A stretch of DNA of 64,000 nt, from the NCBI RefSeq assembly GCF_014076495.1, contig NZ_CP043575.1:2976001-3040000 (forward strand). Direction: 5' to 3'. This DNA is from Comamonas koreensis (lineage in GTDB: Bacteria; Pseudomonadota; Gammaproteobacteria; Burkholderiales; Burkholderiaceae_C). Made by a program: the position numbers and the translations under genes. This document shows positions 1 through 64,000 of the stretch, piece by piece (position 1 is the stretch's first letter; each line of letters starts with the position of its first letter). The notes under the pieces are model-generated. The model saw only the letters and a list, made by a program, of their open reading frames with translations, was not told the DNA's origin and ran no database searches.

Positions 1-40
1 AATGCTGCGAGGGCAATGCGCGCTGCACTACCATGGCGGC

Positions 41-1177
41 ATGACTGACACCTTGCACACGCCTGCTGACCGCATTACCTCTTCCGAGTTTGACGAATCC
101 CAGGCGCAGGCAGTGGATGCGCTGATTGTCGGCGCCGGGCCCGTAGGCATGTTTGCCGCCTTCCAGCTGGGTTTGCAGGGCGTGCAGGCCCATCTATGCG
201 ACAGCCTGCCGCAGATGGGCGGCCAGTGCATTGCGCTCTATGCCGACAAGCCCATCTACGACATCCCCGGCATAGCGCTGTGCACCGGCCGCGAGCTGGC
301 CGCGCAGCTGCAGCAACAGATCCAGCCCTTCCACCCCGTTTTTCATGGCCACACCCAGGTCGCGCAACTGCTGCCCCATGGCGATGGCCGTTGGCGTGTG
401 CAGCTGCAGGCCATCGATGGGCTGCAGACCCGCTGGCTGCTGGCCCGTACCGTAGTGGTGACCGCCGGTGTTGGGGCCTTTGTGCCCAAGCAGCTGCGCC
501 TGCCCGGGCTCGACGCCTGGTTGGGCAGCCAGGTCTTCTACCATCCCGCGTTCGATGATGCCTGGCTGGAGCCGGTACTGGCGCGCCACCCCGCGCCGCG
601 CATTGTGATCCATGGCGGCGACGAGGCCGCCGTCGAGGCCGTGCTGACAGCGGCAGGGCATGCCGCTTTGCAAGCCGCGCAGCTGGTGCTGATGCACCGG
701 CGCGACCAGTTCAATGCGCCTGATGCGCTGCTGCAGCGCCTGGCGCAGCTGCGTGCCAGTGGCAGGGTGGAGGTCGTCATTGGCATGCCCCAGGCTATCG
801 ATGCGGGGGAACATCTGCAGGCTATCGACTATGTCGATGCCGATGGCGCGGACCAGCGCCTGGCCTGTGACCAGCTCTGGGTGTTCCAGGGCCTCTCGCC
901 CAAGCTCGGGCCCTTGCTCGACTGGAACCTGGCGCTTGCGAAAAAGCAGCTGCAAGTGGCGACCGATACCTTCCAGACCAACGCCGTCGGTATCTATGCC
1001 GCAGGGGATATCGTCAGCTATCCTGGCAAGCGCAAGCTGATTCTGAGCGGCTTTTACGAAGCGACGATGGCCGCGATGGCCGCCATAGAATACCTGCGCG
1101 GCGATAAACTGCTGCTGGAGTACACGACCACCAGCAAACGCCTGCATGAACGCCTGGGTGTGTCGCACCCGGACTGA
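41..1177 (+). CDS. NAD(P)/FAD-dependent oxidoreductase, ferredoxin--NADP reductase type
   Basis: Thioredoxin-reductase-like flavoprotein of about 378 residues. An N-terminal FAD-binding Rossmann motif GAGPVGMFAAFQLG is followed by QMGGQC and DIPG, typical of the TrxR-like ferredoxin/flavodoxin-NADP reductases. A second nucleotide-binding segment reads IHGGDEAAVEAVL and a C-terminal FAD segment reads IYAAGDIVSYPGKRKLI. No redox CxxC is present in the NADPH domain, which argues against thioredoxin reductase itself. It probably moves electrons between NADPH and ferredoxin or flavodoxin in the cytosol. The start at 41 gives the family's usual length; the frame is open back to position 2, so a longer N-terminus is possible. 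A GNAT gene follows 29 bp downstream. Confidence 0.82.
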   Translation: MTDTLHTPADRITSSEFDESQAQAVDALIVGAGPVGMFAAFQLGLQGVQAHLCDSLPQMGGQCIALYADKPIYDIPGIALCTGRELAAQLQQQIQPFHPVFHGHTQVAQLLPHGDGRWRVQLQAIDGLQTRWLLARTVVVTAGVGAFVPKQLRLPGLDAWLGSQVFYHPAFDDAWLEPVLARHPAPRIVIHGGDEAAVEAVLTAAGHAALQAAQLVLMHRRDQFNAPDALLQRLAQLRASGRVEVVIGMPQAIDAGEHLQAIDYVDADGADQRLACDQLWVFQGLSPKLGPLLDWNLALAKKQLQVATDTFQTNAVGIYAAGDIVSYPGKRKLILSGFYEATMAAMAAIEYLRGDKLLLEYTTTSKRLHERLGVSHPD

Positions 1178-1206
1178 GCCCCGCCTTGTTGATACGAACC
1201 CCGCCG

Positions 1207-1677
1207 ATGCCTGATCTATCCATTCGCCACGCCCGTTTTCCTGAAGATCTGCAGGCGGTGCTGGCGATCTTTCGCGAGTACATTGCCAGCCCCCAGGCCG
1301 ACCTGGGTTTTCAGAACTATGAGCCCGAGCTGGCGGCACTCCCCGGCAAATATGCAGCGCCCCAGGGGCGTTTGCTGCTGGCCTGGCAAGGCGATGCGGT
1401 GGTGGGCTGCGCGGCGTTGCGCGATGTCGATGGCCAGTGCTGCGAGCTCAAACGCGTCTATGTGCGGCCAGCGGCGCGCGGCCTCAGGCTGGGCCGGCGC
1501 CTGGTCGAGCAGATGCTGCAGGAGGCCCGCGCCGCCGGTTACCAGCGCATGGCGCTCGATGTGCTGCCGGAATTTGTCGCCGCCCAAGCGCTTTACCGGG
1601 ATCTGGGCTTTGTCGATGCGCCGCCGGTGAGCGTCAACCCGGTGCCGGGCACGGCCTTTCTGGCGCGCGTGCTGTAG
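1207..1677 (+). CDS. GNAT family N-acetyltransferase
   Basis: Small acetyltransferase of about 156 residues. The acetyl-CoA binding motif A is visible as VYVRPAARGLRLGRRLVEQM, preceded by CELKR (strand 4) and followed by YQRMALDVLP and ALYRDLGFVDA, the usual motif B with a YRxLGF segment. The substrate cannot be read from sequence. The ATG at 1207 gives the motif-complete protein; a TTG at 1186 in frame would add seven residues. It follows the flavoprotein gene on the same strand and may be co-transcribed. Confidence 0.8.
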   Translation: MPDLSIRHARFPEDLQAVLAIFREYIASPQADLGFQNYEPELAALPGKYAAPQGRLLLAWQGDAVVGCAALRDVDGQCCELKRVYVRPAARGLRLGRRLVEQMLQEARAAGYQRMALDVLPEFVAAQALYRDLGFVDAPPVSVNPVPGTAFLARVL

Positions 1678-1817
1678 CGCGGCATTGCGCTGCCGGCAGG
1701 CTGCATGCGTCCTTTGGATTCGCGGCGGTTTGGCTAACGCGCCCCTGGGCGACGAGGCCGGCGCGGTGCAGCGGCGATAATCGCCGCCGGGTTTGATCAA
1801 CAAAGGGCGATGCAGCG

Positions 1818-2777
1818 ATGGCGGTGATGGTGTCTTTGATTCCCGTGGTGCTGTTCATTGCACTGGGGTATGGTGCAGGGCGCATGGGCTGGGTCAAGGC
1901 GGCATCGGTGCGCGATCTGTCCAATATCGTTTTTCTGATTCTCACGCCGGCCTTGCTGTTTCACACGATGAGCACGGTGCGTGTGCAAGAGCTCAACCTG
2001 CAGACCATTGCGGTCTACTTCAGCGCTGCGGGCCTGCTGTTTGTCACGACCTTGCTGCTGCAGGGCTTTACCACGCTGGGCGCTGCGCGGGCTCTGGCCA
2101 ACTGTTTCAGCAACAACATCATGATCGGCGTGCCGCTGGTGGGAATGGTGTTTGGGCAAGAAGGCCTGGTCACCTTGTTCACCATCGTCTCGGTCCATGC
2201 GCTGATCCTGATGACCTCGGCCACCATCGTGTTCGAGCTGGCCGTCATGCACCAGCAGCAGGGGGCGCAAGGCGGCGCGCGCAGCTACCGCGGAATGGCG
2301 ATCACCGTGGTCCGGGCGCTGAAAAACGGCATCATCCACCCGATTCCCTTGCCCATCATCTGCGGGCTGCTGTTCGCGCAGACCGGGCTCAAGATGCCCG
2401 AGGTGATCGATACCTCACTGCAGATGCTGGCCCAGGCGCTGGGCCCGATCGCGCTGATGCTCGTGGGCATCACCTTGTTTTTCAGCGCAGTGGGCCGCTA
2501 CTGGCTGCCTGCCAGCCGTATCGCAGTGGTCAAACTGCTGCTGCACCCGGTGCTGCTGCTGGCCATCGGATGGATGTGGGGGCTGCGCGGCCTGCCGCTG
2601 GTGGTGCTGGCCACGGCCGCATCGCTGCCGGTGGGGGCCAATGTGTTTTTGTTCACGCAGCGCTATGAAGTGGGGCGCGAGGAGGTCACGGCCAGCATCG
2701 CGGTATCGACCAGCCTGGCCCTGGTGACGATACCGCTGATCTTGCTGGGCCTGGCCCAGCTGCTGCAGACGGCTTAG
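1818..2777 (+). CDS. AEC family transporter (auxin efflux carrier-like permease)
   Basis: Integral membrane protein of 319 residues with about ten hydrophobic segments split into two halves. The pattern FLILTPALLFHTMSTV in the first half and the glycine/proline segments NCFSNNIMIGVPLVGMVFG and AASLPVGANVFLF are characteristic of the AEC (Mem_trans, PF03547) family. Members export small organic acids or unknown solutes across the inner membrane; the substrate here is unknown. The stop codon TAG (2775-2777) uses as its last base the first base of the inserted MITE-like element, so the gene ends exactly where that element begins. Confidence 0.85.
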   Translation: MAVMVSLIPVVLFIALGYGAGRMGWVKAASVRDLSNIVFLILTPALLFHTMSTVRVQELNLQTIAVYFSAAGLLFVTTLLLQGFTTLGAARALANCFSNNIMIGVPLVGMVFGQEGLVTLFTIVSVHALILMTSATIVFELAVMHQQQGAQGGARSYRGMAITVVRALKNGIIHPIPLPIICGLLFAQTGLKMPEVIDTSLQMLAQALGPIALMLVGITLFFSAVGRYWLPASRIAVVKLLLHPVLLLAIGWMWGLRGLPLVVLATAASLPVGANVFLFTQRYEVGREEVTASIAVSTSLALVTIPLILLGLAQLLQTA

Positions 2778-3084
2778 AACCTGTTCAAAGTCTCCTCGCG
2801 CCGCGACAGTGTCTTTGCGGGATGGGATGCGAGGGGGGCGCCCAGCCGCGCAATACCGCAGCAATAGCCATGCTATTGCGAGGATTTGCAACGACGCAGA
2901 CCGCTCCCTAGCCGGGCGCCCCTTCCCGGGCAGCGCAAAGCCACTGTCCCTGCGGGTTGGAGTGAAATCGGGCGATTTCTGCGCGCTGGCCCTTGCTTGC
3001 ACCCCGGTGCAAGCAGCGTTCCATCCCTTCGAACTCATCCCGATTGCACTCCAACGCGGCTGCGTAGAGACTTTGAACAGGTTC
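2777..3084. mobile_element. MITE-like element, copy 1 (308 bp)
   Basis: Bounded by perfect 18-bp terminal inverted repeats: GAACCTGTTCAAAGTCTC at 2777-2794 and its exact reverse complement at 3067-3084. TTA flanks both ends (2774-2776 and 3085-3087), consistent with a 3-bp target duplication. Internal inverted repeats: GGGGCGCCC (2835-2843) with 2914-2922; GCAATAGC (2861-2868) with 2872-2879; 2956-2972 with 3039-3055 (16 of 17 paired); and a 20-bp palindrome at 2995-3014. No credible transposase reading frame is present, so this is a non-autonomous element. The TNA-type duplication recalls some IS5-family subgroups, but that affiliation is a guess. Copy 2 is at 44217-44489. Confidence 0.85.
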
Positions 3085-3630
3085 TTAGGCCACAGGCCCT
3101 GCGGCAGGATGCAAGCGGTGCTGCATCAGCAGCTCGTCGTGCAGCGCGCCATCGACCAGCAAGGCCGCCGGCTCGGTGCCATAGGCATGGAAGCCCGCTT
3201 GCTCGTAGAGGCGAATGGCGCTGGCATTGGCGGCGTTGACGCTCAGGTGGATCTGCACCGCGCCAGGCACCTGGCGGGCAAAGGCGACGGCCCGCGCCAA
3301 CAAGGCCTGCGCGATACCCTGGCCGCGGAAGGCGGGCGCCACATACACGCCCCACAAAGCCATGCGGTGCCGGGTCTTGAGGCCGTCCTGGCGGCGGATA
3401 CCCAGCATGCCCACCAGTTGGCCCCCGGCAAAGGCCCCCAGCACGCCCTGGTCGGGGCTGGGCGCCAGGCGCGCCTCAATCAGCGCCAATGCACGGTCTT
3501 TTTCCTCTTCGTAGCTGGAGCCAAAGGCGCTAGGCGATGCGCGCAGGCCCGCCAGGCGCAGCGTTTGGAACGCACTGGCATCGGACGGGTTCAGCCAACG
3601 GATCTCATAGGCAGCGGCAGCCATCAGCAT
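3085..3630 (-). CDS. GNAT family N-acetyltransferase
   Basis: Acetyltransferase of 181 residues starting [18 protein letters not shown]. The CoA-binding motif reads VYVAPAFRGQGIAQALLARAV, and the C-terminal half has NAANASAIRLYEQAGFHAYG, the standard GNAT motif B. A segment SPSAFGSSYEEE near residue 35 is typical of a large group of bacterial GNAT proteins with unknown acceptors. Its start overlaps the pdxH stop as TGATG, implying translational coupling. The TAA stop (3087-3085) is the TTA triplet that flanks the inserted MITE-like element. Confidence 0.85.
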   Translation of the reverse strand: MLMAAAAYEIRWLNPSDASAFQTLRLAGLRASPSAFGSSYEEEKDRALALIEARLAPSPDQGVLGAFAGGQLVGMLGIRRQDGLKTRHRMALWGVYVAPAFRGQGIAQALLARAVAFARQVPGAVQIHLSVNAANASAIRLYEQAGFHAYGTEPAALLVDGALHDELLMQHRLHPAAGPVA

Positions 3631-4286
3631 CAGGGCGCCAGGCGCTCGCGAATCCAGTCGGCGCTGTTTGGCGCTGCCTGACGGTAGCGCAGACGGTCAT
3701 GCAGCCGGCTCTTGCGGCCCTGCCAGAACTCCCAGGTGTCGGGCACCAGGCGAAAGCCACCCCAGTGCGGCGGGCGGGGGGGCTTGAGCAGGAACTGCGC
3801 GCCATACTTGGCGGCATTGGTCACCAGCACGGTGCGGCTGTCGATGACCTGGCTTTGCGGGCTGGCCCAGGCACCAATGCGCGAGTCGAGCGGGCGGCTG
3901 TTGAAGTAAGCATCGCTTTCTTCGTCCGAGACTTTCTCCACGCGCCCCTCGATGCGCACCACGCGCTCGAGCTCGACCCAGTGGAACATCAGCGCGGCAA
4001 ATGGGTTGCCGGCAATCTCGCGGCCCTTGCGGCTGTCGTAATTGGTGTACCAGACGATGCCGCGCGCGTCGTAGCCCTTGATGAGCACGATGCGGGTGCT
4101 GGGGCGGGCATCGGCTCCCACAGTGGCCACCGTCATCGCATTGGGCTCGGGCAGTTGCGAGGCGACCGCCTCGTTCATCCAGCGGTCAAACTGGTCGATG
4201 GGCGCGGCGCAAGACGCCGATTCGTTCAGCTCTGCGCGTTCATAGCTTTTGCGCAAATCGGCAATGGAGTGGGAGAGTTCGCTCAT
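3630..4286 (-). CDS. pdxH: pyridoxamine 5'-phosphate oxidase
   Basis: FMN-dependent enzyme that oxidises pyridoxine 5'-phosphate or pyridoxamine 5'-phosphate to pyridoxal 5'-phosphate, the last step of PLP synthesis and salvage. Starting at [16 protein letters not shown] the protein is 218 residues, the length of the E. coli enzyme. Family features are visible: N-terminal [14 protein letters not shown]-binding [19 protein letters not shown] and [19 protein letters not shown], and C-terminal [29 protein letters not shown], then RLHDRLRYR. The frame is open upstream to 4352 but that would run into the sodC terminator, supporting the 4286 start. It forms an overlapping pair with the downstream GNAT gene. 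Confidence 0.95.
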
Positions 4287-4323
4287 GGCCCGATTGTGCA
4301 TCGCTTTAGCGCGGCGCAGCGAC

Positions 4324-4357
4324 AAAAAAGCCTGTGGGCCGCTGGGCGCCACAGGCT
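4324..4357 (-). terminator. rho-independent terminator of sodC
   Basis: Nine-base stem AGCCTGTGG (4329-4337) with CCACAGGCT (4349-4357). Read on the minus strand it is followed by a run of T (4329-4324). It lies just downstream of sodC and upstream of pdxH. Confidence 0.8.
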
Positions 4358-4375
4358 GGGGAGCGCAGGAGGGGC

Positions 4376-4912
4376 TTACTGGATCACGCCGCAGCCCAGA
4401 CGCGCGCCGGAGTTGCCGGTAGGCTGGGTGGTGTAGTCGTCCTTGTCCTTGTGCACGACCACGGCGCGGCCCTTGATGTCGCTGGGCTTGCCGGTGCCGA
4501 TCGACAGGTCCTTGGTCTCCCAGACCAGGAACGCGGTGCCCGCGGCATCGGCCATCAGGCTGGGCAGATCGCCCACATGGGCTTGCGGGCCGGCCTTGCC
4601 ATGCTGGTGGCCGTTCGGGTTGTAGTGGCCGCCGGCGCTCATCGCATCGGGCGAGGAGCAGTTGCCGTTCTCATGCACATGGAAGCCATGCTCGCTGCCG
4701 GGCTGCAGGCCCTTGACCTGGGCCATCACGCGCACGGTGTCGCGGTTGACCTCGTAGACGCGGAAGTAGCCGCTGATGTTGTTGCCTTCGGTCGGGTTGA
4801 TCGTGGCCTCGGCAATGGGCGTGGCGCGATCGGTGTGGGCGCAGGCGCTCAAAACGGCGGCCACGGCAGCAGCGGCTGCGAGTTTGGCGATAGATGGGAT
4901 GCGTTGAATCAT
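4376..4912 (-). CDS. sodC: Cu/Zn superoxide dismutase, predicted lipoprotein
   Basis: Dismutates superoxide in the periplasm. The 178-residue product starts with a lipoprotein signal ([10 protein letters not shown], lipobox LSAC), so it is probably membrane-anchored. Metal ligands of the family are present: [10 protein letters not shown] (two copper histidines and the disulphide cysteine), [20 protein letters not shown] with the zinc aspartate, [11 protein letters not shown], and GARLGCGVI, which supplies the second disulphide cysteine. The start at 4912 is preceded by a good Shine-Dalgarno AGGAGA. It stands alone with its own terminator. The annotation is secure; lipid anchoring is predicted from the motif only. 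Confidence 0.94.
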
Positions 4913-5020
4913 GCGAACTCTCCTGGTGCCTTGTATTAAAGGGTTGTCACAAGCCACCGTTTTTAGCATGCGTGCTGGGCCTGTTTTGTAGTCTGATGGC
5001 TAGCAATCGAGGCGGCATGC

Positions 5021-5941
5021 TTACTGCGGGGGCAGCGTTGTCAGCCGCCTGGCGACCAAATCCCAAACCGCTTGCGCAGCAGCGGGCAGGCTGCGCTGGC
5101 GGCGCCGCACCAGCATGATGGCCCTTTGCACCTGGGGCCGCAGATCGCGCACCTGCAGGCTGCTCAAACCATGGGCCGGGATCGCCAGGCCCGGCATGAT
5201 GCTGATGCCGATGCCCGCCTCGACCATGCGAAAGGCGGTGGTCACATGGCCGACCTCTTGCACGACGGGGCTGTGCTCGGGCCCGCAACCGCTGGCCAGC
5301 AGCGCGGCGTCCATCAGGCGGCGGCTGCCCGATGCATGGTCGAGCAGCACCAGCGCTTCGCCGCGCAGCTGGTCCCAGCGCAAACTCGTCGCATCCTGCG
5401 CCTGCTGCACCAGCGCGTGCCCGGGCGGCAGCACTGCGACAAACGGGTCATGCAGCAGATTGATGCAGTCCAGGTCACCCAGCTCGGGCGGCTCCACCAC
5501 CAGCCCAAAATGCACATCGCCGCTGCGCACCTGGGCCAGCACTTCTTGCTGCAGGCGGTCCACCAGCTGCAGCTGGACCTGCGGCAGCTCGCGGTTGCAG
5601 GCGGCAATGCAGGCGGGCATCAGCGCGGCAGACAAGGTCGGGCTGCTGGCCATGCGCACCTGGCCGCGCGCGGCGTGGCCCACATCGGCCACTTCGGCCA
5701 GGGTATCGGCCAGCTCCTGCAGCAAGGGTGCGGCTTTTTGGGCCAGCAGCTGGCCGGCATCGGTCAGCAGCACCTCGCGCGTGGTGCGGTCCAGCAGCCG
5801 CACATGGAGCTGGCCCTCCAGCTCGACCATCGCGCGGCTCACGGCCGACTGGGTCAGGCCCAGGGTCTGGCCGGTCTGGCTGAAGCTGCGGCACTGGGCA
5901 ACGCAGAGAAACACCTGGAGCTGGCGGAGGCTGACATGCAT
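5021..5941 (-). CDS. LysR family transcriptional regulator
   Basis: A 306-residue LTTR. The N-terminal winged helix-turn-helix reads SLRQLQVFLCVAQCRSFSQTGQTLGLTQSAVSRAMVELE (residues about 4-42), followed by the linker helix and an effector domain that begins near VRMASSPTLSAALMPACIAACNREL. It is divergent from the bile-acid-symporter-like gene at 6030 across 88 bp of AT-rich DNA, the classical arrangement of an LTTR with its target. The effector is not predictable. Confidence 0.9.
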   Translation of the reverse strand: MHVSLRQLQVFLCVAQCRSFSQTGQTLGLTQSAVSRAMVELEGQLHVRLLDRTTREVLLTDAGQLLAQKAAPLLQELADTLAEVADVGHAARGQVRMASSPTLSAALMPACIAACNRELPQVQLQLVDRLQQEVLAQVRSGDVHFGLVVEPPELGDLDCINLLHDPFVAVLPPGHALVQQAQDATSLRWDQLRGEALVLLDHASGSRRLMDAALLASGCGPEHSPVVQEVGHVTTAFRMVEAGIGISIMPGLAIPAHGLSSLQVRDLRPQVQRAIMLVRRRQRSLPAAAQAVWDLVARRLTTLPPQ

Positions 5942-6029
5942 GGCTGGAAGGGTGATGGGGATATATATGACTTTAAATCATTAATCAATCTTATAAATTA
6001 ATTTTACTTTCACTAGAGAACGGCGTCCA
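5942..6029. promoter_or_regulatory. divergent promoter/operator region, LysR and symporter
   Basis: AT-rich island in otherwise GC-rich DNA. It contains ATTAAT repeats (around 5980-6000) spaced about two helical turns apart, with dyad character that could form an LTTR operator. Operator assignment is inference. Confidence 0.4.
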
Positions 6030-7040
6030 ATGGCGCTCATGAAATTCCGTCCCGACAACTTCACCCTGATGCTGGTGGCTACCGTGCTGCTGGCCAGTTT
6101 TTTGCCTGCCACCGGCCAGGTGGCGAGCAGCTTTGAGACCTTGACGACCGCCGCCGTGGCCTTGCTGTTCTTTCTGCACGGCGCCAAGCTCTCGCGCCAG
6201 GCGATTCTCGCGGGCATCATGCACTGGCGACTGCACCTGTTTATCGTCGGCAGCACCTTTGTCGTGTTTCCGCTTCTGGGCTGGGCGCTCAAGCCGCTCT
6301 TGACGCCATTGGTCTCGCCCGAGCTGTATGTGGGCGTGATGTTCCTGTGCGTTCTGCCGTCCACCGTGCAGTCCTCGATTGCGTTTGTGTCGATGGCGCG
6401 CGGCAATATCCCGGCGGCCATTTGCAGCGCTTCGGCCTCGACCTTGCTGGGGGTGTTCATCACGCCGCTGCTGGTGAGCGTGTTTGTCACCGCCCATGGT
6501 GCCAGCGGCTCCTTGGTCGATGCGGTGGTCAAGATCCTGCTGCAGCTGATGCTGCCTTTTGCCCTAGGCCATCTGCTGCAGCGCTGGGTGGGCCCGTTCA
6601 TCAAAAAGCACGGCAAGCTCACCAAGGTGGTGGACCAGGGCTCCATCTTGCTGGTGGTCTACACCGCCTTCAGTGCCGCCGTGGTGCAAGGCATCTGGCG
6701 CCAGGTGTCGGTGACCACCTTGGTGGGCCTCTTGGTGATCAGCGCCATCATCCTGGCACTGGCCTTGCTGCTGACGACCTTCCTCTCGCGCCGCCTGGGC
6801 TTTAGCAAAGAGGATGAAATCACCGCCGTATTTTGCGGCAGCAAGAAGAGCCTGGTCAGTGGCGTGCCCATGGCCAAGGTGCTGTTTGCCAGCAGCACCG
6901 TGGGCATGATGGTGCTGCCGCTGATGCTGTTCCACCAGATGCAGCTGATGGTCTGCGGGGTATTGGCCGCCAAGTATGCCAAGCGTGCGCAGCAGCTCGA
7001 GGGTGACAAGGCCTTGGGCACAGCGGCTGCGGGCAAGTAA
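6030..7040 (+). CDS. bile acid:sodium symporter family protein (YfeH/SBF-like)
   Basis: Integral membrane protein of 336 residues with about ten hydrophobic helices. It begins MALMKFRPDNFTLMLVATVLLASFLPATG, and the segments ALLFFLHGAKLSRQAI, FVSMARGNIPAAICSASAS and FCGSKKSLVSGVPMAKVLF match the SBF-like subgroup (PF13593) of the BART superfamily. Members import sodium-coupled organic anions or remain uncharacterised. The gene is divergently paired with a LysR regulator, which probably controls it. It ends before a terminator shared with the convergent gene at 7094. Confidence 0.85.
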   Translation: MALMKFRPDNFTLMLVATVLLASFLPATGQVASSFETLTTAAVALLFFLHGAKLSRQAILAGIMHWRLHLFIVGSTFVVFPLLGWALKPLLTPLVSPELYVGVMFLCVLPSTVQSSIAFVSMARGNIPAAICSASASTLLGVFITPLLVSVFVTAHGASGSLVDAVVKILLQLMLPFALGHLLQRWVGPFIKKHGKLTKVVDQGSILLVVYTAFSAAVVQGIWRQVSVTTLVGLLVISAIILALALLLTTFLSRRLGFSKEDEITAVFCGSKKSLVSGVPMAKVLFASSTVGMMVLPLMLFHQMQLMVCGVLAAKYAKRAQQLEGDKALGTAAAGK

Positions 7041-7056
7041 GCCACAGCGAAAGCCA

Positions 7057-7091
7057 TCAAAAACGGGCCGGGCGCATCAAGCCCCGGCCCG
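7057..7091. terminator. intergenic terminator between convergent genes
   Basis: GC-rich stem GGGCCGGG with CCCCGGCCC around a short loop. It is preceded by AAAAACG on the plus strand, which reads as a T-run on the minus strand. It serves the convergent genes ending at 7040 and 7094. Confidence 0.6.
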
Positions 7092-7093
7092 CA

Positions 7094-7576
7094 TCACTTC
7101 AGCGCCGGGCTGAAGCGGATGCTGTATTTCTCCAGCGCAGGGCCCACTTCCAGTTGCATCGTGCGGCGCTTGGCCGCGGGCTTGCCACCGGTCACCTGGG
7201 CCGTAATCACGATGCCTTTGCCATGGGCCTTGCAGCGCAGCTCCTGCAAGCCCAGATCGGCGTTGTCGTCGTTGATCTCGGCAAAGCCCTGGGTATGGGC
7301 GGCCACCCCGCGCCAGTGGGGCGTTTCTTCGGGCTGGTTCATCCACTGCACAAACAAATAGGCCTGGCCGTTTTGCTCGCCCTGCACCACGCGGTAGGGC
7401 TGCTCCGCCTTGTTGCTGCCCTGGTTGCGGTTGCCGCACAGCTGTACGCTGGTGACGCTGTCGCTCACAGTGAACCGGTTGGCACGGACTTCTGCCGCCT
7501 GGGCGCTGAAAGAAGAGGCCAGGGCAGTGCAAAAGGCCGCCAGGCTGGCAAATTGGCACAAAGTGCGGTAACGCAT
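7094..7576 (-). CDS. secreted hypothetical protein
   Basis: Product of 160 residues with a clear Sec signal peptide (MRYRTLCQFASLAAFCTALASSFSAQAAEV, cleavage probably after AQAA). The mature part holds two cysteines (QLCGNRNQG and ELRCKAHG) that could form one disulphide. No family was recognised. The start at 7576 gives the signal peptide; the frame is open upstream but the extra residues look non-coding. It is probably periplasmic. Confidence 0.6.
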   Translation of the reverse strand: MRYRTLCQFASLAAFCTALASSFSAQAAEVRANRFTVSDSVTSVQLCGNRNQGSNKAEQPYRVVQGEQNGQAYLFVQWMNQPEETPHWRGVAAHTQGFAEINDDNADLGLQELRCKAHGKGIVITAQVTGGKPAAKRRTMQLEVGPALEKYSIRFSPALK

Positions 7577-7736
7577 GGGATCCATCGCTAAAGGGGGAGT
7601 GGGTGCGGCGTTCGCCCGGAATGGCACTGCGCTGCGCACCCGCAGGGCAACCATCATAGGCCTGCACCAGACTGCTCCAGCGCAGATAACGGGGCAGCAG
7701 CGGCAAATTTGCGCAAAACATCGCAAGCGATTGCAA

Positions 7737-8903
7737 TCAGGCCGGGCTTGGGTTTTCAGATTTTTTCAGCGCGGCCATCGCCTCTGCCAGCCGTACAATG
7801 CTGAGCGGGCCGCAGCCCTCGGCTTCGTTGCTGACGGTGACATAGGCCGCTTGCCCCTTGCCGCAGACGCCGGCCAAGGTGCTCGCCAGCAGGGCCAGCG
7901 TCGCGGGGTCAGGCTGCTGGATGCGGTCAAACGGCGCCAATTGCTTTTCGGCATCGGCATAGCCATAGGGGCCAAAGACGGGGTTCACATTCCAGCGGCA
8001 GACCAGCGGGCCGGGCCACAGCGCGCGCAGCAGCGGCAGTTGCTCGGGCAGGCGCGGCATCTTGGCATGCAGGCCCAGGCAGTAGGTCGCGCCGGTCTGG
8101 CGCAGAATCTGGGCCAGCTGCGGGGCGATGTCGGGGCGCAGCCAATCGGCATCGCGCACTTCAAAGGCCACAATGGGCCGGCGCTCTGCCGGCAATCCGG
8201 CCAGCTCGGCCTGCACGGCCTGCGCCAGTTGCTCCAGTTCCGCCAAGGTGGGCTGCAGGTTCAGCAGCCGCCCCAGCGGCAGGGGGCTGAGCTGGAACAG
8301 CAGCACGCCGAGCTTGTCCAGCAGCCCTTCGCAGGCGGGCCGCACATAGCTGGCAAGGGCCAGCTCCACATTCAAAAAGGCTGGGTTGGGCTCTTTCCCG
8401 CGGCCTTCTTCACTGCGCACCTGGGCATCGCAGACGAGCGCCGGCGCCTTGACGACAAAGCGAAAATCTTCTGGCACCTGGGCGGCATAAACCGCGTACT
8501 CGGACGCTGCCAGCGGCCGGTAAAAGCTGCGGTCAATGCTGACGGTGCGCAGCAACGGGTGCTCGGCATAGGCGTTCAGGCCGCGCTGCGCAAGAATGCG
8601 CTCGCTGTAGGCCTTGTCCCAGACCAGGCCCTGCCAGCCAGGATAGGACCAGGATGAGCCGCCCATGCGCAGCAGCGCAGGCAGGGCGGGGGCCAGGTCC
8701 TCCCCCAACAAGGGGTATGCGGCACCGACGGCCTGCGCACGGCTGCGCGTTTTGACGGCAGGAGCGGGTGGAGTGGCGGCTGGAGGAGGGGCGGCTTCGC
8801 TGTCTTGCGCGTTGGCGGGCGGCGCCGCTGGGGTGGCTGCAGCAGCAGCCGGCGCGGGCTCGGCGCCAAACAAATCCAAATTCAGGTCATGGTCAGAGGA
8901 CAT
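7737..8903 (-). CDS. DUF72 domain-containing protein
   Basis: Protein of 388 residues. After a low-complexity Ala/Pro-rich N-terminal stretch (about residues 10-65) comes a DUF72 (PF01904) TIM-barrel domain: GGSSWSYPGWQGLVWD, VSIDRSFYRPLAASEYAVYA, FRFVVKAPALVCDA, LLFQLSPLP, VAFEVRDADWLRP, CLGLHAKMP, and C-terminal YVTVSNEAEGCGPLSIVRLAE. Function is unknown; the fold resembles sugar-processing TIM barrels. The Ala/Pro tail is longer than usual and probably disordered. The start MSSDHDLNLDLF at 8903 is chosen because upstream in-frame residues are not protein-like. Confidence 0.85.
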   Translation of the reverse strand: MSSDHDLNLDLFGAEPAPAAAAATPAAPPANAQDSEAAPPPAATPPAPAVKTRSRAQAVGAAYPLLGEDLAPALPALLRMGGSSWSYPGWQGLVWDKAYSERILAQRGLNAYAEHPLLRTVSIDRSFYRPLAASEYAVYAAQVPEDFRFVVKAPALVCDAQVRSEEGRGKEPNPAFLNVELALASYVRPACEGLLDKLGVLLFQLSPLPLGRLLNLQPTLAELEQLAQAVQAELAGLPAERRPIVAFEVRDADWLRPDIAPQLAQILRQTGATYCLGLHAKMPRLPEQLPLLRALWPGPLVCRWNVNPVFGPYGYADAEKQLAPFDRIQQPDPATLALLASTLAGVCGKGQAAYVTVSNEAEGCGPLSIVRLAEAMAALKKSENPSPA

Positions 8904-9126
8904 CGCGTCCCAGTATGCCATTGGCGGCAGCTGCCCGCCCGATTGGCATTGTTTGACGATTGGCGCGCAAAGCCCGCCGTGAGGTGCCACCCCAGTGCAG
9001 CTGTCCTGCCGATCGCTATAAAAATTACATTTTTCAAATCCGGCAACTGTTCAAATCCCCAGTGGCTGCCAGCAGCTATGGCACACTGGCTCTTTTGCCA
9101 GAGAAGCATTGGAGCGAGCGTAGAGC

Positions 9127-11517
9127 ATGCAAAAGATCATTGCGCAGATTGCAGCTGAGCTGAAGGTTGCCGAATCGCAGGTGACGTCGGCCGTGGAATT
9201 GCTGGACAGCGGGGCGACGGTGCCCTTTATTGCCCGCTACCGCAAGGAAGCCACCGGTGGTCTGGATGACACCCAGCTGCGGGATTTGGCCGAGCGCCTG
9301 ACGTATCTGCGGGAGCTGCAGGAGCGGCGCGAGACGGTGCTCAAGGCCATTGACGAGCAGGGCAAGCTGACCGATGCGCTGCGCCTGGCCATTGCCCGCG
9401 CGCCCACCAAGCAGGAGCTCGAAGACATTTACCTGCCTTTCAAGCAAAAGCGCCGCACCAAGGGCCAGATCGCCAAGGAGTTTGGCATTGAGCCGCTGGC
9501 TGACAAGCTGTTTGCGGACCCGAGCCTGGACCCGCAGCAGGAAGCCCGGGCCTTTTGCAAGCCCGCCACCGTGCTCGACGATGGCAAGCCCGGTCCGGAT
9601 TTTTCGACCCCGTTGGCCGTGCTCGATGGCGTGCGCGACATCCTGTCCGAGCGCTGGGCTGAAGACCCGGCACTGGTGCAAAAGCTGCGTGAATGGCTTT
9701 GGGCCGAAGGCCTGCTGCGATCCAAGAAGGTCGAGTCCAAGAACGAAAACGACCCCGAGGTCGCCAAGTTCCGCGATTACTTTGACTATGACGAGCCCAT
9801 TGGCCGCGTGCCGTCGCACCGCGCGCTGGCCGTGTTCCGGGGCCGCGCGCTCGAAGTGCTCGAGGCCAAGCTGGTCCAGCCCGAGCTGCAGCCTGGCGTG
9901 GCGCCCGAGCCGGGCCAGCCCAGCCTCGCCGAGGGCAAGATTGCGCTGCACCTGGGCTGGAGCCATGCCAAGCGCGCCAGCGATGATTTGATCCGCAAGT
10001 GCGTGGCCTGGACCTGGCGCGTCAAGCTCAGCCTGTCGACCGAGCGCGATCTGTTCTCCCGCCTGCGTGAAGACGCCGAAAAAGTAGCGATCAAGGTGTT
10101 TGGCGACAACCTGCGCGACCTGCTGCTGGCAGCGCCTGCCGGCCAGCGCGCCGTGCTGGGCCTGGACCCGGGCATCCGCACCGGCGTGAAAGTCGCGGTG
10201 GTCGACCCTACCGGCAAGCTGGTGGACACCACCACCGTCTACCCGCACGAGCCGCGCCGCGACTGGGACGGTTCCCTGGCCGTGCTGGCACGCCTGGTGG
10301 AAAAGCACCAGATCAACCTGATTGCGATTGGCAACGGCACGGCCAGCCGCGAGACCGACAAACTGGCCGCCGACCTGATCCGCATTGCCGAGAAAGCGGA
10401 CAAGAAGATTGAAAAAGTGGTGGTGAGCGAGGCGGGCGCGTCGGTCTACTCGGCCAGCGAGTTTGCTGCGCTCGAGATGCCCGATGTCGATGTCAGCCTG
10501 CGCGGCGCGGCCTCGATTGCCCGCCGCCTGCAGGACCCGCTCGCCGAGCTGGTCAAGATCGACCCCAAGAGCATTGGCGTGGGGCAGTACCAGCACGATG
10601 TGAACCAAAGCGAGCTGGCCCGCCAGCTTGACGCGGTGGTGGAAGACTGCGTGAACTCGGTGGGCGTGGACCTGAATACGGCCTCTGCCCCACTGCTCAG
10701 CCGCGTCTCCGGCCTGTCGGGCACGGTGGCCAAGTCGGTGGTGCGTTGGCGCGATGCCAATGGCTCGTTCAAGAACCGCAAGCAGCTGATGGATGTGGCG
10801 GGGCTGGGCGCCAAGACCTTTGAGCAGGCAGCAGGCTTTTTGCGCATCCGGGGTGGTGACAACCCGCTGGACATGACCGGCGTGCACCCGGAAACCTATG
10901 CGGTGGTTGAGCAGATCATTGCGACGACGGGCAAGCCGGTGGACCAGCTGATGGGCCGTGGCGAGGTGCTCAAGAGCCTCAAGGCCGAGCGCTTTGTCAG
11001 CGAGAAGTTTGGCGCGCTCACGATCTCGGACATTCTGGGCGAGCTGGAAAAGCCCGGCCGTGACCCGCGCCCCGACTTTGTCGTGGCCCGCTTCAACGAA
11101 GGCGTGGAAGACATCAAGGACCTGCGCGAAGGCATGACCTTGGAAGGCACCGTGAGCAACGTCGCCCAGTTTGGCGCCTTTGTGGACCTGGGCGTGCACC
11201 AAGATGGCCTGGTCCACGTCAGCCAGATGAGCTACAAGTTCATCGAAGATGCCCGCGAAGCCGTCAAGACCGGCCAGATCGTCAAGGTCAAGGTACTGGA
11301 AGTGGATGTGGAGCGCAAGCGCATCAGCCTGACGATGAAGCTGGACGCTGCGCCCCCACGCCGCGATGGCCCACGCGACAACCGCTTTGAAGCGGCTGGC
11401 CGGGGCCAGGGCGGTGGCGGCCGGGGCGGCTACACGCAGCCCGCACGCGCCAACCAACCTGCGCAGCAAAACGCCATGGCCTCGGCTTTTGCCAAGCTGC
11501 AAGGCCTCAAAAAATAA
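9127..11517 (+). CDS. tex: Tex family transcription accessory / RNA-binding protein
   Basis: Nucleic-acid-binding protein of 796 residues with the full Tex domain order. The N-terminal helical domain contains VPFIARYRKEATGGLDDTQLR and EDIYLPFKQKRRTKGQIAKE. A YqgF/RNase H-like domain follows (VLGLDPGIRTGVKVAVVD near residue 340). Helix-hairpin-helix repeats include VGQYQHDVNQSEL and NTASAPLLSRVSGL, and a C-terminal S1 domain includes GTVSNVAQFGAFVDLGVHQDGLVHVSQ near residue 680. A Gly/Arg-rich tail ends the protein. Tex influences transcription-related RNA processes, but its exact role in this group is not settled. Monocistronic with its own terminator. Confidence 0.97.
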   Translation: MQKIIAQIAAELKVAESQVTSAVELLDSGATVPFIARYRKEATGGLDDTQLRDLAERLTYLRELQERRETVLKAIDEQGKLTDALRLAIARAPTKQELEDIYLPFKQKRRTKGQIAKEFGIEPLADKLFADPSLDPQQEARAFCKPATVLDDGKPGPDFSTPLAVLDGVRDILSERWAEDPALVQKLREWLWAEGLLRSKKVESKNENDPEVAKFRDYFDYDEPIGRVPSHRALAVFRGRALEVLEAKLVQPELQPGVAPEPGQPSLAEGKIALHLGWSHAKRASDDLIRKCVAWTWRVKLSLSTERDLFSRLREDAEKVAIKVFGDNLRDLLLAAPAGQRAVLGLDPGIRTGVKVAVVDPTGKLVDTTTVYPHEPRRDWDGSLAVLARLVEKHQINLIAIGNGTASRETDKLAADLIRIAEKADKKIEKVVVSEAGASVYSASEFAALEMPDVDVSLRGAASIARRLQDPLAELVKIDPKSIGVGQYQHDVNQSELARQLDAVVEDCVNSVGVDLNTASAPLLSRVSGLSGTVAKSVVRWRDANGSFKNRKQLMDVAGLGAKTFEQAAGFLRIRGGDNPLDMTGVHPETYAVVEQIIATTGKPVDQLMGRGEVLKSLKAERFVSEKFGALTISDILGELEKPGRDPRPDFVVARFNEGVEDIKDLREGMTLEGTVSNVAQFGAFVDLGVHQDGLVHVSQMSYKFIEDAREAVKTGQIVKVKVLEVDVERKRISLTMKLDAAPPRRDGPRDNRFEAAGRGQGGGGRGGYTQPARANQPAQQNAMASAFAKLQGLKK

Positions 11518-11539
11518 GCCCAGGCCTATGCCCTGCGCG

Positions 11540-11572
11540 AACCGCAAGTGCCATCCGGCCTTGCGGTTTTTT
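11540..11572 (+). terminator. rho-independent terminator of tex
   Basis: Stem AACCGCAAG (11540-11548) with CTTGCGGTT (11560-11568) followed by TTTTTT, 22 bp after the tex stop codon. Confidence 0.85.
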
Positions 11573-11680
11573 GTTGACTGCGGTCAGCGCTCCAAAAAGC
11601 GGCCAAAGATGACATCTTCCATCCCGGAAATTGGATCTAATAGCAGCTTGCGTATCCCACCCCTCTGAGCTCTGCACCCC

Positions 11681-13648
11681 ATGCCACCCGACCACCCCGC
11701 GCCCGATGATGAGCCTGTAGCCCAGCCTGTTCCCGGGCCCAAACGCTCACAGCGTGCAGAGCTGCGCGAAACGGGACGCAGCAGCGGGCGCTCAGCGGGG
11801 CGCCGCCGAGCCGGGCCGTCTACCCAAGAAACACTGGCGCCGCTGTTGGCGATCGTGCCCGGTTTGCGGCTGATGGTGGGCATGGTCATTGCGGCGGTGG
11901 TGATTCTGGGCCTGTATGTAGGCCGGGATGTGCTGCTACCGGTGGCCCTGGCAGCGCTTCTGGGCTTTTTGCTGGACCCGGCGGTCAGCCGGCTCAAGCG
12001 TTGGGGCATGCCCCGGGTGCTGTCGGTGGCGCTGGTGATGGTGCTGGCCTTGGGCGCGCTGGGTGCGGGCGCCATCTATGTGGGCGGTCAGGTCACCAGC
12101 CTCAGCGCCGAGCTGCCCACCTACCAAAACACCATTCGCCAGAAGCTGCGCCATGTCAAACCTTATTTCAATGGCCCGGGCGTCTGGGACGGCGCCGTCA
12201 AGGTGCTCAATACCGTGGAGACGGAGATCGGGCAGGGCGATGCACGCACGCGCCGGGTGCAGAAGGTGGAAGTGCAAGAGCCCACCGTCAAACCCATTCA
12301 AAAGGCGCTGGAGCTGCTGAGCAAGGTGGCTGAGCCGCTGGCCACCACCGGCATCGTGTTCTTGTTTGTCGTCTTGATCTTGCTGGACCGCAGCGGCCTG
12401 CAGGACCGGCTGCTGCGCCTGATGGGCCCCAACACCCATATGGCGTCGGACGCGCTCGACGATGCCGCCACCCGCATTGGCCAGTATCTGCGCATGCAGC
12501 TTTTTGTGAATCTGAGCTATGGCGTGCCGATGGCTTTGGGGCTGTGGTGGATTGGTGTGCCTGGCGCGATTCTCTGGGGCATCTTGGCAGCGGTGCTGCG
12601 CTTTGTGCCCTATATCGGCCCGATGGCGTCGGCGGTGTTCCCGCTCACGCTGGCCTTTGCGGTGGACCCGGGCTGGAGCCTGCTGCTGTGGACCTTGGCC
12701 TTGATCCTGCTTTTGGAGTTGCTCAGCAACAACGTGATCGAGCCTTGGCTGTATGGGGCCAGCACGGGCTTGTCGACCTTGTCCATTATTTTGGCAGCGA
12801 CCTTCTGGACCGCGCTCTGGGGGCCCATCGGCCTGATCTTGTCGACGCCGCTGACGGTCTGCCTGCTGGTGCTGGGCCGCTATATTCCGGGCATGGGCTT
12901 TTTGGAGATCTTGCTGGGCAGCCAGGCCGTGTTTGACCCGCCCGAGAAACTGCTGCAACGGCTGTGGCGTGGCGATGTGGACCAGGCCATTGACGTGGCC
13001 TCGGAAAATATTGACCAGGCGCTGTCTCCCAAGCCCAGCCAGCATGAACAGGCCTTGGCTGTCACCCAGTTCTATGACCAAGTGGCCGTGCCGGCGCTGC
13101 TGATTGCCGCGCAGCAGTACCGCCATTCCGCCAGCCCGCCGCAACGCCAGCGCCTTTCAGAGGCCGTGGCCATGCTGCTCAGTGGCCTGCAGCGCCACTA
13201 CCGGCCCGCGGCGCTGCCCCCAGTTGCCGAAGGCCAGCCACCGGCACAGACCGTGGTCTGCGTGGGCATGCAGTGGGATATTGACCGGCATGCCGCCTCG
13301 ATGGCCGCCCATGCGCTGCGGCTGCACGGCGTGGACAGCAGCACCCGCGCGGTGTCGATCGAGACGGTACTGCGCCAGGGCGATCTGTCCCTCTATGACG
13401 GCGTGCGCCATCTGTGCATCTGCAGCTTTCACTCCAACCCGCTGGGCAAGCTTAGCCAGATGTGCGAGAGCCTGCGCTTGCGCTGCCCGCAGCTGCACAT
13501 CACCGTGATGCTGTTGGGCGCCCCGGGGCGCGGACCCTTGCGGCCTGCAACGCTGGGCAGCATGCAGGCCGATAGCGCCGCTTACCGGATCAGTGACCTG
13601 ACGGCGCTGGTGGTGGATGAAGAGCCATCGGACAAGGATGCTGCCTGA
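11681..13648 (+). CDS. AI-2E family transporter with long cytosolic C-terminal domain
   Basis: Membrane protein of 655 residues. An Arg-rich cytosolic N-terminus (1-55) precedes a PerM/AI-2E permease domain with about eight hydrophobic segments. Family signatures are LPVALAALLGFLLDPAV, RFVPYIGPMASAVFP and NNVIEPWLYGASTGLSTLSIILAATFWTALWGPIGLILSTPLTVCL (motif spans about residues 305-410). The typical family length is about 350; here roughly 230 further residues follow, including a segment (about 520-620) with alternating hydrophobic strands that looks like a Rossmann or B12-binding-type fold without a recognisable ligand residue. Members export small molecules or act as sodium/proton antiporters; substrate unknown. 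Confidence 0.88.
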   Translation: MPPDHPAPDDEPVAQPVPGPKRSQRAELRETGRSSGRSAGRRRAGPSTQETLAPLLAIVPGLRLMVGMVIAAVVILGLYVGRDVLLPVALAALLGFLLDPAVSRLKRWGMPRVLSVALVMVLALGALGAGAIYVGGQVTSLSAELPTYQNTIRQKLRHVKPYFNGPGVWDGAVKVLNTVETEIGQGDARTRRVQKVEVQEPTVKPIQKALELLSKVAEPLATTGIVFLFVVLILLDRSGLQDRLLRLMGPNTHMASDALDDAATRIGQYLRMQLFVNLSYGVPMALGLWWIGVPGAILWGILAAVLRFVPYIGPMASAVFPLTLAFAVDPGWSLLLWTLALILLLELLSNNVIEPWLYGASTGLSTLSIILAATFWTALWGPIGLILSTPLTVCLLVLGRYIPGMGFLEILLGSQAVFDPPEKLLQRLWRGDVDQAIDVASENIDQALSPKPSQHEQALAVTQFYDQVAVPALLIAAQQYRHSASPPQRQRLSEAVAMLLSGLQRHYRPAALPPVAEGQPPAQTVVCVGMQWDIDRHAASMAAHALRLHGVDSSTRAVSIETVLRQGDLSLYDGVRHLCICSFHSNPLGKLSQMCESLRLRCPQLHITVMLLGAPGRGPLRPATLGSMQADSAAYRISDLTALVVDEEPSDKDAA

Positions 13649-13733
13649 CGAGCGCGCTTTGGCAGGCAGGCAGTAATAGGCGCCCCCAAGCCCGGCAGAG
13701 CAGGGCGGTTGTCCATGGTCTGGGTGGCAGCGA

Positions 13734-14636
13734 TCAGTCGCTGAAGGGCTGCGCCCCCAGCGCACCGATCACATGGTCGACAAAGCAGGTGATGCGCGAG
13801 GCCAGCGCCGTATTGCGGTAGTACACCGCATGGATGGACTGGCGCACATCGAGCAGCTGGTCGTCAAACAAGGTCACCAGCTGGCCGCTGTCGCGGTCCG
13901 CCCGGGTCATGAAATCCGACAGACAGACGATGCCAAAACCCGCCAGGGCCATATGGCGCAGCGTCTCGCCGCTGGAGGACGCAATCGCGGGCTGGATGCG
14001 CAGCAGCTCGCCGCTTGCATCACGCAGCGGCCATTCATTGAGCGAATCGGGCTGGGTAAAGCCCAGCAGTACATGCTGCGCCAACTGCTGGGGGCTGCTC
14101 GGGGTGCCATGGCGCGCCAGATAGGCCGGGCTGGCCAGCACCCGGATGCGGCTGATGCCCACCGGCCGCGCATGCATGCTCGAATTCTTGAGCGCACCAA
14201 TGCGAAAGGCGACATCGCTGCGCTTTTCGATCAGATCCACAATGCCTTCGTGCGAGTGCAGCTCCAGCTCCACCTCCGGATATTTCGCGCGAAAGCTGTC
14301 AACCAGCGGCACCAGCACATGCAGCATAAAGGGCGTGGCAGCATCCACCCGCAGGCGCCCGGCGGGCCGCACACGCCGGGCGGCCATCAGCTCCTCGGCC
14401 TCATCGACGGACACCAAAATCGCGCGTGCTCGTTGCAGGAAGGCGCTGCCTTCTTCGGTCAGCTCCAGGCGGCGGGTCGTGCGGCGCAGCAGGGTGGTTT
14501 GTAGCTTTTCTTCCAGCCGGCCCAAGGTGCGGCTGGTGGCGGACACCGTCTGGTCCAGCAATTCGGACGCTGCGGTGATCGAGCCGGTATCGACCACGGC
14601 CACAAAGGCCTGCAATTCATCGAGCGTGGTCTTCAT
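13734..14636 (-). CDS. LysR family transcriptional regulator
   Basis: LTTR of 300 residues from MKTTLDELQAFVAVVDTGSITAASELLDQTVSATSRTLGRLE, a standard N-terminal HTH. The effector domain begins GRLRVDAATPFMLHVLVPL and ends near QSIHAVYYRNTALASRITCFVDHV, typical of the CrgA/AaeR-like subgroup. It is divergent from the MFS gene at 14712 across 75 bp, so that gene is the likely target. Confidence 0.9.
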   Translation of the reverse strand: MKTTLDELQAFVAVVDTGSITAASELLDQTVSATSRTLGRLEEKLQTTLLRRTTRRLELTEEGSAFLQRARAILVSVDEAEELMAARRVRPAGRLRVDAATPFMLHVLVPLVDSFRAKYPEVELELHSHEGIVDLIEKRSDVAFRIGALKNSSMHARPVGISRIRVLASPAYLARHGTPSSPQQLAQHVLLGFTQPDSLNEWPLRDASGELLRIQPAIASSSGETLRHMALAGFGIVCLSDFMTRADRDSGQLVTLFDDQLLDVRQSIHAVYYRNTALASRITCFVDHVIGALGAQPFSD

Positions 14637-14650
14637 TGTTGCCCTGGCGT

Positions 14651-14662
14651 CAAAATATTTTG
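14651..14662. promoter_or_regulatory. palindrome in divergent LysR/MFS promoter
   Basis: Perfect 12-bp palindrome CAAAATATTTTG centred between the divergent start codons, flanked by outer TTGCC...GGCAA half-sites. It is a plausible operator for the adjacent LysR protein (inference). Confidence 0.45.
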
Positions 14663-14711
14663 GTGGCAATGGTACTTAATCTGCAAATAGTAGCAGGGCA
14701 CACTAGAGGCT

Positions 14712-15884
14712 ATGAAGTCTTCCGCTGTTTTGTTCGCCTTGGCCATTGGTGCTTTCGCCATTGGCACGACCGAGTTTGCCCCGATGGGGCTTTTGCCTGT
14801 TATCGCCCAGGGCGTTGATGTCAGCATTCCGACCGCCGGTATGCTGGTGTCGGCCTATGCCGTGGGCGTGATGCTGGGCGCGCCGGTGATGACCTTGCTG
14901 TTCAGCCGCTTTGGTCGGCGCGCCGCGCTGGTCACCTTGATGCTGATCTTCACCGTGGGCAATCTGCTCTCGGCACTGGCCCCCGGCTACACGACCTTGA
15001 TGCTGTCGCGCCTGGTGACCAGCCTCAACCATGGCGCTTTCTTTGGCATTGGCGCGGTGGTGGCAGCCAGCGTGGTGCCCAAGGACAAACAGGCCAGCGC
15101 CATTGCTGCGATGTTCATGGGGCTCACGGTGGCCAATATTGGCGGTGTGCCCGCTGCCACCTGGATCGGCCAGCAAGTGGGCTGGCGGCTGGCCTTTGCC
15201 GGCACGGCCGCGCTGGGCCTGGTCACCATTGCCGCGCTGTGGATGGTGCTACCAAAGGGCGAGGCCGGCACACGCCCTGATGTGCGCCGCGAGCTCAAGG
15301 TGCTGACGCGACCTGAGGTGCTGCTGGCCATGGGCACCACGGTGCTGGGCGCCGGCTCCATGTTCACGCTCTACACCTATGTGGCCCCGGTGCTGACCGA
15401 GATCACCCATGCCAGCCCCGGCTTTATCGCCTTTGCGCTGGTACTCATTGGCCTGGGTTTCACCATCGGCAACAGCCTGGGAGGGCGCCTGGCCGACTGG
15501 TCGCTCGATGGCGCCACGCGCCTCATCCTGCTGGCCCTGGCGCTCATCATGGTGGTATTGCCTTGGGCGCTGACCACCCATGTAGGCGCCGGCATCGGTC
15601 TGGTGGTGTGGGGTGCGGCTGCCTTTGGCATGGTGCCCCCGGTGCAGATGCAGGCCGCTGCTGAGGCGCCCGGCCTGGCCTCATCCGTCAATGTGGGCGC
15701 CTTCAATCTGGGCAATGCCGTGGGCGCGGCCTTGGGGGGTGCCGTGATCGGACAGGGCCTGGGCTACGGGGCCGTAGCTTGGGCAGGTGCGGCGCTTGCC
15801 GCAGGCGGGCTGGGCCTGGTATTGATTCAGGGCCGCATGCGCCGTGGTCAGGCTGGTGCTGCAGCGGCGGCTAGCAATATCTAA
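14712..15884 (+). CDS. MFS transporter, AraJ/YdhP-like (DHA1) efflux permease
   Basis: Twelve-helix major facilitator protein of 390 residues. N-terminal signatures are AIGTTEFAPMGLLPVIAQGVDVS and GMLVSAYAVGVMLGAP, followed by the motif-A-like FSRFGRRAALVTLM and LNHGAFFGIGAVVAA, characteristic of AraJ/YdhP-type sugar or drug exporters. Substrate unknown. It is divergently transcribed from a LysR regulator that probably controls it. A terminator lies immediately downstream. Confidence 0.88.
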   Translation: MKSSAVLFALAIGAFAIGTTEFAPMGLLPVIAQGVDVSIPTAGMLVSAYAVGVMLGAPVMTLLFSRFGRRAALVTLMLIFTVGNLLSALAPGYTTLMLSRLVTSLNHGAFFGIGAVVAASVVPKDKQASAIAAMFMGLTVANIGGVPAATWIGQQVGWRLAFAGTAALGLVTIAALWMVLPKGEAGTRPDVRRELKVLTRPEVLLAMGTTVLGAGSMFTLYTYVAPVLTEITHASPGFIAFALVLIGLGFTIGNSLGGRLADWSLDGATRLILLALALIMVVLPWALTTHVGAGIGLVVWGAAAFGMVPPVQMQAAAEAPGLASSVNVGAFNLGNAVGAALGGAVIGQGLGYGAVAWAGAALAAGGLGLVLIQGRMRRGQAGAAAAASNI

Positions 15885-15908
15885 ACATTGCTATTTGGGC
15901 CAAAGGCT

Positions 15909-15945
15909 CCTCGTGCAGACCACAGGCTGCGCGAGGGGCTTTTTT
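15909..15945 (+). terminator. terminator after MFS gene
   Basis: Stem CCTCGTGCAG (15909-15918) with CTGCGCGAGG (15927-15936), one G-T pair, followed by a run of six T at 15940-15945. Confidence 0.75.
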
Positions 15946-16152
15946 GCTTTCTAGGCCTGGTGAAGCCGCGCACGGAGTGGGTAGGGCTTGATAGTTGATA
16001 TTTCTTCAAAAGAATATTGTTGATCCAGGGCTTTATCTGCAAGGATGAAAAGCGCAAACTGGTTGCCAATGCGATGAAGACCTGGTTGGAGATCCAAGCG
16101 CTGCAGGTCTGCCGCACCTGTCTCTATCTGTATTTTTTCCAAGGAGTTTTTT

Positions 16153-16956
16153 ATGTCTATTCCTCGATTTGGCGTTGGTACTTTCCGTCTGCAAGGGCAG
16201 GTGGTCGTCGATTCCGTGCGCAATGCACTGGAGCTGGGCTACCGGGCGGTCGATACCGCGCAGATCTATGGCAACGAAGCCGAAGTGGGCCAGGCTATGG
16301 CCGACAGCGGCGTGGCGCGCGAAGAGCTGTTTGTCACCACCAAGATCTGGACCGACAACTACAGCCAGGCCAAGCTGGTTCCCAGCCTCAAGCACAGCCT
16401 CAAAAAGCTGCGCAGCGACTATGTGGACCTGACCCTGATCCACTGGCCCGCCCCCGGCAATGGCGTGGAATTGCAAGAGTTCATGACGGCACTGGCAGAA
16501 GCCAAGGCCCAGGGCCTCACGCGCCAGATCGGTATTTCCAACTTCAATATCGAGCTGACCCGCCAGGCTATCGCTGCTGTCGGAGCAGGGGAGATCGCCA
16601 CCAACCAGATCGAGCTCAGCCCCTACCTGCAAAGCCACCAATTGACGGCCTTTCTCCAGGAGCAGGGAATTGCTGTGACCTCGTACATGACCCTGGCCTA
16701 CGGCAAGGTGCTGAAGGACCCGGTACTGGCCGAGATCGCCAGCAAGCACCAGGCCACCGTCGCCCAGGTCGCCCTGGCATGGGCGCTGCAGCTGGGTTAC
16801 GCCGTCATCCCGTCTTCCACCAAGCGCGAGAACCTGGCCAGCAACCTGCTGGCCCAGCAGCTGGTGCTCGATGCCGAGGACATGGCCCGCATTGCGCAGC
16901 TGGAGCGCAATGGCCGCGAAGTCAATCCTGAGGGGCTGGCTCCGATCTGGGATTGA
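16153..16956 (+). CDS. dkgB: aldo/keto reductase, 2,5-diketo-D-gluconate reductase B
   Basis: Cytosolic NADPH-dependent aldo/keto reductase of 267 residues that closely resembles E. coli DkgB along its length. It starts [15 protein letters not shown]. The catalytic tetrad is visible: Asp and Tyr in [14 protein letters not shown], Lys in VTTKIWTDN, His in TLIHWPAPG. Further landmarks are [26 protein letters not shown] and the cofactor segment [11 protein letters not shown]. The family reduces 2,5-diketo-D-gluconate, methylglyoxal and similar carbonyls. It stands alone, preceded by about 200 bp of AT-rich promoter DNA. Confidence 0.93.
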
Positions 16957-17049
16957 GGCGGTAGCCGCATTTGCCTGCATGGGCGCTTGGCCGCTTTGCA
17001 GCAAACGCGCTGCGTCCAAAGGCGGGATGGTTCTGCAATCTGGCCCATG

Positions 17050-17994
17050 CTATGGGGTCACCGCCGGTTCCATATCCCTCTCTCGCGCAAGCACAAAGCC
17101 GTATTGCTCAACCAACTGGCGCAACTCGGCGATAAAGCGCTGCGCCAGCTGGGACATGGGCTCGAATTTGTGATGCACCAAATTGGTTTGCAATACCGGT
17201 GCATTCCTCAAGGGGCGCACCATGACGGGTCGCGAGGCATGCCAGCTGCGCACCGAGAATTCATCGACCAGCGCAATGCCCACACCCATCTCGACCATCG
17301 ATCCCGCATTTTGCGGCGAGCCCACCTCCACCACTTCGTTGGGCTCCAGCTCCATATCCTGGCAGTACGCCGTCACGCGCCGACCCATCGGCGTGTCGTG
17401 TCCGTAGCCAACCATGGGCCATTGCATCAAGTCCTCGGGGGAGACTTCTTCTTTCTCGCACAGTGCGTGGTTGGCCGGCATGATGCACACCAGGCGGTTG
17501 GTGCACAGCGGCGTGATGTCGAGATTCGGGTGCTCAATCGCTGAGCTGATCACGCCAAGATCGGCCTGGTGGTTCAGCAAGCGCTCGCGAATCTGCTCGT
17601 GGCCGTGGCAGGCAAAAGTCATCTTGCAATCGGGAAACTGCTGGCGAAAACTGGCGACAGCCTGCGGAATAAAGCTTTGTCCAATCGAGGGGCCCGAGAC
17701 CAGGTTCAGAATGCCGGTGCGGTGCCTGGCCAGGTCGCCTGCCAGGTCGTTGACGCGCTGCACCGACTGGTAGACCTGCTCGACCTCGCCAATCAGGCGG
17801 CGCGCCTCCGGCGTGGCAAACAAGCGCCCTTTGATGCGCTCAAACAAAACAAAACCAATGCGCTGCTCGGTGTAGGCCAGCAGACGGCTGACGGCCGGCT
17901 GGGAGACAAACAGGATTTGCGAAGCGCCCGCAATGCTGCCGGTGCTCATCACGGCGCGGAATACCTCAATCTGGCGCAAGTTCAGTGCGGCCAT
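17050..17994 (-). CDS. LysR family transcriptional regulator of the hydantoin cluster (predicted)
   Basis: LTTR of 314 residues. N-terminal HTH: LNLRQIEVFRAVMSTGSIAGASQILFVSQPAVSRLLAYTE. The effector domain starts at LNLVSGPSIGQSFIPQAVASF and includes ADLGVISSAIEHPNLDI. It is divergent from the hydantoin racemase gene at 18173; the intergenic region holds the dyad CTTAAC-N5-GTTAA, repeated upstream of the ABC importer at 23230. This makes it the prime candidate for controlling the whole cluster. The effector could be a hydantoin or N-carbamoyl amino acid (inference). Confidence 0.9.
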   Translation of the reverse strand: MAALNLRQIEVFRAVMSTGSIAGASQILFVSQPAVSRLLAYTEQRIGFVLFERIKGRLFATPEARRLIGEVEQVYQSVQRVNDLAGDLARHRTGILNLVSGPSIGQSFIPQAVASFRQQFPDCKMTFACHGHEQIRERLLNHQADLGVISSAIEHPNLDITPLCTNRLVCIMPANHALCEKEEVSPEDLMQWPMVGYGHDTPMGRRVTAYCQDMELEPNEVVEVGSPQNAGSMVEMGVGIALVDEFSVRSWHASRPVMVRPLRNAPVLQTNLVHHKFEPMSQLAQRFIAELRQLVEQYGFVLARERDMEPAVTP

Positions 17995-18074
17995 TGTGGT
18001 CCTTACTAGTCAAGGTGACTACAAAAGCGGCCAAGGTGCTGGGAGACTGCACAGAGCAGGGCGCCACCAGCAAG

Positions 18075-18093
18075 CCTTAACCTCATGTTAATC
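18075..18093. promoter_or_regulatory. candidate operator CTTAAC-N5-GTTAA (racemase promoter)
   Basis: Inverted repeat CTTAAC (18076-18081), five-base spacer, GTTAA (18087-18091), about 80 bp upstream of the racemase start and between it and the divergent LysR gene. The same half-sites and spacing recur at 23230-23248. Confidence 0.55.
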
Positions 18094-18172
18094 AAGACCG
18101 ACATTTCAGCAATTTCTATGCCACGCGAATACTCGTAAATTGCAGTCATTCCAATTTGTACGAGGCGCGCTC

Positions 18173-18841
18173 ATGTCATCGGCCATTTACGTCGTCAACC
18201 CCAACAGCAGCTTAAGGGTCACCCAAGGAATTGATCTCGCGCTCTCGCCGCTGCGCATGCCTGGAGGGCCGCGCTTCGTCAGTGACTGGCTGCCAAGCGG
18301 CCCGCCCGGTGTGCAAAGCCAACAGGATGTCGATGGCGTGGCCATGCTCCTGGTGCAGCATTGCCTGGCCTTGCCGGATGACTGCGCAGCAGTGGTGATT
18401 GCCTGCTTTAGCGACCCCGGCCTGTACGCCGTGCGCGAGGCCATGCAGCCGCGTGGCGTGCCGGTGCTGGGCATCAGCGAGTGCGCGATGCTGACGGCCC
18501 TGTCGATGGGCCAGCGGGTGGGCGTGATTGCGATTTTGGAAACCTCGATAGCCCGCCATATGCGCAACTACGGTGCGATGGGCATCAGCAGCCGCATTGC
18601 TGGCGAAGCTGCAATCGGCCTGGGCGTGACTGAATTGGCCGACCAGGAACGCACGCTCTCGCGCATGGTGGAGGTGGGGCAGCGCCTGGTGCGCGAGCAG
18701 GGCGCGAACGTGCTGGTGATGGGCTGTGCAGGCATGGCCTCTTACCGCGATGCACTGGCTGAAGCCACTGGCGTGCCGGTGGTCGAACCCACCCAAGCAG
18801 CTGCTGCGATGGCCTTGGGCCGTGCGCGGCTGGGCTGGTAG
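18173..18841 (+). CDS. aspartate/glutamate/hydantoin racemase family protein
   Basis: Product of 222 residues beginning SSAIYVVNPNSSLRVTQGID. The Asp/Glu/hydantoin racemase family signature (IxVxNPNSS at the N-terminus) and both catalytic cysteines are visible: VVIACFSDPGLYAVRE near residue 80 and VLVMGCAGMASY near residue 185. Such enzymes interconvert enantiomers of 5-monosubstituted hydantoins or allantoin, feeding an enantioselective hydantoinase. Context strongly supports hydantoin: the D-carbamoylase and dihydropyrimidinase genes are downstream on the same strand. The start at 18173 follows the conserved N-terminus; an in-frame TTG at 18140 would extend it. Confidence 0.85.
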   Translation: MSSAIYVVNPNSSLRVTQGIDLALSPLRMPGGPRFVSDWLPSGPPGVQSQQDVDGVAMLLVQHCLALPDDCAAVVIACFSDPGLYAVREAMQPRGVPVLGISECAMLTALSMGQRVGVIAILETSIARHMRNYGAMGISSRIAGEAAIGLGVTELADQERTLSRMVEVGQRLVREQGANVLVMGCAGMASYRDALAEATGVPVVEPTQAAAAMALGRARLGW

Positions 18842-18989
18842 GCCACTGCTCGCCACCCTAGCGGCATGGGCACAAGCCCTTGCACCCTTTTTCCCCTTGG
18901 ATTGACTTTGATGGCTTGACCTGGGCGTGCGCTGCGCTGCCGTGTCACACCAGGCCTGTTTGTTTTCCTAGCACTTGAGTTCTACAACT

Positions 18990-20003
18990 ATGAAGCGTCT
19001 TATTACCGTGGCTGCCGCCCAGCTGGGCCCTATTCAAAAAGCCGAAGGCCGTGACTCGGTCGTCGCACGCATGGTGCGCCTCGTAGAGCGCGCCTACCAG
19101 CGCGGCGCCAATGTGGTGGTGTTCCCTGAGCTGGCTTTCACGACCTTCTTCCCACGCTGGTATGTCGAGGACCTCGACCAGGCCGACAACTGGTATGAAG
19201 AAACCCTGCCATCGCCCGCCACCCAGCCGCTGTTCGATGCAATCAAGCGCTACGGTATCACCTGCTACCTGGGCTACGCCGAGATCGCCCACGAAGCCGA
19301 TGAAACCGGCGTGCTGCGCAAGCGCCGCTTCAACACCTCTGTGGTGATTGCACCGTCGGGTGAGGTCATTTTGAAGTACCGCAAAATCCACCTGCCCGGT
19401 CACAAGGAGTTCTCCACCATCCGCAAGGTGCAGCACCTGGAGAAGCGCTATTTTGAAGTGGGCAACCTGGGCTTTCCGGTCACCCGCGCGCCTGTAGGTG
19501 AAGTCGAAGGCGTCAACATGGGCATGCTGATCTGCAACGACCGCCGCTGGCCAGAATCCTGGCGTGAGCTGGGTCTGCAGCAGGTGGAACTGGTCATGCT
19601 GGGCTACAACACCCCGGCCGTGAACCAGGAAAACCGTGGCTTTGAAGCCCACCACCTGCGCAACTTCCACTCGCAATTATCGATCCAGGCCGGTTGCTAC
19701 CAAAACGCCACGTTTGGCGTGGGCGTGGCCAAGGCGGGCAATGAAGACGGCTTTGAGCTGATGGGCCACTCGATCATCGTCAACCCGCAAGGCGAGATCA
19801 TGGCGATGGCTACCAGCTGGGACGACGAGCTGGTCGTGGCCGACTGCAACCTCGCGATGTGCGAGTTGGGCCGCACGACCATCTTCAACTTTGCGCAGCA
19901 CCGCCGCCTCGAAGCCTACCAGCGGCTCACCAACCAAACTGGCAGCACAGCGCCTGCGGTTTGGCTGCCCCAAGGCGCTGTCGTCGCCCAGGAGCAGAAC
20001 TAA
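18990..20003 (+). CDS. N-carbamoyl-D-amino acid hydrolase
   Basis: Nitrilase-superfamily amidohydrolase of 337 residues that cleaves N-carbamoyl-D-amino acids to D-amino acid, CO2 and ammonia. The catalytic triad is intact: Glu in VVVFPELAFTTFFPRW, Lys in LKYRKIHLPGHKEFS, Cys in MGMLICNDRRWPESW. These segments match the Agrobacterium D-carbamoylase almost exactly, as do QHLEKRYFEVGNLGFPV and SIQAGCYQNATFGVG. Its TAA stop overlaps the ATG of the PLP dehydratase gene (TAATG), so the two are translationally coupled. It acts after the hydantoinase encoded at 21698. Confidence 0.93.
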   Translation: MKRLITVAAAQLGPIQKAEGRDSVVARMVRLVERAYQRGANVVVFPELAFTTFFPRWYVEDLDQADNWYEETLPSPATQPLFDAIKRYGITCYLGYAEIAHEADETGVLRKRRFNTSVVIAPSGEVILKYRKIHLPGHKEFSTIRKVQHLEKRYFEVGNLGFPVTRAPVGEVEGVNMGMLICNDRRWPESWRELGLQQVELVMLGYNTPAVNQENRGFEAHHLRNFHSQLSIQAGCYQNATFGVGVAKAGNEDGFELMGHSIIVNPQGEIMAMATSWDDELVVADCNLAMCELGRTTIFNFAQHRRLEAYQRLTNQTGSTAPAVWLPQGAVVAQEQN

Positions 20004-21037
20004 TGAATGCGCCCAGCCTGGCCGAGCTGCCCAGCAGCATCCAGCATGAGCTGTTTGGCGTAATGCGCGTGCCCACGTTTGCCGATGTTGAGTTGGCCGC
20101 CGAGCGCATTGCGCCCTATATACGCCGCACGCCACTGCTGTTTTCGCGCAGCCTGAGCGAACGCACGGGTGCACGCATCTGGCTCAAGCCCGAATGCCTG
20201 CAAATCACCGGCTCCTTCAAGCTGCGCGGTGCCTTCAATGCGATCTTGTCGCTCAGCCAAGCGCAGCGCCAGAACGGCGTGATCGCGTACTCCACGGGCA
20301 ACCACGGCCAGGCGATTGCCTGGGCCGCTGCCACGCTGGGCGTGCAGGCGACGATTGTGATGCCCGCTGATGCGCCCAAGAACAAGGTCAAAAAGGCGCT
20401 GGAGCAGGGCGCCAAAGTGGTGCACTACGACCGCATGACGCAAAGCCGTGAGGAGATCGGCATGCAGTTGCTGGCCGAGACCGACGCAACCCTGATCCCA
20501 CCGGGCGACTTTCCCGAAGTGCTGGCCGCCCAAGGCACGGTCGCGCTCGAAGCCTTGCAGGACTTGCCTGCCGATGACCTGGCGCAACTCGGTCTGTTTG
20601 CCGCCCCCTGTGGCGGTGGCGGCATGATGGCGGGCTGCAATCTGAGCCTGGCCGCCTTGAGCCCGCAGACCCGCTGCGTCGCCGTGGAACCGGCTGCGTT
20701 TGATGACACCGTGCGCTCACTGGCCAGTGGCACGCGCCAGAGCAATCCCCAATCGGCCGATTCGATTTGCGATGCCTTGCAGGCCGTCACACCGGCCGAG
20801 CTGCCTTATGCGATCAATGGCCTGCGCCTGAGCCAGGCCGTCAGCGTCAGCGACGCCGAGGTACTGGCTGCCATGCGTTTTGCCATCGAAGACCTGCGCT
20901 TGGTGGTCGAGCCCGGCGGCGCAGTGGCTTTGGCAGCCTTGCTCGCAGGCAAGTTGCCGCTAGAGGGCCGAAGTGCAGTGGTTGTGCTGTCAGGGGCCAA
21001 TGTCGACTTGCCTTTGCTCAGCCAGGCCCTGGCTTGA
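20003..21037 (+). CDS. PLP-dependent threonine/serine dehydratase-like protein
   Basis: Fold-type II PLP enzyme of 344 residues. The Schiff-base lysine is in ITGSFKLRGAFNAILSL, the substrate loop in AYSTGNHGQAIAWAAATLGV, and the phosphate-binding glycine loop is CGGGGMMAGC. The length and VIVMPADAPKNKVKKALEQGAKVV match catabolic threonine dehydratases and serine racemases without a regulatory ACT domain. It may deaminate hydroxy amino acids released by the carbamoylase, or racemise/eliminate D-serine-type products (inference). Its start overlaps the carbamoylase stop. Confidence 0.85.
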   Translation: MNAPSLAELPSSIQHELFGVMRVPTFADVELAAERIAPYIRRTPLLFSRSLSERTGARIWLKPECLQITGSFKLRGAFNAILSLSQAQRQNGVIAYSTGNHGQAIAWAAATLGVQATIVMPADAPKNKVKKALEQGAKVVHYDRMTQSREEIGMQLLAETDATLIPPGDFPEVLAAQGTVALEALQDLPADDLAQLGLFAAPCGGGGMMAGCNLSLAALSPQTRCVAVEPAAFDDTVRSLASGTRQSNPQSADSICDALQAVTPAELPYAINGLRLSQAVSVSDAEVLAAMRFAIEDLRLVVEPGGAVALAALLAGKLPLEGRSAVVVLSGANVDLPLLSQALA

Positions 21038-21128
21038 TGCCATCTGCCACGTCCCGAGCGGGCCTGCTCTGCGTTCCATGCATTCGCCAGCGCCCGCACC
21101 GTCCAGCTATTTCCAGAGTCCATACACC

Positions 21129-21548
21129 ATGAATTTACCTTCCGCTTTCCACTTTGCCTTCAATATCCGCGATCTGGACCAGGCCCGCGCCTTTTACGGC
21201 GGCGTGCTCGGCTGCATCGAAGGCCGCAGCACCGACACCTGGGTCGATTTTGATTTCTTCGGCCACCAAATCTCCCTGCACCTGGGCGAGCCCTTTGCCA
21301 CGGCCAACACCGGCAAGGTCGGCCAGCACATGGTGCCGATGCCGCACTTCGGCATCATCTTGCTCTACCCCGACTGGCGCGCGATGGCCGACCGCCTGCA
21401 AGCCGCCGGCGTGGAGTTTGTGCTCGCGCCCCAAGTGCGCTTTGAGGGCGAGCCCGGTGAGCAATGGACGATGTTCTTTCGTGATCCCTTTGGCAATCCA
21501 ATCGAGGTCAAAGGCTTCCGCTCAGAAGCGCAAATCTACGCGCACTAA
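21129..21548 (+). CDS. VOC family (glyoxalase/dioxygenase-fold) protein
   Basis: Protein of 139 residues with a single vicinal-oxygen-chelate module: FHFAFNIRDLDQARAFYGGVLGC at the N-terminus, DFFGHQISLHLGE, MPHFGIILLYPDWRAMADRLQAAGVEF, and C-terminal MFFRDPFGNPIEVKGF, which carries the usual metal-ligand glutamate. Substrate unknown. Its position between the dehydratase and hydantoinase genes on the same strand points to a supporting role in the same pathway. Confidence 0.85.
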   Translation: MNLPSAFHFAFNIRDLDQARAFYGGVLGCIEGRSTDTWVDFDFFGHQISLHLGEPFATANTGKVGQHMVPMPHFGIILLYPDWRAMADRLQAAGVEFVLAPQVRFEGEPGEQWTMFFRDPFGNPIEVKGFRSEAQIYAH

Positions 21549-21697
21549 GAATGTATTCAGGTTCCCCAAAACGCTGCCCCAAGGCCCCTCCATGCACCAA
21601 AGCCGTTGCACTGAGCACCAATCCGGTGCAAGTTGGCATGAAGCCTGCTTACCACCCGGGCATCTGTCTGAACCTAGCTTGAGAAAGAAACGATGCC

Positions 21698-23170
21698 ATG
21701 TTTGATTTGACCATCCGCAACGGCCGTATCAGCACCTCCCAAAACACCTTTGTGGCCGATATCGGCATTCAGGGCGGCGCCATTGCTGCCATTGGCGAGA
21801 ACCTGCCAGCAGGGCGGCGTGACATTGACGCACAAGGCCTGTGGGTCATGCCAGGCGGCATCGACAGCCACGCCCATATTGAACAAGCGTCCAGCGCGGG
21901 CGTGATGTGCGCCGATGATTTCTACAGCGCCACGGTCTCGGCCGCGTTTGGTGGCACGACCTGCGTGATCCCGTTTGCTGCGCAGCACAAAGGCCAGCAA
22001 GTGCCCGAGGTGGTCGCTGCCTACGCCAAGCTGGCGGCCGAGAAAGCGGTGATCGACTACGGCTTTCACCTGATCCTGTCCGAGATCACCCCGCAAATGC
22101 TGGAGCAGGATTTGCCACGCGCGATTGCAGAGGGCATCACCTCGCTGAAGGTCTACATGACCTACGACAAGCTCAAGATCGACGACTTCCAGATGCTGGA
22201 TGTGCTGGAAGTCGCAGGCCGCGAAGGCGCGATGGTCATGGTGCATGCCGAGAACCACGACGTGATCCGCTGGATCGCCCGCCGTCTGCTGGACAAGGGC
22301 CTCACGGCACCCAAATTTCACGGCGTGGCCCACGATGCGATTGCAGAAATCGAAGCGAGCTCGCGCGCCATCCACCTGGCCAATCTGCTCGATGTGCCGA
22401 TTTTGCTGGTGCATATCTCAGGCCCCGAGGCGATTGAAGTGATTCGCAGTGCCCGGCAACTGGGCAGCAAAGTGCATGCCGAGACCTGCCCGCAATACCT
22501 GTTCCTGACCGCAGAAGACATGGACCAGGAGGGCCTGGAAGGCGCAAAATTCTGCTGCAGTCCACCCGTGCGCGACAAGGCCGCGCAAGACAAGGTCTGG
22601 CAAGGCCTGCTGGATGGCACCCTGGGCATCTACAGTTCTGACCACGCGCCCTACAAGTTCGATGAAAGCGGCAAGCTGCCCAAGGGCGATGCCACCACCT
22701 TCAAGGAAATGGCCAATGGCGTGCCCGGCCTGGAGCTGCGCTTGCCGCTGCTGTTCTCCGAGGGCCTGCTGACTGGCCGCCTCACGCCCGAAGAATTTGT
22801 GCGTCTCACTGCCACCAACCATGCATACATGTATGGCCTGCAAAAACGCAAGGGCGATATTGCCGTCGGCCTGGATGCCGACATTGCGATTTGGGACCCC
22901 CAAGCCCAGCGCAGCGTGCGCTGGAGCGACCTGCACGACCAGGTCGGCTACACGCCTTACGAGGGCCGTGTGGTCAATGGCTGGCCCATCACCGTGATCA
23001 GCCGTGGCGAGGTCGTGGTCGAGGACGCCCAGCTGCAGGCCGAGCGTGGCCGTGGCCAATTCTTGCCTTGCGAATGCCCCGAGCCGATTTTGCAAGCAGC
23101 CCAGCAGCCCAAGCCCTCTGATGCCTCGCAATGGCTGGGGCTCAAAGGCAAGGCCTGGCAGCAGTATTGA
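21698..23170 (+). CDS. hydA: dihydropyrimidinase / D-hydantoinase
   Basis: Binuclear-metal cyclic amidohydrolase of 490 residues that opens hydantoins or dihydropyrimidines to N-carbamoyl amino acids. Metal ligands are in order: GGIDSHAHIEQ (HxH), the lysine that becomes carboxylated in TSLKVYMTYD, MVMVHAENHD, LLVHISGPEA, and the aspartate of YSSDHAPYKFDESGK. The C-terminus has GDIAVGLDADIAIWDP and the processing-like end LKGKAWQQY. Together with the racemase and D-carbamoylase this reconstructs the three-step conversion of racemic hydantoins to D-amino acids. Confidence 0.94.
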   Translation: MFDLTIRNGRISTSQNTFVADIGIQGGAIAAIGENLPAGRRDIDAQGLWVMPGGIDSHAHIEQASSAGVMCADDFYSATVSAAFGGTTCVIPFAAQHKGQQVPEVVAAYAKLAAEKAVIDYGFHLILSEITPQMLEQDLPRAIAEGITSLKVYMTYDKLKIDDFQMLDVLEVAGREGAMVMVHAENHDVIRWIARRLLDKGLTAPKFHGVAHDAIAEIEASSRAIHLANLLDVPILLVHISGPEAIEVIRSARQLGSKVHAETCPQYLFLTAEDMDQEGLEGAKFCCSPPVRDKAAQDKVWQGLLDGTLGIYSSDHAPYKFDESGKLPKGDATTFKEMANGVPGLELRLPLLFSEGLLTGRLTPEEFVRLTATNHAYMYGLQKRKGDIAVGLDADIAIWDPQAQRSVRWSDLHDQVGYTPYEGRVVNGWPITVISRGEVVVEDAQLQAERGRGQFLPCECPEPILQAAQQPKPSDASQWLGLKGKAWQQY

Positions 23171-23196
23171 GTGCCAGATGACGTCGCCTTTTGCGT

Positions 23197-23225
23197 GCCA
23201 AAGCCAGGCCCAGCCTGGCTTTGGC
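23197..23225. other. strong intergenic hairpin after hydA
   Basis: Perfect 13-bp inverted repeat (23197-23209 with 23213-23225, half-site GCCAAAGCCAGGC) with a three-base loop, 26 bp after the hydantoinase stop. No T-run follows, so it is not a standard terminator. It may stabilise or attenuate the transcript before the importer genes. Confidence 0.55.
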
Positions 23226-23229
23226 GGGC

Positions 23230-23248
23230 CCTTAACAACAGGTTAAGG
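23230..23248. promoter_or_regulatory. candidate operator CTTAAC-N5-GTTAA (importer promoter)
   Basis: Symmetric dyad CCTTAAC (23230-23236), five-base spacer, GTTAAGG (23242-23248), about 100 bp before the substrate-binding protein gene. It matches the half-sites and spacing at 18075-18093 and suggests common control by the LysR protein at 17050. Confidence 0.55.
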
Positions 23249-23346
23249 CATACCGATAAAACGGCAGGCGACAGCTTGGCCAATGCGCCCAATAATTTTC
23301 TCAAGCTCCCAAGCTTTCAGGCCCAGCCAGTGATGGCTTTTCATCC

Positions 23347-24228
23347 ATGAATGAACCAACTCCGCCCATGAACAACCTTGCCCATACCCTCACTCGCGTC
23401 TCCTGGCTGACACTGACACTGGCACTGGCTTTGACCAGCGCCGCCCACGCACAAACTGCTGCGCCTTTGAAAACCGCCTTGGATCCCACCTTTGCCCCGC
23501 AGGCCATGGTCAAGATCGGCGGCGGCCTGCAAGGCTTTAACGTCGACATGGGCGAAGAAATCGCAAAGCGCCTGGGCCGCAAGCTCAGCATTGATGCAAC
23601 CGAATTCTCGGGCCTGGTGCCGGGTCTTAACAGCGGCAAATACGAGTTTCTGCTCGCGCCTGTGACGGTCACGCCTGAGCGCGCCAAAGCCATGCTGTTT
23701 ACCGAGGGCTACACCGAGACGAACTACACCTTCATGGGCCGAAAAAACGCAGCCGCGCTGGAGTCGCTGGAGGCGCTGAAAGGCAAGGTTGTTGCGGTCA
23801 ACAAGGGCTCGAACTACGACGCCTGGGCCAAAGAGAACGCCGACAAGTACGGCTTCAAGTACTTCGTCTACGGCTCCAACGCCGATGCGATTCAGGCCGT
23901 CTTGACCAAGCGTGCCGACTACAACCTGACCGGCAGCACGGTGGCGGGCTGGGCCGTCAAACAATCGCCTGCGCTGCAGGCGGGCTACACCATCAAGACC
24001 GGGCTGGTCTGGGCGATTCCCTTCCGCCTCGACGACAAGGCCGGCCGTGACCAGGTCAGCAACGTGCTCAAGTGCATGAAGGCCGATGGCACGATCGCCA
24101 AGCTCGCAGAAAAATGGTATGGCTACTCGCCCGAGACCAACAGCGTGGAGCGCACCGTCAGCCCAGGCCACGGCGTGCCAGGCACCGAGAACTACGACGC
24201 CACCCCCGTTAAGCCGAAGTGCTCGTAA
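23347..24228 (+). CDS. amino-acid-type ABC transporter substrate-binding protein (family 3)
   Basis: Periplasmic solute receptor of about 293 residues with a signal peptide ending ALALTSAAHAQ. The mature part has features of family 3 (PF00497) receptors: GGGLQGFNVDMGEEIAKRLGRKLSID, ATEFSGLVPGLNSGKYEFLLAPVTVTPERAK, KVVAVNKGSNYDAWA and NADAIQAVLTKRADYNLTG. It starts a four-gene importer operon with the ATPase and two permeases downstream. Context suggests uptake of hydantoins, N-carbamoyl or D-amino acids (inference). An in-frame ATG at 23368 is an equally good start for the signal peptide. Confidence 0.88.
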   Translation: MNEPTPPMNNLAHTLTRVSWLTLTLALALTSAAHAQTAAPLKTALDPTFAPQAMVKIGGGLQGFNVDMGEEIAKRLGRKLSIDATEFSGLVPGLNSGKYEFLLAPVTVTPERAKAMLFTEGYTETNYTFMGRKNAAALESLEALKGKVVAVNKGSNYDAWAKENADKYGFKYFVYGSNADAIQAVLTKRADYNLTGSTVAGWAVKQSPALQAGYTIKTGLVWAIPFRLDDKAGRDQVSNVLKCMKADGTIAKLAEKWYGYSPETNSVERTVSPGHGVPGTENYDATPVKPKCS

Positions 24229-24268
24229 GCACGCGATGGCTGTGATAACCCTGAAGTGCTGAGAACCT

Positions 24269-25066
24269 ATGAGTGCCCCCATTCTTGAACTTGTTGAACT
24301 GCGCAAATCCTACGGCTCGCTGGACGTCTTGCGTGGTGTGAACTTGCGTGTGTACCCGGCAGAGCTGGTGTGCGTCATCGGACCTTCTGGCTCTGGCAAA
24401 AGCACGATGCTGCGCTGCTGCAACCGGCTGGAAGAGCCCAGCGACGGCCAGGTGGTCATCAACGGCCAGGACATCATGCGGTCCGATGTCGATGTCAACC
24501 AGGTGCGCCAAAACGTCGGCATGGTGTTCCAGCACTTCAACCTGTATCCCCACCTGAACGTGCTGGGAAACATCACCCTGGCACTGCGCCAGGTGCAGAA
24601 AAAAAGCAAAGCCGAGGCCGAGACCATTGCCCAGGAGGCGCTGGCCAAAGTGGGTCTGGCCCACAAGGCGAGCGCGTTTCCCAGCCAGCTATCGGGCGGG
24701 CAGCAGCAGCGCGTGGGCATTGCGCGCGGCATTGCGCTCAAGCCCCAGGTGATGCTGTTTGACGAGCCCACCAGCGCGCTGGATCCGGAGCTGGTTGACG
24801 AGGTGCTGCAGGTGATGCGCGCGCTGCGCGATGAAGGCATGACCATGCTGGTCGTGACCCATGAAATGGCGTTTGCCCACGCAGCGGCTGACCGCGTGAT
24901 CTTCATGGATGGCGGCGTGGTCGCCGAAGCGGGTACCCCGGCTGAGATTTTTGAGAACCCCCAGCAAGAGCGCACCCGCAGCTTTGTGGGCCGCTACATG
25001 CATGGCACGAATGGAGTCAAAGGCGCTGCATTGCAGGCATTCATTGGCGCAGGTGGCAGCCTATGA
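24269..25066 (+). CDS. amino acid ABC transporter ATP-binding protein
   Basis: ABC ATPase of 265 residues, GlnQ/ArtP class. Walker A is GPSGSGKST, the Q-loop is in [20 protein letters not shown], the signature is LSGGQQQR, Walker B is [14 protein letters not shown], and the switch histidine is in [23 protein letters not shown]. It energises the permease pair immediately downstream. Its TGA overlaps the first permease's ATG (ATGA), implying translational coupling. Confidence 0.93.
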
Positions 25067-25746
25067 GCGAGTCCAGCGGCGGTTTTTTATTTACCTTTTT
25101 CAACCTTGCCATCGCGCAGGAATACTGGGCCGACATCGCGCGTGGCATGCTGGTCACCATCGGGGTCGGCATAGCGGTCGTCATCACCGGTCTGGCGCTG
25201 GGTCTGGCCATGGCAATTGGCCGCGCATTGCAGCTGCGCTGGCTGACGGCAGCCACTGTGATCTTCTCGGACGTGATGCGCTCGCTGCCACCGCTGGTGG
25301 TGCTCATCCTGCTGTATTTTGGCCTGCCGACCCTGGGGCTGGAGTTATCGGCCTTTGCCGCGACCTGGGTGAGCCTGTCGATGGTGCTGGCCGCTTATGC
25401 GCAAGAAAGCATCTGGTCGGCGATGGCCTCGCTGGCCAAAGGCCAGACCGAGGCGGCGCGCTCCACCGGCCTGTCGTGGTGGCAGGCGATGCGCTGGGTG
25501 GTCTTGCCCCAGGCGCTGCGCCGCGCGGTACCGCCGCTGACCAACCGTGTGATCTCGACGACCAAGAACACCGCACTGGGCTCGATCGTTGCCCTGGGGG
25601 AAATTCTGAGCAATGCGCAGGCCGCATCGGCGGTGGCGGGCAACCCCACGCCGCTGACGATTGGGGCATTTCTCTACCTGTTGGTGTTCTTGCCGATCGT
25701 GATTTTCTCGCGGTGGCTGGAGCACAAAACCAAAACCACCGCGTAA
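25063..25746 (+). CDS. amino acid ABC transporter permease
   Basis: Inner-membrane permease of 227 residues, His/Glu/Gln/Arg/opine class. Five or so hydrophobic helices; [26 protein letters not shown] at the N-terminus and the cytoplasmic coupling loop [32 protein letters not shown]. It pairs with the permease at 25757 and the ATPase at 24269. Confidence 0.92.
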
Positions 25747-25756
25747 GTGCCAAGCC

Positions 25757-26437
25757 ATGGAAATTTTCTTACAAAACTTCTTCAACCTCGAGGTCTTCCA
25801 GCAAGCGCTGCCGTATTTGCTGCAAGGTTTTTGGACCACGATCTGGCTCTCGGTGCTGGTGATTCCGCTGGGTGCAGCTGCAGGCTTGCTGCTGGCCCTG
25901 GGCCAGACGCAATCGAGCCGCCGCAGCCTGCGCTGGAGCATCATTGCCTATATTGATTTCTTTCGCGCCTTTCCGCCGCTGGTCTTGCTGATTTTTCTCT
26001 ACTTTGGCCTGCCTTTTGTCATCGGCGATGTGCCCAAGCTGATTGCCGTGATGCTGGCCTTTACGCTGAACAACTCCAGCTACTTTGCCGAGGTGTTTCG
26101 CGCCGGCATCGAGGCCATTCCCAAAGGTCAGATGGAAGCGGCCCGCTCCACCGGTCTGAGCCGTTTGCAAGCACTGCGCTGGGTGATCTTGCCGCAGGCC
26201 ACGCGCCATGTGCAGGCCGACTTGCTGGGCAACTGTATTGAGGTGGTCAAGCTCACCGCGATTGCCAGCGTGGTCGGGATTCCGGAATTGCTGCGCAACG
26301 CCCGCGATGTGCAGTCGCTGGTCTACAACCCCTCGCCCGTGGTGCTGGCCGCACTGCTCTACCTGGCCTTATTGTGGCCGCTGACGCGCTGGCTGGCGCG
26401 CCTGGAGCACCGCAAGCTCGCCATGTTCAGCCACTGA
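25757..26437 (+). CDS. amino acid ABC transporter permease
   Basis: Second permease of the importer, 226 residues. It has the same architecture as its partner, with coupling loop [26 protein letters not shown] and ADLLGNCIEVVKLTAIASVVGIPELL. It starts 11 bp after the first permease's stop. The operon appears to continue into the 2-hydroxyacid dehydrogenase gene 75 bp downstream. Confidence 0.92.
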   Translation: MEIFLQNFFNLEVFQQALPYLLQGFWTTIWLSVLVIPLGAAAGLLLALGQTQSSRRSLRWSIIAYIDFFRAFPPLVLLIFLYFGLPFVIGDVPKLIAVMLAFTLNNSSYFAEVFRAGIEAIPKGQMEAARSTGLSRLQALRWVILPQATRHVQADLLGNCIEVVKLTAIASVVGIPELLRNARDVQSLVYNPSPVVLAALLYLALLWPLTRWLARLEHRKLAMFSH

Positions 26438-26511
26438 TAGACGCACTAGCAGGCCTGCCATTGAATGGTTTCAATCGCAGGTTCATTGATCCATTTAATT
26501 GCGCACGCCCC

Positions 26512-27462
26512 ATGACCCTGCACGCTACACCCATCCCATTGCCCATTCTCGGCCCCTGGCTGGCCCAGGACCTCAGTGCCAGCTTGCCTGACAGCTTCCT
26601 GCCTTTGGTCTTGCACAGTGCACCGGACTTTATGGCCCAGCTCGCACCGTACGTGCCGCGCATTCGCGCCCTGGTGTGTACCAGCGGCGGCCAGGCAATT
26701 GATGCGACCTTGATGGAGCAACTGCCCCAGCTCGAACTCATTTTGAACCTGGGTGCGGGCACGGAGTGCGTGGATTTGGCCGCCGCACAGGCACGTGGCA
26801 TTCAGGTGCTGACAGGCGCAGGCGTCAATGCGGTGGACGTGGCTGAGCTTGCGATTGGCATGATGATTTCGATGGCCCGGCGCATCCATTTTGCCGACCG
26901 CGAAGTGCGCGCGCTGCAATGGGGCGCTGACCGAAAGCCGGTGCGCCGCCTGGCTGGCCAGCGCGTGGGCATTGCCGGCATGGGCGCGATTGGCCAGGCG
27001 ATTGCCAAGCGCTTGCTCGCCTTCGACATGCCGATCAGCTATTTCTCACGCCGCCCAGTAGAAGCGCTGCCTTATACCCACCATGCCGATCTGCAAAGCC
27101 TGGCCACTGCGGTGGATTTTCTGTTTTTAGCCTTGCCCGGAGGCAGCGCGACACTGCATCTGGTCAATGCCGACATCCTGAGCGCCTTGGGCCCTCAGGG
27201 TTATGTGATCAATGTGGGCCGTGGCAGCGTGGTCGATGAACAAGCGCTGGCCCAAGCGCTGGCCGCAGGCCAGATTGCCGGGGCATCCCTCGACGTGTTT
27301 GAGCACGAACCGCAGGTGCCCGATAGCCTGGTTCAAAGCCCCAACACCTTGCTGCAGCCGCACCGTGGCGGCTTTACGGTCGAAGCCCACGAGGAAATCA
27401 TTGCACTGACTTTGCAGCGTTTAGCCGGTTTGTACGCTAAGAGCTCCTCTCTAATCCGCTAA
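26512..27462 (+). CDS. D-isomer-specific 2-hydroxyacid dehydrogenase
   Basis: NAD(P)-dependent oxidoreductase of 316 residues that reduces 2-oxoacids or oxidises D-2-hydroxyacids. The Rossmann motif is GIAGMGAIGQAIAKRLLAFD. Catalytic residues are in place: Arg in VINVGRGSVVDEQAL, Glu in FEHEPQVP, His in LLQPHRGGF. The family has roughly this length (GhrB/hydroxypyruvate reductase-like). As last gene of the importer operon it may handle the 2-oxoacids generated from imported amino acids (inference). Confidence 0.9.
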   Translation: MTLHATPIPLPILGPWLAQDLSASLPDSFLPLVLHSAPDFMAQLAPYVPRIRALVCTSGGQAIDATLMEQLPQLELILNLGAGTECVDLAAAQARGIQVLTGAGVNAVDVAELAIGMMISMARRIHFADREVRALQWGADRKPVRRLAGQRVGIAGMGAIGQAIAKRLLAFDMPISYFSRRPVEALPYTHHADLQSLATAVDFLFLALPGGSATLHLVNADILSALGPQGYVINVGRGSVVDEQALAQALAAGQIAGASLDVFEHEPQVPDSLVQSPNTLLQPHRGGFTVEAHEEIIALTLQRLAGLYAKSSSLIR

Positions 27463-27511
27463 AAACTCAATCCACTCAATGTCAAGTCGGGGCGGCTGAC
27501 ATCACCTGTTC

Positions 27512-27815
27512 ATGGTCGTCGAGAACAGGGGAGGGGCGGGCGGCTTGCTCGGTGCCGAGGTCGTGACCAGGGCGCAGGCGGATGGCTATACAGTGTTGAT
27601 AGCTTTGTACCGGTGGTGCTCATTTCACAGTCGCCCAATATCCTGGTGGCCAGGCCACGCGTTGGGTGGCAAGACGCTGCGATACCCGCCAACGGCTTGC
27701 CGCCCAAGGCACCGACTTGGTCGCCATGCCATCGGCCCAGTTTGCCGAGAAGATGCGCCGTGAGACCCAGGTCTATGGCGACATCATCAAGCGCTTTGGT
27801 ATCAATGCCAGCTGA
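27512..27815 (+). pseudogene. decayed Bug-family (TctC-like) solute receptor fragment
   Basis: Remnants of a tripartite-tricarboxylate/Bug receptor in more than one frame. MVVENRGGAGGLLGAEVVTR and ADGYTVLIA (27512-27598) match the conserved family segment. A shifted frame then reads FVPVVLISQSPNILVARP, and after a further break GTDLVAMPSAQFAEKMRRET and the C-terminal YGDIIKRFGINAS end with TGA at 27813-27815. The signal peptide, most of the ligand-binding domain and frame continuity are lost, so the gene is inactive. Bug receptors are very numerous in Comamonadaceae, which makes a dead copy unsurprising. Confidence 0.8.
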
Positions 27816-27938
27816 GGTGGGCGCTGATACGGTGACGACCTCACCCACCACCAAAGGCCTGCCCGTATGCAGGCCTTTTTCAATGCTGGAAGCAGAACCA
27901 GCCGCTAGGATTCGCGCAGAGAATACGTAAGGAAATGT

Positions 27939-28463
27939 ATGCGCTTTCTGATGGCCCTGGGCCTGCTGCTCGCAGGCTCAGCCGGTGCCCAAGAGGTCTA
28001 CCGCTGCGGCAATAGCTATAGCGCCGAGCCCTGCAAAAACGCCAAAACCATTGATGTGACGCCCGCAGTCAGCAATCCCGATGGGCCGCTTACCCGGCTG
28101 ATCTACCTGTGCAAAAGGCCTGACAAAACCGAGCTGTGGTGGATCGATCGGCCTTGTTCGCAGGAGCGTTGGGGCCTGGTCGAGAGCGCCCGAGTGCCGA
28201 GCAATGTGGACTGGAAGACCCAAATGGCCATCGCCCAACGAAAACGGGCGGACGATGCTCGGCGCGCTAGCCGGGCCCGTCATCACTACCATTCGGCGGC
28301 GCCTGGCAGCGTACGATCCAACGAAGCGCGTTGCGAGGAATTCAAGCAAAGGGTGGAATATCTGGATGCCGCCGCTAGATTTGGCGGTACCGCACGCAAG
28401 ATGGAATGGATCCGCGAGGAACGGCAAAGCGCGCGAGACCAGCAGTTTCGGGCGGGGTGCTGA
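27939..28463 (+). CDS. small secreted Cys-rich protein (host paralogue of a prophage gene)
   Basis: Hypothetical protein of 174 residues with a Sec signal (MRFLMALGLLLAGSAGAQ) and a mature start EVYRCGNSYSAEPC. The N-terminal cysteine pattern resembles DUF4124-type periplasmic proteins. The remaining half is basic and coiled-coil-like (QRKRADDARRASRARHHYH, then CEEFKQRVEYLDAAARFGG). The first 100 residues are clearly homologous to the product at 29046-29378, inside the prophage, and the two genes also share about 40 bp of upstream sequence. Function unknown. Confidence 0.75.
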   Translation: MRFLMALGLLLAGSAGAQEVYRCGNSYSAEPCKNAKTIDVTPAVSNPDGPLTRLIYLCKRPDKTELWWIDRPCSQERWGLVESARVPSNVDWKTQMAIAQRKRADDARRASRARHHYHSAAPGSVRSNEARCEEFKQRVEYLDAAARFGGTARKMEWIREERQSARDQQFRAGC

Positions 28464-28542
28464 GGTTCCTGTTACAGCGCTTGCATGCGCTGGCGGGTTT
28501 CAGACCCGCACGCAGCTACACTGCGCGGCAGGAGGAGTCGCA

Positions 28543-28803
28543 ATGGACTGGGCAAGATGGCAGATGGAGATGGATCGACAGTTCGCTTGGATGCTGTTGT
28601 GGTGGCTGGTTGGCAGCATCATCTCGTTGTGGGTCGGTTACGAGATTCTGAAGGCCGCCATCAAAAACGGCATCAATGCCTCCAGTCTGGGTGACCGCCG
28701 GAGGTCGACGCAGGCGGCGCAGCCACCAGTTGCACCAGCGGGCTACCGTTGGGTGCTGGTCAAGGATGACAAGTCTGACGCAGATATTCGGCCTGAGCGC
28801 TAA
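28543..28803 (+). CDS. small single-span membrane protein
   Basis: Predicted protein of 86 residues, MDWARWQMEMDRQFAWMLLW. One hydrophobic segment (about residues 15-37, WMLLWWLVGSIISLWVGYEI) is followed by a polar tail that ends APAGYRWVLVKDDKSDADIR. A good Shine-Dalgarno GGAGGAG precedes the ATG at 28543; the frame is open further upstream but overlaps the previous gene. Not recognised. It is the last host gene before the dif-like site. Confidence 0.6.
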   Translation: MDWARWQMEMDRQFAWMLLWWLVGSIISLWVGYEILKAAIKNGINASSLGDRRRSTQAAQPPVAPAGYRWVLVKDDKSDADIRPER

Positions 28804-28886
28804 GAGCAAGAAATTGCAGGTTCTAGGCGGCGCTGAAGGAATGGCAGCTGCAAGTACTGCTGAGCACTGCAGACAGCTCCTTAGTT

Positions 28887-28914
28887 AATTGATACGATGT
28901 ATATTACTGTTAAC
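28887..28914. other. dif-like Xer site, left prophage end (attL)
   Basis: XerC-arm AATTGATACGA (28887-28897), central TGTATA (28898-28903), XerD-arm TTACTGTTAAC (28904-28914). It shares TTGATACGATGTATATTA with attR. The XerD arm has one extra base compared with the canonical TTATGTTAA, suggesting it comes from the phage. Confidence 0.8.
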
Positions 28915-28956
28915 TCCGAGACACAGAATTAACGTATAAACAACATATCAAAGCGC

Positions 28957-28984
28957 AAAAAACCCACCTAGAAGGTGGGTTTTT
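28957..28984. terminator. bidirectional terminator inside left prophage end
   Basis: Stem AACCCACC (28961-28968) with GGTGGGTT (28974-28981), A-run before and T-run after. In the circular phage it would lie about 18 bp after the stop codon of the repressor gene; in the prophage it is separated from that gene. Confidence 0.85.
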
Positions 28985-29045
28985 CTGTTGGCTTTGCGAA
29001 AGCGCAAACCCTTAGGATGCGCGCAAACAAACAGTAAGGGAATGT

Positions 29046-29378
29046 ATGCGCCTGTTAATCGCCATATGCGTGTTTTTCACCGGGCAAGCTGCTGCTCAGG
29101 AGATATACAGATGCGGAAACACCTACACCGACGAGCCATGCAGGGAGGGAAAAGTTATTAACCCAGCACCCGCTTTAGCCGAAGCAACGATGGTCACAAT
29201 CTATCGATGCGACCCGGTTTATGCCAGACCATTCTGGATAGCAAAGCCATGCACAGCACCGAACGGCGGCATCCTCAACGAAATTGACAGAGCTAGAGTA
29301 CCCGCAGAAATGAGCCTGGAGCAACAAGTTAACCACTTGTACAAACAGAGAGCTAACCAAAATAGCGGCACGAGATAG
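29046..29378 (+). CDS. prophage-encoded small secreted Cys-rich protein
   Basis: Product of 110 residues with a signal peptide (MRLLIAICVFFTGQAAAQ) and a mature start EIYRCGNTYTDEPC, homologous to the host protein at 27939 (EVYRCGNSYSAEPC). Shared features continue through IYRCDP...WIAKPC and ARVPAEMSLEQQ. The upstream sequence GTAAGGGAATGTATGCGC also matches the host copy. The gene is transcribed opposite to the structural genes and is not part of the standard inovirus set, so it is a cargo (moron) gene. Function unknown. Confidence 0.75.
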   Translation: MRLLIAICVFFTGQAAAQEIYRCGNTYTDEPCREGKVINPAPALAEATMVTIYRCDPVYARPFWIAKPCTAPNGGILNEIDRARVPAEMSLEQQVNHLYKQRANQNSGTR

Positions 29379-29480
29379 AACTAGCGTCTACATGGGGTTT
29401 GTCACCCCATACCCCGACCCCACCACTACGACACAAGGTCTCCGTTCCCGGGGCCCCTGTTTGTCCTCAGATAAGCACGC
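29379..29480. other. phage intergenic region with hairpins
   Basis: About 100 bp between the convergent cargo gene and zot. It contains a small inverted repeat TGGGGT...ACCCCA and a C/G-rich segment CCCGGGGCCCC. It could hold a terminator or the phage plus-strand origin/packaging signal; nothing decisive is visible. Confidence 0.35.
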
Positions 29481-30599
29481 TCAACGCTTGAGACTTGACA
29501 CCACCGTTGCATTACGCGCGGCCATGCGTTCTTCAAATCCGACCAGTTCAGGCGCTTTTTGGTAAGGCTGGGCAGGACGATAGTCGGCCTGCTGCTGTTG
29601 CTTCTGCTGTACTGGTTGTGGAGCTTCCCGCTTGCTCCGGCCATCGTCCCAATCCATGAAGTAGCCATACTTCACGATCTGCGAACAGACTTCGCCAGAC
29701 GTGCGCAGCAGGGTGCCTTGCTGGGTGTAGCAAAGGCATCGCTTGGCGTCTTGCACGCATGCAGCTGGATAAGGCGCAGTCACCGGCTTCGTGACCTCGT
29801 CATAGGCAGGCGCGGTATGCGGCAAATCGGGGATGCGTGCTTGCCGCGATTCCAAGTACTCAGCCATGGACATGAACCGGCTTGCCGGTGCACCGCCTCC
29901 AGGGCCACCGGCAGACGCTTGCATTGCGGCCCCAGGCTTTGCAACGGGCTCAGCAGCTTTGCCCATGTTCAGGAAGTGTTGCCACACGAAGTAGATCAGC
30001 ACCGGTATCACGAGCATGCAGGTCAGGAAGATCCACAGCTGCTTTGGCAGCTTGCGTTTGCCGGTATGCAGCGATGCGGACTTGTACCAGTCGTAGACCT
30101 CTTTCGGATAGGCCCGCATGCTGACCTGACCGCTCTTGCCCGCATTGGGCTTTTCGCAGCTCATCTCAGCATGGTTGAAGCGCAGCTCAGACACCATATC
30201 GGCACCAAACGTCCGCTTGAAGTGACGATGCCAGCTGGGCGATTCGATCAGCCGGCGCACGTTCACATGGATCAGCGACGGATGCGGCGTAATCATCCAG
30301 AAGTCAAAGCCACGCTTGCGACGGTACTGCGCTACTGCGTTGATGTAGTCAGGCAACTCGCCCTGAATCTTTGCGGGGAACTCATTCTGGCATTCGTCAA
30401 ACACGCACACCGAGCCGTCAGGCAGGTCTTGCCACTTCTTTGGGTCAAACTCTTGCCAGCCCCAGTCCAGCAGGATTTGATTGGCCGTGAAGCCGTGGAA
30501 ATAGACGGGGCGATTTTCTTTGAGCTGCTGAGCTCGCACGTCATGGAGCGTAAACAGCGTTTTGCCCGCGCCATTACCGCCAGTGGTCAGATAGATCAT
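29481..30599 (-). CDS. zot: Zot-like (pI) filamentous phage assembly ATPase
   Basis: Assembly protein of 372 residues for extruding filamentous virions through the inner membrane. The N-terminal ATPase domain has Walker A GGNGAGKTLFTL, Walker-B-like CVFDECQNEF, and the Zot segment AQYRRKRGFDFWMITPHPSLIHVNVRRLIE. A transmembrane helix follows (QLWIFLTCMLVIPVLIYFVW, about residues 190-210). A Pro/Gly-rich periplasmic domain carries cysteines (CVQDAKRCLCY) that are common in Burkholderiales inoviruses. The start ATG overlaps the DUF2523 stop (ATGA). Confidence 0.93.
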   Translation of the reverse strand: MIYLTTGGNGAGKTLFTLHDVRAQQLKENRPVYFHGFTANQILLDWGWQEFDPKKWQDLPDGSVCVFDECQNEFPAKIQGELPDYINAVAQYRRKRGFDFWMITPHPSLIHVNVRRLIESPSWHRHFKRTFGADMVSELRFNHAEMSCEKPNAGKSGQVSMRAYPKEVYDWYKSASLHTGKRKLPKQLWIFLTCMLVIPVLIYFVWQHFLNMGKAAEPVAKPGAAMQASAGGPGGGAPASRFMSMAEYLESRQARIPDLPHTAPAYDEVTKPVTAPYPAACVQDAKRCLCYTQQGTLLRTSGEVCSQIVKYGYFMDWDDGRSKREAPQPVQQKQQQQADYRPAQPYQKAPELVGFEERMAARNATVVSSLKR

Positions 30600-30895
30600 T
30601 TACCCACCCACTTTTTCATGGTGTCGCCACTCAGGCCGTTAAGCACTTGGCGAGCGAGTAGGGCAGAAGTCACAATGCTGATGGCCACACCGACTTTCAT
30701 GGTTGACAGCATGCCCATCACTTCCACGGGCAGCCCGCCAAGAGCTGCTACCGCTTGAGCTTTCATCCAATCGAGCGTGAAGGACAGGCCCGAGTAGGTC
30801 ACTACGCTGATACCCAGCGCGATCAACACACGGCCAACCAACGTGCCCACCAGATTGATCAACATGCCGCCAATTGCGGCCACGATTAAAGGCAT
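30596..30895 (-). CDS. DUF2523 family phage membrane protein (pVI-like)
   Basis: Hydrophobic protein of 99 residues with three likely membrane segments (LIVAAIGGMLINLVGTLVG, VLIALGISVVTYSGLSF, VGVAISIVTSALLARQVLNG). It matches DUF2523, found between the adsorption protein and Zot in many inoviruses, where it is thought to act as pVI, the minor coat protein at the virion end. Start 3 bp after the preceding gene's stop. Confidence 0.85.
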   Translation of the reverse strand: MPLIVAAIGGMLINLVGTLVGRVLIALGISVVTYSGLSFTLDWMKAQAVAALGGLPVEVMGMLSTMKVGVAISIVTSALLARQVLNGLSGDTMKKWVGK

Positions 30896-30898
30896 GGC

Positions 30899-32362
30899 TT
30901 ACCCCTTAAACAGAATGCGCATGGCCAGCAGCATTGCTACGGCCACCAGGACGTTACCGAGCATGCCCAGGTATGGGCACACCCTCGACATAGGAATCGT
31001 GATGGACGAGCTGGCCACCTCAATAGTCAGGTCAGTAATGCAACTGCCGCCGCCCAAAGCATTTGACGTATCAATGCGGCCTGACATGTTGAACAGCTCA
31101 TTACCGGGCAAATCACCCGTCTGGTTGCCTTGCTTGCCCTTGCTACTTTCGTACAGCTCAGACTCAGGGCTTTTGGTCTCAAACAGTTGGCAATTGCGCA
31201 CGTGCTGCTCGCGGGCCATGGCGCATTGCACGGCATCGCCCTCACACTTGAAATTCGCCGTGCACGAGCCAACGAACGAGCCTGTTTTGCAGGAGTCGAG
31301 CGTTGGGTTTTCTTTGCAGAAATCTTTGCCCTTGTCGCTATCGGGCAGTGGCTTATTGCCGATGCAGACATCACCTTTTTTGGTGTAGCCAGTAGGGCAA
31401 TTGCCAGCGCTATCGGTAGGCTTCTTCACCTCTTCATTGGGGTAGCACTTACCACCTGATTTATAGGTGCCGGTAGGGCACTTGCCCTCAGTATCGGGCT
31501 CAGTTCCAGGCATGGAAGGCTTGGTGCCACCACCGCCAGTCCCACCAGTTCCTCCTGGACCGGTGCCAGGGTCAGTACCTGGGCCAGTCCCAGGGCCGGT
31601 GCCGGGATCAGTACCTGGGTTCGTTCCAGGATCACCCGGCTTTGTCGGAGGCGAATCAGAGCCGTTGCAGGTATCGCCAGTGCCCTCATACTGAATCGTG
31701 CAGTAGGCCGAACCAGCGCTTGTACCGGGCACACAGACGGTTGCATAGGGCGGTGCACCGATCGAATACAGGCACCCACCATGGCACATCGCAGTTGGCA
31801 TGTTTGCCGACGTGATTACACCCATGGTGTCACCGCGCTTGCACTTCTTTTCGGGGCACTTACCGTCGACCTTTTTCTGACCATCCGGGCAAATGTCCGG
31901 ATCAGGGACGCAGACACCAGCGCTCAAAATCTGACCCTCAGGACATTTGTCAGGAACGCAAATAGCGCCCTCAAGGTGCTGGCCTTCAGGGCATTTAATT
32001 GGCGCTTTTACACACTGCCCGTCCTTCTCCTCGTAATTAGTAGCGCAAATACAGGCGCCCTTACCATCCGAATTTGAATTAGCAGGACATTGCTGTATGA
32101 AATCCCCCTTTTGACACATCGGCCCAGCCTTACCACTACCACCCGCCGTCTTGCCGTACCAGCCGCATGTGTTAGCCCCAAAATCCGCGAGAGGCCCCCC
32201 ACAAACCCACGTTGCTCCGGTCACTGTCTCCCAGCCCTTAGTGGGTATTGGGTAATTTGTTGGATTGCAACGATCAACTTGTTCAGGAGGGACCGCCGCA
32301 CGCGCGCTACCCAGAAATAGCAGAGCGGCAATCAAAAATGCTAAGCGGTAAAAACGAGCCAT
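30899..32362 (-). CDS. adsorption-type minor coat protein (pIII/TspB-like)
   Basis: Product of 487 residues starting MARFYRLAFLIAALLFLGSARA (signal peptide). An N-terminal Cys-rich domain carries repeated modules of the form CPEGQxLxxGxCVPD (about residues 125-175). A Gly/Pro/Thr-rich flexible linker (GTDPGTGPGTGPGTDPGTGP, about 250-290) and a second Cys-rich domain follow. One C-terminal transmembrane anchor (LVAVAMLLAMRILFKG) ends the protein. This is the layout of filamentous-phage pIII proteins, which bind host pili and the Tol receptor. Sequence similarity to known pIII is not assumed; assignment rests on architecture and position. Confidence 0.8.
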   Translation of the reverse strand: MARFYRLAFLIAALLFLGSARAAVPPEQVDRCNPTNYPIPTKGWETVTGATWVCGGPLADFGANTCGWYGKTAGGSGKAGPMCQKGDFIQQCPANSNSDGKGACICATNYEEKDGQCVKAPIKCPEGQHLEGAICVPDKCPEGQILSAGVCVPDPDICPDGQKKVDGKCPEKKCKRGDTMGVITSANMPTAMCHGGCLYSIGAPPYATVCVPGTSAGSAYCTIQYEGTGDTCNGSDSPPTKPGDPGTNPGTDPGTGPGTGPGTDPGTGPGGTGGTGGGGTKPSMPGTEPDTEGKCPTGTYKSGGKCYPNEEVKKPTDSAGNCPTGYTKKGDVCIGNKPLPDSDKGKDFCKENPTLDSCKTGSFVGSCTANFKCEGDAVQCAMAREQHVRNCQLFETKSPESELYESSKGKQGNQTGDLPGNELFNMSGRIDTSNALGGGSCITDLTIEVASSSITIPMSRVCPYLGMLGNVLVAVAMLLAMRILFKG

Positions 32363-32400
32363 GCCGCCCCCAATACTGCAATGATGACGAACAAGCCCAT
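32341..32400 (-). CDS. candidate 19-residue phage membrane peptide
   Basis: Very short frame MGLFVIIAVLGAAWLVFTA, almost entirely one hydrophobic helix. It is preceded by a strong Shine-Dalgarno AAAGGGG (about 8 bp from the ATG) and overlaps the start of the pIII-like gene in another frame. Filamentous phages use very small membrane proteins (pVII, pIX) at the virion tip, so this could be one. It may instead be a translational coupler for the pIII-like gene. Confidence 0.45.
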   Translation of the reverse strand: MGLFVIIAVLGAAWLVFTA

Positions 32401-32482
32401 ATGAACCCCTTTGAAGAAACGCACGTTGCATGCGCTTTTGCAAAGGCCCCAGCCGGCCGGTCTGGGGACTCGCAGTCCAGGT

Positions 32483-32716
32483 TTAGGACATTGCCGAGCG
32501 GACCCACTTGAACGCCTTGACTGCGGCATACACCAACAGCACAGCGCCACCCAGCAGCACCACAGCGCCAATCTGGGCCTTCACGTCGGTCACGACAGCA
32601 GCGACGTCGATGACTTCTGCCATGGCAGGCTGCGCAATGGTCAGCGCACCAGCGGTTGCGGCCAGAGCGACCAGCTTTGCTTTTTGACCCAGACGGGCGA
32701 TTGCGAACTTGCTCAT
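32483..32716 (-). CDS. filamentous phage major coat protein (pVIII-like)
   Basis: Precursor of 77 residues. A signal peptide (LVALAATAGALTIAQPAMA, cleavage after AMA) precedes a short mature protein of about 44 residues: an acidic amphipathic start (EVIDVAAVVTDV), a membrane helix (GAVVLLGGAVLLVYAAVKAF) and a basic C-terminus (KWVRSAMS) that would contact DNA. This is the classic pVIII layout. Confidence 0.92.
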   Translation of the reverse strand: MSKFAIARLGQKAKLVALAATAGALTIAQPAMAEVIDVAAVVTDVKAQIGAVVLLGGAVLLVYAAVKAFKWVRSAMS

Positions 32717-32719
32717 ATC

Positions 32720-32923
32720 TCACTCACTTTCATTGGTTGATCCGTCATTAGTTTTGAGCACTTGTATGAGCGCCCGAAAGGCGAACCCAACTGCCCACAC
32801 CGCGAGGACGGCGCCCGCGATTGCTGCCCCAGCTGCTGGGTCTAAGTCCAGCAGTGGAGTCGTTATTTCGTGCTGCACAGTGATCGTGCAGGCTTGATCG
32901 CAGACGATGACTTGTTGAGCCAT
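32720..32923 (-). CDS. small phage membrane protein
   Basis: Protein of 67 residues, MAQQVIVCDQACTITVQHEI. Two cysteines lie near the N-terminus and one central hydrophobic helix follows (AAIAGAVLAVWAVGFAFRALIQVL). It sits directly upstream of the major coat gene. Its ATG overlaps the stop of the 39-residue gene (TGATG). Such proteins occupy the pVII/pIX position in inovirus genomes; the exact role is not shown. Confidence 0.75.
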   Translation of the reverse strand: MAQQVIVCDQACTITVQHEITTPLLDLDPAAGAAIAGAVLAVWAVGFAFRALIQVLKTNDGSTNESE

Positions 32924-33042
32924 CACAGCACCAGCCTTTGCACTACTGGCACCTGCTCAACCGGCTGCCCCACGACAAGGCGAGCCAGGAGCAAGGTATT
33001 AACCAGGGTCAAGGCCAGCAGAAGCAAAAGCATGGTTTTCAT
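32923..33042 (-). CDS. 39-residue phage membrane protein
   Basis: Short frame beginning MKTMLLLLLALTLVNTLLLA and ending VQRLVL. A hydrophobic helix takes up the first half. It starts 5 bp after the ssDNA-binding protein gene and its stop overlaps the next start, so it is embedded in a tightly coupled phage operon. A pVII/pIX- or lysis-unrelated tip protein is the likely kind. It is too short for automatic gene finders. Confidence 0.6.
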   Translation of the reverse strand: MKTMLLLLLALTLVNTLLLARLVVGQPVEQVPVVQRLVL

Positions 33043-33047
33043 CGCGC

Positions 33048-33362
33048 TTAGGCTTGCTTCTTGACGACTTCGGTCGGAACGATATCGGTGACGATGGATT
33101 CACGCTTGCCGAAGCGCATAACGTCTTCGGTGGTAACGTCTGCGGCAATAGGGAAGGGCAGATGCTGAATCTTGCGGATGATGTTTGCGTCACACTGGTA
33201 GCGATCACCCATGAAGCCCTTGGACACATTGTCAGCACCGCCCATTGCAGGTGCGAGCTTGGTCATCGTGTGCACCGTGCCGATGCTGTATGCGTTGCCG
33301 GTCTTCTTGGAAGTGCCTTCCATGATTTCAATGCCGACGATCTGTTTGCGTTCTACTGCCAT
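33048..33362 (-). CDS. phage single-stranded DNA-binding protein (DUF1293/pV-like)
   Basis: Protein of 104 residues, MAVERKQIVGIEIMEGTSKK, with a conserved start typical of DUF1293 proteins in Pf1-like phages. Their role is to coat the newly replicated single-stranded genome before packaging. It lies immediately downstream of the replication initiator, the usual position. Confidence 0.8.
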   Translation of the reverse strand: MAVERKQIVGIEIMEGTSKKTGNAYSIGTVHTMTKLAPAMGGADNVSKGFMGDRYQCDANIIRKIQHLPFPIAADVTTEDVMRFGKRESIVTDIVPTEVVKKQA

Positions 33363-33364
33363 GC

Positions 33365-34333
33365 TTATGCTGCCTTTCGAGCAAGGTCACAAACCCCTGA
33401 CCAAGTGGGGCCAGCCGCGACACTAGATAAATTGACCCGGCGAGGCACGCCGATTACTCGGACTTCCTCTACGAGACTCGCGATTTCAAAGCCTTCAACG
33501 GTCGACAGAACGTCAATCGTTTTGCCGTAGGTACGGCGCATGTGGTGCAGCAAATGGGCGAGGGTGGTTTCACCTTCGGTTTGCTTGGTAGGAATCTTTT
33601 CCGCTGCGCTGTCGATCAGTTCAGCAAGCACTGGATAGGCCCCGGCAAAATACTTGTCTCGCTCGGTGAGGGCTTCCAGTGGGATGACGCGATCACGACT
33701 ACCAAACTGGACTTCGTAGCGTGTCCAGGGGCTTTGCAGGTTGCCTAGCTGGTGGCCTTTTTCGTAGGCCCGCAGGACTTTGCCGTTTTGAGCTTTGCCG
33801 ATATACAAGGTGCGCTCTCTTTCGTTCAACCAGTCACCAGCTTGGCTAGTCGCAGGCGGGCGACCGGATGATGTGAACTTGCCTGCGCGGTAGAACGCGA
33901 CTGCATCCTCTACCGTGTATTCACCGTTGAGAAAATCGACGCACAGATCAAGGCGCGTGATCCTGGCGTCCAGTTCTTCGAGTAAGTCGCGCATCTCGTC
34001 CCATGCTTCGATCAGTGAGCAACCAGAGCCAGGAATGGACACCATCCAGGTGCCACGCTGGGCATCGCCACCAAAGCCGATGAAGCCCATAGGCTGCTTG
34101 CGAGAGCCGACATGGGCAAACAGCGTTACGCTGCTCTTGTAGCCCCGGATTCCCTTGCCTTCATCAACGCCAGAAATTGGGCGGCGCATGATCTGGGACA
34201 GCTTGACAATCAGGCCTTCGATGGTCATTTCACCGGGCTTGAAAGTGGCATTTAGCCAATCGACCCGCGCTGATTGGTTGGGGGTACTTTCCCCCCGTGT
34301 TACCGGACGGGGGGAGCGCTTCGCGCTGCTCAT
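33365..34333 (-). CDS. phage replication initiation factor (pII-like)
   Basis: Rolling-circle replication initiator of 322 residues, replication initiation factor family (PF02486). Visible hallmarks are RVDWLNATFKPGE, GFIGFGGDAQRGTWMVSIPGSGC, ITRLDLCVDFLNGEYTVEDAV, TLYIGKAQNGKVLRAYEKGHQLG (with the Tyr/Lys-containing catalytic region) and WTRYEVQFGSRDRVIPLE. It nicks the double-stranded phage DNA to start single-strand synthesis. Its ATG overlaps the stop of the small upstream gene. Confidence 0.9.
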   Translation of the reverse strand: MSSAKRSPRPVTRGESTPNQSARVDWLNATFKPGEMTIEGLIVKLSQIMRRPISGVDEGKGIRGYKSSVTLFAHVGSRKQPMGFIGFGGDAQRGTWMVSIPGSGCSLIEAWDEMRDLLEELDARITRLDLCVDFLNGEYTVEDAVAFYRAGKFTSSGRPPATSQAGDWLNERERTLYIGKAQNGKVLRAYEKGHQLGNLQSPWTRYEVQFGSRDRVIPLEALTERDKYFAGAYPVLAELIDSAAEKIPTKQTEGETTLAHLLHHMRRTYGKTIDVLSTVEGFEIASLVEEVRVIGVPRRVNLSSVAAGPTWSGVCDLARKAA

Positions 34334-34581
34334 GCCACCACCTGCTGTGGAGCCAGGGCTGGCAAGATGATCGATTCGATCACCGCAGCGAACTTGCCGA
34401 TAGGCATGGCAGCGCCGCGCTCCGCCAGCGGCGCTGCCATCGCCTTACGGCAAGCTGCATCGGCGAATTGCTTTGCAAGACCTTCGGCCAGGGATTGCCA
34501 TTGGATGCGGTTGTGAAAAGCATTGGCAGGCCAGCACGCATTTGCTGCGCCCTGTGTGCTCTCGATAGCCCCAACTGCCAT
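34330..34581 (-). CDS. first gene of phage leftward operon, unknown
   Basis: Protein of 83 residues starting MAVGAIESTQGAANACWPAN, with WQSLAEGLAKQFADAACRKAMAAPLAERGA in the middle. It is helical and without membrane segments. Shine-Dalgarno AGGGGC precedes the ATG. It overlaps the rep start (ATGA) and is the first gene under the divergent operator region. It may be an accessory replication or control protein; not recognised. Confidence 0.65.
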   Translation of the reverse strand: MAVGAIESTQGAANACWPANAFHNRIQWQSLAEGLAKQFADAACRKAMAAPLAERGAAMPIGKFAAVIESIILPALAPQQVVA

Positions 34582-34624
34582 GTTTGCCCCTGTGGTATAA
34601 GTTCGCCATGTACCAAAAATGCGC

Positions 34625-34678
34625 ATCCCAAATTTGAGATGCACAAAACTTGGATGGATGCTATCCCAAAAATAGGAT
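34625..34678. promoter_or_regulatory. paired phage repressor operators
   Basis: Two similar 16-bp imperfect palindromes, ATCCCAAATTTGAGAT (34625-34640) and ATCCCAAAAATAGGAT (34663-34678), 38 bp apart, in the gap between the divergent leftward operon and the repressor gene. The second overlaps the repressor's ribosome-binding region, suggesting autoregulation. Confidence 0.65.
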
Positions 34679-34682
34679 GCCC

Positions 34683-35033
34683 ATGTACGACGCAGAACTT
34701 ACCAAAACCCTTATTGACAAAGCACGGGATTCGTGCGGCAGTTATTCAGAAGTTGCTAGACGGCTTGGAATTCCGCAGCCTCAAATCACTGATATGAAGG
34801 CTGGCCGACGAAAAGCCCAGCCAGCGGATGTGGCCGCTATCGCAGAGCTAGCGGGGCTTGATGCTCTTAAATTCCTAGCAATCGCCCAACTTAACGAGCT
34901 TGAAGGATCTAAGAAAGGTCAGATACTTGCGCGTGCATTGGGAAAATTAGCGCTAGCGACTGGCGGGGCACTCGCTGGCGTTTCAGCCCACGCAAGCCCG
35001 GCCATTGAGTTGATACGATGTATATTATGTTAA
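34683..35033 (+). CDS. phage Cro/CI-type HTH regulator whose C-terminus is encoded by attR
   Basis: DNA-binding protein of 116 residues, MYDAELTKTLIDKARDSCGS. The helix-turn-helix spans about residues 17-45 (YSEVARRLGIPQPQITDMKAGRRK). A C-terminal part without a recognised domain includes a hydrophobic stretch (LALATGGALAGVSA). The last codons (ELIRCILC, then TAA) lie in the dif-like attR site. In a circular phage the frame would instead read through the attL half to give a C-terminus ending PRHRINV. It is divergent from the replication operon and presumably represses it. Confidence 0.85.
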   Translation: MYDAELTKTLIDKARDSCGSYSEVARRLGIPQPQITDMKAGRRKAQPADVAAIAELAGLDALKFLAIAQLNELEGSKKGQILARALGKLALATGGALAGVSAHASPAIELIRCILC

Positions 35034-35035
35034 GT
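35008..35035. other. dif-like Xer site, right prophage end (attR)
   Basis: XerC-arm AGTTGATACGA (35008-35018), central TGTATA (35019-35024), XerD-arm TTATGTTAAGT (35025-35035). The 16 bases ATGTATATTATGTTAA are identical to that part of the E. coli dif site. The intact XerD arm suggests this side is the chromosomal half. Confidence 0.82.
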
Positions 35036-35208
35036 CATATTTCTGCCTAGCCAACAGACCAGCACCGAACCAGGAACCATCTACTCGCCCCGCCTGGGCA
35101 AGGCGGTCAATTTGTTGCCAAACCGAGGGTTAACCACGGCTCATACAGCCTTTCGATGATTCGTTTTGCTAAGACAATTTCCTGTCAATTGATCCAAGGA
35201 AAAGTTAT

Positions 35209-37209
35209 ATGAAAAACGAAAAATCGCTGGGCGCCGTACCTGCGCGCTACAGCATGGCCGCATTGGCAGCGATCGTCGCGCTGACGATGACCGCCTGCGG
35301 CGGCTCCAGCCACAACGACAAAGAAGACCTGGTGAGCACCGCTTGCGAAGCTGGCACGTCGGACGGCTCGGTAGTGGTGGGCTCCGGTCTGCCTGGCGAT
35401 CCTTCGTTCCCCGAGCTGGCTTCGGGTTACCGCACCGGCAAGAAGGTCGTCGAAGGCCATAAGTACATGGTGGTGACGGCCAATCCTCTGGCGTCCAAGG
35501 CCGGTTGTGAAGTGCTGAAGTCCGGCGGCTCGGCCGTCGATGCCGCAGTGGCCGTGCAGATGGTGCTGGGTCTGGTCGAGCCCCAGTCCAGCGGCATTGG
35601 TGGTGGCGCCTTCATGCTGTACTACGATGCAGCGACCAAGAAGGTAACGGCCTACGACGGCCGCGAAACAGCCCCTGCGGCCGCGACACCCGATTACCTG
35701 CGCTATATCGACAGCAGCACACAAACCACGCCACTGCCCAGCGCCCGTGCCAGCGGCCGCTCCATCGGCACGCCTGGCGCCGTGCGCATGCTGGACCTGG
35801 CCCACAAGGACCACGGTGCCAAACCCTGGAAGGACCTGATCCAGCCCGGCATTGACCTGGCCACCAATGGCTTCAAGATCAGCGGCCGCATGTCCGATGC
35901 GCTGGCCGGTGCCAAGACCGCGCTGCAGGCCGATGCCGATGCGCTGGCTCTGTATTTCAACGCCGATGGCTCGACCAAGGGCCTGGGTGAAACCTTCAAG
36001 AACCCCGCTTACGCAGCCACTTTGACGAAGATGGCGACCGGCGGTGCCGATGCGTTCTACACCGGATCGGTGGCACAAGGCATTGTCGACAAGATTGCCG
36101 TGACCCAGAACGTCACGACTGGCGCGCCCATCACCCCTGGCGTGACCACGCTGGCCGATCTGGCCGGCTACCAGGCCAAGAAGCGTGATGCCGTCTGCAC
36201 CACCTACCGTGCCAAGTATGTGATCTGCGGCATGCCACCACCGTCATCCGGCGGTATTGCCGTGGCCCAGGCCATGGGTGTGCTGGAGAATTTTGACCTG
36301 GCCCCCCACAAGCCCACCGCGCTGGATGTCGAAGGCGGCAAGCCCACCGCCATGGGCGTGCACCTGGTGAGCGAAGCCGAGCGCATGGCCTATGCCGACC
36401 GCGACATGTATGTGGCCGACACCGACTTCACCCCCCTGCCCGGCCCGCTCTACAGCACCTTGCTGGACAAGAGCTACCTGAAGTCGCGCGCCGCGCTGAT
36501 CTCGCCCACCCAGAGCATGGGCACCGCGACTGCCGGCCAGTTTGGCAACACCCGTCTGGGCGTGGGCAAGGTGACCGAAGCGGGTACCACGCACATGACC
36601 ATCGTCGACGGCAAGGGCAACGTGGTGAGCATGACCACGACGGTGGAAGCGGGCATGGGCTCCTACCACATGACCCAGGGCTTTATCCTGAACAACCAGC
36701 TGACCGACTTCTCCGCCGCGCCCACCTCGGCCGATGGTCTGCCGATCGCCAACAAGGTGGAAGCGGGCAAGCGCCCACGCAGCTCGATGGCGCCCACGCT
36801 GGTGTTTGAAGCCACGGCGGACGGCCAACCTGGCGCCTTCAAAATGGCTACTGGCTCGCCTGGCGGTGCCACCATCATCCAGTTCGTGACCAAGACCCTG
36901 GTGGGCGCACTGGACTGGGGCCTCGATGCGCAGCAAGCCACCAACCTGGTGAACTTTGGCGCCTCCAACAGCCGCACCACCAACCTGGGCGGCGAGCACC
37001 CCAACATCAATGCCACCAACAGCGGTGACAACGATCCGCTGGTGCTGGCACTGCGCGCCATGGGGCATACCGTGTCGGTCAATGCGCAGTCCAGCGGTGT
37101 GGGCACCGTGATTCGCACCGCCAATGCAGCAGGCGAAGCCCGCCTGAGCGGTGGCGCAGATCCACGCCGTGAAGGTGTGGTGCTGGGCGATACCTACAAG
37201 GCCAAGTAA
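35209..37209 (+). CDS. ggt: gamma-glutamyltransferase, predicted lipoprotein
   Basis: N-terminal nucleophile hydrolase of 666 residues that cleaves and transfers the gamma-glutamyl group of glutathione. A lipoprotein signal (IVALTMTACGGSS) anchors it in the envelope. The large-subunit region has GGSAVDAAVAVQMVLGLVEPQSSGIGGGAFML and YDGRETAPAAATPDYL. The autocatalytic cleavage site and nucleophile threonine are at TEAGTTHMTIVDGKGNVVSM (near residue 460), and the small subunit has GKRPRSSMAPTLVF and TGSPGGATIIQFV. A terminator follows, so it is monocistronic. Confidence 0.95.
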   Translation: MKNEKSLGAVPARYSMAALAAIVALTMTACGGSSHNDKEDLVSTACEAGTSDGSVVVGSGLPGDPSFPELASGYRTGKKVVEGHKYMVVTANPLASKAGCEVLKSGGSAVDAAVAVQMVLGLVEPQSSGIGGGAFMLYYDAATKKVTAYDGRETAPAAATPDYLRYIDSSTQTTPLPSARASGRSIGTPGAVRMLDLAHKDHGAKPWKDLIQPGIDLATNGFKISGRMSDALAGAKTALQADADALALYFNADGSTKGLGETFKNPAYAATLTKMATGGADAFYTGSVAQGIVDKIAVTQNVTTGAPITPGVTTLADLAGYQAKKRDAVCTTYRAKYVICGMPPPSSGGIAVAQAMGVLENFDLAPHKPTALDVEGGKPTAMGVHLVSEAERMAYADRDMYVADTDFTPLPGPLYSTLLDKSYLKSRAALISPTQSMGTATAGQFGNTRLGVGKVTEAGTTHMTIVDGKGNVVSMTTTVEAGMGSYHMTQGFILNNQLTDFSAAPTSADGLPIANKVEAGKRPRSSMAPTLVFEATADGQPGAFKMATGSPGGATIIQFVTKTLVGALDWGLDAQQATNLVNFGASNSRTTNLGGEHPNINATNSGDNDPLVLALRAMGHTVSVNAQSSGVGTVIRTANAAGEARLSGGADPRREGVVLGDTYKAK

Positions 37210-37230
37210 GCCTCGGGTTTCACCATCGTC

Positions 37231-37268
37231 AAAAAGCCGCTGTGGGTTGATGCCCGCGGCGGCTTTTT
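37231..37268 (+). terminator. rho-independent terminator of ggt
   Basis: Stem AAGCCGC...GCGGCTT with additional GTGGG/CCCGC pairing, followed by TTTTTT, 21 bp after the ggt stop. Confidence 0.85.
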
Positions 37269-37311
37269 TGCTGGTTGGCGCCCTGCTCTTGGCGCTTATC
37301 TGATTAGCGCA

Positions 37312-38148
37312 TCAAGCGGCAGTGTGTGCGGGCAGCTCCTGGCGCTGCAGATGCTGGTTGATCTGCTCGATCACTGGCAGCAGGTCAGCCACGCTGTCGA
37401 TCACAAAATGGGCGCCGGCGCTGCGCAGCTGTTCGCTCGCAGTGCTGCGGATCTCTGATTGCGCGTCCGAGCTCAGTGCCTGCCATTCGGGCAGGGACAG
37501 TCCATTGGCATTGCCGCTGACGGCCACACCGACCGTCCAGCAACCGGCATTCAGCCCTTCGGCAATGCCCACACTGGTGTCGTCCACCTTGACCACGGTC
37601 GAGGCCGGCCAGATGCCCAGATCGGCAAAGCAGCGGTACATCATCAAGGGGCTGGGGCGGCCAGCGGCCAGGTCGCCGGCGCAGACGATGTTGTCTGGCG
37701 CGTAGCCGGCGCGGGCTGCGATGGGCTCGAGCACATCCATGATTGGGCGGTTGTAGCCGGTGGTGCTGCCGATCTTGATGCCATCGAGCCGCAGGCGGTT
37801 GACGACTTCGAGCGCGCCAGGGATAAATTCGGCAAAGTCTCCGACCACGCGCGCGTTCATCGGCGTGAACACCTCGTAGAGATGGTCGATATCGCTGCTG
37901 GACACCGGCTTGCCATAGCGGCGCTCCCACTGGGCTGCCACCTCGGGCAGTTGGCACAGCGCCGCAATATGGTCCCATTTGGCCGAACCCATAGGGCCCC
38001 GGGCCTGGGCAATGCTGATCTCGATGCCGAAATCCTGGAACAGCTGCACAAAGGCGCCCATAGGCGCGCGTGAGCCAAAGTCGACAATGGTGCCGGCCCA
38101 GTCAAAAACAACGGCTTGTACGCGTTGGGGGTTGTGAAAATTCGTCAT
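37312..38148 (-). CDS. phnX: phosphonoacetaldehyde hydrolase (phosphonatase)
   Basis: HAD-superfamily enzyme of 278 residues that splits phosphonoacetaldehyde into acetaldehyde and phosphate. The nucleophile motif is AVVFDWAGTIVDFGS, with the PhnX-specific RAPMGAFVQLFQDFGIEI and ARGPMGSAKWDHI (the Schiff-base lysine lies in MGSAKWDHI). Motif II is KIGSTTGYNRPIM and motif III KVDDTSVGIAEGLNAGCWTVGV. The start at 38148 gives the family length. It is the last gene of the leftward phosphonate operon, downstream of an FAD oxidoreductase and an importer. Confidence 0.95.
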   Translation of the reverse strand: MTNFHNPQRVQAVVFDWAGTIVDFGSRAPMGAFVQLFQDFGIEISIAQARGPMGSAKWDHIAALCQLPEVAAQWERRYGKPVSSSDIDHLYEVFTPMNARVVGDFAEFIPGALEVVNRLRLDGIKIGSTTGYNRPIMDVLEPIAARAGYAPDNIVCAGDLAAGRPSPLMMYRCFADLGIWPASTVVKVDDTSVGIAEGLNAGCWTVGVAVSGNANGLSLPEWQALSSDAQSEIRSTASEQLRSAGAHFVIDSVADLLPVIEQINQHLQRQELPAHTAA

Positions 38149-38240
38149 GGTGTCCTCTGCCCCTTGGCCCGGCCACTGGCCAGGGTCCGCGTTGGGGCTG
38201 TCTATACAAGAGATGTGTCGTTCTGCGTGCCCGGCAACCC

Positions 38241-39374
38241 TTACCAATGGGCAAAGGTGTCGTGCGCCACGCCAAAGCCGGTGCTCGCGCCCGTGCCGCT
38301 GGTGACGATGGCTACGCGGGTGGCAGCGTCCGGCGCCTCGATAAAGCAGTCCGTGCGTGGGGCCGAAGGGTAGATGCCCAGCCAGCGCTCGGTAATGCGG
38401 AAGTCGTCGATATTCAATGCCTCGCGCATGTGGCGCAGCATCAGGGCATCGACCTCGTCCTGCGCAAAGGGCTGGACGGAGGCGCCGTAGTGGTGCGAAT
38501 CGCCGACCACCAGGCTGCCGTCGGCGCTCTGCACCACGATCAGGTGGATGCCATGGGCAAGGCTCTCGCCCTCTTCCTGCTGCAGTTGCTCAAGCAAGGC
38601 GCGGGCCTCGGGCAGCTTGCTGTAGCCGTGGTAGCGCACCAGGCTCAGGTCGCCCATCACCGATGCGTTCAGGCGCAGATCGCCAGCCGGCTGCACGCGC
38701 AGCATCTGCAGCTGGCACAGCTGCACCTGGTGTTTGGCAAACAGCTCGCTGTAAAGGCCATGGATGTCGGCATTGGTGCAGACCACCACGCGCTCGGCAT
38801 GCAGCTGGCCCTTGGATGTCACCACCTTGGGCGTGGCCACCTCCCACACCGCTTCGCCAAAGCGGAAGGTGACTTGCATCTGCTCGGCCAGCCAGCGCGT
38901 CAGCTGGGCGATTGCGTCGCGCGATTCGACCCGCAGGTCAATGGGGCTGTGCAACACGGCCTTGGCCTGGTCCAGCCGCAGCTCGGGTGCGTGGCGGGCG
39001 GCTTCTTCGGGGCTCCATAGTGCGCAGTTCACGCTCTGGGCCATCTCGGTGTGCATAAAGGCCTGCAACACATCCAGCGCCTTGTCGCGTGTGGCCACCA
39101 GGTTCAGGCCCTGGTGCTGCACAGTGATACCGGCCTTGGGCGCAAGCTCGGCCCAGACGTCGCGCGCATGGCGCGCACGGCGCCAGGTGTCCCCTGCCCC
39201 CTGGCCGGTCACCGTCACAAAGCCAAAATTGCGGATCGATGCGCTCACACAGGCGGCATCCCGGTCGACCACGCAGACCTTAAGGCCCCGGCGCGCCGCC
39301 TCATAGGCATGGGCGAGGCCCACAATGCCTGCACCCACCACCATCACATCAAAACTTGTGCTTCCCACCGTCAT
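38241..39374 (-). CDS. phosphonate-associated FAD-dependent oxidoreductase (TIGR03364-like)
   Basis: D-amino-acid-oxidase-like flavoprotein of 377 residues. The FAD-binding motif is VMVVGAGIVGLAHAYEAARRGLKVCVVDRD, followed by ASIRNFGFVTVTGQ, and C-terminal segments include SHHYGASVQPFAQDEVD and SGTGASTGFGVAHD. This family (TIGR03364) recurs beside phosphonatase genes. It presumably oxidises an aminophosphonate, possibly 2-aminoethylphosphonate or an N-alkyl form, to phosphonoacetaldehyde, the PhnX substrate (inference). No phnW transaminase is present in the window, which fits that role. Confidence 0.85.
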   Translation of the reverse strand: MTVGSTSFDVMVVGAGIVGLAHAYEAARRGLKVCVVDRDAACVSASIRNFGFVTVTGQGAGDTWRRARHARDVWAELAPKAGITVQHQGLNLVATRDKALDVLQAFMHTEMAQSVNCALWSPEEAARHAPELRLDQAKAVLHSPIDLRVESRDAIAQLTRWLAEQMQVTFRFGEAVWEVATPKVVTSKGQLHAERVVVCTNADIHGLYSELFAKHQVQLCQLQMLRVQPAGDLRLNASVMGDLSLVRYHGYSKLPEARALLEQLQQEEGESLAHGIHLIVVQSADGSLVVGDSHHYGASVQPFAQDEVDALMLRHMREALNIDDFRITERWLGIYPSAPRTDCFIEAPDAATRVAIVTSGTGASTGFGVAHDTFAHW

Positions 39375-39418
39375 TCCTGTCTTTCCTGGTTCTCGAATCA
39401 TCTTGTCCATCCACGCGA

Positions 39419-41140
39419 TCAGCGCTTGCGCCAAGCCTGCGTGCGCTTGTTCAACCACCAGCCCAGCGCCTGGTAGAGCACGGTCACCACGCAGCTGATC
39501 GCGGCAATCATCACCGCCATCGCAGCGGCAGCGGCCATGTCGCCGGCCTCATCCAGGTTCAGGATCGCAACCGCGCCCAGGCGCGTTTCTGGCGAGTAGA
39601 GGAAGACGACGGCCGAGATCGTGGTCATCGCGGCCACAAAGAAGTAGCGCGAGACCTCCAGCAAGGCCGGCAGGCACATCGGCAGGGTCACCTTCCACAA
39701 GGTGCGGTAGAACGGCACCTTGAGCGAGGCGCTGACCGATTCAAACTCGCCATCAATCGACTTGAGCGCCGTCACCAGGGTCATGTGGCCGGTGGTGTAG
39801 TAGTGCATCACCGTGCACAGCACCATCAAGGGCATGGTCTGGTACAGAAAGTTCAGCGGGTTGCCGGGGGCATTGAAAAAGAAGATATAGCCCAGGCCGA
39901 GCACCAGGCCGGGCACGGCCATGGGGAGCATGGCCAGCATGCGCAGCACCGGGCGCAGCGCAGGCATGCCCTTGGTTTTTTCCAGCAGATAGGCGCCCAT
40001 GAAGACCACGATGGGCCCGGCCACCGCAGCGCTCGCAGCCATGGTCAGGCTGTTGAAGACGGCAGTATCCACGCCGGCATCGACCAGGCCGCTGGTGTAG
40101 TGGCTCAGGGTCAGGCCCAGCTGGTACGGCCAGAACTGCACCAGCGACGCAAAGATGGCCATGCCGAACATGGCCAGCATCAGCGCGGCCAGCGTCCAGC
40201 ACAGCAGGCTGCAAAAGCGGTCGGTGGCGGCATGGCGGCTGGGCTGCAGCACCACGGCGCGCGCGGTCAGCACCGCGGTCTGCTTTTTCTGCACCTGGCG
40301 GTCAATCGCATAGGTGATGACGGCCGGCAGCAGCAGCAGCAAGGCCACGACGGCGCCACGCTGGAAATCCTGCTGGCCGATCACCAGCTTGAACACATCG
40401 GTGGCGAGCATGTTGAAATTGCCGCCGATTACCTTGGGGATACCGAAATCAGTGATCACCAAGGTGAACACCACGAGCGCGGCTGAGACCACGCCGTAGC
40501 GCGCCGCCGGCAAGGTCACAGTCAAGAACTGGCGCGTGCGACTCGCTCCCAGCGCGGTGGCGGCCTCGTAGAGGCGCTGGTCGCCCAGGGCCAGTGCGGT
40601 GATCAGGATCATCAGCGCATGCGGAAAGGTGGCAAAGCACTGGGCCAGCACGATACCGGGCGCGCCGTAGATGCTCTCAAAGCCCAGCGCATTGAGAACG
40701 GACTTGAGCACGCCCTGGTTGCCAAACCAGTAGATCAGCGAGATGGCAGACAGCAGCGACGGAGCCAGCAACGGCAGCAGGCTGATGCTGCGCAGCAGAA
40801 CCTTGGCGCGGATGCCCGAGCGCGTGATGGCATAGGCAAAGCCAAAGGCGAGCGGGATCACCACGGCGGTGACCACCAGCGATACCCACAGGCTGTTCCA
40901 GAGGCTGCCCAGCAGCGCGGGCGACTGGAAATAGCGCACAAAGCGCATGAAGGCCGAGCCGTCGTCAGCCGAGGTGGGCGCAAAGGCCTGGCCCAGCAAG
41001 GCGGCCAGCGGTGCCAACAGGCCAAGCAGCAGCAGCGCAGTGATGGCGACCAGCGCCAGTTGCGCGATGCGGTCACTGGGCGCTGCATGCAGGCCGGTAT
41101 GGCGGGGGAGCGCTGCGGGCGCTGAAACGGATGAGGTCAT
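39419..41140 (-). CDS. 2-aminoethylphosphonate-type ABC transporter permease (fused double permease)
   Basis: Membrane protein of 573 residues with about twelve hydrophobic segments and two copies of the binding-protein-dependent permease module, as in FbpB/PotB-PotC fusions. The first half contains YEAATALGASRTRQFLTVTLPAARYG (coupling loop); the second half contains EFESVSASLKVPFYRTLWKVTLPMCLPALLE. This double-module length fits the putative aminoethylphosphonate permease family (TIGR03262-like). It operates with the adjacent ATPase and solute receptor. Confidence 0.85.
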   Translation of the reverse strand: MTSSVSAPAALPRHTGLHAAPSDRIAQLALVAITALLLLGLLAPLAALLGQAFAPTSADDGSAFMRFVRYFQSPALLGSLWNSLWVSLVVTAVVIPLAFGFAYAITRSGIRAKVLLRSISLLPLLAPSLLSAISLIYWFGNQGVLKSVLNALGFESIYGAPGIVLAQCFATFPHALMILITALALGDQRLYEAATALGASRTRQFLTVTLPAARYGVVSAALVVFTLVITDFGIPKVIGGNFNMLATDVFKLVIGQQDFQRGAVVALLLLLPAVITYAIDRQVQKKQTAVLTARAVVLQPSRHAATDRFCSLLCWTLAALMLAMFGMAIFASLVQFWPYQLGLTLSHYTSGLVDAGVDTAVFNSLTMAASAAVAGPIVVFMGAYLLEKTKGMPALRPVLRMLAMLPMAVPGLVLGLGYIFFFNAPGNPLNFLYQTMPLMVLCTVMHYYTTGHMTLVTALKSIDGEFESVSASLKVPFYRTLWKVTLPMCLPALLEVSRYFFVAAMTTISAVVFLYSPETRLGAVAILNLDEAGDMAAAAAMAVMIAAISCVVTVLYQALGWWLNKRTQAWRKR

Positions 41141-41221
41141 AGTGTGTCGGTAAGGCCCCGTGACCGGGGACATGGCCGCGAGCGGCCCCTGCCCCGGCGC
41201 TTGCCAGGGCAACGGCCGGGC

Positions 41222-42457
41222 TCAGGCGGCCTGGGCAAAAATCTTCAACTGCTGCGCATGGATGGAAAACTGCAACCAGCGGCCCACCTGGATATCGAGC
41301 TGCAGGCACTGCGCCGGGCTCAGCTGCAGCTGCACATGGCGCTCGGGTAGGCGCTGCACATCGACATGGACGATGCACAGCGCTCCGAGAAACTCCAGCT
41401 GCTCGACGACACCGGTGAGCACCGGCGCGCCATTGGGCGCAGGCGCGCTGCCGATGGGCGGCATGGCCGTGCAGTCATGCACGCTGCAGTCTTCTGGCCG
41501 CAGGTAGACATGCAGGCTTTCGCCGGGGCTCATGCGCGGCGCCTGCGGGCAGTACAGCTTGTGGCCTGCCAAGGTGATGCCGCCATTGCCGGCGGCCAGG
41601 GCCTGCAGCTTGTTGGCCTTGCCGATGAACTCGGCCACAAACGGGGTGGCCGGGCGTTGGTAGATGTCGCGGGGCGTGCCCACTTGCTCGACCACGCCAT
41701 GGTTCATCACCACAACGCGATCGGCCATGGCCATCGCCTCTTCCTGGTCATGCGTGACCATGATGGTGGTGACATACAGGCGCTGCTGCAGCGCCCGGAT
41801 CTCGTTGCGCAGGTGCACGCGCACGGTGGCGTCCAGGGCGGACAGAGGCTCATCGAGCAGCAGCAGGCCGGGCGACATGGCCAGCGCACGGGCCAGGGCC
41901 ACGCGCTGCTGTTGGCCACCCGACAGCTGGGCCGGGTACTTGCCGCCACTGACCGACAGGCCCACGGTATCCAGCAGGCTTTGCACCTTCTGGGCCACCA
42001 GGGCCTTGGGTTGGCGCTGGCTGACGAGGCCATAGGCCACGTTGTCGGCGACCGTCAGATTGGGAAACAGCGCATAGGACTGGAAGACGATCCCGTAGTC
42101 CCGCTGGGAAGCAGGCAGTTGGGAGATGTTCTTGCCGTCCTGCCAGATCTCGCCGCTGGTCTGGGCTTCGAGCCCGGCAATCGCGCGCAGCAAGGTGGTC
42201 TTGCCGCAGCCCGAGGGGCCCAGAAAGCACACCAGCTCGCCACGGCGAATCTGCAGGTTGATCGACTGCAAGGCGGTAAAGCTGCCGTAGGACTTGTGCA
42301 GATGGCGAATCTCCAAAAAGGGCGGGCCGCCTTCTTCGCGGCCACGGCGCAAGCCCTGCTCGGCGGACTCGAATGCATACGAGGTATCGCGCACGGGCGT
42401 GGTCTGCGCCGCCTGGCCCTGCGCTACTGGCAAACGTGCTGTCTCCCTGTCACTCAC
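41222..42457 (-). CDS. 2-aminoethylphosphonate-type ABC transporter ATP-binding protein
   Basis: ABC ATPase of 411 residues, PotA/FbpC type. Walker [13 protein letters not shown]-loop [14 protein letters not shown], signature [16 protein letters not shown], Walker [17 protein letters not shown], switch His [17 protein letters not shown]-terminal TOBE-like regulatory region includes [11 protein letters not shown]. The most likely start is GTG at 42457, which overlaps the receptor gene's TGA as GTGA. An ATG at 42496 would require a longer overlap. Confidence 0.88.
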
Positions 42458-43488
42458 TTCTTGGCCTCGCTCTTGGCGTCGTAACGCTTGGTCCACTCGG
42501 CCAGCACGCGCTCGCGGCTGTCGGCCATCTTGGAGAAGTCCAGCGGAATCAGGCGCGACTCATAGTCGGCAGGAATATTGGCCAGCTTGGGGGCGACGCC
42601 GGGCATGGCGGTGACGGCAAAGTTCTTGCCGTACAGCTCCATCGCCTCCTTGCTCACGGCCCAGTCCACCAGCTTCTGGGCGGCATCGGCTTGCTTGGTG
42701 CCCTTGTAGATGCTGATGCCTTCCAGATCCCAGCCCAGGCCTTCCTTGGGGAACACCAACTCGATGGGGGCGCCCTTGGCCTTGTTGGCGTGCGCGCGGT
42801 ATTCAAACGAGATACCGGCGACATACTCGCCCTGGGCGGCCATGTTGCAGGGCTTGGAGCCCGAGTGGGTGTACTGCGCAATGTTCTCGTGCAGCGCATC
42901 CATGTACTTCCAGCCGCCGCCGTTGCCGTTGTCGTCGCCAAACAGCTGCAGCCAGGCAGCGACGTCAAAGTAGCCGGTGCCGCTCGAGGCGGGGTTGGGC
43001 ATCACCACCTGGCCCTTGAACTCGGGCTTGGTCAGGTCTTGCCAGCTGGTGGGCATGGGGATGTTGCGCTTCTTGGCTTCGACGGTGTTGAAGCAGATGG
43101 TGGCGCCAAACACATCCATACCGACCCAGCTGGGTGGGTTCTTGCTGTCGCGGTACTTGGCCGTGATGGCGTCGAGGCCCTTGGGGGCATAGCCCTGGAG
43201 CATGTCGTTCTTGTCGAAAATCGCCAGGCTCGATGCCGCCACGCCCATGATCACATCGGCCTTGGGGTTGGCTTTTTCGGCCAGCAGCTTGGCGGTGATA
43301 ACGCCGGTCGAGTCACGCACCCATTTCAGCGCGATGTTGGGATGGTTCTTGTTGAAGGCCGTCTCGTAAGCCTTGAGCTGGTCCATCTCGAGCGCCGTGT
43401 AGACCGTCAGTTCCGTCTTTTGGGCATACACCAGGCCCGTTGCTGCCATGGCGGCAGCTGCAGCCACCAGCTTTTTCCAGTTCTTCAT
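42454..43488 (-). CDS. 2-aminoethylphosphonate-type ABC transporter substrate-binding protein
   Basis: Periplasmic receptor of 344 residues, family 1/iron(III)-type. Signal peptide [23 protein letters not shown]. The mature protein has [75 protein letters not shown] and [20 protein letters not shown], as in putative aminoethylphosphonate receptors (TIGR03261-like). It is the first gene of the operon that ends with phnX. A 17-bp palindrome lies about 100 bp upstream. Confidence 0.87.
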
Positions 43489-43585
43489 TGCGTACTCTCT
43501 CGCCTGGGTTAATAGGATCGATGGAGTATCGGAAGCCTTTGTGACAATGGCATGGCGGATTGGCGAATCTTGGATGACACAGGCG

Positions 43586-43602
43586 CTCGTCATATTGACG
43601 AG
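43586..43602. promoter_or_regulatory. palindromic operator candidate of phosphonate operon
   Basis: CTCGTCA (43586-43592), TAT, TGACGAG (43596-43602): a perfect 7-bp inverted repeat with a three-base centre, 98 bp upstream of the receptor start. No regulator gene is adjacent, so a factor encoded elsewhere is implied. Confidence 0.5.
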
Positions 43603-43709
43603 GCATTTGGGCTGTATCGCAGGCGCTACAGTGGCCTGCCATCCTGCGCCTGAAGGCCGCCATTCCCGGTGGCCCTGCGCTGGATTGGGCGCCACTTTAT
43701 GCTGTTCGC

Positions 43710-44156
43710 ATGACATCAGCCACCTGGATCGCCTATATCGACGGCAGCGCCCTGCCCAACCCGGGGCGCATGCGCATTGGCGGCATTGCCTATGCGCCCG
43801 ATGGGGCGAGCCACCGCTTTAGCCAGGCAGTAGGCCATACCGGCTGCAACAACGAGGCCGAAGCACTGGCCGCCATCCATGCCCTTCAATGGCTGCAAGG
43901 CATGGGCGCACGCGAGGTGCTACTGCACACCGACAGCAGCATTCTGGCCGCGCAAATGGCAGAGCCCGCCGCCAAGCCGATTGCCCGCCTGGCTGCACTG
44001 TATGAACAGGCCCGTTCTCTGCGTGCTGGCTTTGCACAGCTGGAGGTGCGCTGGGTGCCGCGCCACAAGAACACCGTAGCCGATGCCTTGGCGCGCGGTG
44101 AAGCGGCACCGGCAGACGATGCGGTAGATGCAGCAGCGATGACCAGCATGGCCTGA
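43710..44156 (+). CDS. RNase HI-like protein
   Basis: RNase H-fold protein of 148 residues. The acidic active-site positions are retained: Asp in AYIDGSALPNPG, Glu in CNNEAEALAAIHAL, Asp in LLHTDSSILAAQ, and Asp in KNTVADALARGE. It is a type I RNase H-related domain of the short bacterial kind also called reverse-transcriptase-like. It is probably a nuclease for RNA in RNA-DNA hybrids; no reverse transcriptase is encoded nearby. It is divergent from the phosphonate operon. Confidence 0.85.
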   Translation: MTSATWIAYIDGSALPNPGRMRIGGIAYAPDGASHRFSQAVGHTGCNNEAEALAAIHALQWLQGMGAREVLLHTDSSILAAQMAEPAAKPIARLAALYEQARSLRAGFAQLEVRWVPRHKNTVADALARGEAAPADDAVDAAAMTSMA

Positions 44157-44216
44157 TCCGGTCTGATGGTGTTTTATCTGGCCTTAGCTGGATTGATCTG
44201 GTTGAGGCTGGCCTAA

Positions 44217-44489
44217 GAACCTGTTCAAAGTCTCCTCGCGCCGCGACAGTGTCTTTGCGAGATGGGATGCGAGGGGGGCGCCCAGCCGCGCAATACCGCA
44301 GCAATAGCCCAGCTATTGCGAGGATTTGCAACAACGCATACCGCTCCCTAGCCGGGCGCCCCTTCCCGGGCAGCGCAAAGCCACTGTCCCTGTGGGTTGG
44401 AGTGAAATCGGGCGATTTCTTCGCGCTGACCCTTCAAACTCATCCCGATTGCACTCCAACGCGGTTGCGTAGACACTTTGAAAAGGTTC
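44217..44489. mobile_element. MITE-like element, copy 2 (273 bp)
   Basis: Second copy of the element at 2777-3084, nearly identical over its length. The left end GAACCTGTTCAAAGTCTC is intact; the right end matches its complement at 16 of 18 bases. TAA precedes and TGA follows the element. It lacks the 35 bp holding the 2995-3014 palindrome of copy 1; that stretch is bracketed in copy 1 by CCCTT repeats. The stem GCAATAGC/GCTATTGC (44301-44308, 44312-44319) is kept while its three-base loop differs. Confidence 0.85.
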
Positions 44490-44516
44490 TGAGGCGAGAC
44501 CCGCAGCGCAGACGGG

Positions 44517-45602
44517 CTAGTTTTTGCCGCGCAGGCGCGAGCCTGGCAGCCTGCGCAGGGGCCGGGCCGCTGGCGGCACGCTGCGCATGGGGCGGCGGCC
44601 GTTGCCTGCTCCAGTGTCTGCTGCGGCGACTGTATCCCCCGCCCTGCCCGCCTGGGCCTGCTCCAGCCGCAGCTGGGCGAGCGCAGTCTCATGCTGGTGG
44701 CTTTGGAGCGCCATGGCCTGCGCATGTGCTGCTTGCGCGCTCTGCAGCTGGTGCTGCAACTGCTGCACCTGGGCCTGCGCCTGCTGCAGCTGCGCGGCTT
44801 GCTGCTCACGCTGGCCCTGCAGGGTCTGGCGGTCTTGCTGCCATTGGGCTTCGAGCTTGGCCAGCTTTTCTTGCTCGGCGCGCTGGGCCGCCATTGCCTG
44901 CTTGGTCTCCTGGCGTGCGCGGTCGAGCTCTTGCAATGCCCTGTGCTGCTGCAGCTGGGTGCTGTGCTGCAGCTCCCGCAGCTGCTCGGCATGGGCCAGG
45001 TCGGCCTCATCGCGGGCTTTGCGGTTGGCAAACAGCTCCTGCTCCAGCGCCTGCAGGCGCTGCTGCTGGGTGGCGGCAAACTGGTCTTTTTGCCGGCCGG
45101 CCTGCTCCAGATCAGCCAGGCGCCCGCTTTGCATCTTGATCTGGGCATGGGCTACGGCGAGCGCCTGCTCGGTGGCGGCGCGTTGCTGGGCCATCAGGCT
45201 GCGCTCTTGCGCCAGGGCTTGCTGAGCGTCGTCTAACGCTTGCTGCTGCGCCTGCAGATCCTCGCGCACGGGCTCCAACAGCGCATCGGCCGCTTGCGAT
45301 GCCTGCGCTTGCACCTGCTCCCAGACCTGTTGCAGCGCCTGCACCAGCACGGGCGGCAAGCCGTTGCCGAGAGCGCTATCAGGCTCGCCATTGAGGGCGC
45401 TGCCCCCGCCTCCCGCTCCCAGGCGCGGCCCCAAGGTCGCAAACCAGGCCTCCAGCATGGGGCTTACCGTATTGGGCGAGCCCCGGCCGATCTTCTGGCG
45501 CACCCGCTCAATCGTCGGCCGTTTGCCCTCTAGCAGCAGCGCATCGGCCGCCTGCCAGACATCTTCTTTTTGCACGCTGCGCGTGGCACGCGACATTTCC
45601 AT
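44517..45602 (-). CDS. KfrA-like DNA-binding coiled-coil protein
   Basis: Protein of 361 residues. The N-terminal 60 residues (SVQKEDVWQAADALLLEGKRPTIERVRQKIGRGSPNTVSPMLEAW) match the KfrA_N DNA-binding domain, a plasmid-associated HTH. A long Gln/Ala/Glu-rich coiled coil follows (about residues 100-330), and the C-terminus is Arg-rich. KfrA of broad-host-range plasmids is an autorepressor with roles in partition. Here it is chromosomal and divergent from a tyrosine recombinase. A role regulating that recombinase is inferred from position. Confidence 0.85.
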   Translation of the reverse strand: MEMSRATRSVQKEDVWQAADALLLEGKRPTIERVRQKIGRGSPNTVSPMLEAWFATLGPRLGAGGGGSALNGEPDSALGNGLPPVLVQALQQVWEQVQAQASQAADALLEPVREDLQAQQQALDDAQQALAQERSLMAQQRAATEQALAVAHAQIKMQSGRLADLEQAGRQKDQFAATQQQRLQALEQELFANRKARDEADLAHAEQLRELQHSTQLQQHRALQELDRARQETKQAMAAQRAEQEKLAKLEAQWQQDRQTLQGQREQQAAQLQQAQAQVQQLQHQLQSAQAAHAQAMALQSHQHETALAQLRLEQAQAGRAGDTVAAADTGAGNGRRPMRSVPPAARPLRRLPGSRLRGKN

Positions 45603-45628
45603 TTTTTGACCCCTTTTCCGATTACTAT

Positions 45629-45685
45629 CGATAAGAGATTGTTATCGCAAGTAATTCGTCTGTTGTATGTAATATATCATACATA
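45629..45685. promoter_or_regulatory. divergent operator region, KfrA-like and recombinase
   Basis: AT-rich intergenic DNA with two dyads: CGATAA (45629-45634) with TTATCG (45642-45647), and TATGTA (45666-45671) with TACATA (45680-45685). They are plausible binding sites for the KfrA-like protein. Confidence 0.5.
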
Positions 45686-45705
45686 GCATGTAATATTTAA
45701 TTAAT

Positions 45706-46827
45706 ATGAAGTCTTACATACCACTTCCTATACCGGTAGATACGGATTTGCTGCCCGCAGCGCCGCCTGGCGCCGCGCCATTGCAGCCTGAGCTGCTGTC
45801 CGCATCGGCGCAAGACGCATTACATGCGCTGCGGCTGGAGGCTGCCTCTGAAAACACCACCAACAGCTACCAAGGGGCGCTGCGCTACTGGGCCGCCTGG
45901 TACTGGTTGCGCTATGGCCAGGCCATTGCCCTGCCGCTGCCGGCCAATGTGGTGCTGCAGTTTGTGGCTGACCACGGCGAGCACCTGGGCGCGCAAGGCG
46001 CGCAGTCGGGCCTGCCGCCGGCGCTGGACGCGCAGCTGGTGCAACTTGGCTTCAAGGGAAAACGGGGATCATTGGCGCATTCCACCCTGGTGCACCGGAT
46101 TGCGGTGCTATCCAAGGCGCACAGCCACCAGGCCCTGCCCAATCCCTGCCACAGCACGGAAGTGCGCGAGGCACTGCAGCACCTGCGCAAGGCCTATGCG
46201 CGCCGGGGCATGCTGGAGCAGAAAAAGGCCGCCCTCACCCGCCCCTTGCTGGAGCAGCTGCTGGCCACCTGCGATGAAAGTCTCAAAGGCCGGCGTGACC
46301 GCGCCTTGCTACTGTTTGCCTGGGCTAGCGGTGGGCGCCGGAGATCAGAGGTGGCGGACGCGCGCATGGAATGGCTGCAGAGCATGGGCCCGGGCCAGTA
46401 CCTCTATGACCTGCGCCTATCCAAAACCAACCAGAGCGGATCCGCCCGGCCGGAGAACTTCAAGCCCGTCGTTGGCGTGGCCGGTGCGGCGCTCGCCCAG
46501 TGGCTGGAGGGCTCGGGCATCCGTGAGGGCGCGATATTTAGACGCGTGTTCAAGAATGGCCTGGTGGGCGACTCGGCACTGAGCGCGCTGTCGGTCAACA
46601 ACATCGTCAAGGAGCGCTGCGCGCTCGCGGGGGTTGAGGGGGATTTTTCTGCGCACTCGCTGCGCTCGGGCTTTGTGACCGAAGCGGGCCGGCAGAACAT
46701 GGCGCTGGCCGACACGATGGCGATGACCGGCCACCAAAGTGCGGCGACGGTGCTGGGCTATTTCCGCGCCGAGGCGCCTCTGGCCAACAAGGCAGCGCGC
46801 CTGCTTGATGACCCGCAGGCCGACTGA
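45706..46827 (+). CDS. tyrosine-type site-specific recombinase
   Basis: Integrase-family protein of 373 residues. An N-terminal SAM-like DNA-binding domain includes AASENTTNSYQGALRYWAAW. The catalytic domain shows Arg in WASGGRRRSEVAD, Lys in LSKTNQSG, HSLRSGFVTEAG (His-x-x-Arg), MTGHQSAATVLGYFR (His and the nucleophile Tyr). All catalytic residues appear intact. It is divergent from the KfrA-like gene; no flanking att repeats or other mobile genes are evident, so it may be a remnant or a domesticated recombinase. Confidence 0.88.
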   Translation: MKSYIPLPIPVDTDLLPAAPPGAAPLQPELLSASAQDALHALRLEAASENTTNSYQGALRYWAAWYWLRYGQAIALPLPANVVLQFVADHGEHLGAQGAQSGLPPALDAQLVQLGFKGKRGSLAHSTLVHRIAVLSKAHSHQALPNPCHSTEVREALQHLRKAYARRGMLEQKKAALTRPLLEQLLATCDESLKGRRDRALLLFAWASGGRRRSEVADARMEWLQSMGPGQYLYDLRLSKTNQSGSARPENFKPVVGVAGAALAQWLEGSGIREGAIFRRVFKNGLVGDSALSALSVNNIVKERCALAGVEGDFSAHSLRSGFVTEAGRQNMALADTMAMTGHQSAATVLGYFRAEAPLANKAARLLDDPQAD

Positions 46828-46849
46828 GCCTGCAGCGCAGTGCCTTGGG

Positions 46850-47671
46850 TCAATCCAGTGCGGTAGGCAGCAGCAGCACCAGCAGCATCAAACCGCCCAG
46901 CAGCACCAGCTGGTGCAGCATGTAGTAAGGCAGGCTGTGGCGCCCCAGCCAGGCGAGGCTGCGGCTGGCCCAGCTTTGCGCAGGCCGCGCCAGGTAGGCC
47001 TGCAGCCAGGCACCGGGCTTGGCCATCTGTTGGCGGCCAACGCTCAAGCCCAGCAGCATCACGCCCAACCAAGGCAGGATCGGAACAAAATCCTCGGTCG
47101 CGGGCTTGCGCGTCACCAAGCCCAAGGGGCTGAGCGGCTTAGTGTTGAGCCACTCGACAAGCGCGGCAGGCAAGCTGCTGGCGGCATAGTGGTAGAGGCC
47201 TGGCGCGAGCATGCAAAGCATCGCCAGGCACAGCAGCAGACGGTCACTGCAGCCATGCAGCAGGCGCAGTAGCAGCAGCATCACGGCCATGCCATGGAGC
47301 ACGCCAAAATAGATAAAGCTGTTGGGAAACACCAGGTAGGAGCCGGCGCTGACCAGCAGCGCGCAGCCCGCTACCTGCGCCCAGCGCTGGTAAAACCGGG
47401 TGGCGCTGGTCTGCTTGCTCTGGGCTGCGGCTTGGGCCAGGCCTGCGCACAGCAGGAACAGGCTGACAATGGCGCTGCGCTGCCAGGTCCAGACAGGGTC
47501 GTGGTAGAAATCCTGGCGCCACAGCTGCAGGTGGCTCAGATCAAAGCAGAGGTGGAAGACCGTCATCCAGACCATTGCCAGGCCTCGCAGCACATCCAGG
47601 TGGTCCCAGCGATCGCGCGGCGCGCGGGGCTTTGAATCGGCGTAGGTGACAGGGTGGAACTGGGTGGGCAT
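46850..47671 (-). CDS. HGSNAT-like (heparan-alpha-glucosaminide N-acetyltransferase domain) membrane protein
   Basis: Membrane protein of 273 residues with about seven hydrophobic helices. The start RWDHLDVLRGLAMVWMTVFHLCFDLSHL and the later FIYFGVLHGMAVMLLLLRLL, EDFVPILPWLGVMLLGLSVG and WLGRHSLPYYMLHQLVLLG match the HGSNAT_cat/DUF1624 acyltransferase-like family. Bacterial members probably acetylate cell-surface or periplasmic sugars; the substrate is unknown. Confidence 0.85.
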   Translation of the reverse strand: MPTQFHPVTYADSKPRAPRDRWDHLDVLRGLAMVWMTVFHLCFDLSHLQLWRQDFYHDPVWTWQRSAIVSLFLLCAGLAQAAAQSKQTSATRFYQRWAQVAGCALLVSAGSYLVFPNSFIYFGVLHGMAVMLLLLRLLHGCSDRLLLCLAMLCMLAPGLYHYAASSLPAALVEWLNTKPLSPLGLVTRKPATEDFVPILPWLGVMLLGLSVGRQQMAKPGAWLQAYLARPAQSWASRSLAWLGRHSLPYYMLHQLVLLGGLMLLVLLLPTALD

Positions 47672-47820
47672 AGGTCAATGATGGAGGCTGCGCTATCGTG
47701 CCACATCTGCACCGCAGCTGCTGCCTGGCGTTGCTGGCAAGCAGCAAACCCAGCCACCGTTTTCAAAGATTCCAATATGAAAAAGCCTGTCGCATTTGCA
47801 TGCAACAGGCTTTTAAATAA

Positions 47821-47897
47821 TGGTCGGAGCGGTGGGATTCGAACTCACGACCCTCTGCTCCCAAAGCAGATGCGCTACCAGGCTGCGCTACGCTCCG
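47821..47897 (-). tRNA. tRNA-Pro(UGG)
   Basis: On the minus strand the molecule begins CGGAGCGTAGCGC and ends CGCTCCGACCA. Seven-pair acceptor stem CGGAGCG/CGCTCCG, D arm with AGCCTGGTAG, anticodon loop CTTTGGGAG with anticodon TGG, T arm GTTCGAATC, and an encoded CCA end. It is 77 nt long. The flanks show no integrated element. Confidence 0.97.
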
Positions 47898-48061
47898 ACT
47901 AAGCATCTATTGTAACCCGATTTTGGAGCGCGTTTGGAGAAATCAGAACTGATCTTCTCGTTGCGCTACGCAAGCCGGGTGTCAGCTCCTGCGATTTGCG
48001 CCACAGGCCCCCGCCTTGCTACGGCAACGCAGCCCGGATGGTGGCCGGTGGCGACCGCCGC

Positions 48062-49591
48062 TTAACCTGCTGCCTTGGCGCTGGCTGCGCCGTTCTCTGC
48101 CAGCGGCGCGCTGTCCCAGCTGCCGCCCAGTGCGCGAATGAGCGCAATGGTGGCCGTGTACTGGGCGGTGCGCACCTGCAGCGCCTGGCGCCGGTTGCGC
48201 AGCTCGTTGCGGCGGGCGTCGAGCAGTTCGAGCTGGCTGACCAGGCCGTTGCGGTAGCGCACATCGGAGAGGTGCGTGGCGCGCTCGGCCGACTGCACGG
48301 CCTGGCCCAGCACCGTGGCTTGGCCTTGCAGCAGGCGCAGGCTGCTCAGCTGGTCTTCCACCTCGCGAAAGGCCCCCAGCACCTGGCCGCGCTGGGCCGC
48401 CACTGCCGCTTCCAGCCGGGCCTTGGCGCCCTCTTCCTGCGCCTCGCGCTGGCCGCCGTCAAACAGCGGCAGCGACAGCAGCGCGCCCAGGCCCCAGGAG
48501 CGGGCCGACCATTTGAACAGGTCGCCCAGGTCGGGCGAGGCAAAGCCGCCATTGCCGGTCAAGGTGATCGCCGGAAACCAGGCCGCTTGCGCCACGCCCA
48601 CGCGGGCCTGTGCGGCCAGCACGCTGGCTTGCGCGGCCGACACATCGGGCCGGCGGGCCAGCACGGTGCCTGGCACACCTGCCGGGATCACCGGCAAGCG
48701 CACCTCGCCCTGGGCAGCGGGCAGCACAAAGCCGGTCGCCACCTCGCCCACCAGCACTGCCAGCGCATTGCTGAGTGTTGCCTGCTGGCGTTCCAAGGCC
48801 AAGGCCTCGGACTCGGTCGCCGACACCTCGCTTTGCATGCGCACCACCTCCAGCTCGGCGGCGTCGCCCGCGTCAAAGCGGCGCTGGATCAAGCGCAAGG
48901 TGTCGCGGTAGGCGGACAGGCTTTGCTGCACCAGCTGCTGCTCGGTTTGCAGCGCGCGCAGCTGCAGATAGGTCTGCGCCACATCGGACTGCACCATCAG
49001 CCGCGTGCTTTGCAGCAAGGCGGCACGGGCATCGGCGTCAAGCTGGGCAGCTTGGCTGGCTTGCGAGAGACGGCCAAACAGGTCGACCTCGTAGGACAGG
49101 TTGAGCCCGGCCGTCACCAAGGTCGCCGGCTGCAAACCATTGCTGGTGTTGGCACCGGCCTGGCGCGCCGCGCCGCCGGAGACGCCCACTTGCGGCAGGC
49201 GCTGGGCATCGGCCGAGCGCAGCAGCGCCCGGGCCTCTGCCAGGCGGGCTGCGGCCGTTTGCACATCGGTGTTGGCGTCCGCTGCGCGCTCGACCAGCTG
49301 GGTCAGCTCGGCATCGCCAAAGGCCAGCCACCAGGCGCCCCGGGGCTGGGCCTCGGCCGGGGCCGCCGTGGTCCAGGAGGCCTGGTCCTGCGCTGTGCTG
49401 AAAGCGGCGGGCACCGGCACGCCAGCGTTTTGTACAGCAGGCGGCAGCGCGGTTGCGCAACCGGCCAGCAGCAGGGCCGCCGCCAGCGGCGTGAGCAGTT
49501 TCAAGCGCAGGGGGGCCAGCGCGCGGCGCAGGCTTTGGCCCACCGGGCCCCGCCCGGCGTTGGCATGGGTAAATAGGGTCATTTTTTGCAT
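48062..49591 (-). CDS. RND efflux outer-membrane lipoprotein (OprM/NodT family)
   Basis: Outer-membrane channel of 509 residues. A lipobox LLLAGCATALPP near residue 45 gives a lipid-anchored trimer subunit. The family features are two repeats with coiled-coil hairpins: GAWWLAFGDAELTQLVERA, YEVDLFGRLSQASQAAQ, LARRPDVSAAQASVLAAQARVGVAQAAWFPAITLTG, and LSLPLFDGGQREA. It is the last gene of an adaptor-pump-channel operon. An in-frame ATG at 49582 is an equally good start. Confidence 0.93.
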   Translation of the reverse strand: MQKMTLFTHANAGRGPVGQSLRRALAPLRLKLLTPLAAALLLAGCATALPPAVQNAGVPVPAAFSTAQDQASWTTAAPAEAQPRGAWWLAFGDAELTQLVERAADANTDVQTAAARLAEARALLRSADAQRLPQVGVSGGAARQAGANTSNGLQPATLVTAGLNLSYEVDLFGRLSQASQAAQLDADARAALLQSTRLMVQSDVAQTYLQLRALQTEQQLVQQSLSAYRDTLRLIQRRFDAGDAAELEVVRMQSEVSATESEALALERQQATLSNALAVLVGEVATGFVLPAAQGEVRLPVIPAGVPGTVLARRPDVSAAQASVLAAQARVGVAQAAWFPAITLTGNGGFASPDLGDLFKWSARSWGLGALLSLPLFDGGQREAQEEGAKARLEAAVAAQRGQVLGAFREVEDQLSSLRLLQGQATVLGQAVQSAERATHLSDVRYRNGLVSQLELLDARRNELRNRRQALQVRTAQYTATIALIRALGGSWDSAPLAENGAASAKAAG

Positions 49592-49603
49592 GTTGTTCTT
49601 CTC

Positions 49604-52849
<3,246 letters not shown>

Positions 52850-52873
52850 ACGCTTGGCTTTTTTGTTATCGGT

Positions 52874-54124
52874 TTAGGCGGCTGGCTTGGAGCCATCGTT
52901 GGCTGCCTGCTGCGCATCGTTCTTGAGCTCGGACTTGCTGGACATGGGCACATCCTGCGGCGCCACCACGGCGCCGGGCCGCACGCGCTGCAGGCCGTTG
53001 ACCACAATGCGCTCGCCGGCTTTGAGGCCCGAGGTCACCAGGCGCAGGCCTTCAAACGGCGCGCCCAGCTGCACTTCGCGGTATTCGGCCTTGTTGCCCT
53101 CGCCCACCACCAGTACAAACTTCTTGCTCTGGTCCGTGCCCACCGCACGCTCATTGATCAGCAGCGCTTGCTGGCTGTGGGGCTGGCCCATGCGCACGCG
53201 GGCAAACTGGCCGGCCATCAGCGCGCCATCGGCGTTGTCAAACACCGCACGCACCCGCACCGTGCCGCTGCGCGCATCGACCTGGTTGTCAATCAGCTGC
53301 AGGTGGCCGTTGTAAGGGGTGGCGCCGCTCGTGCCCACCCCCATCTGCACGGGAATGCTCTCGATCAGCGCCCGCGCGCTCTTGCCCTGGCGCAGGCCTT
53401 GCAGCGCGTTGGTCACGATTTGCTCGTCGGCATCAAAGCTGGCGTACATGGGGTTGACGGACACCAGGGTCGTGAGCACCGGCGCGCCGGCGCCGGCACT
53501 GACCAGGTTGCCCACGGTCACATCGATGCGGCCCATGCGGCCGGCCACCGGCGCGCGCACCTGCGTGTAGCCCAGGTTCAACTTGGCCGTCTGCAACGCG
53601 GCCTGGGCGGCGCGCAGGTTGGCGTCTGCCTCACGGCGGGCATTGCTGCGCTCGTCGAGTTCCTTTTGCGCAATCGCGCGCTCTTCCCACAGGCGTGCAG
53701 CACGCTCGGCTTCGCTTTGCGAATAGCCCATGCGCGCCTTCGCGGCCACTACCTGGGCTTCGGCACGGTCTACTTCGGCGGCATATGGCGCAGGGTCCAC
53801 CGTGAAGAGCAGGTCACCGGCCTTGACCAGGGCGCCTTCCTTGAAGTGCACCGCCTGCAGCGCGCCGGCCACACGGGGGCGCACATCGACGCGCTGCACG
53901 GCTTCGAGCCGGCCGGAGAATTCGTCCCAGAGCTGCACATCCTGCTGCAGCACCTGGGCGACGGAGACCGGCATCGCGGGCGGCGCTGCGGCCTCGGCCG
54001 GGGCACTCGCGTGCGAGCTTTGCAGGCCCAATGCCGTGCCGCCGGCAGCTACCACGGCGGCTGCCAGTCCGATGGCCGTCCACCAGCGGCGTTGAGGGGA
54101 AGAAGAAGTTTTGTTGTTGCTCAT
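52874..54124 (-). CDS. RND efflux periplasmic adaptor protein (MFP)
   Basis: Membrane-fusion adaptor of 416 residues. An N-terminal signal or anchor helix (AIGLAAAVVAAGGTALGL) is followed by the lipoyl/barrel part DVRPRVAGALQAVHFKEGALVKAGDLLFTVDPAPYAAEVDRAEAQ, an alpha-helical hairpin with AEAERAARLWEERAIAQKELDE-like repeats, and VRAPVAGRMGRIDVTVGNLV. It links pump and channel. It is the first gene of the operon; the start MSNNKTSSSPQRR is preferred. No adjacent TetR or MarR regulator is present. Confidence 0.94.
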   Translation of the reverse strand: MSNNKTSSSPQRRWWTAIGLAAAVVAAGGTALGLQSSHASAPAEAAAPPAMPVSVAQVLQQDVQLWDEFSGRLEAVQRVDVRPRVAGALQAVHFKEGALVKAGDLLFTVDPAPYAAEVDRAEAQVVAAKARMGYSQSEAERAARLWEERAIAQKELDERSNARREADANLRAAQAALQTAKLNLGYTQVRAPVAGRMGRIDVTVGNLVSAGAGAPVLTTLVSVNPMYASFDADEQIVTNALQGLRQGKSARALIESIPVQMGVGTSGATPYNGHLQLIDNQVDARSGTVRVRAVFDNADGALMAGQFARVRMGQPHSQQALLINERAVGTDQSKKFVLVVGEGNKAEYREVQLGAPFEGLRLVTSGLKAGERIVVNGLQRVRPGAVVAPQDVPMSSKSELKNDAQQAANDGSKPAA

Positions 54125-54340
54125 GGCCAAGTCCTGATGTGTGCGTGAATCGTTTTTGAGGTTTCTTGCGGCAACGGCATGCCCCTGCGGCTAACAACAG
54201 CCGACAGAAAATCCTTGCCCATCCGGCAATGCGTTGCGAGAAAGCGTTTTTAAGGGTGGTGAAGGCGCAGCCGGCCGCCGCCACTCCCCGGGCTTTACCG
54301 GGAAGAGGCGCCGCTCATGCCTTGCGCTTCGTTCAGGGGA

Positions 54341-55192
54341 TCAGGCTTGCGCCCGACATCGGGATGTCTCGAAGAAAAGTGCCAGTTGTTCCAGCACCGC
54401 CCCGGCACAGGGACAGGGCTCGGGAGCTCGGGGCTCGAGCAATGCATCGGGCCACTGTTGCGCGACCTTGAACACATGCTGCTGCACCAGATGACCGGCT
54501 GCCTGCAGGCGGCTGGCATAGGCCAGTGCCTCGTCGTGCATCGGGTCTTCATCGCCCACCATGATGAGCGTTGCCGGCAGCCCAGCCAGGCGCTGTGCCA
54601 TCGCGGGCACGGCGTAGGGATGGATACCGTCATAGGTGCAGCCCAGGAACTTGCTCCAGCCCTCGGCCCATTTGCATTCCGTCGCATCGCCATTGGCAGC
54701 GCGAAGCGATGCCGTGCCGGCGCAGGGATTGAGCATGGGTGAGAGCAGGATCTGCCCTGCCAGCGGCGGATGGCGTTGATCACGCGCCATCAAGCACACG
54801 CCGGCCGCCAGGTTGGCGCCCGCCTCCTCACCAGCCACATACATCGGCGCACCTTTGCCGGCAAGGCGTGTGCGATGTTTGTAGCTCCACTGGAGCATTT
54901 CATATCCGATCTCCAATGGACGCGGAAATGGATGCTCAGGCGAGAGCGGGTACGCCACCGACACCACACGGGCACCTGCTGAGGCCAGCAGACCCGCTAC
55001 GGTGCAGCCACTGTCGAGATCGCCTTCAACAAAAGCGCCGCCATGAAAATGCAGCACCAAGGGCGAAGGCTCGCCCGACTTGCCTTTGCTACCGTACAGG
55101 CGCACGGCCACCGACTCGCCCGACGCCGTCGGAGCGACGGTGTCGATGAAGTCAGGAGCCGGTGAACGGGTTTTTACGGTGGTGTCAGACAT
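54341..55192 (-). CDS. alpha/beta hydrolase-fold protein lacking the nucleophile serine
   Basis: Protein of 283 residues related to hormone-sensitive-lipase-type alpha/beta hydrolases. The oxyanion-hole motif LVLHFHGGAFVEGD is intact, and SVAYPLSPEHPFPRPLEIGYEML follows as usual. The nucleophile elbow, normally GDSAGG, reads VAGEEAGANLAAG, so the catalytic serine is replaced by glutamate. The acid loop (LIMVGDEDPMHDEA) is kept. The region of the catalytic histidine (AGHLVQQHVFKV) is altered. It is probably not an esterase; a binding or regulatory role is possible. Divergent from a LysR gene. Confidence 0.8.
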   Translation of the reverse strand: MSDTTVKTRSPAPDFIDTVAPTASGESVAVRLYGSKGKSGEPSPLVLHFHGGAFVEGDLDSGCTVAGLLASAGARVVSVAYPLSPEHPFPRPLEIGYEMLQWSYKHRTRLAGKGAPMYVAGEEAGANLAAGVCLMARDQRHPPLAGQILLSPMLNPCAGTASLRAANGDATECKWAEGWSKFLGCTYDGIHPYAVPAMAQRLAGLPATLIMVGDEDPMHDEALAYASRLQAAGHLVQQHVFKVAQQWPDALLEPRAPEPCPCAGAVLEQLALFFETSRCRAQA

Positions 55193-55276
55193 AAGCTAGC
55201 CCGGTGGAAAGTAGGCATGGGGTAAATGTAGTTGCGTTGCTGCAACCGATCAATCCGCAAATTATGGCCGCACTAT

Positions 55277-55290
55277 TTCCAAATCAGGAA
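55277..55290. promoter_or_regulatory. dyad in divergent hydrolase/LysR promoter
   Basis: TTCC (55277-55280) and GGAA (55287-55290) flank AAATCA, within TTTCCAAATCAGGAAC. It lies between the divergent starts and is a candidate LysR site. Confidence 0.4.
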
Positions 55291-55376
55291 CAATGGCATG
55301 ATCTTTGGCGTGTGAGAATCCACCTACTTTGGCGCGCGCGTGCGCGACAGTGCAAGCACAGTGCAAGGAGAGGCAG

Positions 55377-56291
55377 ATGGATCAGATACAGGCAATGCGG
55401 GTGTTCGCGCGGGTCGTGGAGTCGGGCACCTTCACGCTTGCGGCCTCGTCGCTGCAGCTGCCCAAGGCCAGTGTGACCAAGCATGTGCAGGCGCTGGAAG
55501 ACCGGCTGCGGGTCAAACTGCTCAACCGCACCACGCGCCGCGTGACCGTCACCACCGACGGCGCTGCCTACTACGACCGCGCCGTGCGGCTGCTGAGCGA
55601 TTTTGATGAGCTCGAAGCCAGCATGAGCCAGGTGCGGGCCACGCCGCGCGGGCGCCTGCGTGTGGACGTGGGCACCTCGATCGCCCGGCTTTTGATCATT
55701 CCGCAGCTGGCATCCTTCCAGGCGCGCTACCCCGATATCCAGATCGACCTGGGTGTGACGGACCGTACGGTGGACCTGATTGCCGACAATGTGGACTGCG
55801 TGATCCGGGGCGGCGAGTTGCGTGACCAGTCGCTGGTGGCGCGCCGCGTGGGCAATGTGGAGTTTTCGACGGTGGCCTCGCCCGGCTATCTGCAGCAGTA
55901 CGGCACGCCCCAGCATCCGCGCGATCTGGAAAACGGCCACAACAGTGTGATTTATTTCTCGCCAGTGACCCAGCGCCGCTATCCGCTGGAGTTTCAGCAC
56001 AACGGCGAGGTCATCGAGATGACCAACCCCTCGACCTTGGCCGTGAACGAAGCCAATGCCTATACCACCAGCCTGCTCAGCGGCCAGGGCGTAGGACAGA
56101 TCACCAGCTACCAGGCGCGCGAATACCTGAAAAGCGGTCAGCTGGTGCAGATCCTGCCGGAGTGGACCCAGCCTCTGCTGCCAGTCTATGTGGTCTACCC
56201 GCCCAACTCGCACCTGAGCGCCAAGGTCCGCGCCTTTGTCGACTGGGTGGTGGAGATTTTTGCGGCCGATCCGCTGCTGCAGTGCAAATAG
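55377..56291 (+). CDS. LysR family transcriptional regulator
   Basis: LTTR of 304 residues. N-terminal HTH: IQAMRVFARVVESGTFTLAASSLQLPKASVTKHVQALE. The effector domain begins GRLRVDVGTSIARLLIIPQLASF and has ADNVDCVIRGGELRDQSLVARRVG, typical of the CrgA/AaeR-type subgroup. Shine-Dalgarno AAGGAGAGG precedes the ATG at 55377. It is divergent from the serine-less hydrolase-fold gene, its probable target. Confidence 0.91.
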   Translation: MDQIQAMRVFARVVESGTFTLAASSLQLPKASVTKHVQALEDRLRVKLLNRTTRRVTVTTDGAAYYDRAVRLLSDFDELEASMSQVRATPRGRLRVDVGTSIARLLIIPQLASFQARYPDIQIDLGVTDRTVDLIADNVDCVIRGGELRDQSLVARRVGNVEFSTVASPGYLQQYGTPQHPRDLENGHNSVIYFSPVTQRRYPLEFQHNGEVIEMTNPSTLAVNEANAYTTSLLSGQGVGQITSYQAREYLKSGQLVQILPEWTQPLLPVYVVYPPNSHLSAKVRAFVDWVVEIFAADPLLQCK

Positions 56292-56301
56292 CGCACTGCG
56301 C

Positions 56302-57099
56302 TCATGGATCTGAATCGCTGCAGGGCGGAGGCACGCGGGGCGAATGCACCCGGTGCGCCGCGCAGGCCTCGCTGCCTTCGATGTGGCTTTTGAGCACCGG
56401 CACCAGGCTGTCTTCATCGAGGTTGCCGTACCAGACGCCATCGGGATAGACGATCATCAGCGGCCCCTGGTTGCAGGGGTACTGGCAACTGGTCTGCAGC
56501 AGCTGCAGCTGCTGCTTGAGGGGCGCACTGGCCTGCACCGCCTGGCTGAGCCGGGGCCATAACGCTGCAGCCCCTTTGGCTACGCAGCGCGGCCCCATGC
56601 ACCACAGCACATGGCGCTGGTGCGCGGGCACCGTGCTCCACGCCACGGGGTCGGTTTGCCAGCCCTCGTCGCCCTCCTCGGCCACCACATCGGGCTGGGA
56701 TGTTGCGAGCGCCAGGTTGTTCAGCAAGGCGGGCACCAAGCCATCCGACTGCAGCAGCGGCTGCGCAAATACCAGCTGGGGCCGGGCATCTTTGGCCTGG
56801 CTGGCGAGCCAGCGCATGGCGACCTTTTGCAGCCAGCGCCGCAGGGCGGGCTCATCGGGCACCATGACCGGCTGGATGACGATGGTCTGCCGCGCCAGAT
56901 CGGCCGGCGCAAGTGCAGCGCAAAGGCTGTCCAGCGCCTCGGGCAAGGCCGGCTGGTTGCGGTCCACAAAGGCCAGCTGCATAGGCAGGCCCGGAGCTCC
57001 CTGCTGGCAGGCCTGCAGCAAGGCCTGCAATTCGTTCTTGGCGGCGGACCCCAGGCCGCCCCGGCCCAGCAGCAACAAGGCATCGGGTGGTTTAGCCAT
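56302..57099 (-). CDS. CbiX-like/(2Fe-2S) ferredoxin-like fusion protein
   Basis: Protein of 265 residues. The N-terminal half resembles CbiX/sirohydrochlorin chelatase (ALLLLGRGGLGSAAKNELQA, QTIVIQPVMVPDEPALRRWL), but the metal-binding histidine of GHG is Arg. The C-terminal half is a thioredoxin-like 2Fe-2S ferredoxin with four cysteines (LWCMGPRCVAKGA and LQTSCQYPCNQGPLMIVYPDG). It overlaps the ATPase gene by 8 bp and ends the cobalamin-riboswitch operon. It probably serves cobalt or corrinoid handling, with redox rather than chelatase activity (inference). Confidence 0.78.
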   Translation of the reverse strand: MAKPPDALLLLGRGGLGSAAKNELQALLQACQQGAPGLPMQLAFVDRNQPALPEALDSLCAALAPADLARQTIVIQPVMVPDEPALRRWLQKVAMRWLASQAKDARPQLVFAQPLLQSDGLVPALLNNLALATSQPDVVAEEGDEGWQTDPVAWSTVPAHQRHVLWCMGPRCVAKGAAALWPRLSQAVQASAPLKQQLQLLQTSCQYPCNQGPLMIVYPDGVWYGNLDEDSLVPVLKSHIEGSEACAAHRVHSPRVPPPCSDSDP

Positions 57100-57883
57100 G
57101 GGGTTTGTCCATCCAGTAGCTAACACGGGCCTTGTCCAGGCGCGGATGGCGGTCCACCAGGGACTCGACCTGGAACACCCGTGCAATGGTCTGCGGCGTC
57201 AGCACCTGCTCTGGCCAGCCTTCGGCCTCGATCGCGCCGTCCTGCATCACATAGAGGCGGTCGCAGAACTGCGCGGCCAGGTTCAGGTCATGCACCACGA
57301 TCAGCACCGTGCAGCCCGAGGCACGCACCAGGCTGAGCAGCTCCAGCTGGAACTGGATATCCAGGTGGTTGGTGGGCTCGTCCAGAAACAAAAGCTGGGG
57401 CTGCTGGGCCAGTGCGCGGGCCAGCAGCACACGTTGGCGCTCGCCGCCCGAGAGCGAGGACAGCGGATGGCCTGCCAAATTGCTGGCCCGCACCTGGGCC
57501 AGGCAGTCGCTGACGATGGCCTTGTCCCGGGCACTGTCCCTCGCCCAGAGCGACTGGTGCGGGTAGCGGCCCATCATCACCAGCTCCTGCACCGTGCAGT
57601 CAAAGCCCAGGCCAGACTCCTGGCCCAGCACGGCCGCCTGCTGTGCAAACTGGCGGGCGCTCATCTGCCAGATATCGCGGCCCTGCAGCTGTATGCGGCC
57701 ACCGGCCTGGGGCTGCAGCACGCGGTAGAGCATGCGCATCAACGTCGATTTACCGCAGCCATTGGGGCCGACCAGACCGACACATTCGCCCTTTGCCACT
57801 TGCAGGCTGGCTTGGCGCACGATTTGCGTGGCCTGGGCGCCGTGGCCGGCGGTCCAGGACAGGTTGCTGGCCGTCAGCATCAT
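57092..57883 (-). CDS. BtuD-like ABC transporter ATP-binding protein
   Basis: ABC ATPase of 263 residues, FecE/BtuD/HmuV class. Walker A GPNGCGKST, Q-loop VLGQESGLGFDCTVQELVMMGRYPHQSLW, signature SSLSGGERQRVLLARAL, Walker B QLLFLDEPTNHLDI, switch His VVHDLNLAAQFC. It energises the FecCD-type permease upstream, whose stop overlaps its start (ATGA). The riboswitch at the operon head points to vitamin B12 or other corrinoids as substrate. Confidence 0.88.
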   Translation of the reverse strand: MMLTASNLSWTAGHGAQATQIVRQASLQVAKGECVGLVGPNGCGKSTLMRMLYRVLQPQAGGRIQLQGRDIWQMSARQFAQQAAVLGQESGLGFDCTVQELVMMGRYPHQSLWARDSARDKAIVSDCLAQVRASNLAGHPLSSLSGGERQRVLLARALAQQPQLLFLDEPTNHLDIQFQLELLSLVRASGCTVLIVVHDLNLAAQFCDRLYVMQDGAIEAEGWPEQVLTPQTIARVFQVESLVDRHPRLDKARVSYWMDKPHG

Positions 57884-58986
57884 GCGCTGTCTCCCGGCAT
57901 CGCACTGGTGCGGCGCCACAGCATCCAGATAAAGAAGGGCCCGCCAATGAGCGAGGTGATGACGCCCACGGGTAGCTCGCTGGGCGAAAACCAGGTGCGC
58001 GCGGCCAGATCGACCAGCACCAGAAAGCTCGCCCCCATCAAGGCGCTGACCGGTAGCACGCGGCGGTGGTCGCTGCCCACCAGCATGCGCGTGATATGGG
58101 GGATGACCAGACCGACAAAGCCGATGGCGCCACTCACCGCCACCATGGTGCCCGTCAGCAGCGACACCACCACAAACAATTGCAGGCGCAGGCTGGCAGT
58201 GTTCAGCCCCAAGGTGGCCGCGCCCTCATCGCCGATCAGCAAGGCATTGAGCTGGCGGGCGCAGAGCAGCAGCCACAGCAGGCCCAGGCCCAGCACGGCT
58301 GCGGGCAGGCCCAGGGCGCTCCACTGCGTTGCGGCCAGGCTGCCCAAGGTCCAGGTCAGCAAGGCATTGGCCAGCTCGCGCTGTCCGGCCGTCAACGTGA
58401 TGAGGCTCGTGACCCCCATCAGCATGTAGCCGATGGCCACGCCGCTCAGGATCAGCCGGGTCGCGTGCAGGCGCCCCTGCTGCTGGGCCAGCGCATAGAC
58501 CAGGGCGGTAGCCAGCAGTGCACCGATAAAGGCGCCTGCGGTGATCGCATAAAGGCCAGCCGCCGCCAGGCTGCCATAGGCCAGCACCGAGACGGCCCCC
58601 ACCGATGCCCCCGAGGACACGCCCAGCATGTAGGGGTCGGCCAGCGGGTTGCGCACCATCGCCTGCATCACCACGCCCACGACGGCCAGGCCGGTGCCGA
58701 CGAGCGCCGCGAGCAGCACCCGGGGCATGCGCACCATCCAGACAATCTGGTAGTGCTGCTGGCTGATGCCGCCCTGCCCAGCATCGGGCTGCCACCCGCC
58801 GCCCAGCAGCTGCTGCCAGATGACCGACCACACCGTTGACGCGTGCAGCGATGCCGAGCCCCAGGTGATGGCGGCCAGGCCGCTGGCCAGCAGCAGGGCC
58901 AAGAGCAGCAGCAGGCACAGCGCCAAGGACCAGGGCGCGCGCCGCTGGCGTTCATGCAGGCCGTCGCAGCCCGGCGCATGGCTCAC
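57880..58986 (-). CDS. BtuC-like FecCD family ABC transporter permease
   Basis: Integral membrane protein of 368 residues with about ten hydrophobic segments. Family motifs: MVRMPRVLLAALVGTGLAVVGVVMQAMVRNPLADPYMLGVSSGASVGA, AGQRELANALLTWTLGSL, and the C-terminal GAIGFVGLVIPHITRMLVGSDHRRVLPVSALMGASFLVLVDLAAR. A GTG start overlaps the receptor gene's TGA (GTGA). The partner proteins are encoded on both sides. Confidence 0.89.
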   Translation of the reverse strand: MSHAPGCDGLHERQRRAPWSLALCLLLLLALLLASGLAAITWGSASLHASTVWSVIWQQLLGGGWQPDAGQGGISQQHYQIVWMVRMPRVLLAALVGTGLAVVGVVMQAMVRNPLADPYMLGVSSGASVGAVSVLAYGSLAAAGLYAITAGAFIGALLATALVYALAQQQGRLHATRLILSGVAIGYMLMGVTSLITLTAGQRELANALLTWTLGSLAATQWSALGLPAAVLGLGLLWLLLCARQLNALLIGDEGAATLGLNTASLRLQLFVVVSLLTGTMVAVSGAIGFVGLVIPHITRMLVGSDHRRVLPVSALMGASFLVLVDLAARTWFSPSELPVGVITSLIGGPFFIWMLWRRTSAMPGDSA

Positions 58987-60083
58987 GGCTTGGGCTCCGC
59001 TGCAGGCAGCCAGGGAACGGAGTCCACGGTGATACGGCGATCCGGGTGCAGGGCGGCAGCCAGGCGCTGGGCCACATGCACATTGCGCGGGCCTGGGGTG
59101 GCTTCGGCATAGCTGATGACAAAAAAGCGCTGCTCGCGGATCGCAGACACCCCAGCCAGCTCAGGCTTGGCGCGCAGAAAATCGATCTTGCCCTGGGCGC
59201 TGGGCCGGCCATAGTCGATGATGATGATCCATTCCGGATCGCGGGTGATCACATCCTCCCAGTTGCCCTTGGGCCAGTTGCTGGCGATGTCGGCAAAGAT
59301 ATTGCTGCCGCCTGCGGCATCGAGCATGGCCTGGGGCATGCCAAAACCGCCCACGGTCGTGGGTATCTTCTCGCCGCTGTCAAACACAAAGACGCGCGGC
59401 CTGTGCGTATTGCCCTGCATCTGCGCGGCCAGCTGGTCGATCGAGGCCTGCAATTTGTCAATCTGCCCTTGCGCTTGGGCTTCGATAGCAAAGATACGCG
59501 CCACATTGCGCAGGTCTGCCAAGGTGTCGCCCAGCGCCACACGCTCGCGCTTTTGCACATGGATGCAGGACTCGGACAGCACATAGCTGGCCACGCCATG
59601 CTGGGCCAGCAGCTCGGGCGTCACCCCGCCGGGGCGAAAGCCATAGCTCCAGCCGCCAAACACAAAGTCGGCGCGGGCCTCGAGCATGTTTTCCAGGTTC
59701 ATGTCCTGCGATGACAGCTTGGGCACCTGGGCGAGCTGGGTCATCAGCTCGGGGCTGATTTCCTTGCGCGACGGTATGCCCGAGTAGCCGACCAGCCTGG
59801 GCCCCAGGCCCAGAAACAGGAACATCTCGGTGATGTTCACATCGTGCGTGATGGCACGCTGCGGCACCCGGTCATAGCGCTGGGGCTGGCCGCAGACATC
59901 GATCTCCAACGGCGCAGCCCGCAGGCCTGCGGGCACTGCTGCCGCTTCGGCCATGGGGATGGCCGCCGCCTGGCTGGGGCGGCTGGGCGGCTGCTGGCCC
60001 CCTGGCCGGTCGCAGCCGGTCAGCACCAGGGCAGCAGCTGCCGCCAGGGCACGCAGGGTTTGCCGGGAAGCGCTTGTGGTCAT
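58983..60083 (-). CDS. BtuF-like ABC transporter substrate-binding lipoprotein
   Basis: Class III solute receptor of 366 residues. A lipobox ALVLTGCDRPGG marks a lipoprotein. The mature domain (ITHDVNITEMFLFLGLGPRLVGYSGI, LSSQDMNLENMLEARADFVFGGWSYG, DLRNVARIFAIEAQAQGQIDKLQAS, WPKGNWEDVITRDPEWIIIIDYG) is of the PF01497 BtuF/FepB type. It delivers corrinoid or siderophore to the permease; the riboswitch context favours corrinoid. Confidence 0.87.
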   Translation of the reverse strand: MTTSASRQTLRALAAAAALVLTGCDRPGGQQPPSRPSQAAAIPMAEAAAVPAGLRAAPLEIDVCGQPQRYDRVPQRAITHDVNITEMFLFLGLGPRLVGYSGIPSRKEISPELMTQLAQVPKLSSQDMNLENMLEARADFVFGGWSYGFRPGGVTPELLAQHGVASYVLSESCIHVQKRERVALGDTLADLRNVARIFAIEAQAQGQIDKLQASIDQLAAQMQGNTHRPRVFVFDSGEKIPTTVGGFGMPQAMLDAAGGSNIFADIASNWPKGNWEDVITRDPEWIIIIDYGRPSAQGKIDFLRAKPELAGVSAIREQRFFVISYAEATPGPRNVHVAQRLAAALHPDRRITVDSVPWLPAAEPKP

Positions 60084-60095
60084 GCTCTACCTTGC

Positions 60096-62234
60096 TCAGA
60101 AACGCAGATGGGCCATTAGCTCAAAGCTGCGGCCATTGCCCATCAGCCATTGCGAGCCGTAGGACGATGCAGCATAGCGTTTGTTGGCCAGATTGCGGCC
60201 CACCAGGTTCAAGGTGGTTGTGCGGTTCAGGTTCCAGCCCAGCACCGCATCGGCCACCGTGTAGGCGGGGAGCTGCGCGGTATTGGCATTGCTGGTGTAG
60301 CGGCTGGCAACATGGCGCAGGCCCAGCGATGCGCGCCAATCGCCCGTCTGGTAATGGGCCCAGGCATTGGCCGTGTAGCGCGGTACATTGGCCGGCTGGT
60401 TGCCAGCGCGGTCAATGGCTGTGGCGCCTTCGAGCAGCTCGTCGAACTGGGCATCCGCATAGCCCAGGTTGCCCTCGAAGCGCCAGGCCTTGGTCGCCCG
60501 CCAGCTGCCTGCCAGCTCGATCCCCTTGGACGACTGCTTGCCGCCCTGGATCAACAGCGCTGGCCGGTCCGGATCGCGGGTGATGATGTCCTTCTTGCGG
60601 ATATCAAAGACCGCCAGGGTCCATTCGCCCTGGCCATTGGGCAGCTGCTGCTTGATGCCCACTTCCACCTGGCGGCCTTTGCTCAATGTAAAGCCGGTTT
60701 GCGACTGGGTCAGCGACAGCAGGCTGTTGACCGGGTCATGGCCGGTACTGACCTGGGCATAGAGGCTGGTGTTCTGGTCCAGCTTGTGCGTGAGGCCCAG
60801 GCGCCAAGAGGTGCCGCCCAAGGTCTTGTCAAAGCGGGCTTGGCTCAGCAAATCCATGCGGTCAAAATCATAGAGGTCGCGGCGCAGGCCGGCCATCAGC
60901 AGCCACTGCTCGCCCAGCTTCCAGGCGTCTTCCAGGTAGAAGGCGTTTTGGCGGATGCGCGAGGTCATGCGCGGCTTGTAAGGGTCTGGGCTGTCCCAGT
61001 AGCCACTGGTGCTACCGGTCAGCGGCACATCGGATTCACCGGTATAGGGCGAGCTGTTGAGCGCAGTGAACTTGGCCTGCGACACATCCCAGCCCATCGC
61101 TATCTCATGCTGGCCGGGCTTGAAAACGGCGCCTAAGCGGTTGCCGCTTTGCTCCAGGTCGTGGCCGATCTCCAGGTAGTCGTAGCGGTGAACCGTGCGC
61201 GTGCTGGCATCGTAGTCATAGCCTTCGATGTTCTTCCAGTGGCGGTCGGCCTTCATATGGTAGGTCTCGTTGCGCAGCACCAGCGCCTCGCTCACATTCC
61301 ACTCGGCCCTCAATTTGTAGCGCTGGTCCTTGTAGTGGATGTCGCTGTCGAGAAAGTTGAAATTGCGGTCGCCCAGCGCCGCCACCGGCTTGCCATCGAC
61401 CACCGGGGTGCCAAAGTAGCGCTCGGGCCTTTGGTCGCTGACATCGGCCGTCAGGTCCAGGCGCAGATCGCTGCTCGCCTGCCAGCGGATGGCGCTCATG
61501 ATCTTCTTGCTGTCGCTGTTTCCCAGTTGGCGCTCGCCATCGGTGCGATCGCCGTAAACATCCAGGCGGTAGCTCAGGCTGTCGCTCAGCGCGCCGGTGC
61601 TGCCCAGGCCCGCGCGGGCGGTGCCGTGGGAGCCAGCGCCCAGCAGCACTTCGGTCGATGTACTGCGGCTGGGTTCCTTGCGCACCGCGTTCACCGTGGC
61701 GCCCATGGTGCCGCTGCCGTACATCAGCGATGCGGGGCCGCGCAGCACATCAAAGCGCTCATAGCCCCAGCTGGAATTGGGATAGGCCACGGTGCCGGCT
61801 GCAACCCCCAGGCTCAGCCCGTCTTCGGCCACGCCGACCGAGTTCACACCGGTAAAGCCCCGGCTGGAGAACGACAGCCCGCCATTGCCAGGCGTGCCAT
61901 TGGCACTCAGGCCCACGCTGCGGCCCACGGCATCGACCACCTCGTAGTCGGCACGCTCTTGTACCTGCACGGCCGAGACCGAGCTGACACTGGCGGGCAG
62001 GTCCTGCAGCGGCACGGCCAGCTTGCTCGCCGAGGTCGACGGCAGCTGGAGCGCATTGGGCTCGCTGCGCTGGTCGCTCACCACCACTTCAGGCAGTGAG
62101 GCTTCTTGGGCATGGGCTACTGCGATGCCCAAGGCGGGCAAACACAGAACACAGGAGCTGCCTACCAGGCGCAAGGAGGAAGAGAGCCGCTGGGCGGCCA
62201 GGAGCCGGTTTTTCGGAAAAGGAACTGCAGTCAT
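60096..62234 (-). CDS. TonB-dependent outer-membrane receptor, siderophore-receptor-like
   Basis: Receptor of 712 residues. Signal peptide ending LPALGIAVAHAQ, TonB-box-like EASLPEVVVSDQR, plug domain (VQERADYEVVDAVGRSVGLSANGTPGNGGLSFSSRGFTGVNSV... and FDVLRGPASLMYGSGTMGATVNAV), and a beta barrel that ends NGRSFELMAHLRF. It is the first gene after a cobalamin riboswitch, so it most likely imports corrinoid, yet its length and plug motifs are those of siderophore receptors rather than of E. coli BtuB. The start at 62234 fits the signal peptide. Confidence 0.88.
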   Translation of the reverse strand: MTAVPFPKNRLLAAQRLSSSLRLVGSSCVLCLPALGIAVAHAQEASLPEVVVSDQRSEPNALQLPSTSASKLAVPLQDLPASVSSVSAVQVQERADYEVVDAVGRSVGLSANGTPGNGGLSFSSRGFTGVNSVGVAEDGLSLGVAAGTVAYPNSSWGYERFDVLRGPASLMYGSGTMGATVNAVRKEPSRSTSTEVLLGAGSHGTARAGLGSTGALSDSLSYRLDVYGDRTDGERQLGNSDSKKIMSAIRWQASSDLRLDLTADVSDQRPERYFGTPVVDGKPVAALGDRNFNFLDSDIHYKDQRYKLRAEWNVSEALVLRNETYHMKADRHWKNIEGYDYDASTRTVHRYDYLEIGHDLEQSGNRLGAVFKPGQHEIAMGWDVSQAKFTALNSSPYTGESDVPLTGSTSGYWDSPDPYKPRMTSRIRQNAFYLEDAWKLGEQWLLMAGLRRDLYDFDRMDLLSQARFDKTLGGTSWRLGLTHKLDQNTSLYAQVSTGHDPVNSLLSLTQSQTGFTLSKGRQVEVGIKQQLPNGQGEWTLAVFDIRKKDIITRDPDRPALLIQGGKQSSKGIELAGSWRATKAWRFEGNLGYADAQFDELLEGATAIDRAGNQPANVPRYTANAWAHYQTGDWRASLGLRHVASRYTSNANTAQLPAYTVADAVLGWNLNRTTTLNLVGRNLANKRYAASSYGSQWLMGNGRSFELMAHLRF

Positions 62235-62385
62235 TTGAACAAAAGGCGCTAACTGCCTGATGCGGGGGCTGCACTGCACGCGGTCACCCCCCAAGACGGG
62301 GTCGCGCGAAGAACCGCCGTCCACACCCCGCAGACAGTTGAGAGAGCACGTGCTGGCCAGAGGCACAGCGCGCACTGCGACTAGG

Positions 62386-62630
62386 AACAGGCCGGTCTCC
62401 GGGCTTACAGGCGGTGCAGCGCAGGCGCTGACCCGGTAGCCGGTCTTCCCAGGGTGCGGGTGTCTTATTGCCTGGCAGGCGTGGACACTCTCTCAACCCC
62501 AGTGACTGGGCCCGCGTGGGAGCGGGCCGCATCGGCTACGTTTCCTGTCTACCGTTGCGGGGGCAGCCAAGGCTTGGGGGAGCGCACTCCCGACCTTGTT
62601 CCCGTTTCACTCGCATGCGAGCACCTGTAG
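62386..62630 (-). promoter_or_regulatory. cobalamin riboswitch
   Basis: On the minus strand the conserved cobalamin-element parts occur in order: AGGTGCTCGC near 62627, GTGAAACGGGAA, GGCTGCCCCCGCAACGGTA (the most conserved box), CAGTCACTGGGG, GGGAAGACCGGC, and GTAAGCCCGGAGACCGGCC near 62400. It lies about 150 bp upstream of the TonB receptor start and controls the operon 62234-56302. When cobalamin binds, expression of the uptake genes is expected to fall. Confidence 0.95.
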
Positions 62631-62739
62631 ATAGGCTTTTTTCAAAGCGCAGCCAGTGTACCAGCCGCAAGCCCGGGCAGTGCCTTTTGGCCATGGCCTG
62701 TGTCAGCTGGGCGATACAGCGCATGCCCCAGTGGCTGTA

Positions 62740-63684
62740 TCAGCCCTGCGGCAGCCGCGTCGCATAGCCGATGAAGTCAGTGCTGCGCAGCTGGCCCAGC
62801 AGCCACTGCCGAAAGCTGGCCTGGATTGGGCGCTCTCCCCCGCCCCGGCGGGTGTAGAGGTGGAACTTGGGCGTTCTGTCCATCGGCAGTTGGCGCAGCA
62901 GCTCGGCCCCAAAGGGTGCGAGCAGCTTGCCGCTGTGGATATAGCTGAGCGCATCGACATAGGACAGCAGGCCCACGCCCTGCCCGCTGAGAACGGCTTG
63001 CAGCATCGCATCGTGCGTGTGCAGCAGCATGGGGCTGACATGCTTGCCGCCGGGCTCCAGGCCCAGCATCGCATAAATGTCCTGCCACAGACTGTTGTGC
63101 GTCAGCGGCGATATCAGCCGGTGGTGCGGCAAATCCTGCGCTGTCTCCACCGGGTGCTCGGCCAGCAGCTGCGGCGCAGCCACGATCACCTTGAGGTCTT
63201 CGAGCAGCGGCGTTTCATCGAGGTGGTCCACACCGCCGTAGCCCCAGACAATGGCTGCATCCAGATCGCCGCTATCGAACGAAGGCAGCTCCACACCGAT
63301 GGAGATGCGCAGATCGAGCTCCGGGTAATCCTTGGTGAACGAGGGCAGCGAGCGGATCAGGTACTGGGTTGCAAAGTATGGGCTGACCTGGATATGGAAC
63401 TGCGCAGCCTTGTAGTGGGAGCGCACGGCTTCCAGCCCCTGGCTCAGTGCATCGAGCCCCTGCTCCACATAGTGGTACAAGGTCTGCGCCTCGGCGCTGG
63501 CCGCCAGGCCCCGCGCGCCGCGCTCGAAAAGTTGCACATCCAGCGCACTTTCCAATTGCTTGAGTTGCTGGCTGGCGGCCTGTGGCGTCAGGCACAGCTC
63601 GTCGGCCGCCTTGCGGATCGAGCCATGGCGGTAGACGGACTCGAACACGCGCAGTGGCTGCAGGGGCGGGAGCTTGTATTTCAT
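62740..63684 (-). CDS. LysR family transcriptional regulator (GcvA-like)
   Basis: LTTR of 314 residues starting MKYKLPPLQPLRVFESVYRH, with HTH GSIRKAADELCLTPQAASQQLKQLE and a GcvA/AmpR-like effector region (FHIQVSPYFATQYLIRSLPSFTKDYPELDLRIS, DLDAAIVWGYG). It lies between the riboswitch and an MFS gene transcribed on the same strand. The target is not evident. Confidence 0.91.
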   Translation of the reverse strand: MKYKLPPLQPLRVFESVYRHGSIRKAADELCLTPQAASQQLKQLESALDVQLFERGARGLAASAEAQTLYHYVEQGLDALSQGLEAVRSHYKAAQFHIQVSPYFATQYLIRSLPSFTKDYPELDLRISIGVELPSFDSGDLDAAIVWGYGGVDHLDETPLLEDLKVIVAAPQLLAEHPVETAQDLPHHRLISPLTHNSLWQDIYAMLGLEPGGKHVSPMLLHTHDAMLQAVLSGQGVGLLSYVDALSYIHSGKLLAPFGAELLRQLPMDRTPKFHLYTRRGGGERPIQASFRQWLLGQLRSTDFIGYATRLPQG

Positions 63685-63806
63685 GGAGGAGCGCCAGGCC
63701 AGGAGAGGCAGAGCCCGGGCTGGCGATGATTATAGGTCGCAGCCCGGCGCCCAGCGGGCCGGCATGCCACCGCTCTTGCCTGCTGCGCCCTGCCCCGCTG
63801 ATGCAT

Positions 63807-63834
63807 AAAAAAACGCATCCAGAAAGGATGCGTT
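63807..63834 (-). terminator. terminator of the MFS gene
   Basis: Stem AACGCATCC (63812-63820) with GGATGCGTT (63826-63834) and an A-run at 63807-63814 that reads as T-run on the minus strand. Confidence 0.85.
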
Positions 63835-63866
63835 CGGGCTGGCGCAGCGCTCAGCAGCGCATGGCC

Positions 63867-64000
63867 TTACTGGACCGGATCACCATGCATCGGCAAACCG
63901 GTGCGGTCCCGGCTGCTGACCAGGGCGATGAGGCCAATGATTGCCGCGCCAATGAGGTAGTAGGCAGGCACGACCGGGTTGCCGGTGCGGGCAATCAACC
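63867..64000 (-). CDS. MFS transporter, C-terminal fragment cut by window edge
   Basis: Last 43 codons of a minus-strand gene: a final hydrophobic helix (YYLIGAAIIGLIALVSS) and tail RDRTGLPMHGDPVQ, stop at 63867-63869. The pattern PAYYLIGAA is typical of metabolite:H+ symporter-type MFS proteins (ProP/KgtP/ShiA group). Most of the gene lies beyond the window. Confidence 0.65.
   Translation of the reverse strand, partial: LIARTGNPVVPAYYLIGAAIIGLIALVSSRDRTGLPMHGDPVQ

Follow-up and report, generated by a model that had tools for sequence, protein, structure and literature searches.

The window that we analyzed is a stretch of 64,000 nucleotides from Comamonas koreensis, covering positions 2976001-3040000 of a 5.2 Mb single-contig genome (G000:C1). 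An 18-base dif core, TTGATACGATGTATATTA, occurs at window positions 28889 and 35010, and a prophage lies between the two copies. A whole-genome scan for TTGATACGATGTATATTA with up to 2 mismatches found no third site in the 5.2 Mb. The prophage carries an inovirus gene set: a Rep_trans replication initiation protein is encoded at 33365..34333 on the minus strand (Pfam PF02486, E 6.4e-28; phrog_453, E 4.6e-83), a Zot-family (pI-like) assembly protein at 29481..30599 on the minus strand (Pfam PF05707, E 3.4e-16; phrog_197, E 6.8e-66), and small open reading frames within the prophage were judged to be coat-like from their size and order only. A repressor gene (34683..35033) lies on the plus strand, opposite to the Rep_trans and Zot-family genes. 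Downstream of attR, a host gamma-glutamyltranspeptidase gene (35209..37209, plus strand; Pfam PF01019, E 6.1e-142) runs on the same strand as the repressor and starts 175 bp past the repressor stop. In the interval before this gene there is a weak hairpin (35090-35106). No integrase family was matched among the seven prophage proteins scanned against Pfam and PHROG, a scan that covered all but the smallest open reading frames, and we assume that host XerCD is used for integration. On these sequence features, the prophage is a dif-integrated filamentous phage (inovirus) with a predicted attP inside the 3' part of its repressor gene.

The secreted proteins encoded by the host gene at 27939-28463, to the left of attL, and by the phage open reading frame at 29046-29378, to its right, are related to each other (35% identity over 108 aa, E 6e-23), and the region of this host gene is also found in relatives with an empty site. 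The phage may thus carry a relative of the gene that adjoins its own integration site. The large open reading frame at 30899-32362 on the minus strand, which matches PHROG 4352 of unknown function, contains Pro/Gly/Thr-rich repeats (31520-31660).

The boundaries of the insertion are well delimited. The attL site (28889..28915, plus strand) consists of the host XerC arm and the core, followed by the phage XerD arm TTACTGTTAAC; the attR site (35010..35033, plus strand) consists of the phage XerC arm and the core, followed by the host XerD arm TTATGTTAAG, which is one base shorter than that of the phage. The 24 bases of attR are found with no mismatch in three other genomes (G1165, G1155 and G219). 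Two congeneric genomes each possess one uninterrupted dif and so present the empty site. Their flanks align with the window over 27853-28913 on the left and 35010-36530 on the right, with identities of 81.6% and 88.1% for L244 and 83.8% and 92.1% for L246, and in both the left and right matches meet at the single dif. These alignments therefore fix the insertion and the host site and provide independent support for the boundaries. We inferred the attP of the circular form from the two prophage ends, and a crossover anywhere within the 18 identical bases would yield the same attP join.

In its prophage form the repressor gene encodes 116 amino acids with a lambda-repressor-like HTH, ends in ELIRCILC and stops at a TAA (35031-35033) that lies inside TTATGTTAA and is supplied by the host XerD arm of attR. 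The protein matches the transcriptional regulator family phrog_638 (E 2.5e-16; residues 8-116 on profile positions 5-116 of 145) and Pfam HTH_3 with 23.2 bits at a cut-off of 23, and a profile of the repressor family matches lambda CI (3kz3) at 1.6e-5. An AF2 model of the repressor has a mean pLDDT of 85.3 and consists of a five-helix HTH and a helix at residues 77-100; confidence is low after residue 90, with a pLDDT of about 50-59 over the last 26 residues. In a Foldseek search with this model, the best E value was 0.041, with lambda repressor among the top matches, and no match reached an E value of 0.001 or below.

When the two prophage ends are joined as in the predicted attP, the repressor reads ELIRCILLLTPRHRINV. 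The frame stays open there because the phage XerD arm is one base longer, and it continues into a phage-encoded 3' end (28907..28939, plus strand) that adds LLTPRHRINV, giving the end CILLLTPRHRINV and a stop at TAA 28937-28939. A terminator-like hairpin (28957..28987, no strand assigned) follows 18 bp past this stop, as seen both by direct reading and with our own script. A standard terminator scan of 28800-29120 listed none, though the script found this hairpin, perhaps owing to pairing between its A and T tracts. A sequence-only reading of this DNA had claimed that the repressor frame crosses attR and ends at the TAA of the XerD arm, that the attP-joined frame runs on to 28937-28939 ahead of a terminator, and that integration swaps the C-terminal residues and parts the gene from that terminator. 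Direct reading, translation and joining of both ends bear out all of its frames and positions; the swap and the separation are real as well, and related phages show them too.

Both forms of such repressors can be seen in natural pairs without any constructed join. In genome G303 (locus L080), the repressor is shared by two tandem prophage copies (L011 and L030) separated by 5.7 kb, and it ends in FIWCKPRRSELSMSLS in the inner copy and in FILC in the outer copy. Likewise, the proteins of VfO3K6 and of the VALG_phi6 record are common up to dif, beyond which the former has a long tail and the latter ends in CALCILC. Cf2 and contig L143 match from a hydrophobic segment to dif and differ beyond it. 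Thus, two repressor isoforms exist in natural pairs.

An attP inside a regulator gene is of a kind already known from phiRSS0, XacF1 and mycobacteriophage BPs, and what is added here is its regularity across lineages. The shortening of the repressor of phage BPs was reportedly first described in 2013. In the available text of Yamada 2013 (PMC3816273), the attP of phiRSS0 lies within ORF13, integration creates a new stop that cuts the product from 156 to 130 aa, a loss of 26 residues, and the lysogen C319 is resistant to phiRSS0. The same portion of that paper proposes different functions for the two ORF13 forms, the first hypothesis being that the long form acts on host genes and the short form keeps immunity; the phiRSS0 case is repeated in the accessible part of PMC4471427. 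Like the repressor in the window, ORF13 is an HTH regulator encoded opposite to the other phage genes with a dif-type attP at its 3' end and a C-terminus that is shortened; it differs in repressor length and tail, and in that lysogen resistance has been reported for phiRSS0. The part of the XacF1 report that we could consult (PMC4076744) places attP within ORF12, a possible regulator, and says no more than that the gene may be split. The site is also annotated inside the regulator gene in the records of phiXv2, phiLf, Cf2 and VGJ. The Xanthomonas phages (XacF1 and Cf1c with ORF12/cp8, phiXv2, phiLf and Cf2) resemble the window phage in having attP in an XRE/HTH gene and in integrating at dif; they do so through XerCD, the route that we assume for the window phage. 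A terminator lies past the gene in Cf1c, phiLf and Cf2. Unlike the window phage, they have a clear hydrophobic segment, and their tails, at 24-34 aa, are longer and basic.

Among the Vibrio phages, orf154 of VGJ and VFJ and Vpf148 of VfO3K6 are regulator genes like that of the window, with the functional attP annotated inside orf154 of VGJ, and the VALG_phi6 form has a comparable end. These phages differ in having another regulator gene that overlaps the first at its 3' end and in having tails that are not clearly basic. As far as the available text of PMC4557955 goes, the shorter prophage repressor of BPs is the stable, active form, and an ssrA-like degradation tag renders the viral form inactive. 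In that account BPs is like the window phage in having attP within the repressor gene and a prophage product that is shorter at its C-terminus, and unlike it in being a tailed phage with an ssrA-like tag; in the window we saw no such tag, nor an integrase among the seven prophage proteins scanned. Other integration arrangements, not a repressor crossing, are described in the accessible portions of PMC7412436, PMC5608472, PMC7549136 and PMC4246890.

To place the window phage among its relatives, we counted how often a repressor frame crosses dif. A protein search found matches to the repressor in 27 of 399 genomes of the window's family. PHROG 638 is a loose family, with matches in 226 of 399 genomes of the order and also in 10 of 14 control genomes. 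Phage records gave no match to a DNA query or to the repressor protein, nor did a repressor search of viral contigs. The genome-region sample comprised 40 regions with 41 repressors, with dif matches accepted at up to 6 mismatches in 21. Of these repressors, 23 cross a dif on the same strand, 5 stop 16-38 bases before it, and 1 (L105) stops right where the site begins, at its first base. The other 12 lack a same-strand match close to their stop, in some cases because the site is degenerate or reversed. The sequence-only reading had held that related repressors stopping before the att site would speak against it; such relatives do occur, as a minority (L095, L102, L104, L111, L112 and L168).

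The viral-contig sample was drawn with the exact dif-core pattern, which matched at least 80 contigs, and with a repressor HMM seeded with the N-terminal portions of 20 repressors, the majority of them crossing dif themselves. Among the 80 dif contigs listed, 39 have an HMM-recognized repressor, and in 32 of the 39 the frame crosses the motif, a proportion that may overstate the frequency of crossing because most of the HMM seeds cross dif. Among these listed matches, the 32 crossing repressors form 24 clusters at 70% identity, 1 of the remaining repressors stops 19 bases before dif, and 6 have another geometry; in the listed dif contigs with no HMM match, few open frames enter the motif. Crossing of dif by the repressor is thus more frequent in related phages than expected by chance.

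A Lampropedia puyangensis locus (L235) encodes a Rep that is 80% identical to that of the window and a shorter repressor, apparently of another type, with a weak HMM match (E 0.0002). Its lysogen form ends in DCILC at attR and its phage form goes on as CLIDKRHKKPFLSKLQARIQRAFS, so a change of repressor type leaves the overlap with dif intact. At locus L110 (genome G512), the DNA after the repressor's dif codes for a basic stretch like those of the phage-coded tails, and the site lying upstream matches dif perfectly, which suggests a putative array with a second phage.

We next compared the phage-coded tails in 25 lineages: 14 prophage pairs, the window, G303, L235, four contigs with two dif sites, and the phages Cf1c, phiLf, phiSHP2 and Cf2. 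L095, which stops before dif, and L110, in which the half beyond dif resembles another phage, were left out, as were phiXv2 and XacF1 (near copies of Cf1c) and SMA7 (its record being cut at the junction). The Vibrio phages VfO3K6, VGJ and VFJ, whose attP core is different, stand outside these counts and the charge test; by hand count, the charges of their tails are about -1, +3 and +2, respectively, a poor fit to the pattern. Past the junction, the tail has a median of 28 residues in phage forms versus 3 in lysogen forms, the latter being 4 aa or shorter in 14 of 21 and 8-47 residues long in 7 of 21. The real frame stays open for 13 codons in 24 of the 25 lineages, compared with 27 of 50 for the other sense frames. 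In the seven phase-0 pairs (L081, L082, L089, L094, the window, L235 and L160), the host arm stops the frame at once in 6 of 7 and the phage arm in 0 of 7. Of 25 phage halves, 19 have a terminator-like hairpin that our script placed no more than 200 bases from the junction; of 21 host halves, 1 has. We read the phage half as a real gene 3' end that integration removes.

The tail is also basic on average. Over 20 codons, the net charge in the 25 lineages is 4.24 in the real frame versus 1.46 in the other sense frames, with the real frame higher in 20 of 25 (p 4e-4). Antisense frames give 1.77 and the host half 1.52 (n=21), and 2000 DNA shuffles gave a net charge of at most 2.60. The difference persists at the level of 17 clusters (4.25 versus 1.60 for other frames, higher in 14 of 17, p 0.0012) and between phage half and host half (4.38 versus 1.52, n=21, p 0.0016). 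The window tail, with 10 residues the shortest of the 25, is weakly basic with a net charge of +2, and weak charges over 25 residues are likewise seen in L100 (+2), G303 (+2) and L160 (+1). We take these frame comparisons to show that the predicted episomal tail is under coding constraint across the phage family. The comparison as a whole suggests that exchange of the repressor tail is common among related phages, the lost tail often being positively charged. A search of open-licence papers found no description of a basic repressor tail, and a literature search for a membrane-anchored repressor gave nothing.

Further properties of the C-terminus were considered and set aside. Many relatives have a hydrophobic stretch before dif that at first looked signal-peptide-like, and a membrane anchor was considered. 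The mean Kyte-Doolittle value over 19 residues attains 1.6 in only 13 of 25 lineages, the segment lying in or beside the HTH region in two of these (L081 and L082), and the window reaches 1.24 and L235 0.55; this is too inconsistent, and we do not claim an anchor. An amphipathic tail was not significant (z 0.48, p 0.08, n=24). A terminal Ala is present in 9 of 25 phage tails versus 52 of 370 long open reading frames (p 0.005), and in 1 of 21 lysogen forms. It could possibly be a proteolysis signal of phage-form repressors, but a degron of this kind is a post hoc idea and a lead only; no ssrA-like ending was seen, the phage form in the window ending in INV and none of the 25 lineages ending in AA.

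Integration thus selects between two repressor isoforms; which of the two is active, and how the tail acts, is a matter of inference. The exchange might be a by-product of where attP is placed, the 3' end of a last gene ahead of a terminator being a tolerant location, and the swap of residues would then have no consequence in either state. Among the matches listed, dif is crossed in all three codon phases (16, 4 and 12 of the 32 crossing repressors), so the dif-coded residues themselves are not under selection. A neutral end would also fit the varying length of the lysogen tails (1 to 47 residues), the existence of relatives that stop ahead of dif, and the inconsistency of such features as the hydrophobic segment and the amphipathic moment. 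It would not be expected, however, to have a phage tail whose basic charge and openness are confined to its own frame, and crossing is kept in L235 despite its apparently different repressor type; we regard a mere by-product as somewhat unlikely. Alternatively, the HTH part could repress in both forms and the tail could have another episomal job, such as binding to DNA, the membrane or a phage or host partner. The first hypothesis of Yamada, as given in the available text of PMC3816273, is of this type, and the phage tails are rich in Arg and Lys (139 K+R versus 15 D+E in 649 residues). In an AF2 model of contig L180, a continuous helix spans residues 116-147, a tail that cannot be assigned to phage or host origin. 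Against such a job stands the non-significant amphipathic moment given above, and we consider it rather improbable.

The use of the isoform exchange that we find most likely, with our confidence evenly divided, is an integration-dependent immunity brought about by removal of the tail. The episomal gene order would be HTH domain, linker, dif, phage-coded tail, stop and terminator. XerCD recombination at the host dif would replace the tail and terminator with host DNA, in which the host dif would usually supply an early stop. Episomes and inner tandem copies would make the tailed isoform, and the outermost prophage a tail-less or host-tailed one. The tail would make the repressor less active, less stable or less available during episomal replication, and its removal on integration would fix lysogeny. 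More tentatively, and with some doubt outweighing our confidence, we propose a switch common to the whole family of dif inoviruses, in which a phage-coded, mostly cationic tail would restrain the episomal repressor, XerCD would remove tail and terminator in one step, the host dif would write the lysogenic stop, and tandem prophages would make both isoforms. The sequence-only reading had regarded the exchange as a signal of the integration state; the swapped C-terminus and the loss of the terminator are real and recurrent, and the signaling role is one that they may serve.

These results bear on how filamentous phages without an integrase could sense their own integration. If the repressor's end is written by the host dif, the act of integrating would itself serve as the switch, and an extra regulator would not be needed. 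The comparison made here turns an idea put forward for two phages into a testable rule, namely that the tail is present in episomes, absent from the outermost prophage and basic on average over 25 lineages. Such a switch would explain how the behavior of episomes and tandem arrays might differ from that of single lysogens.
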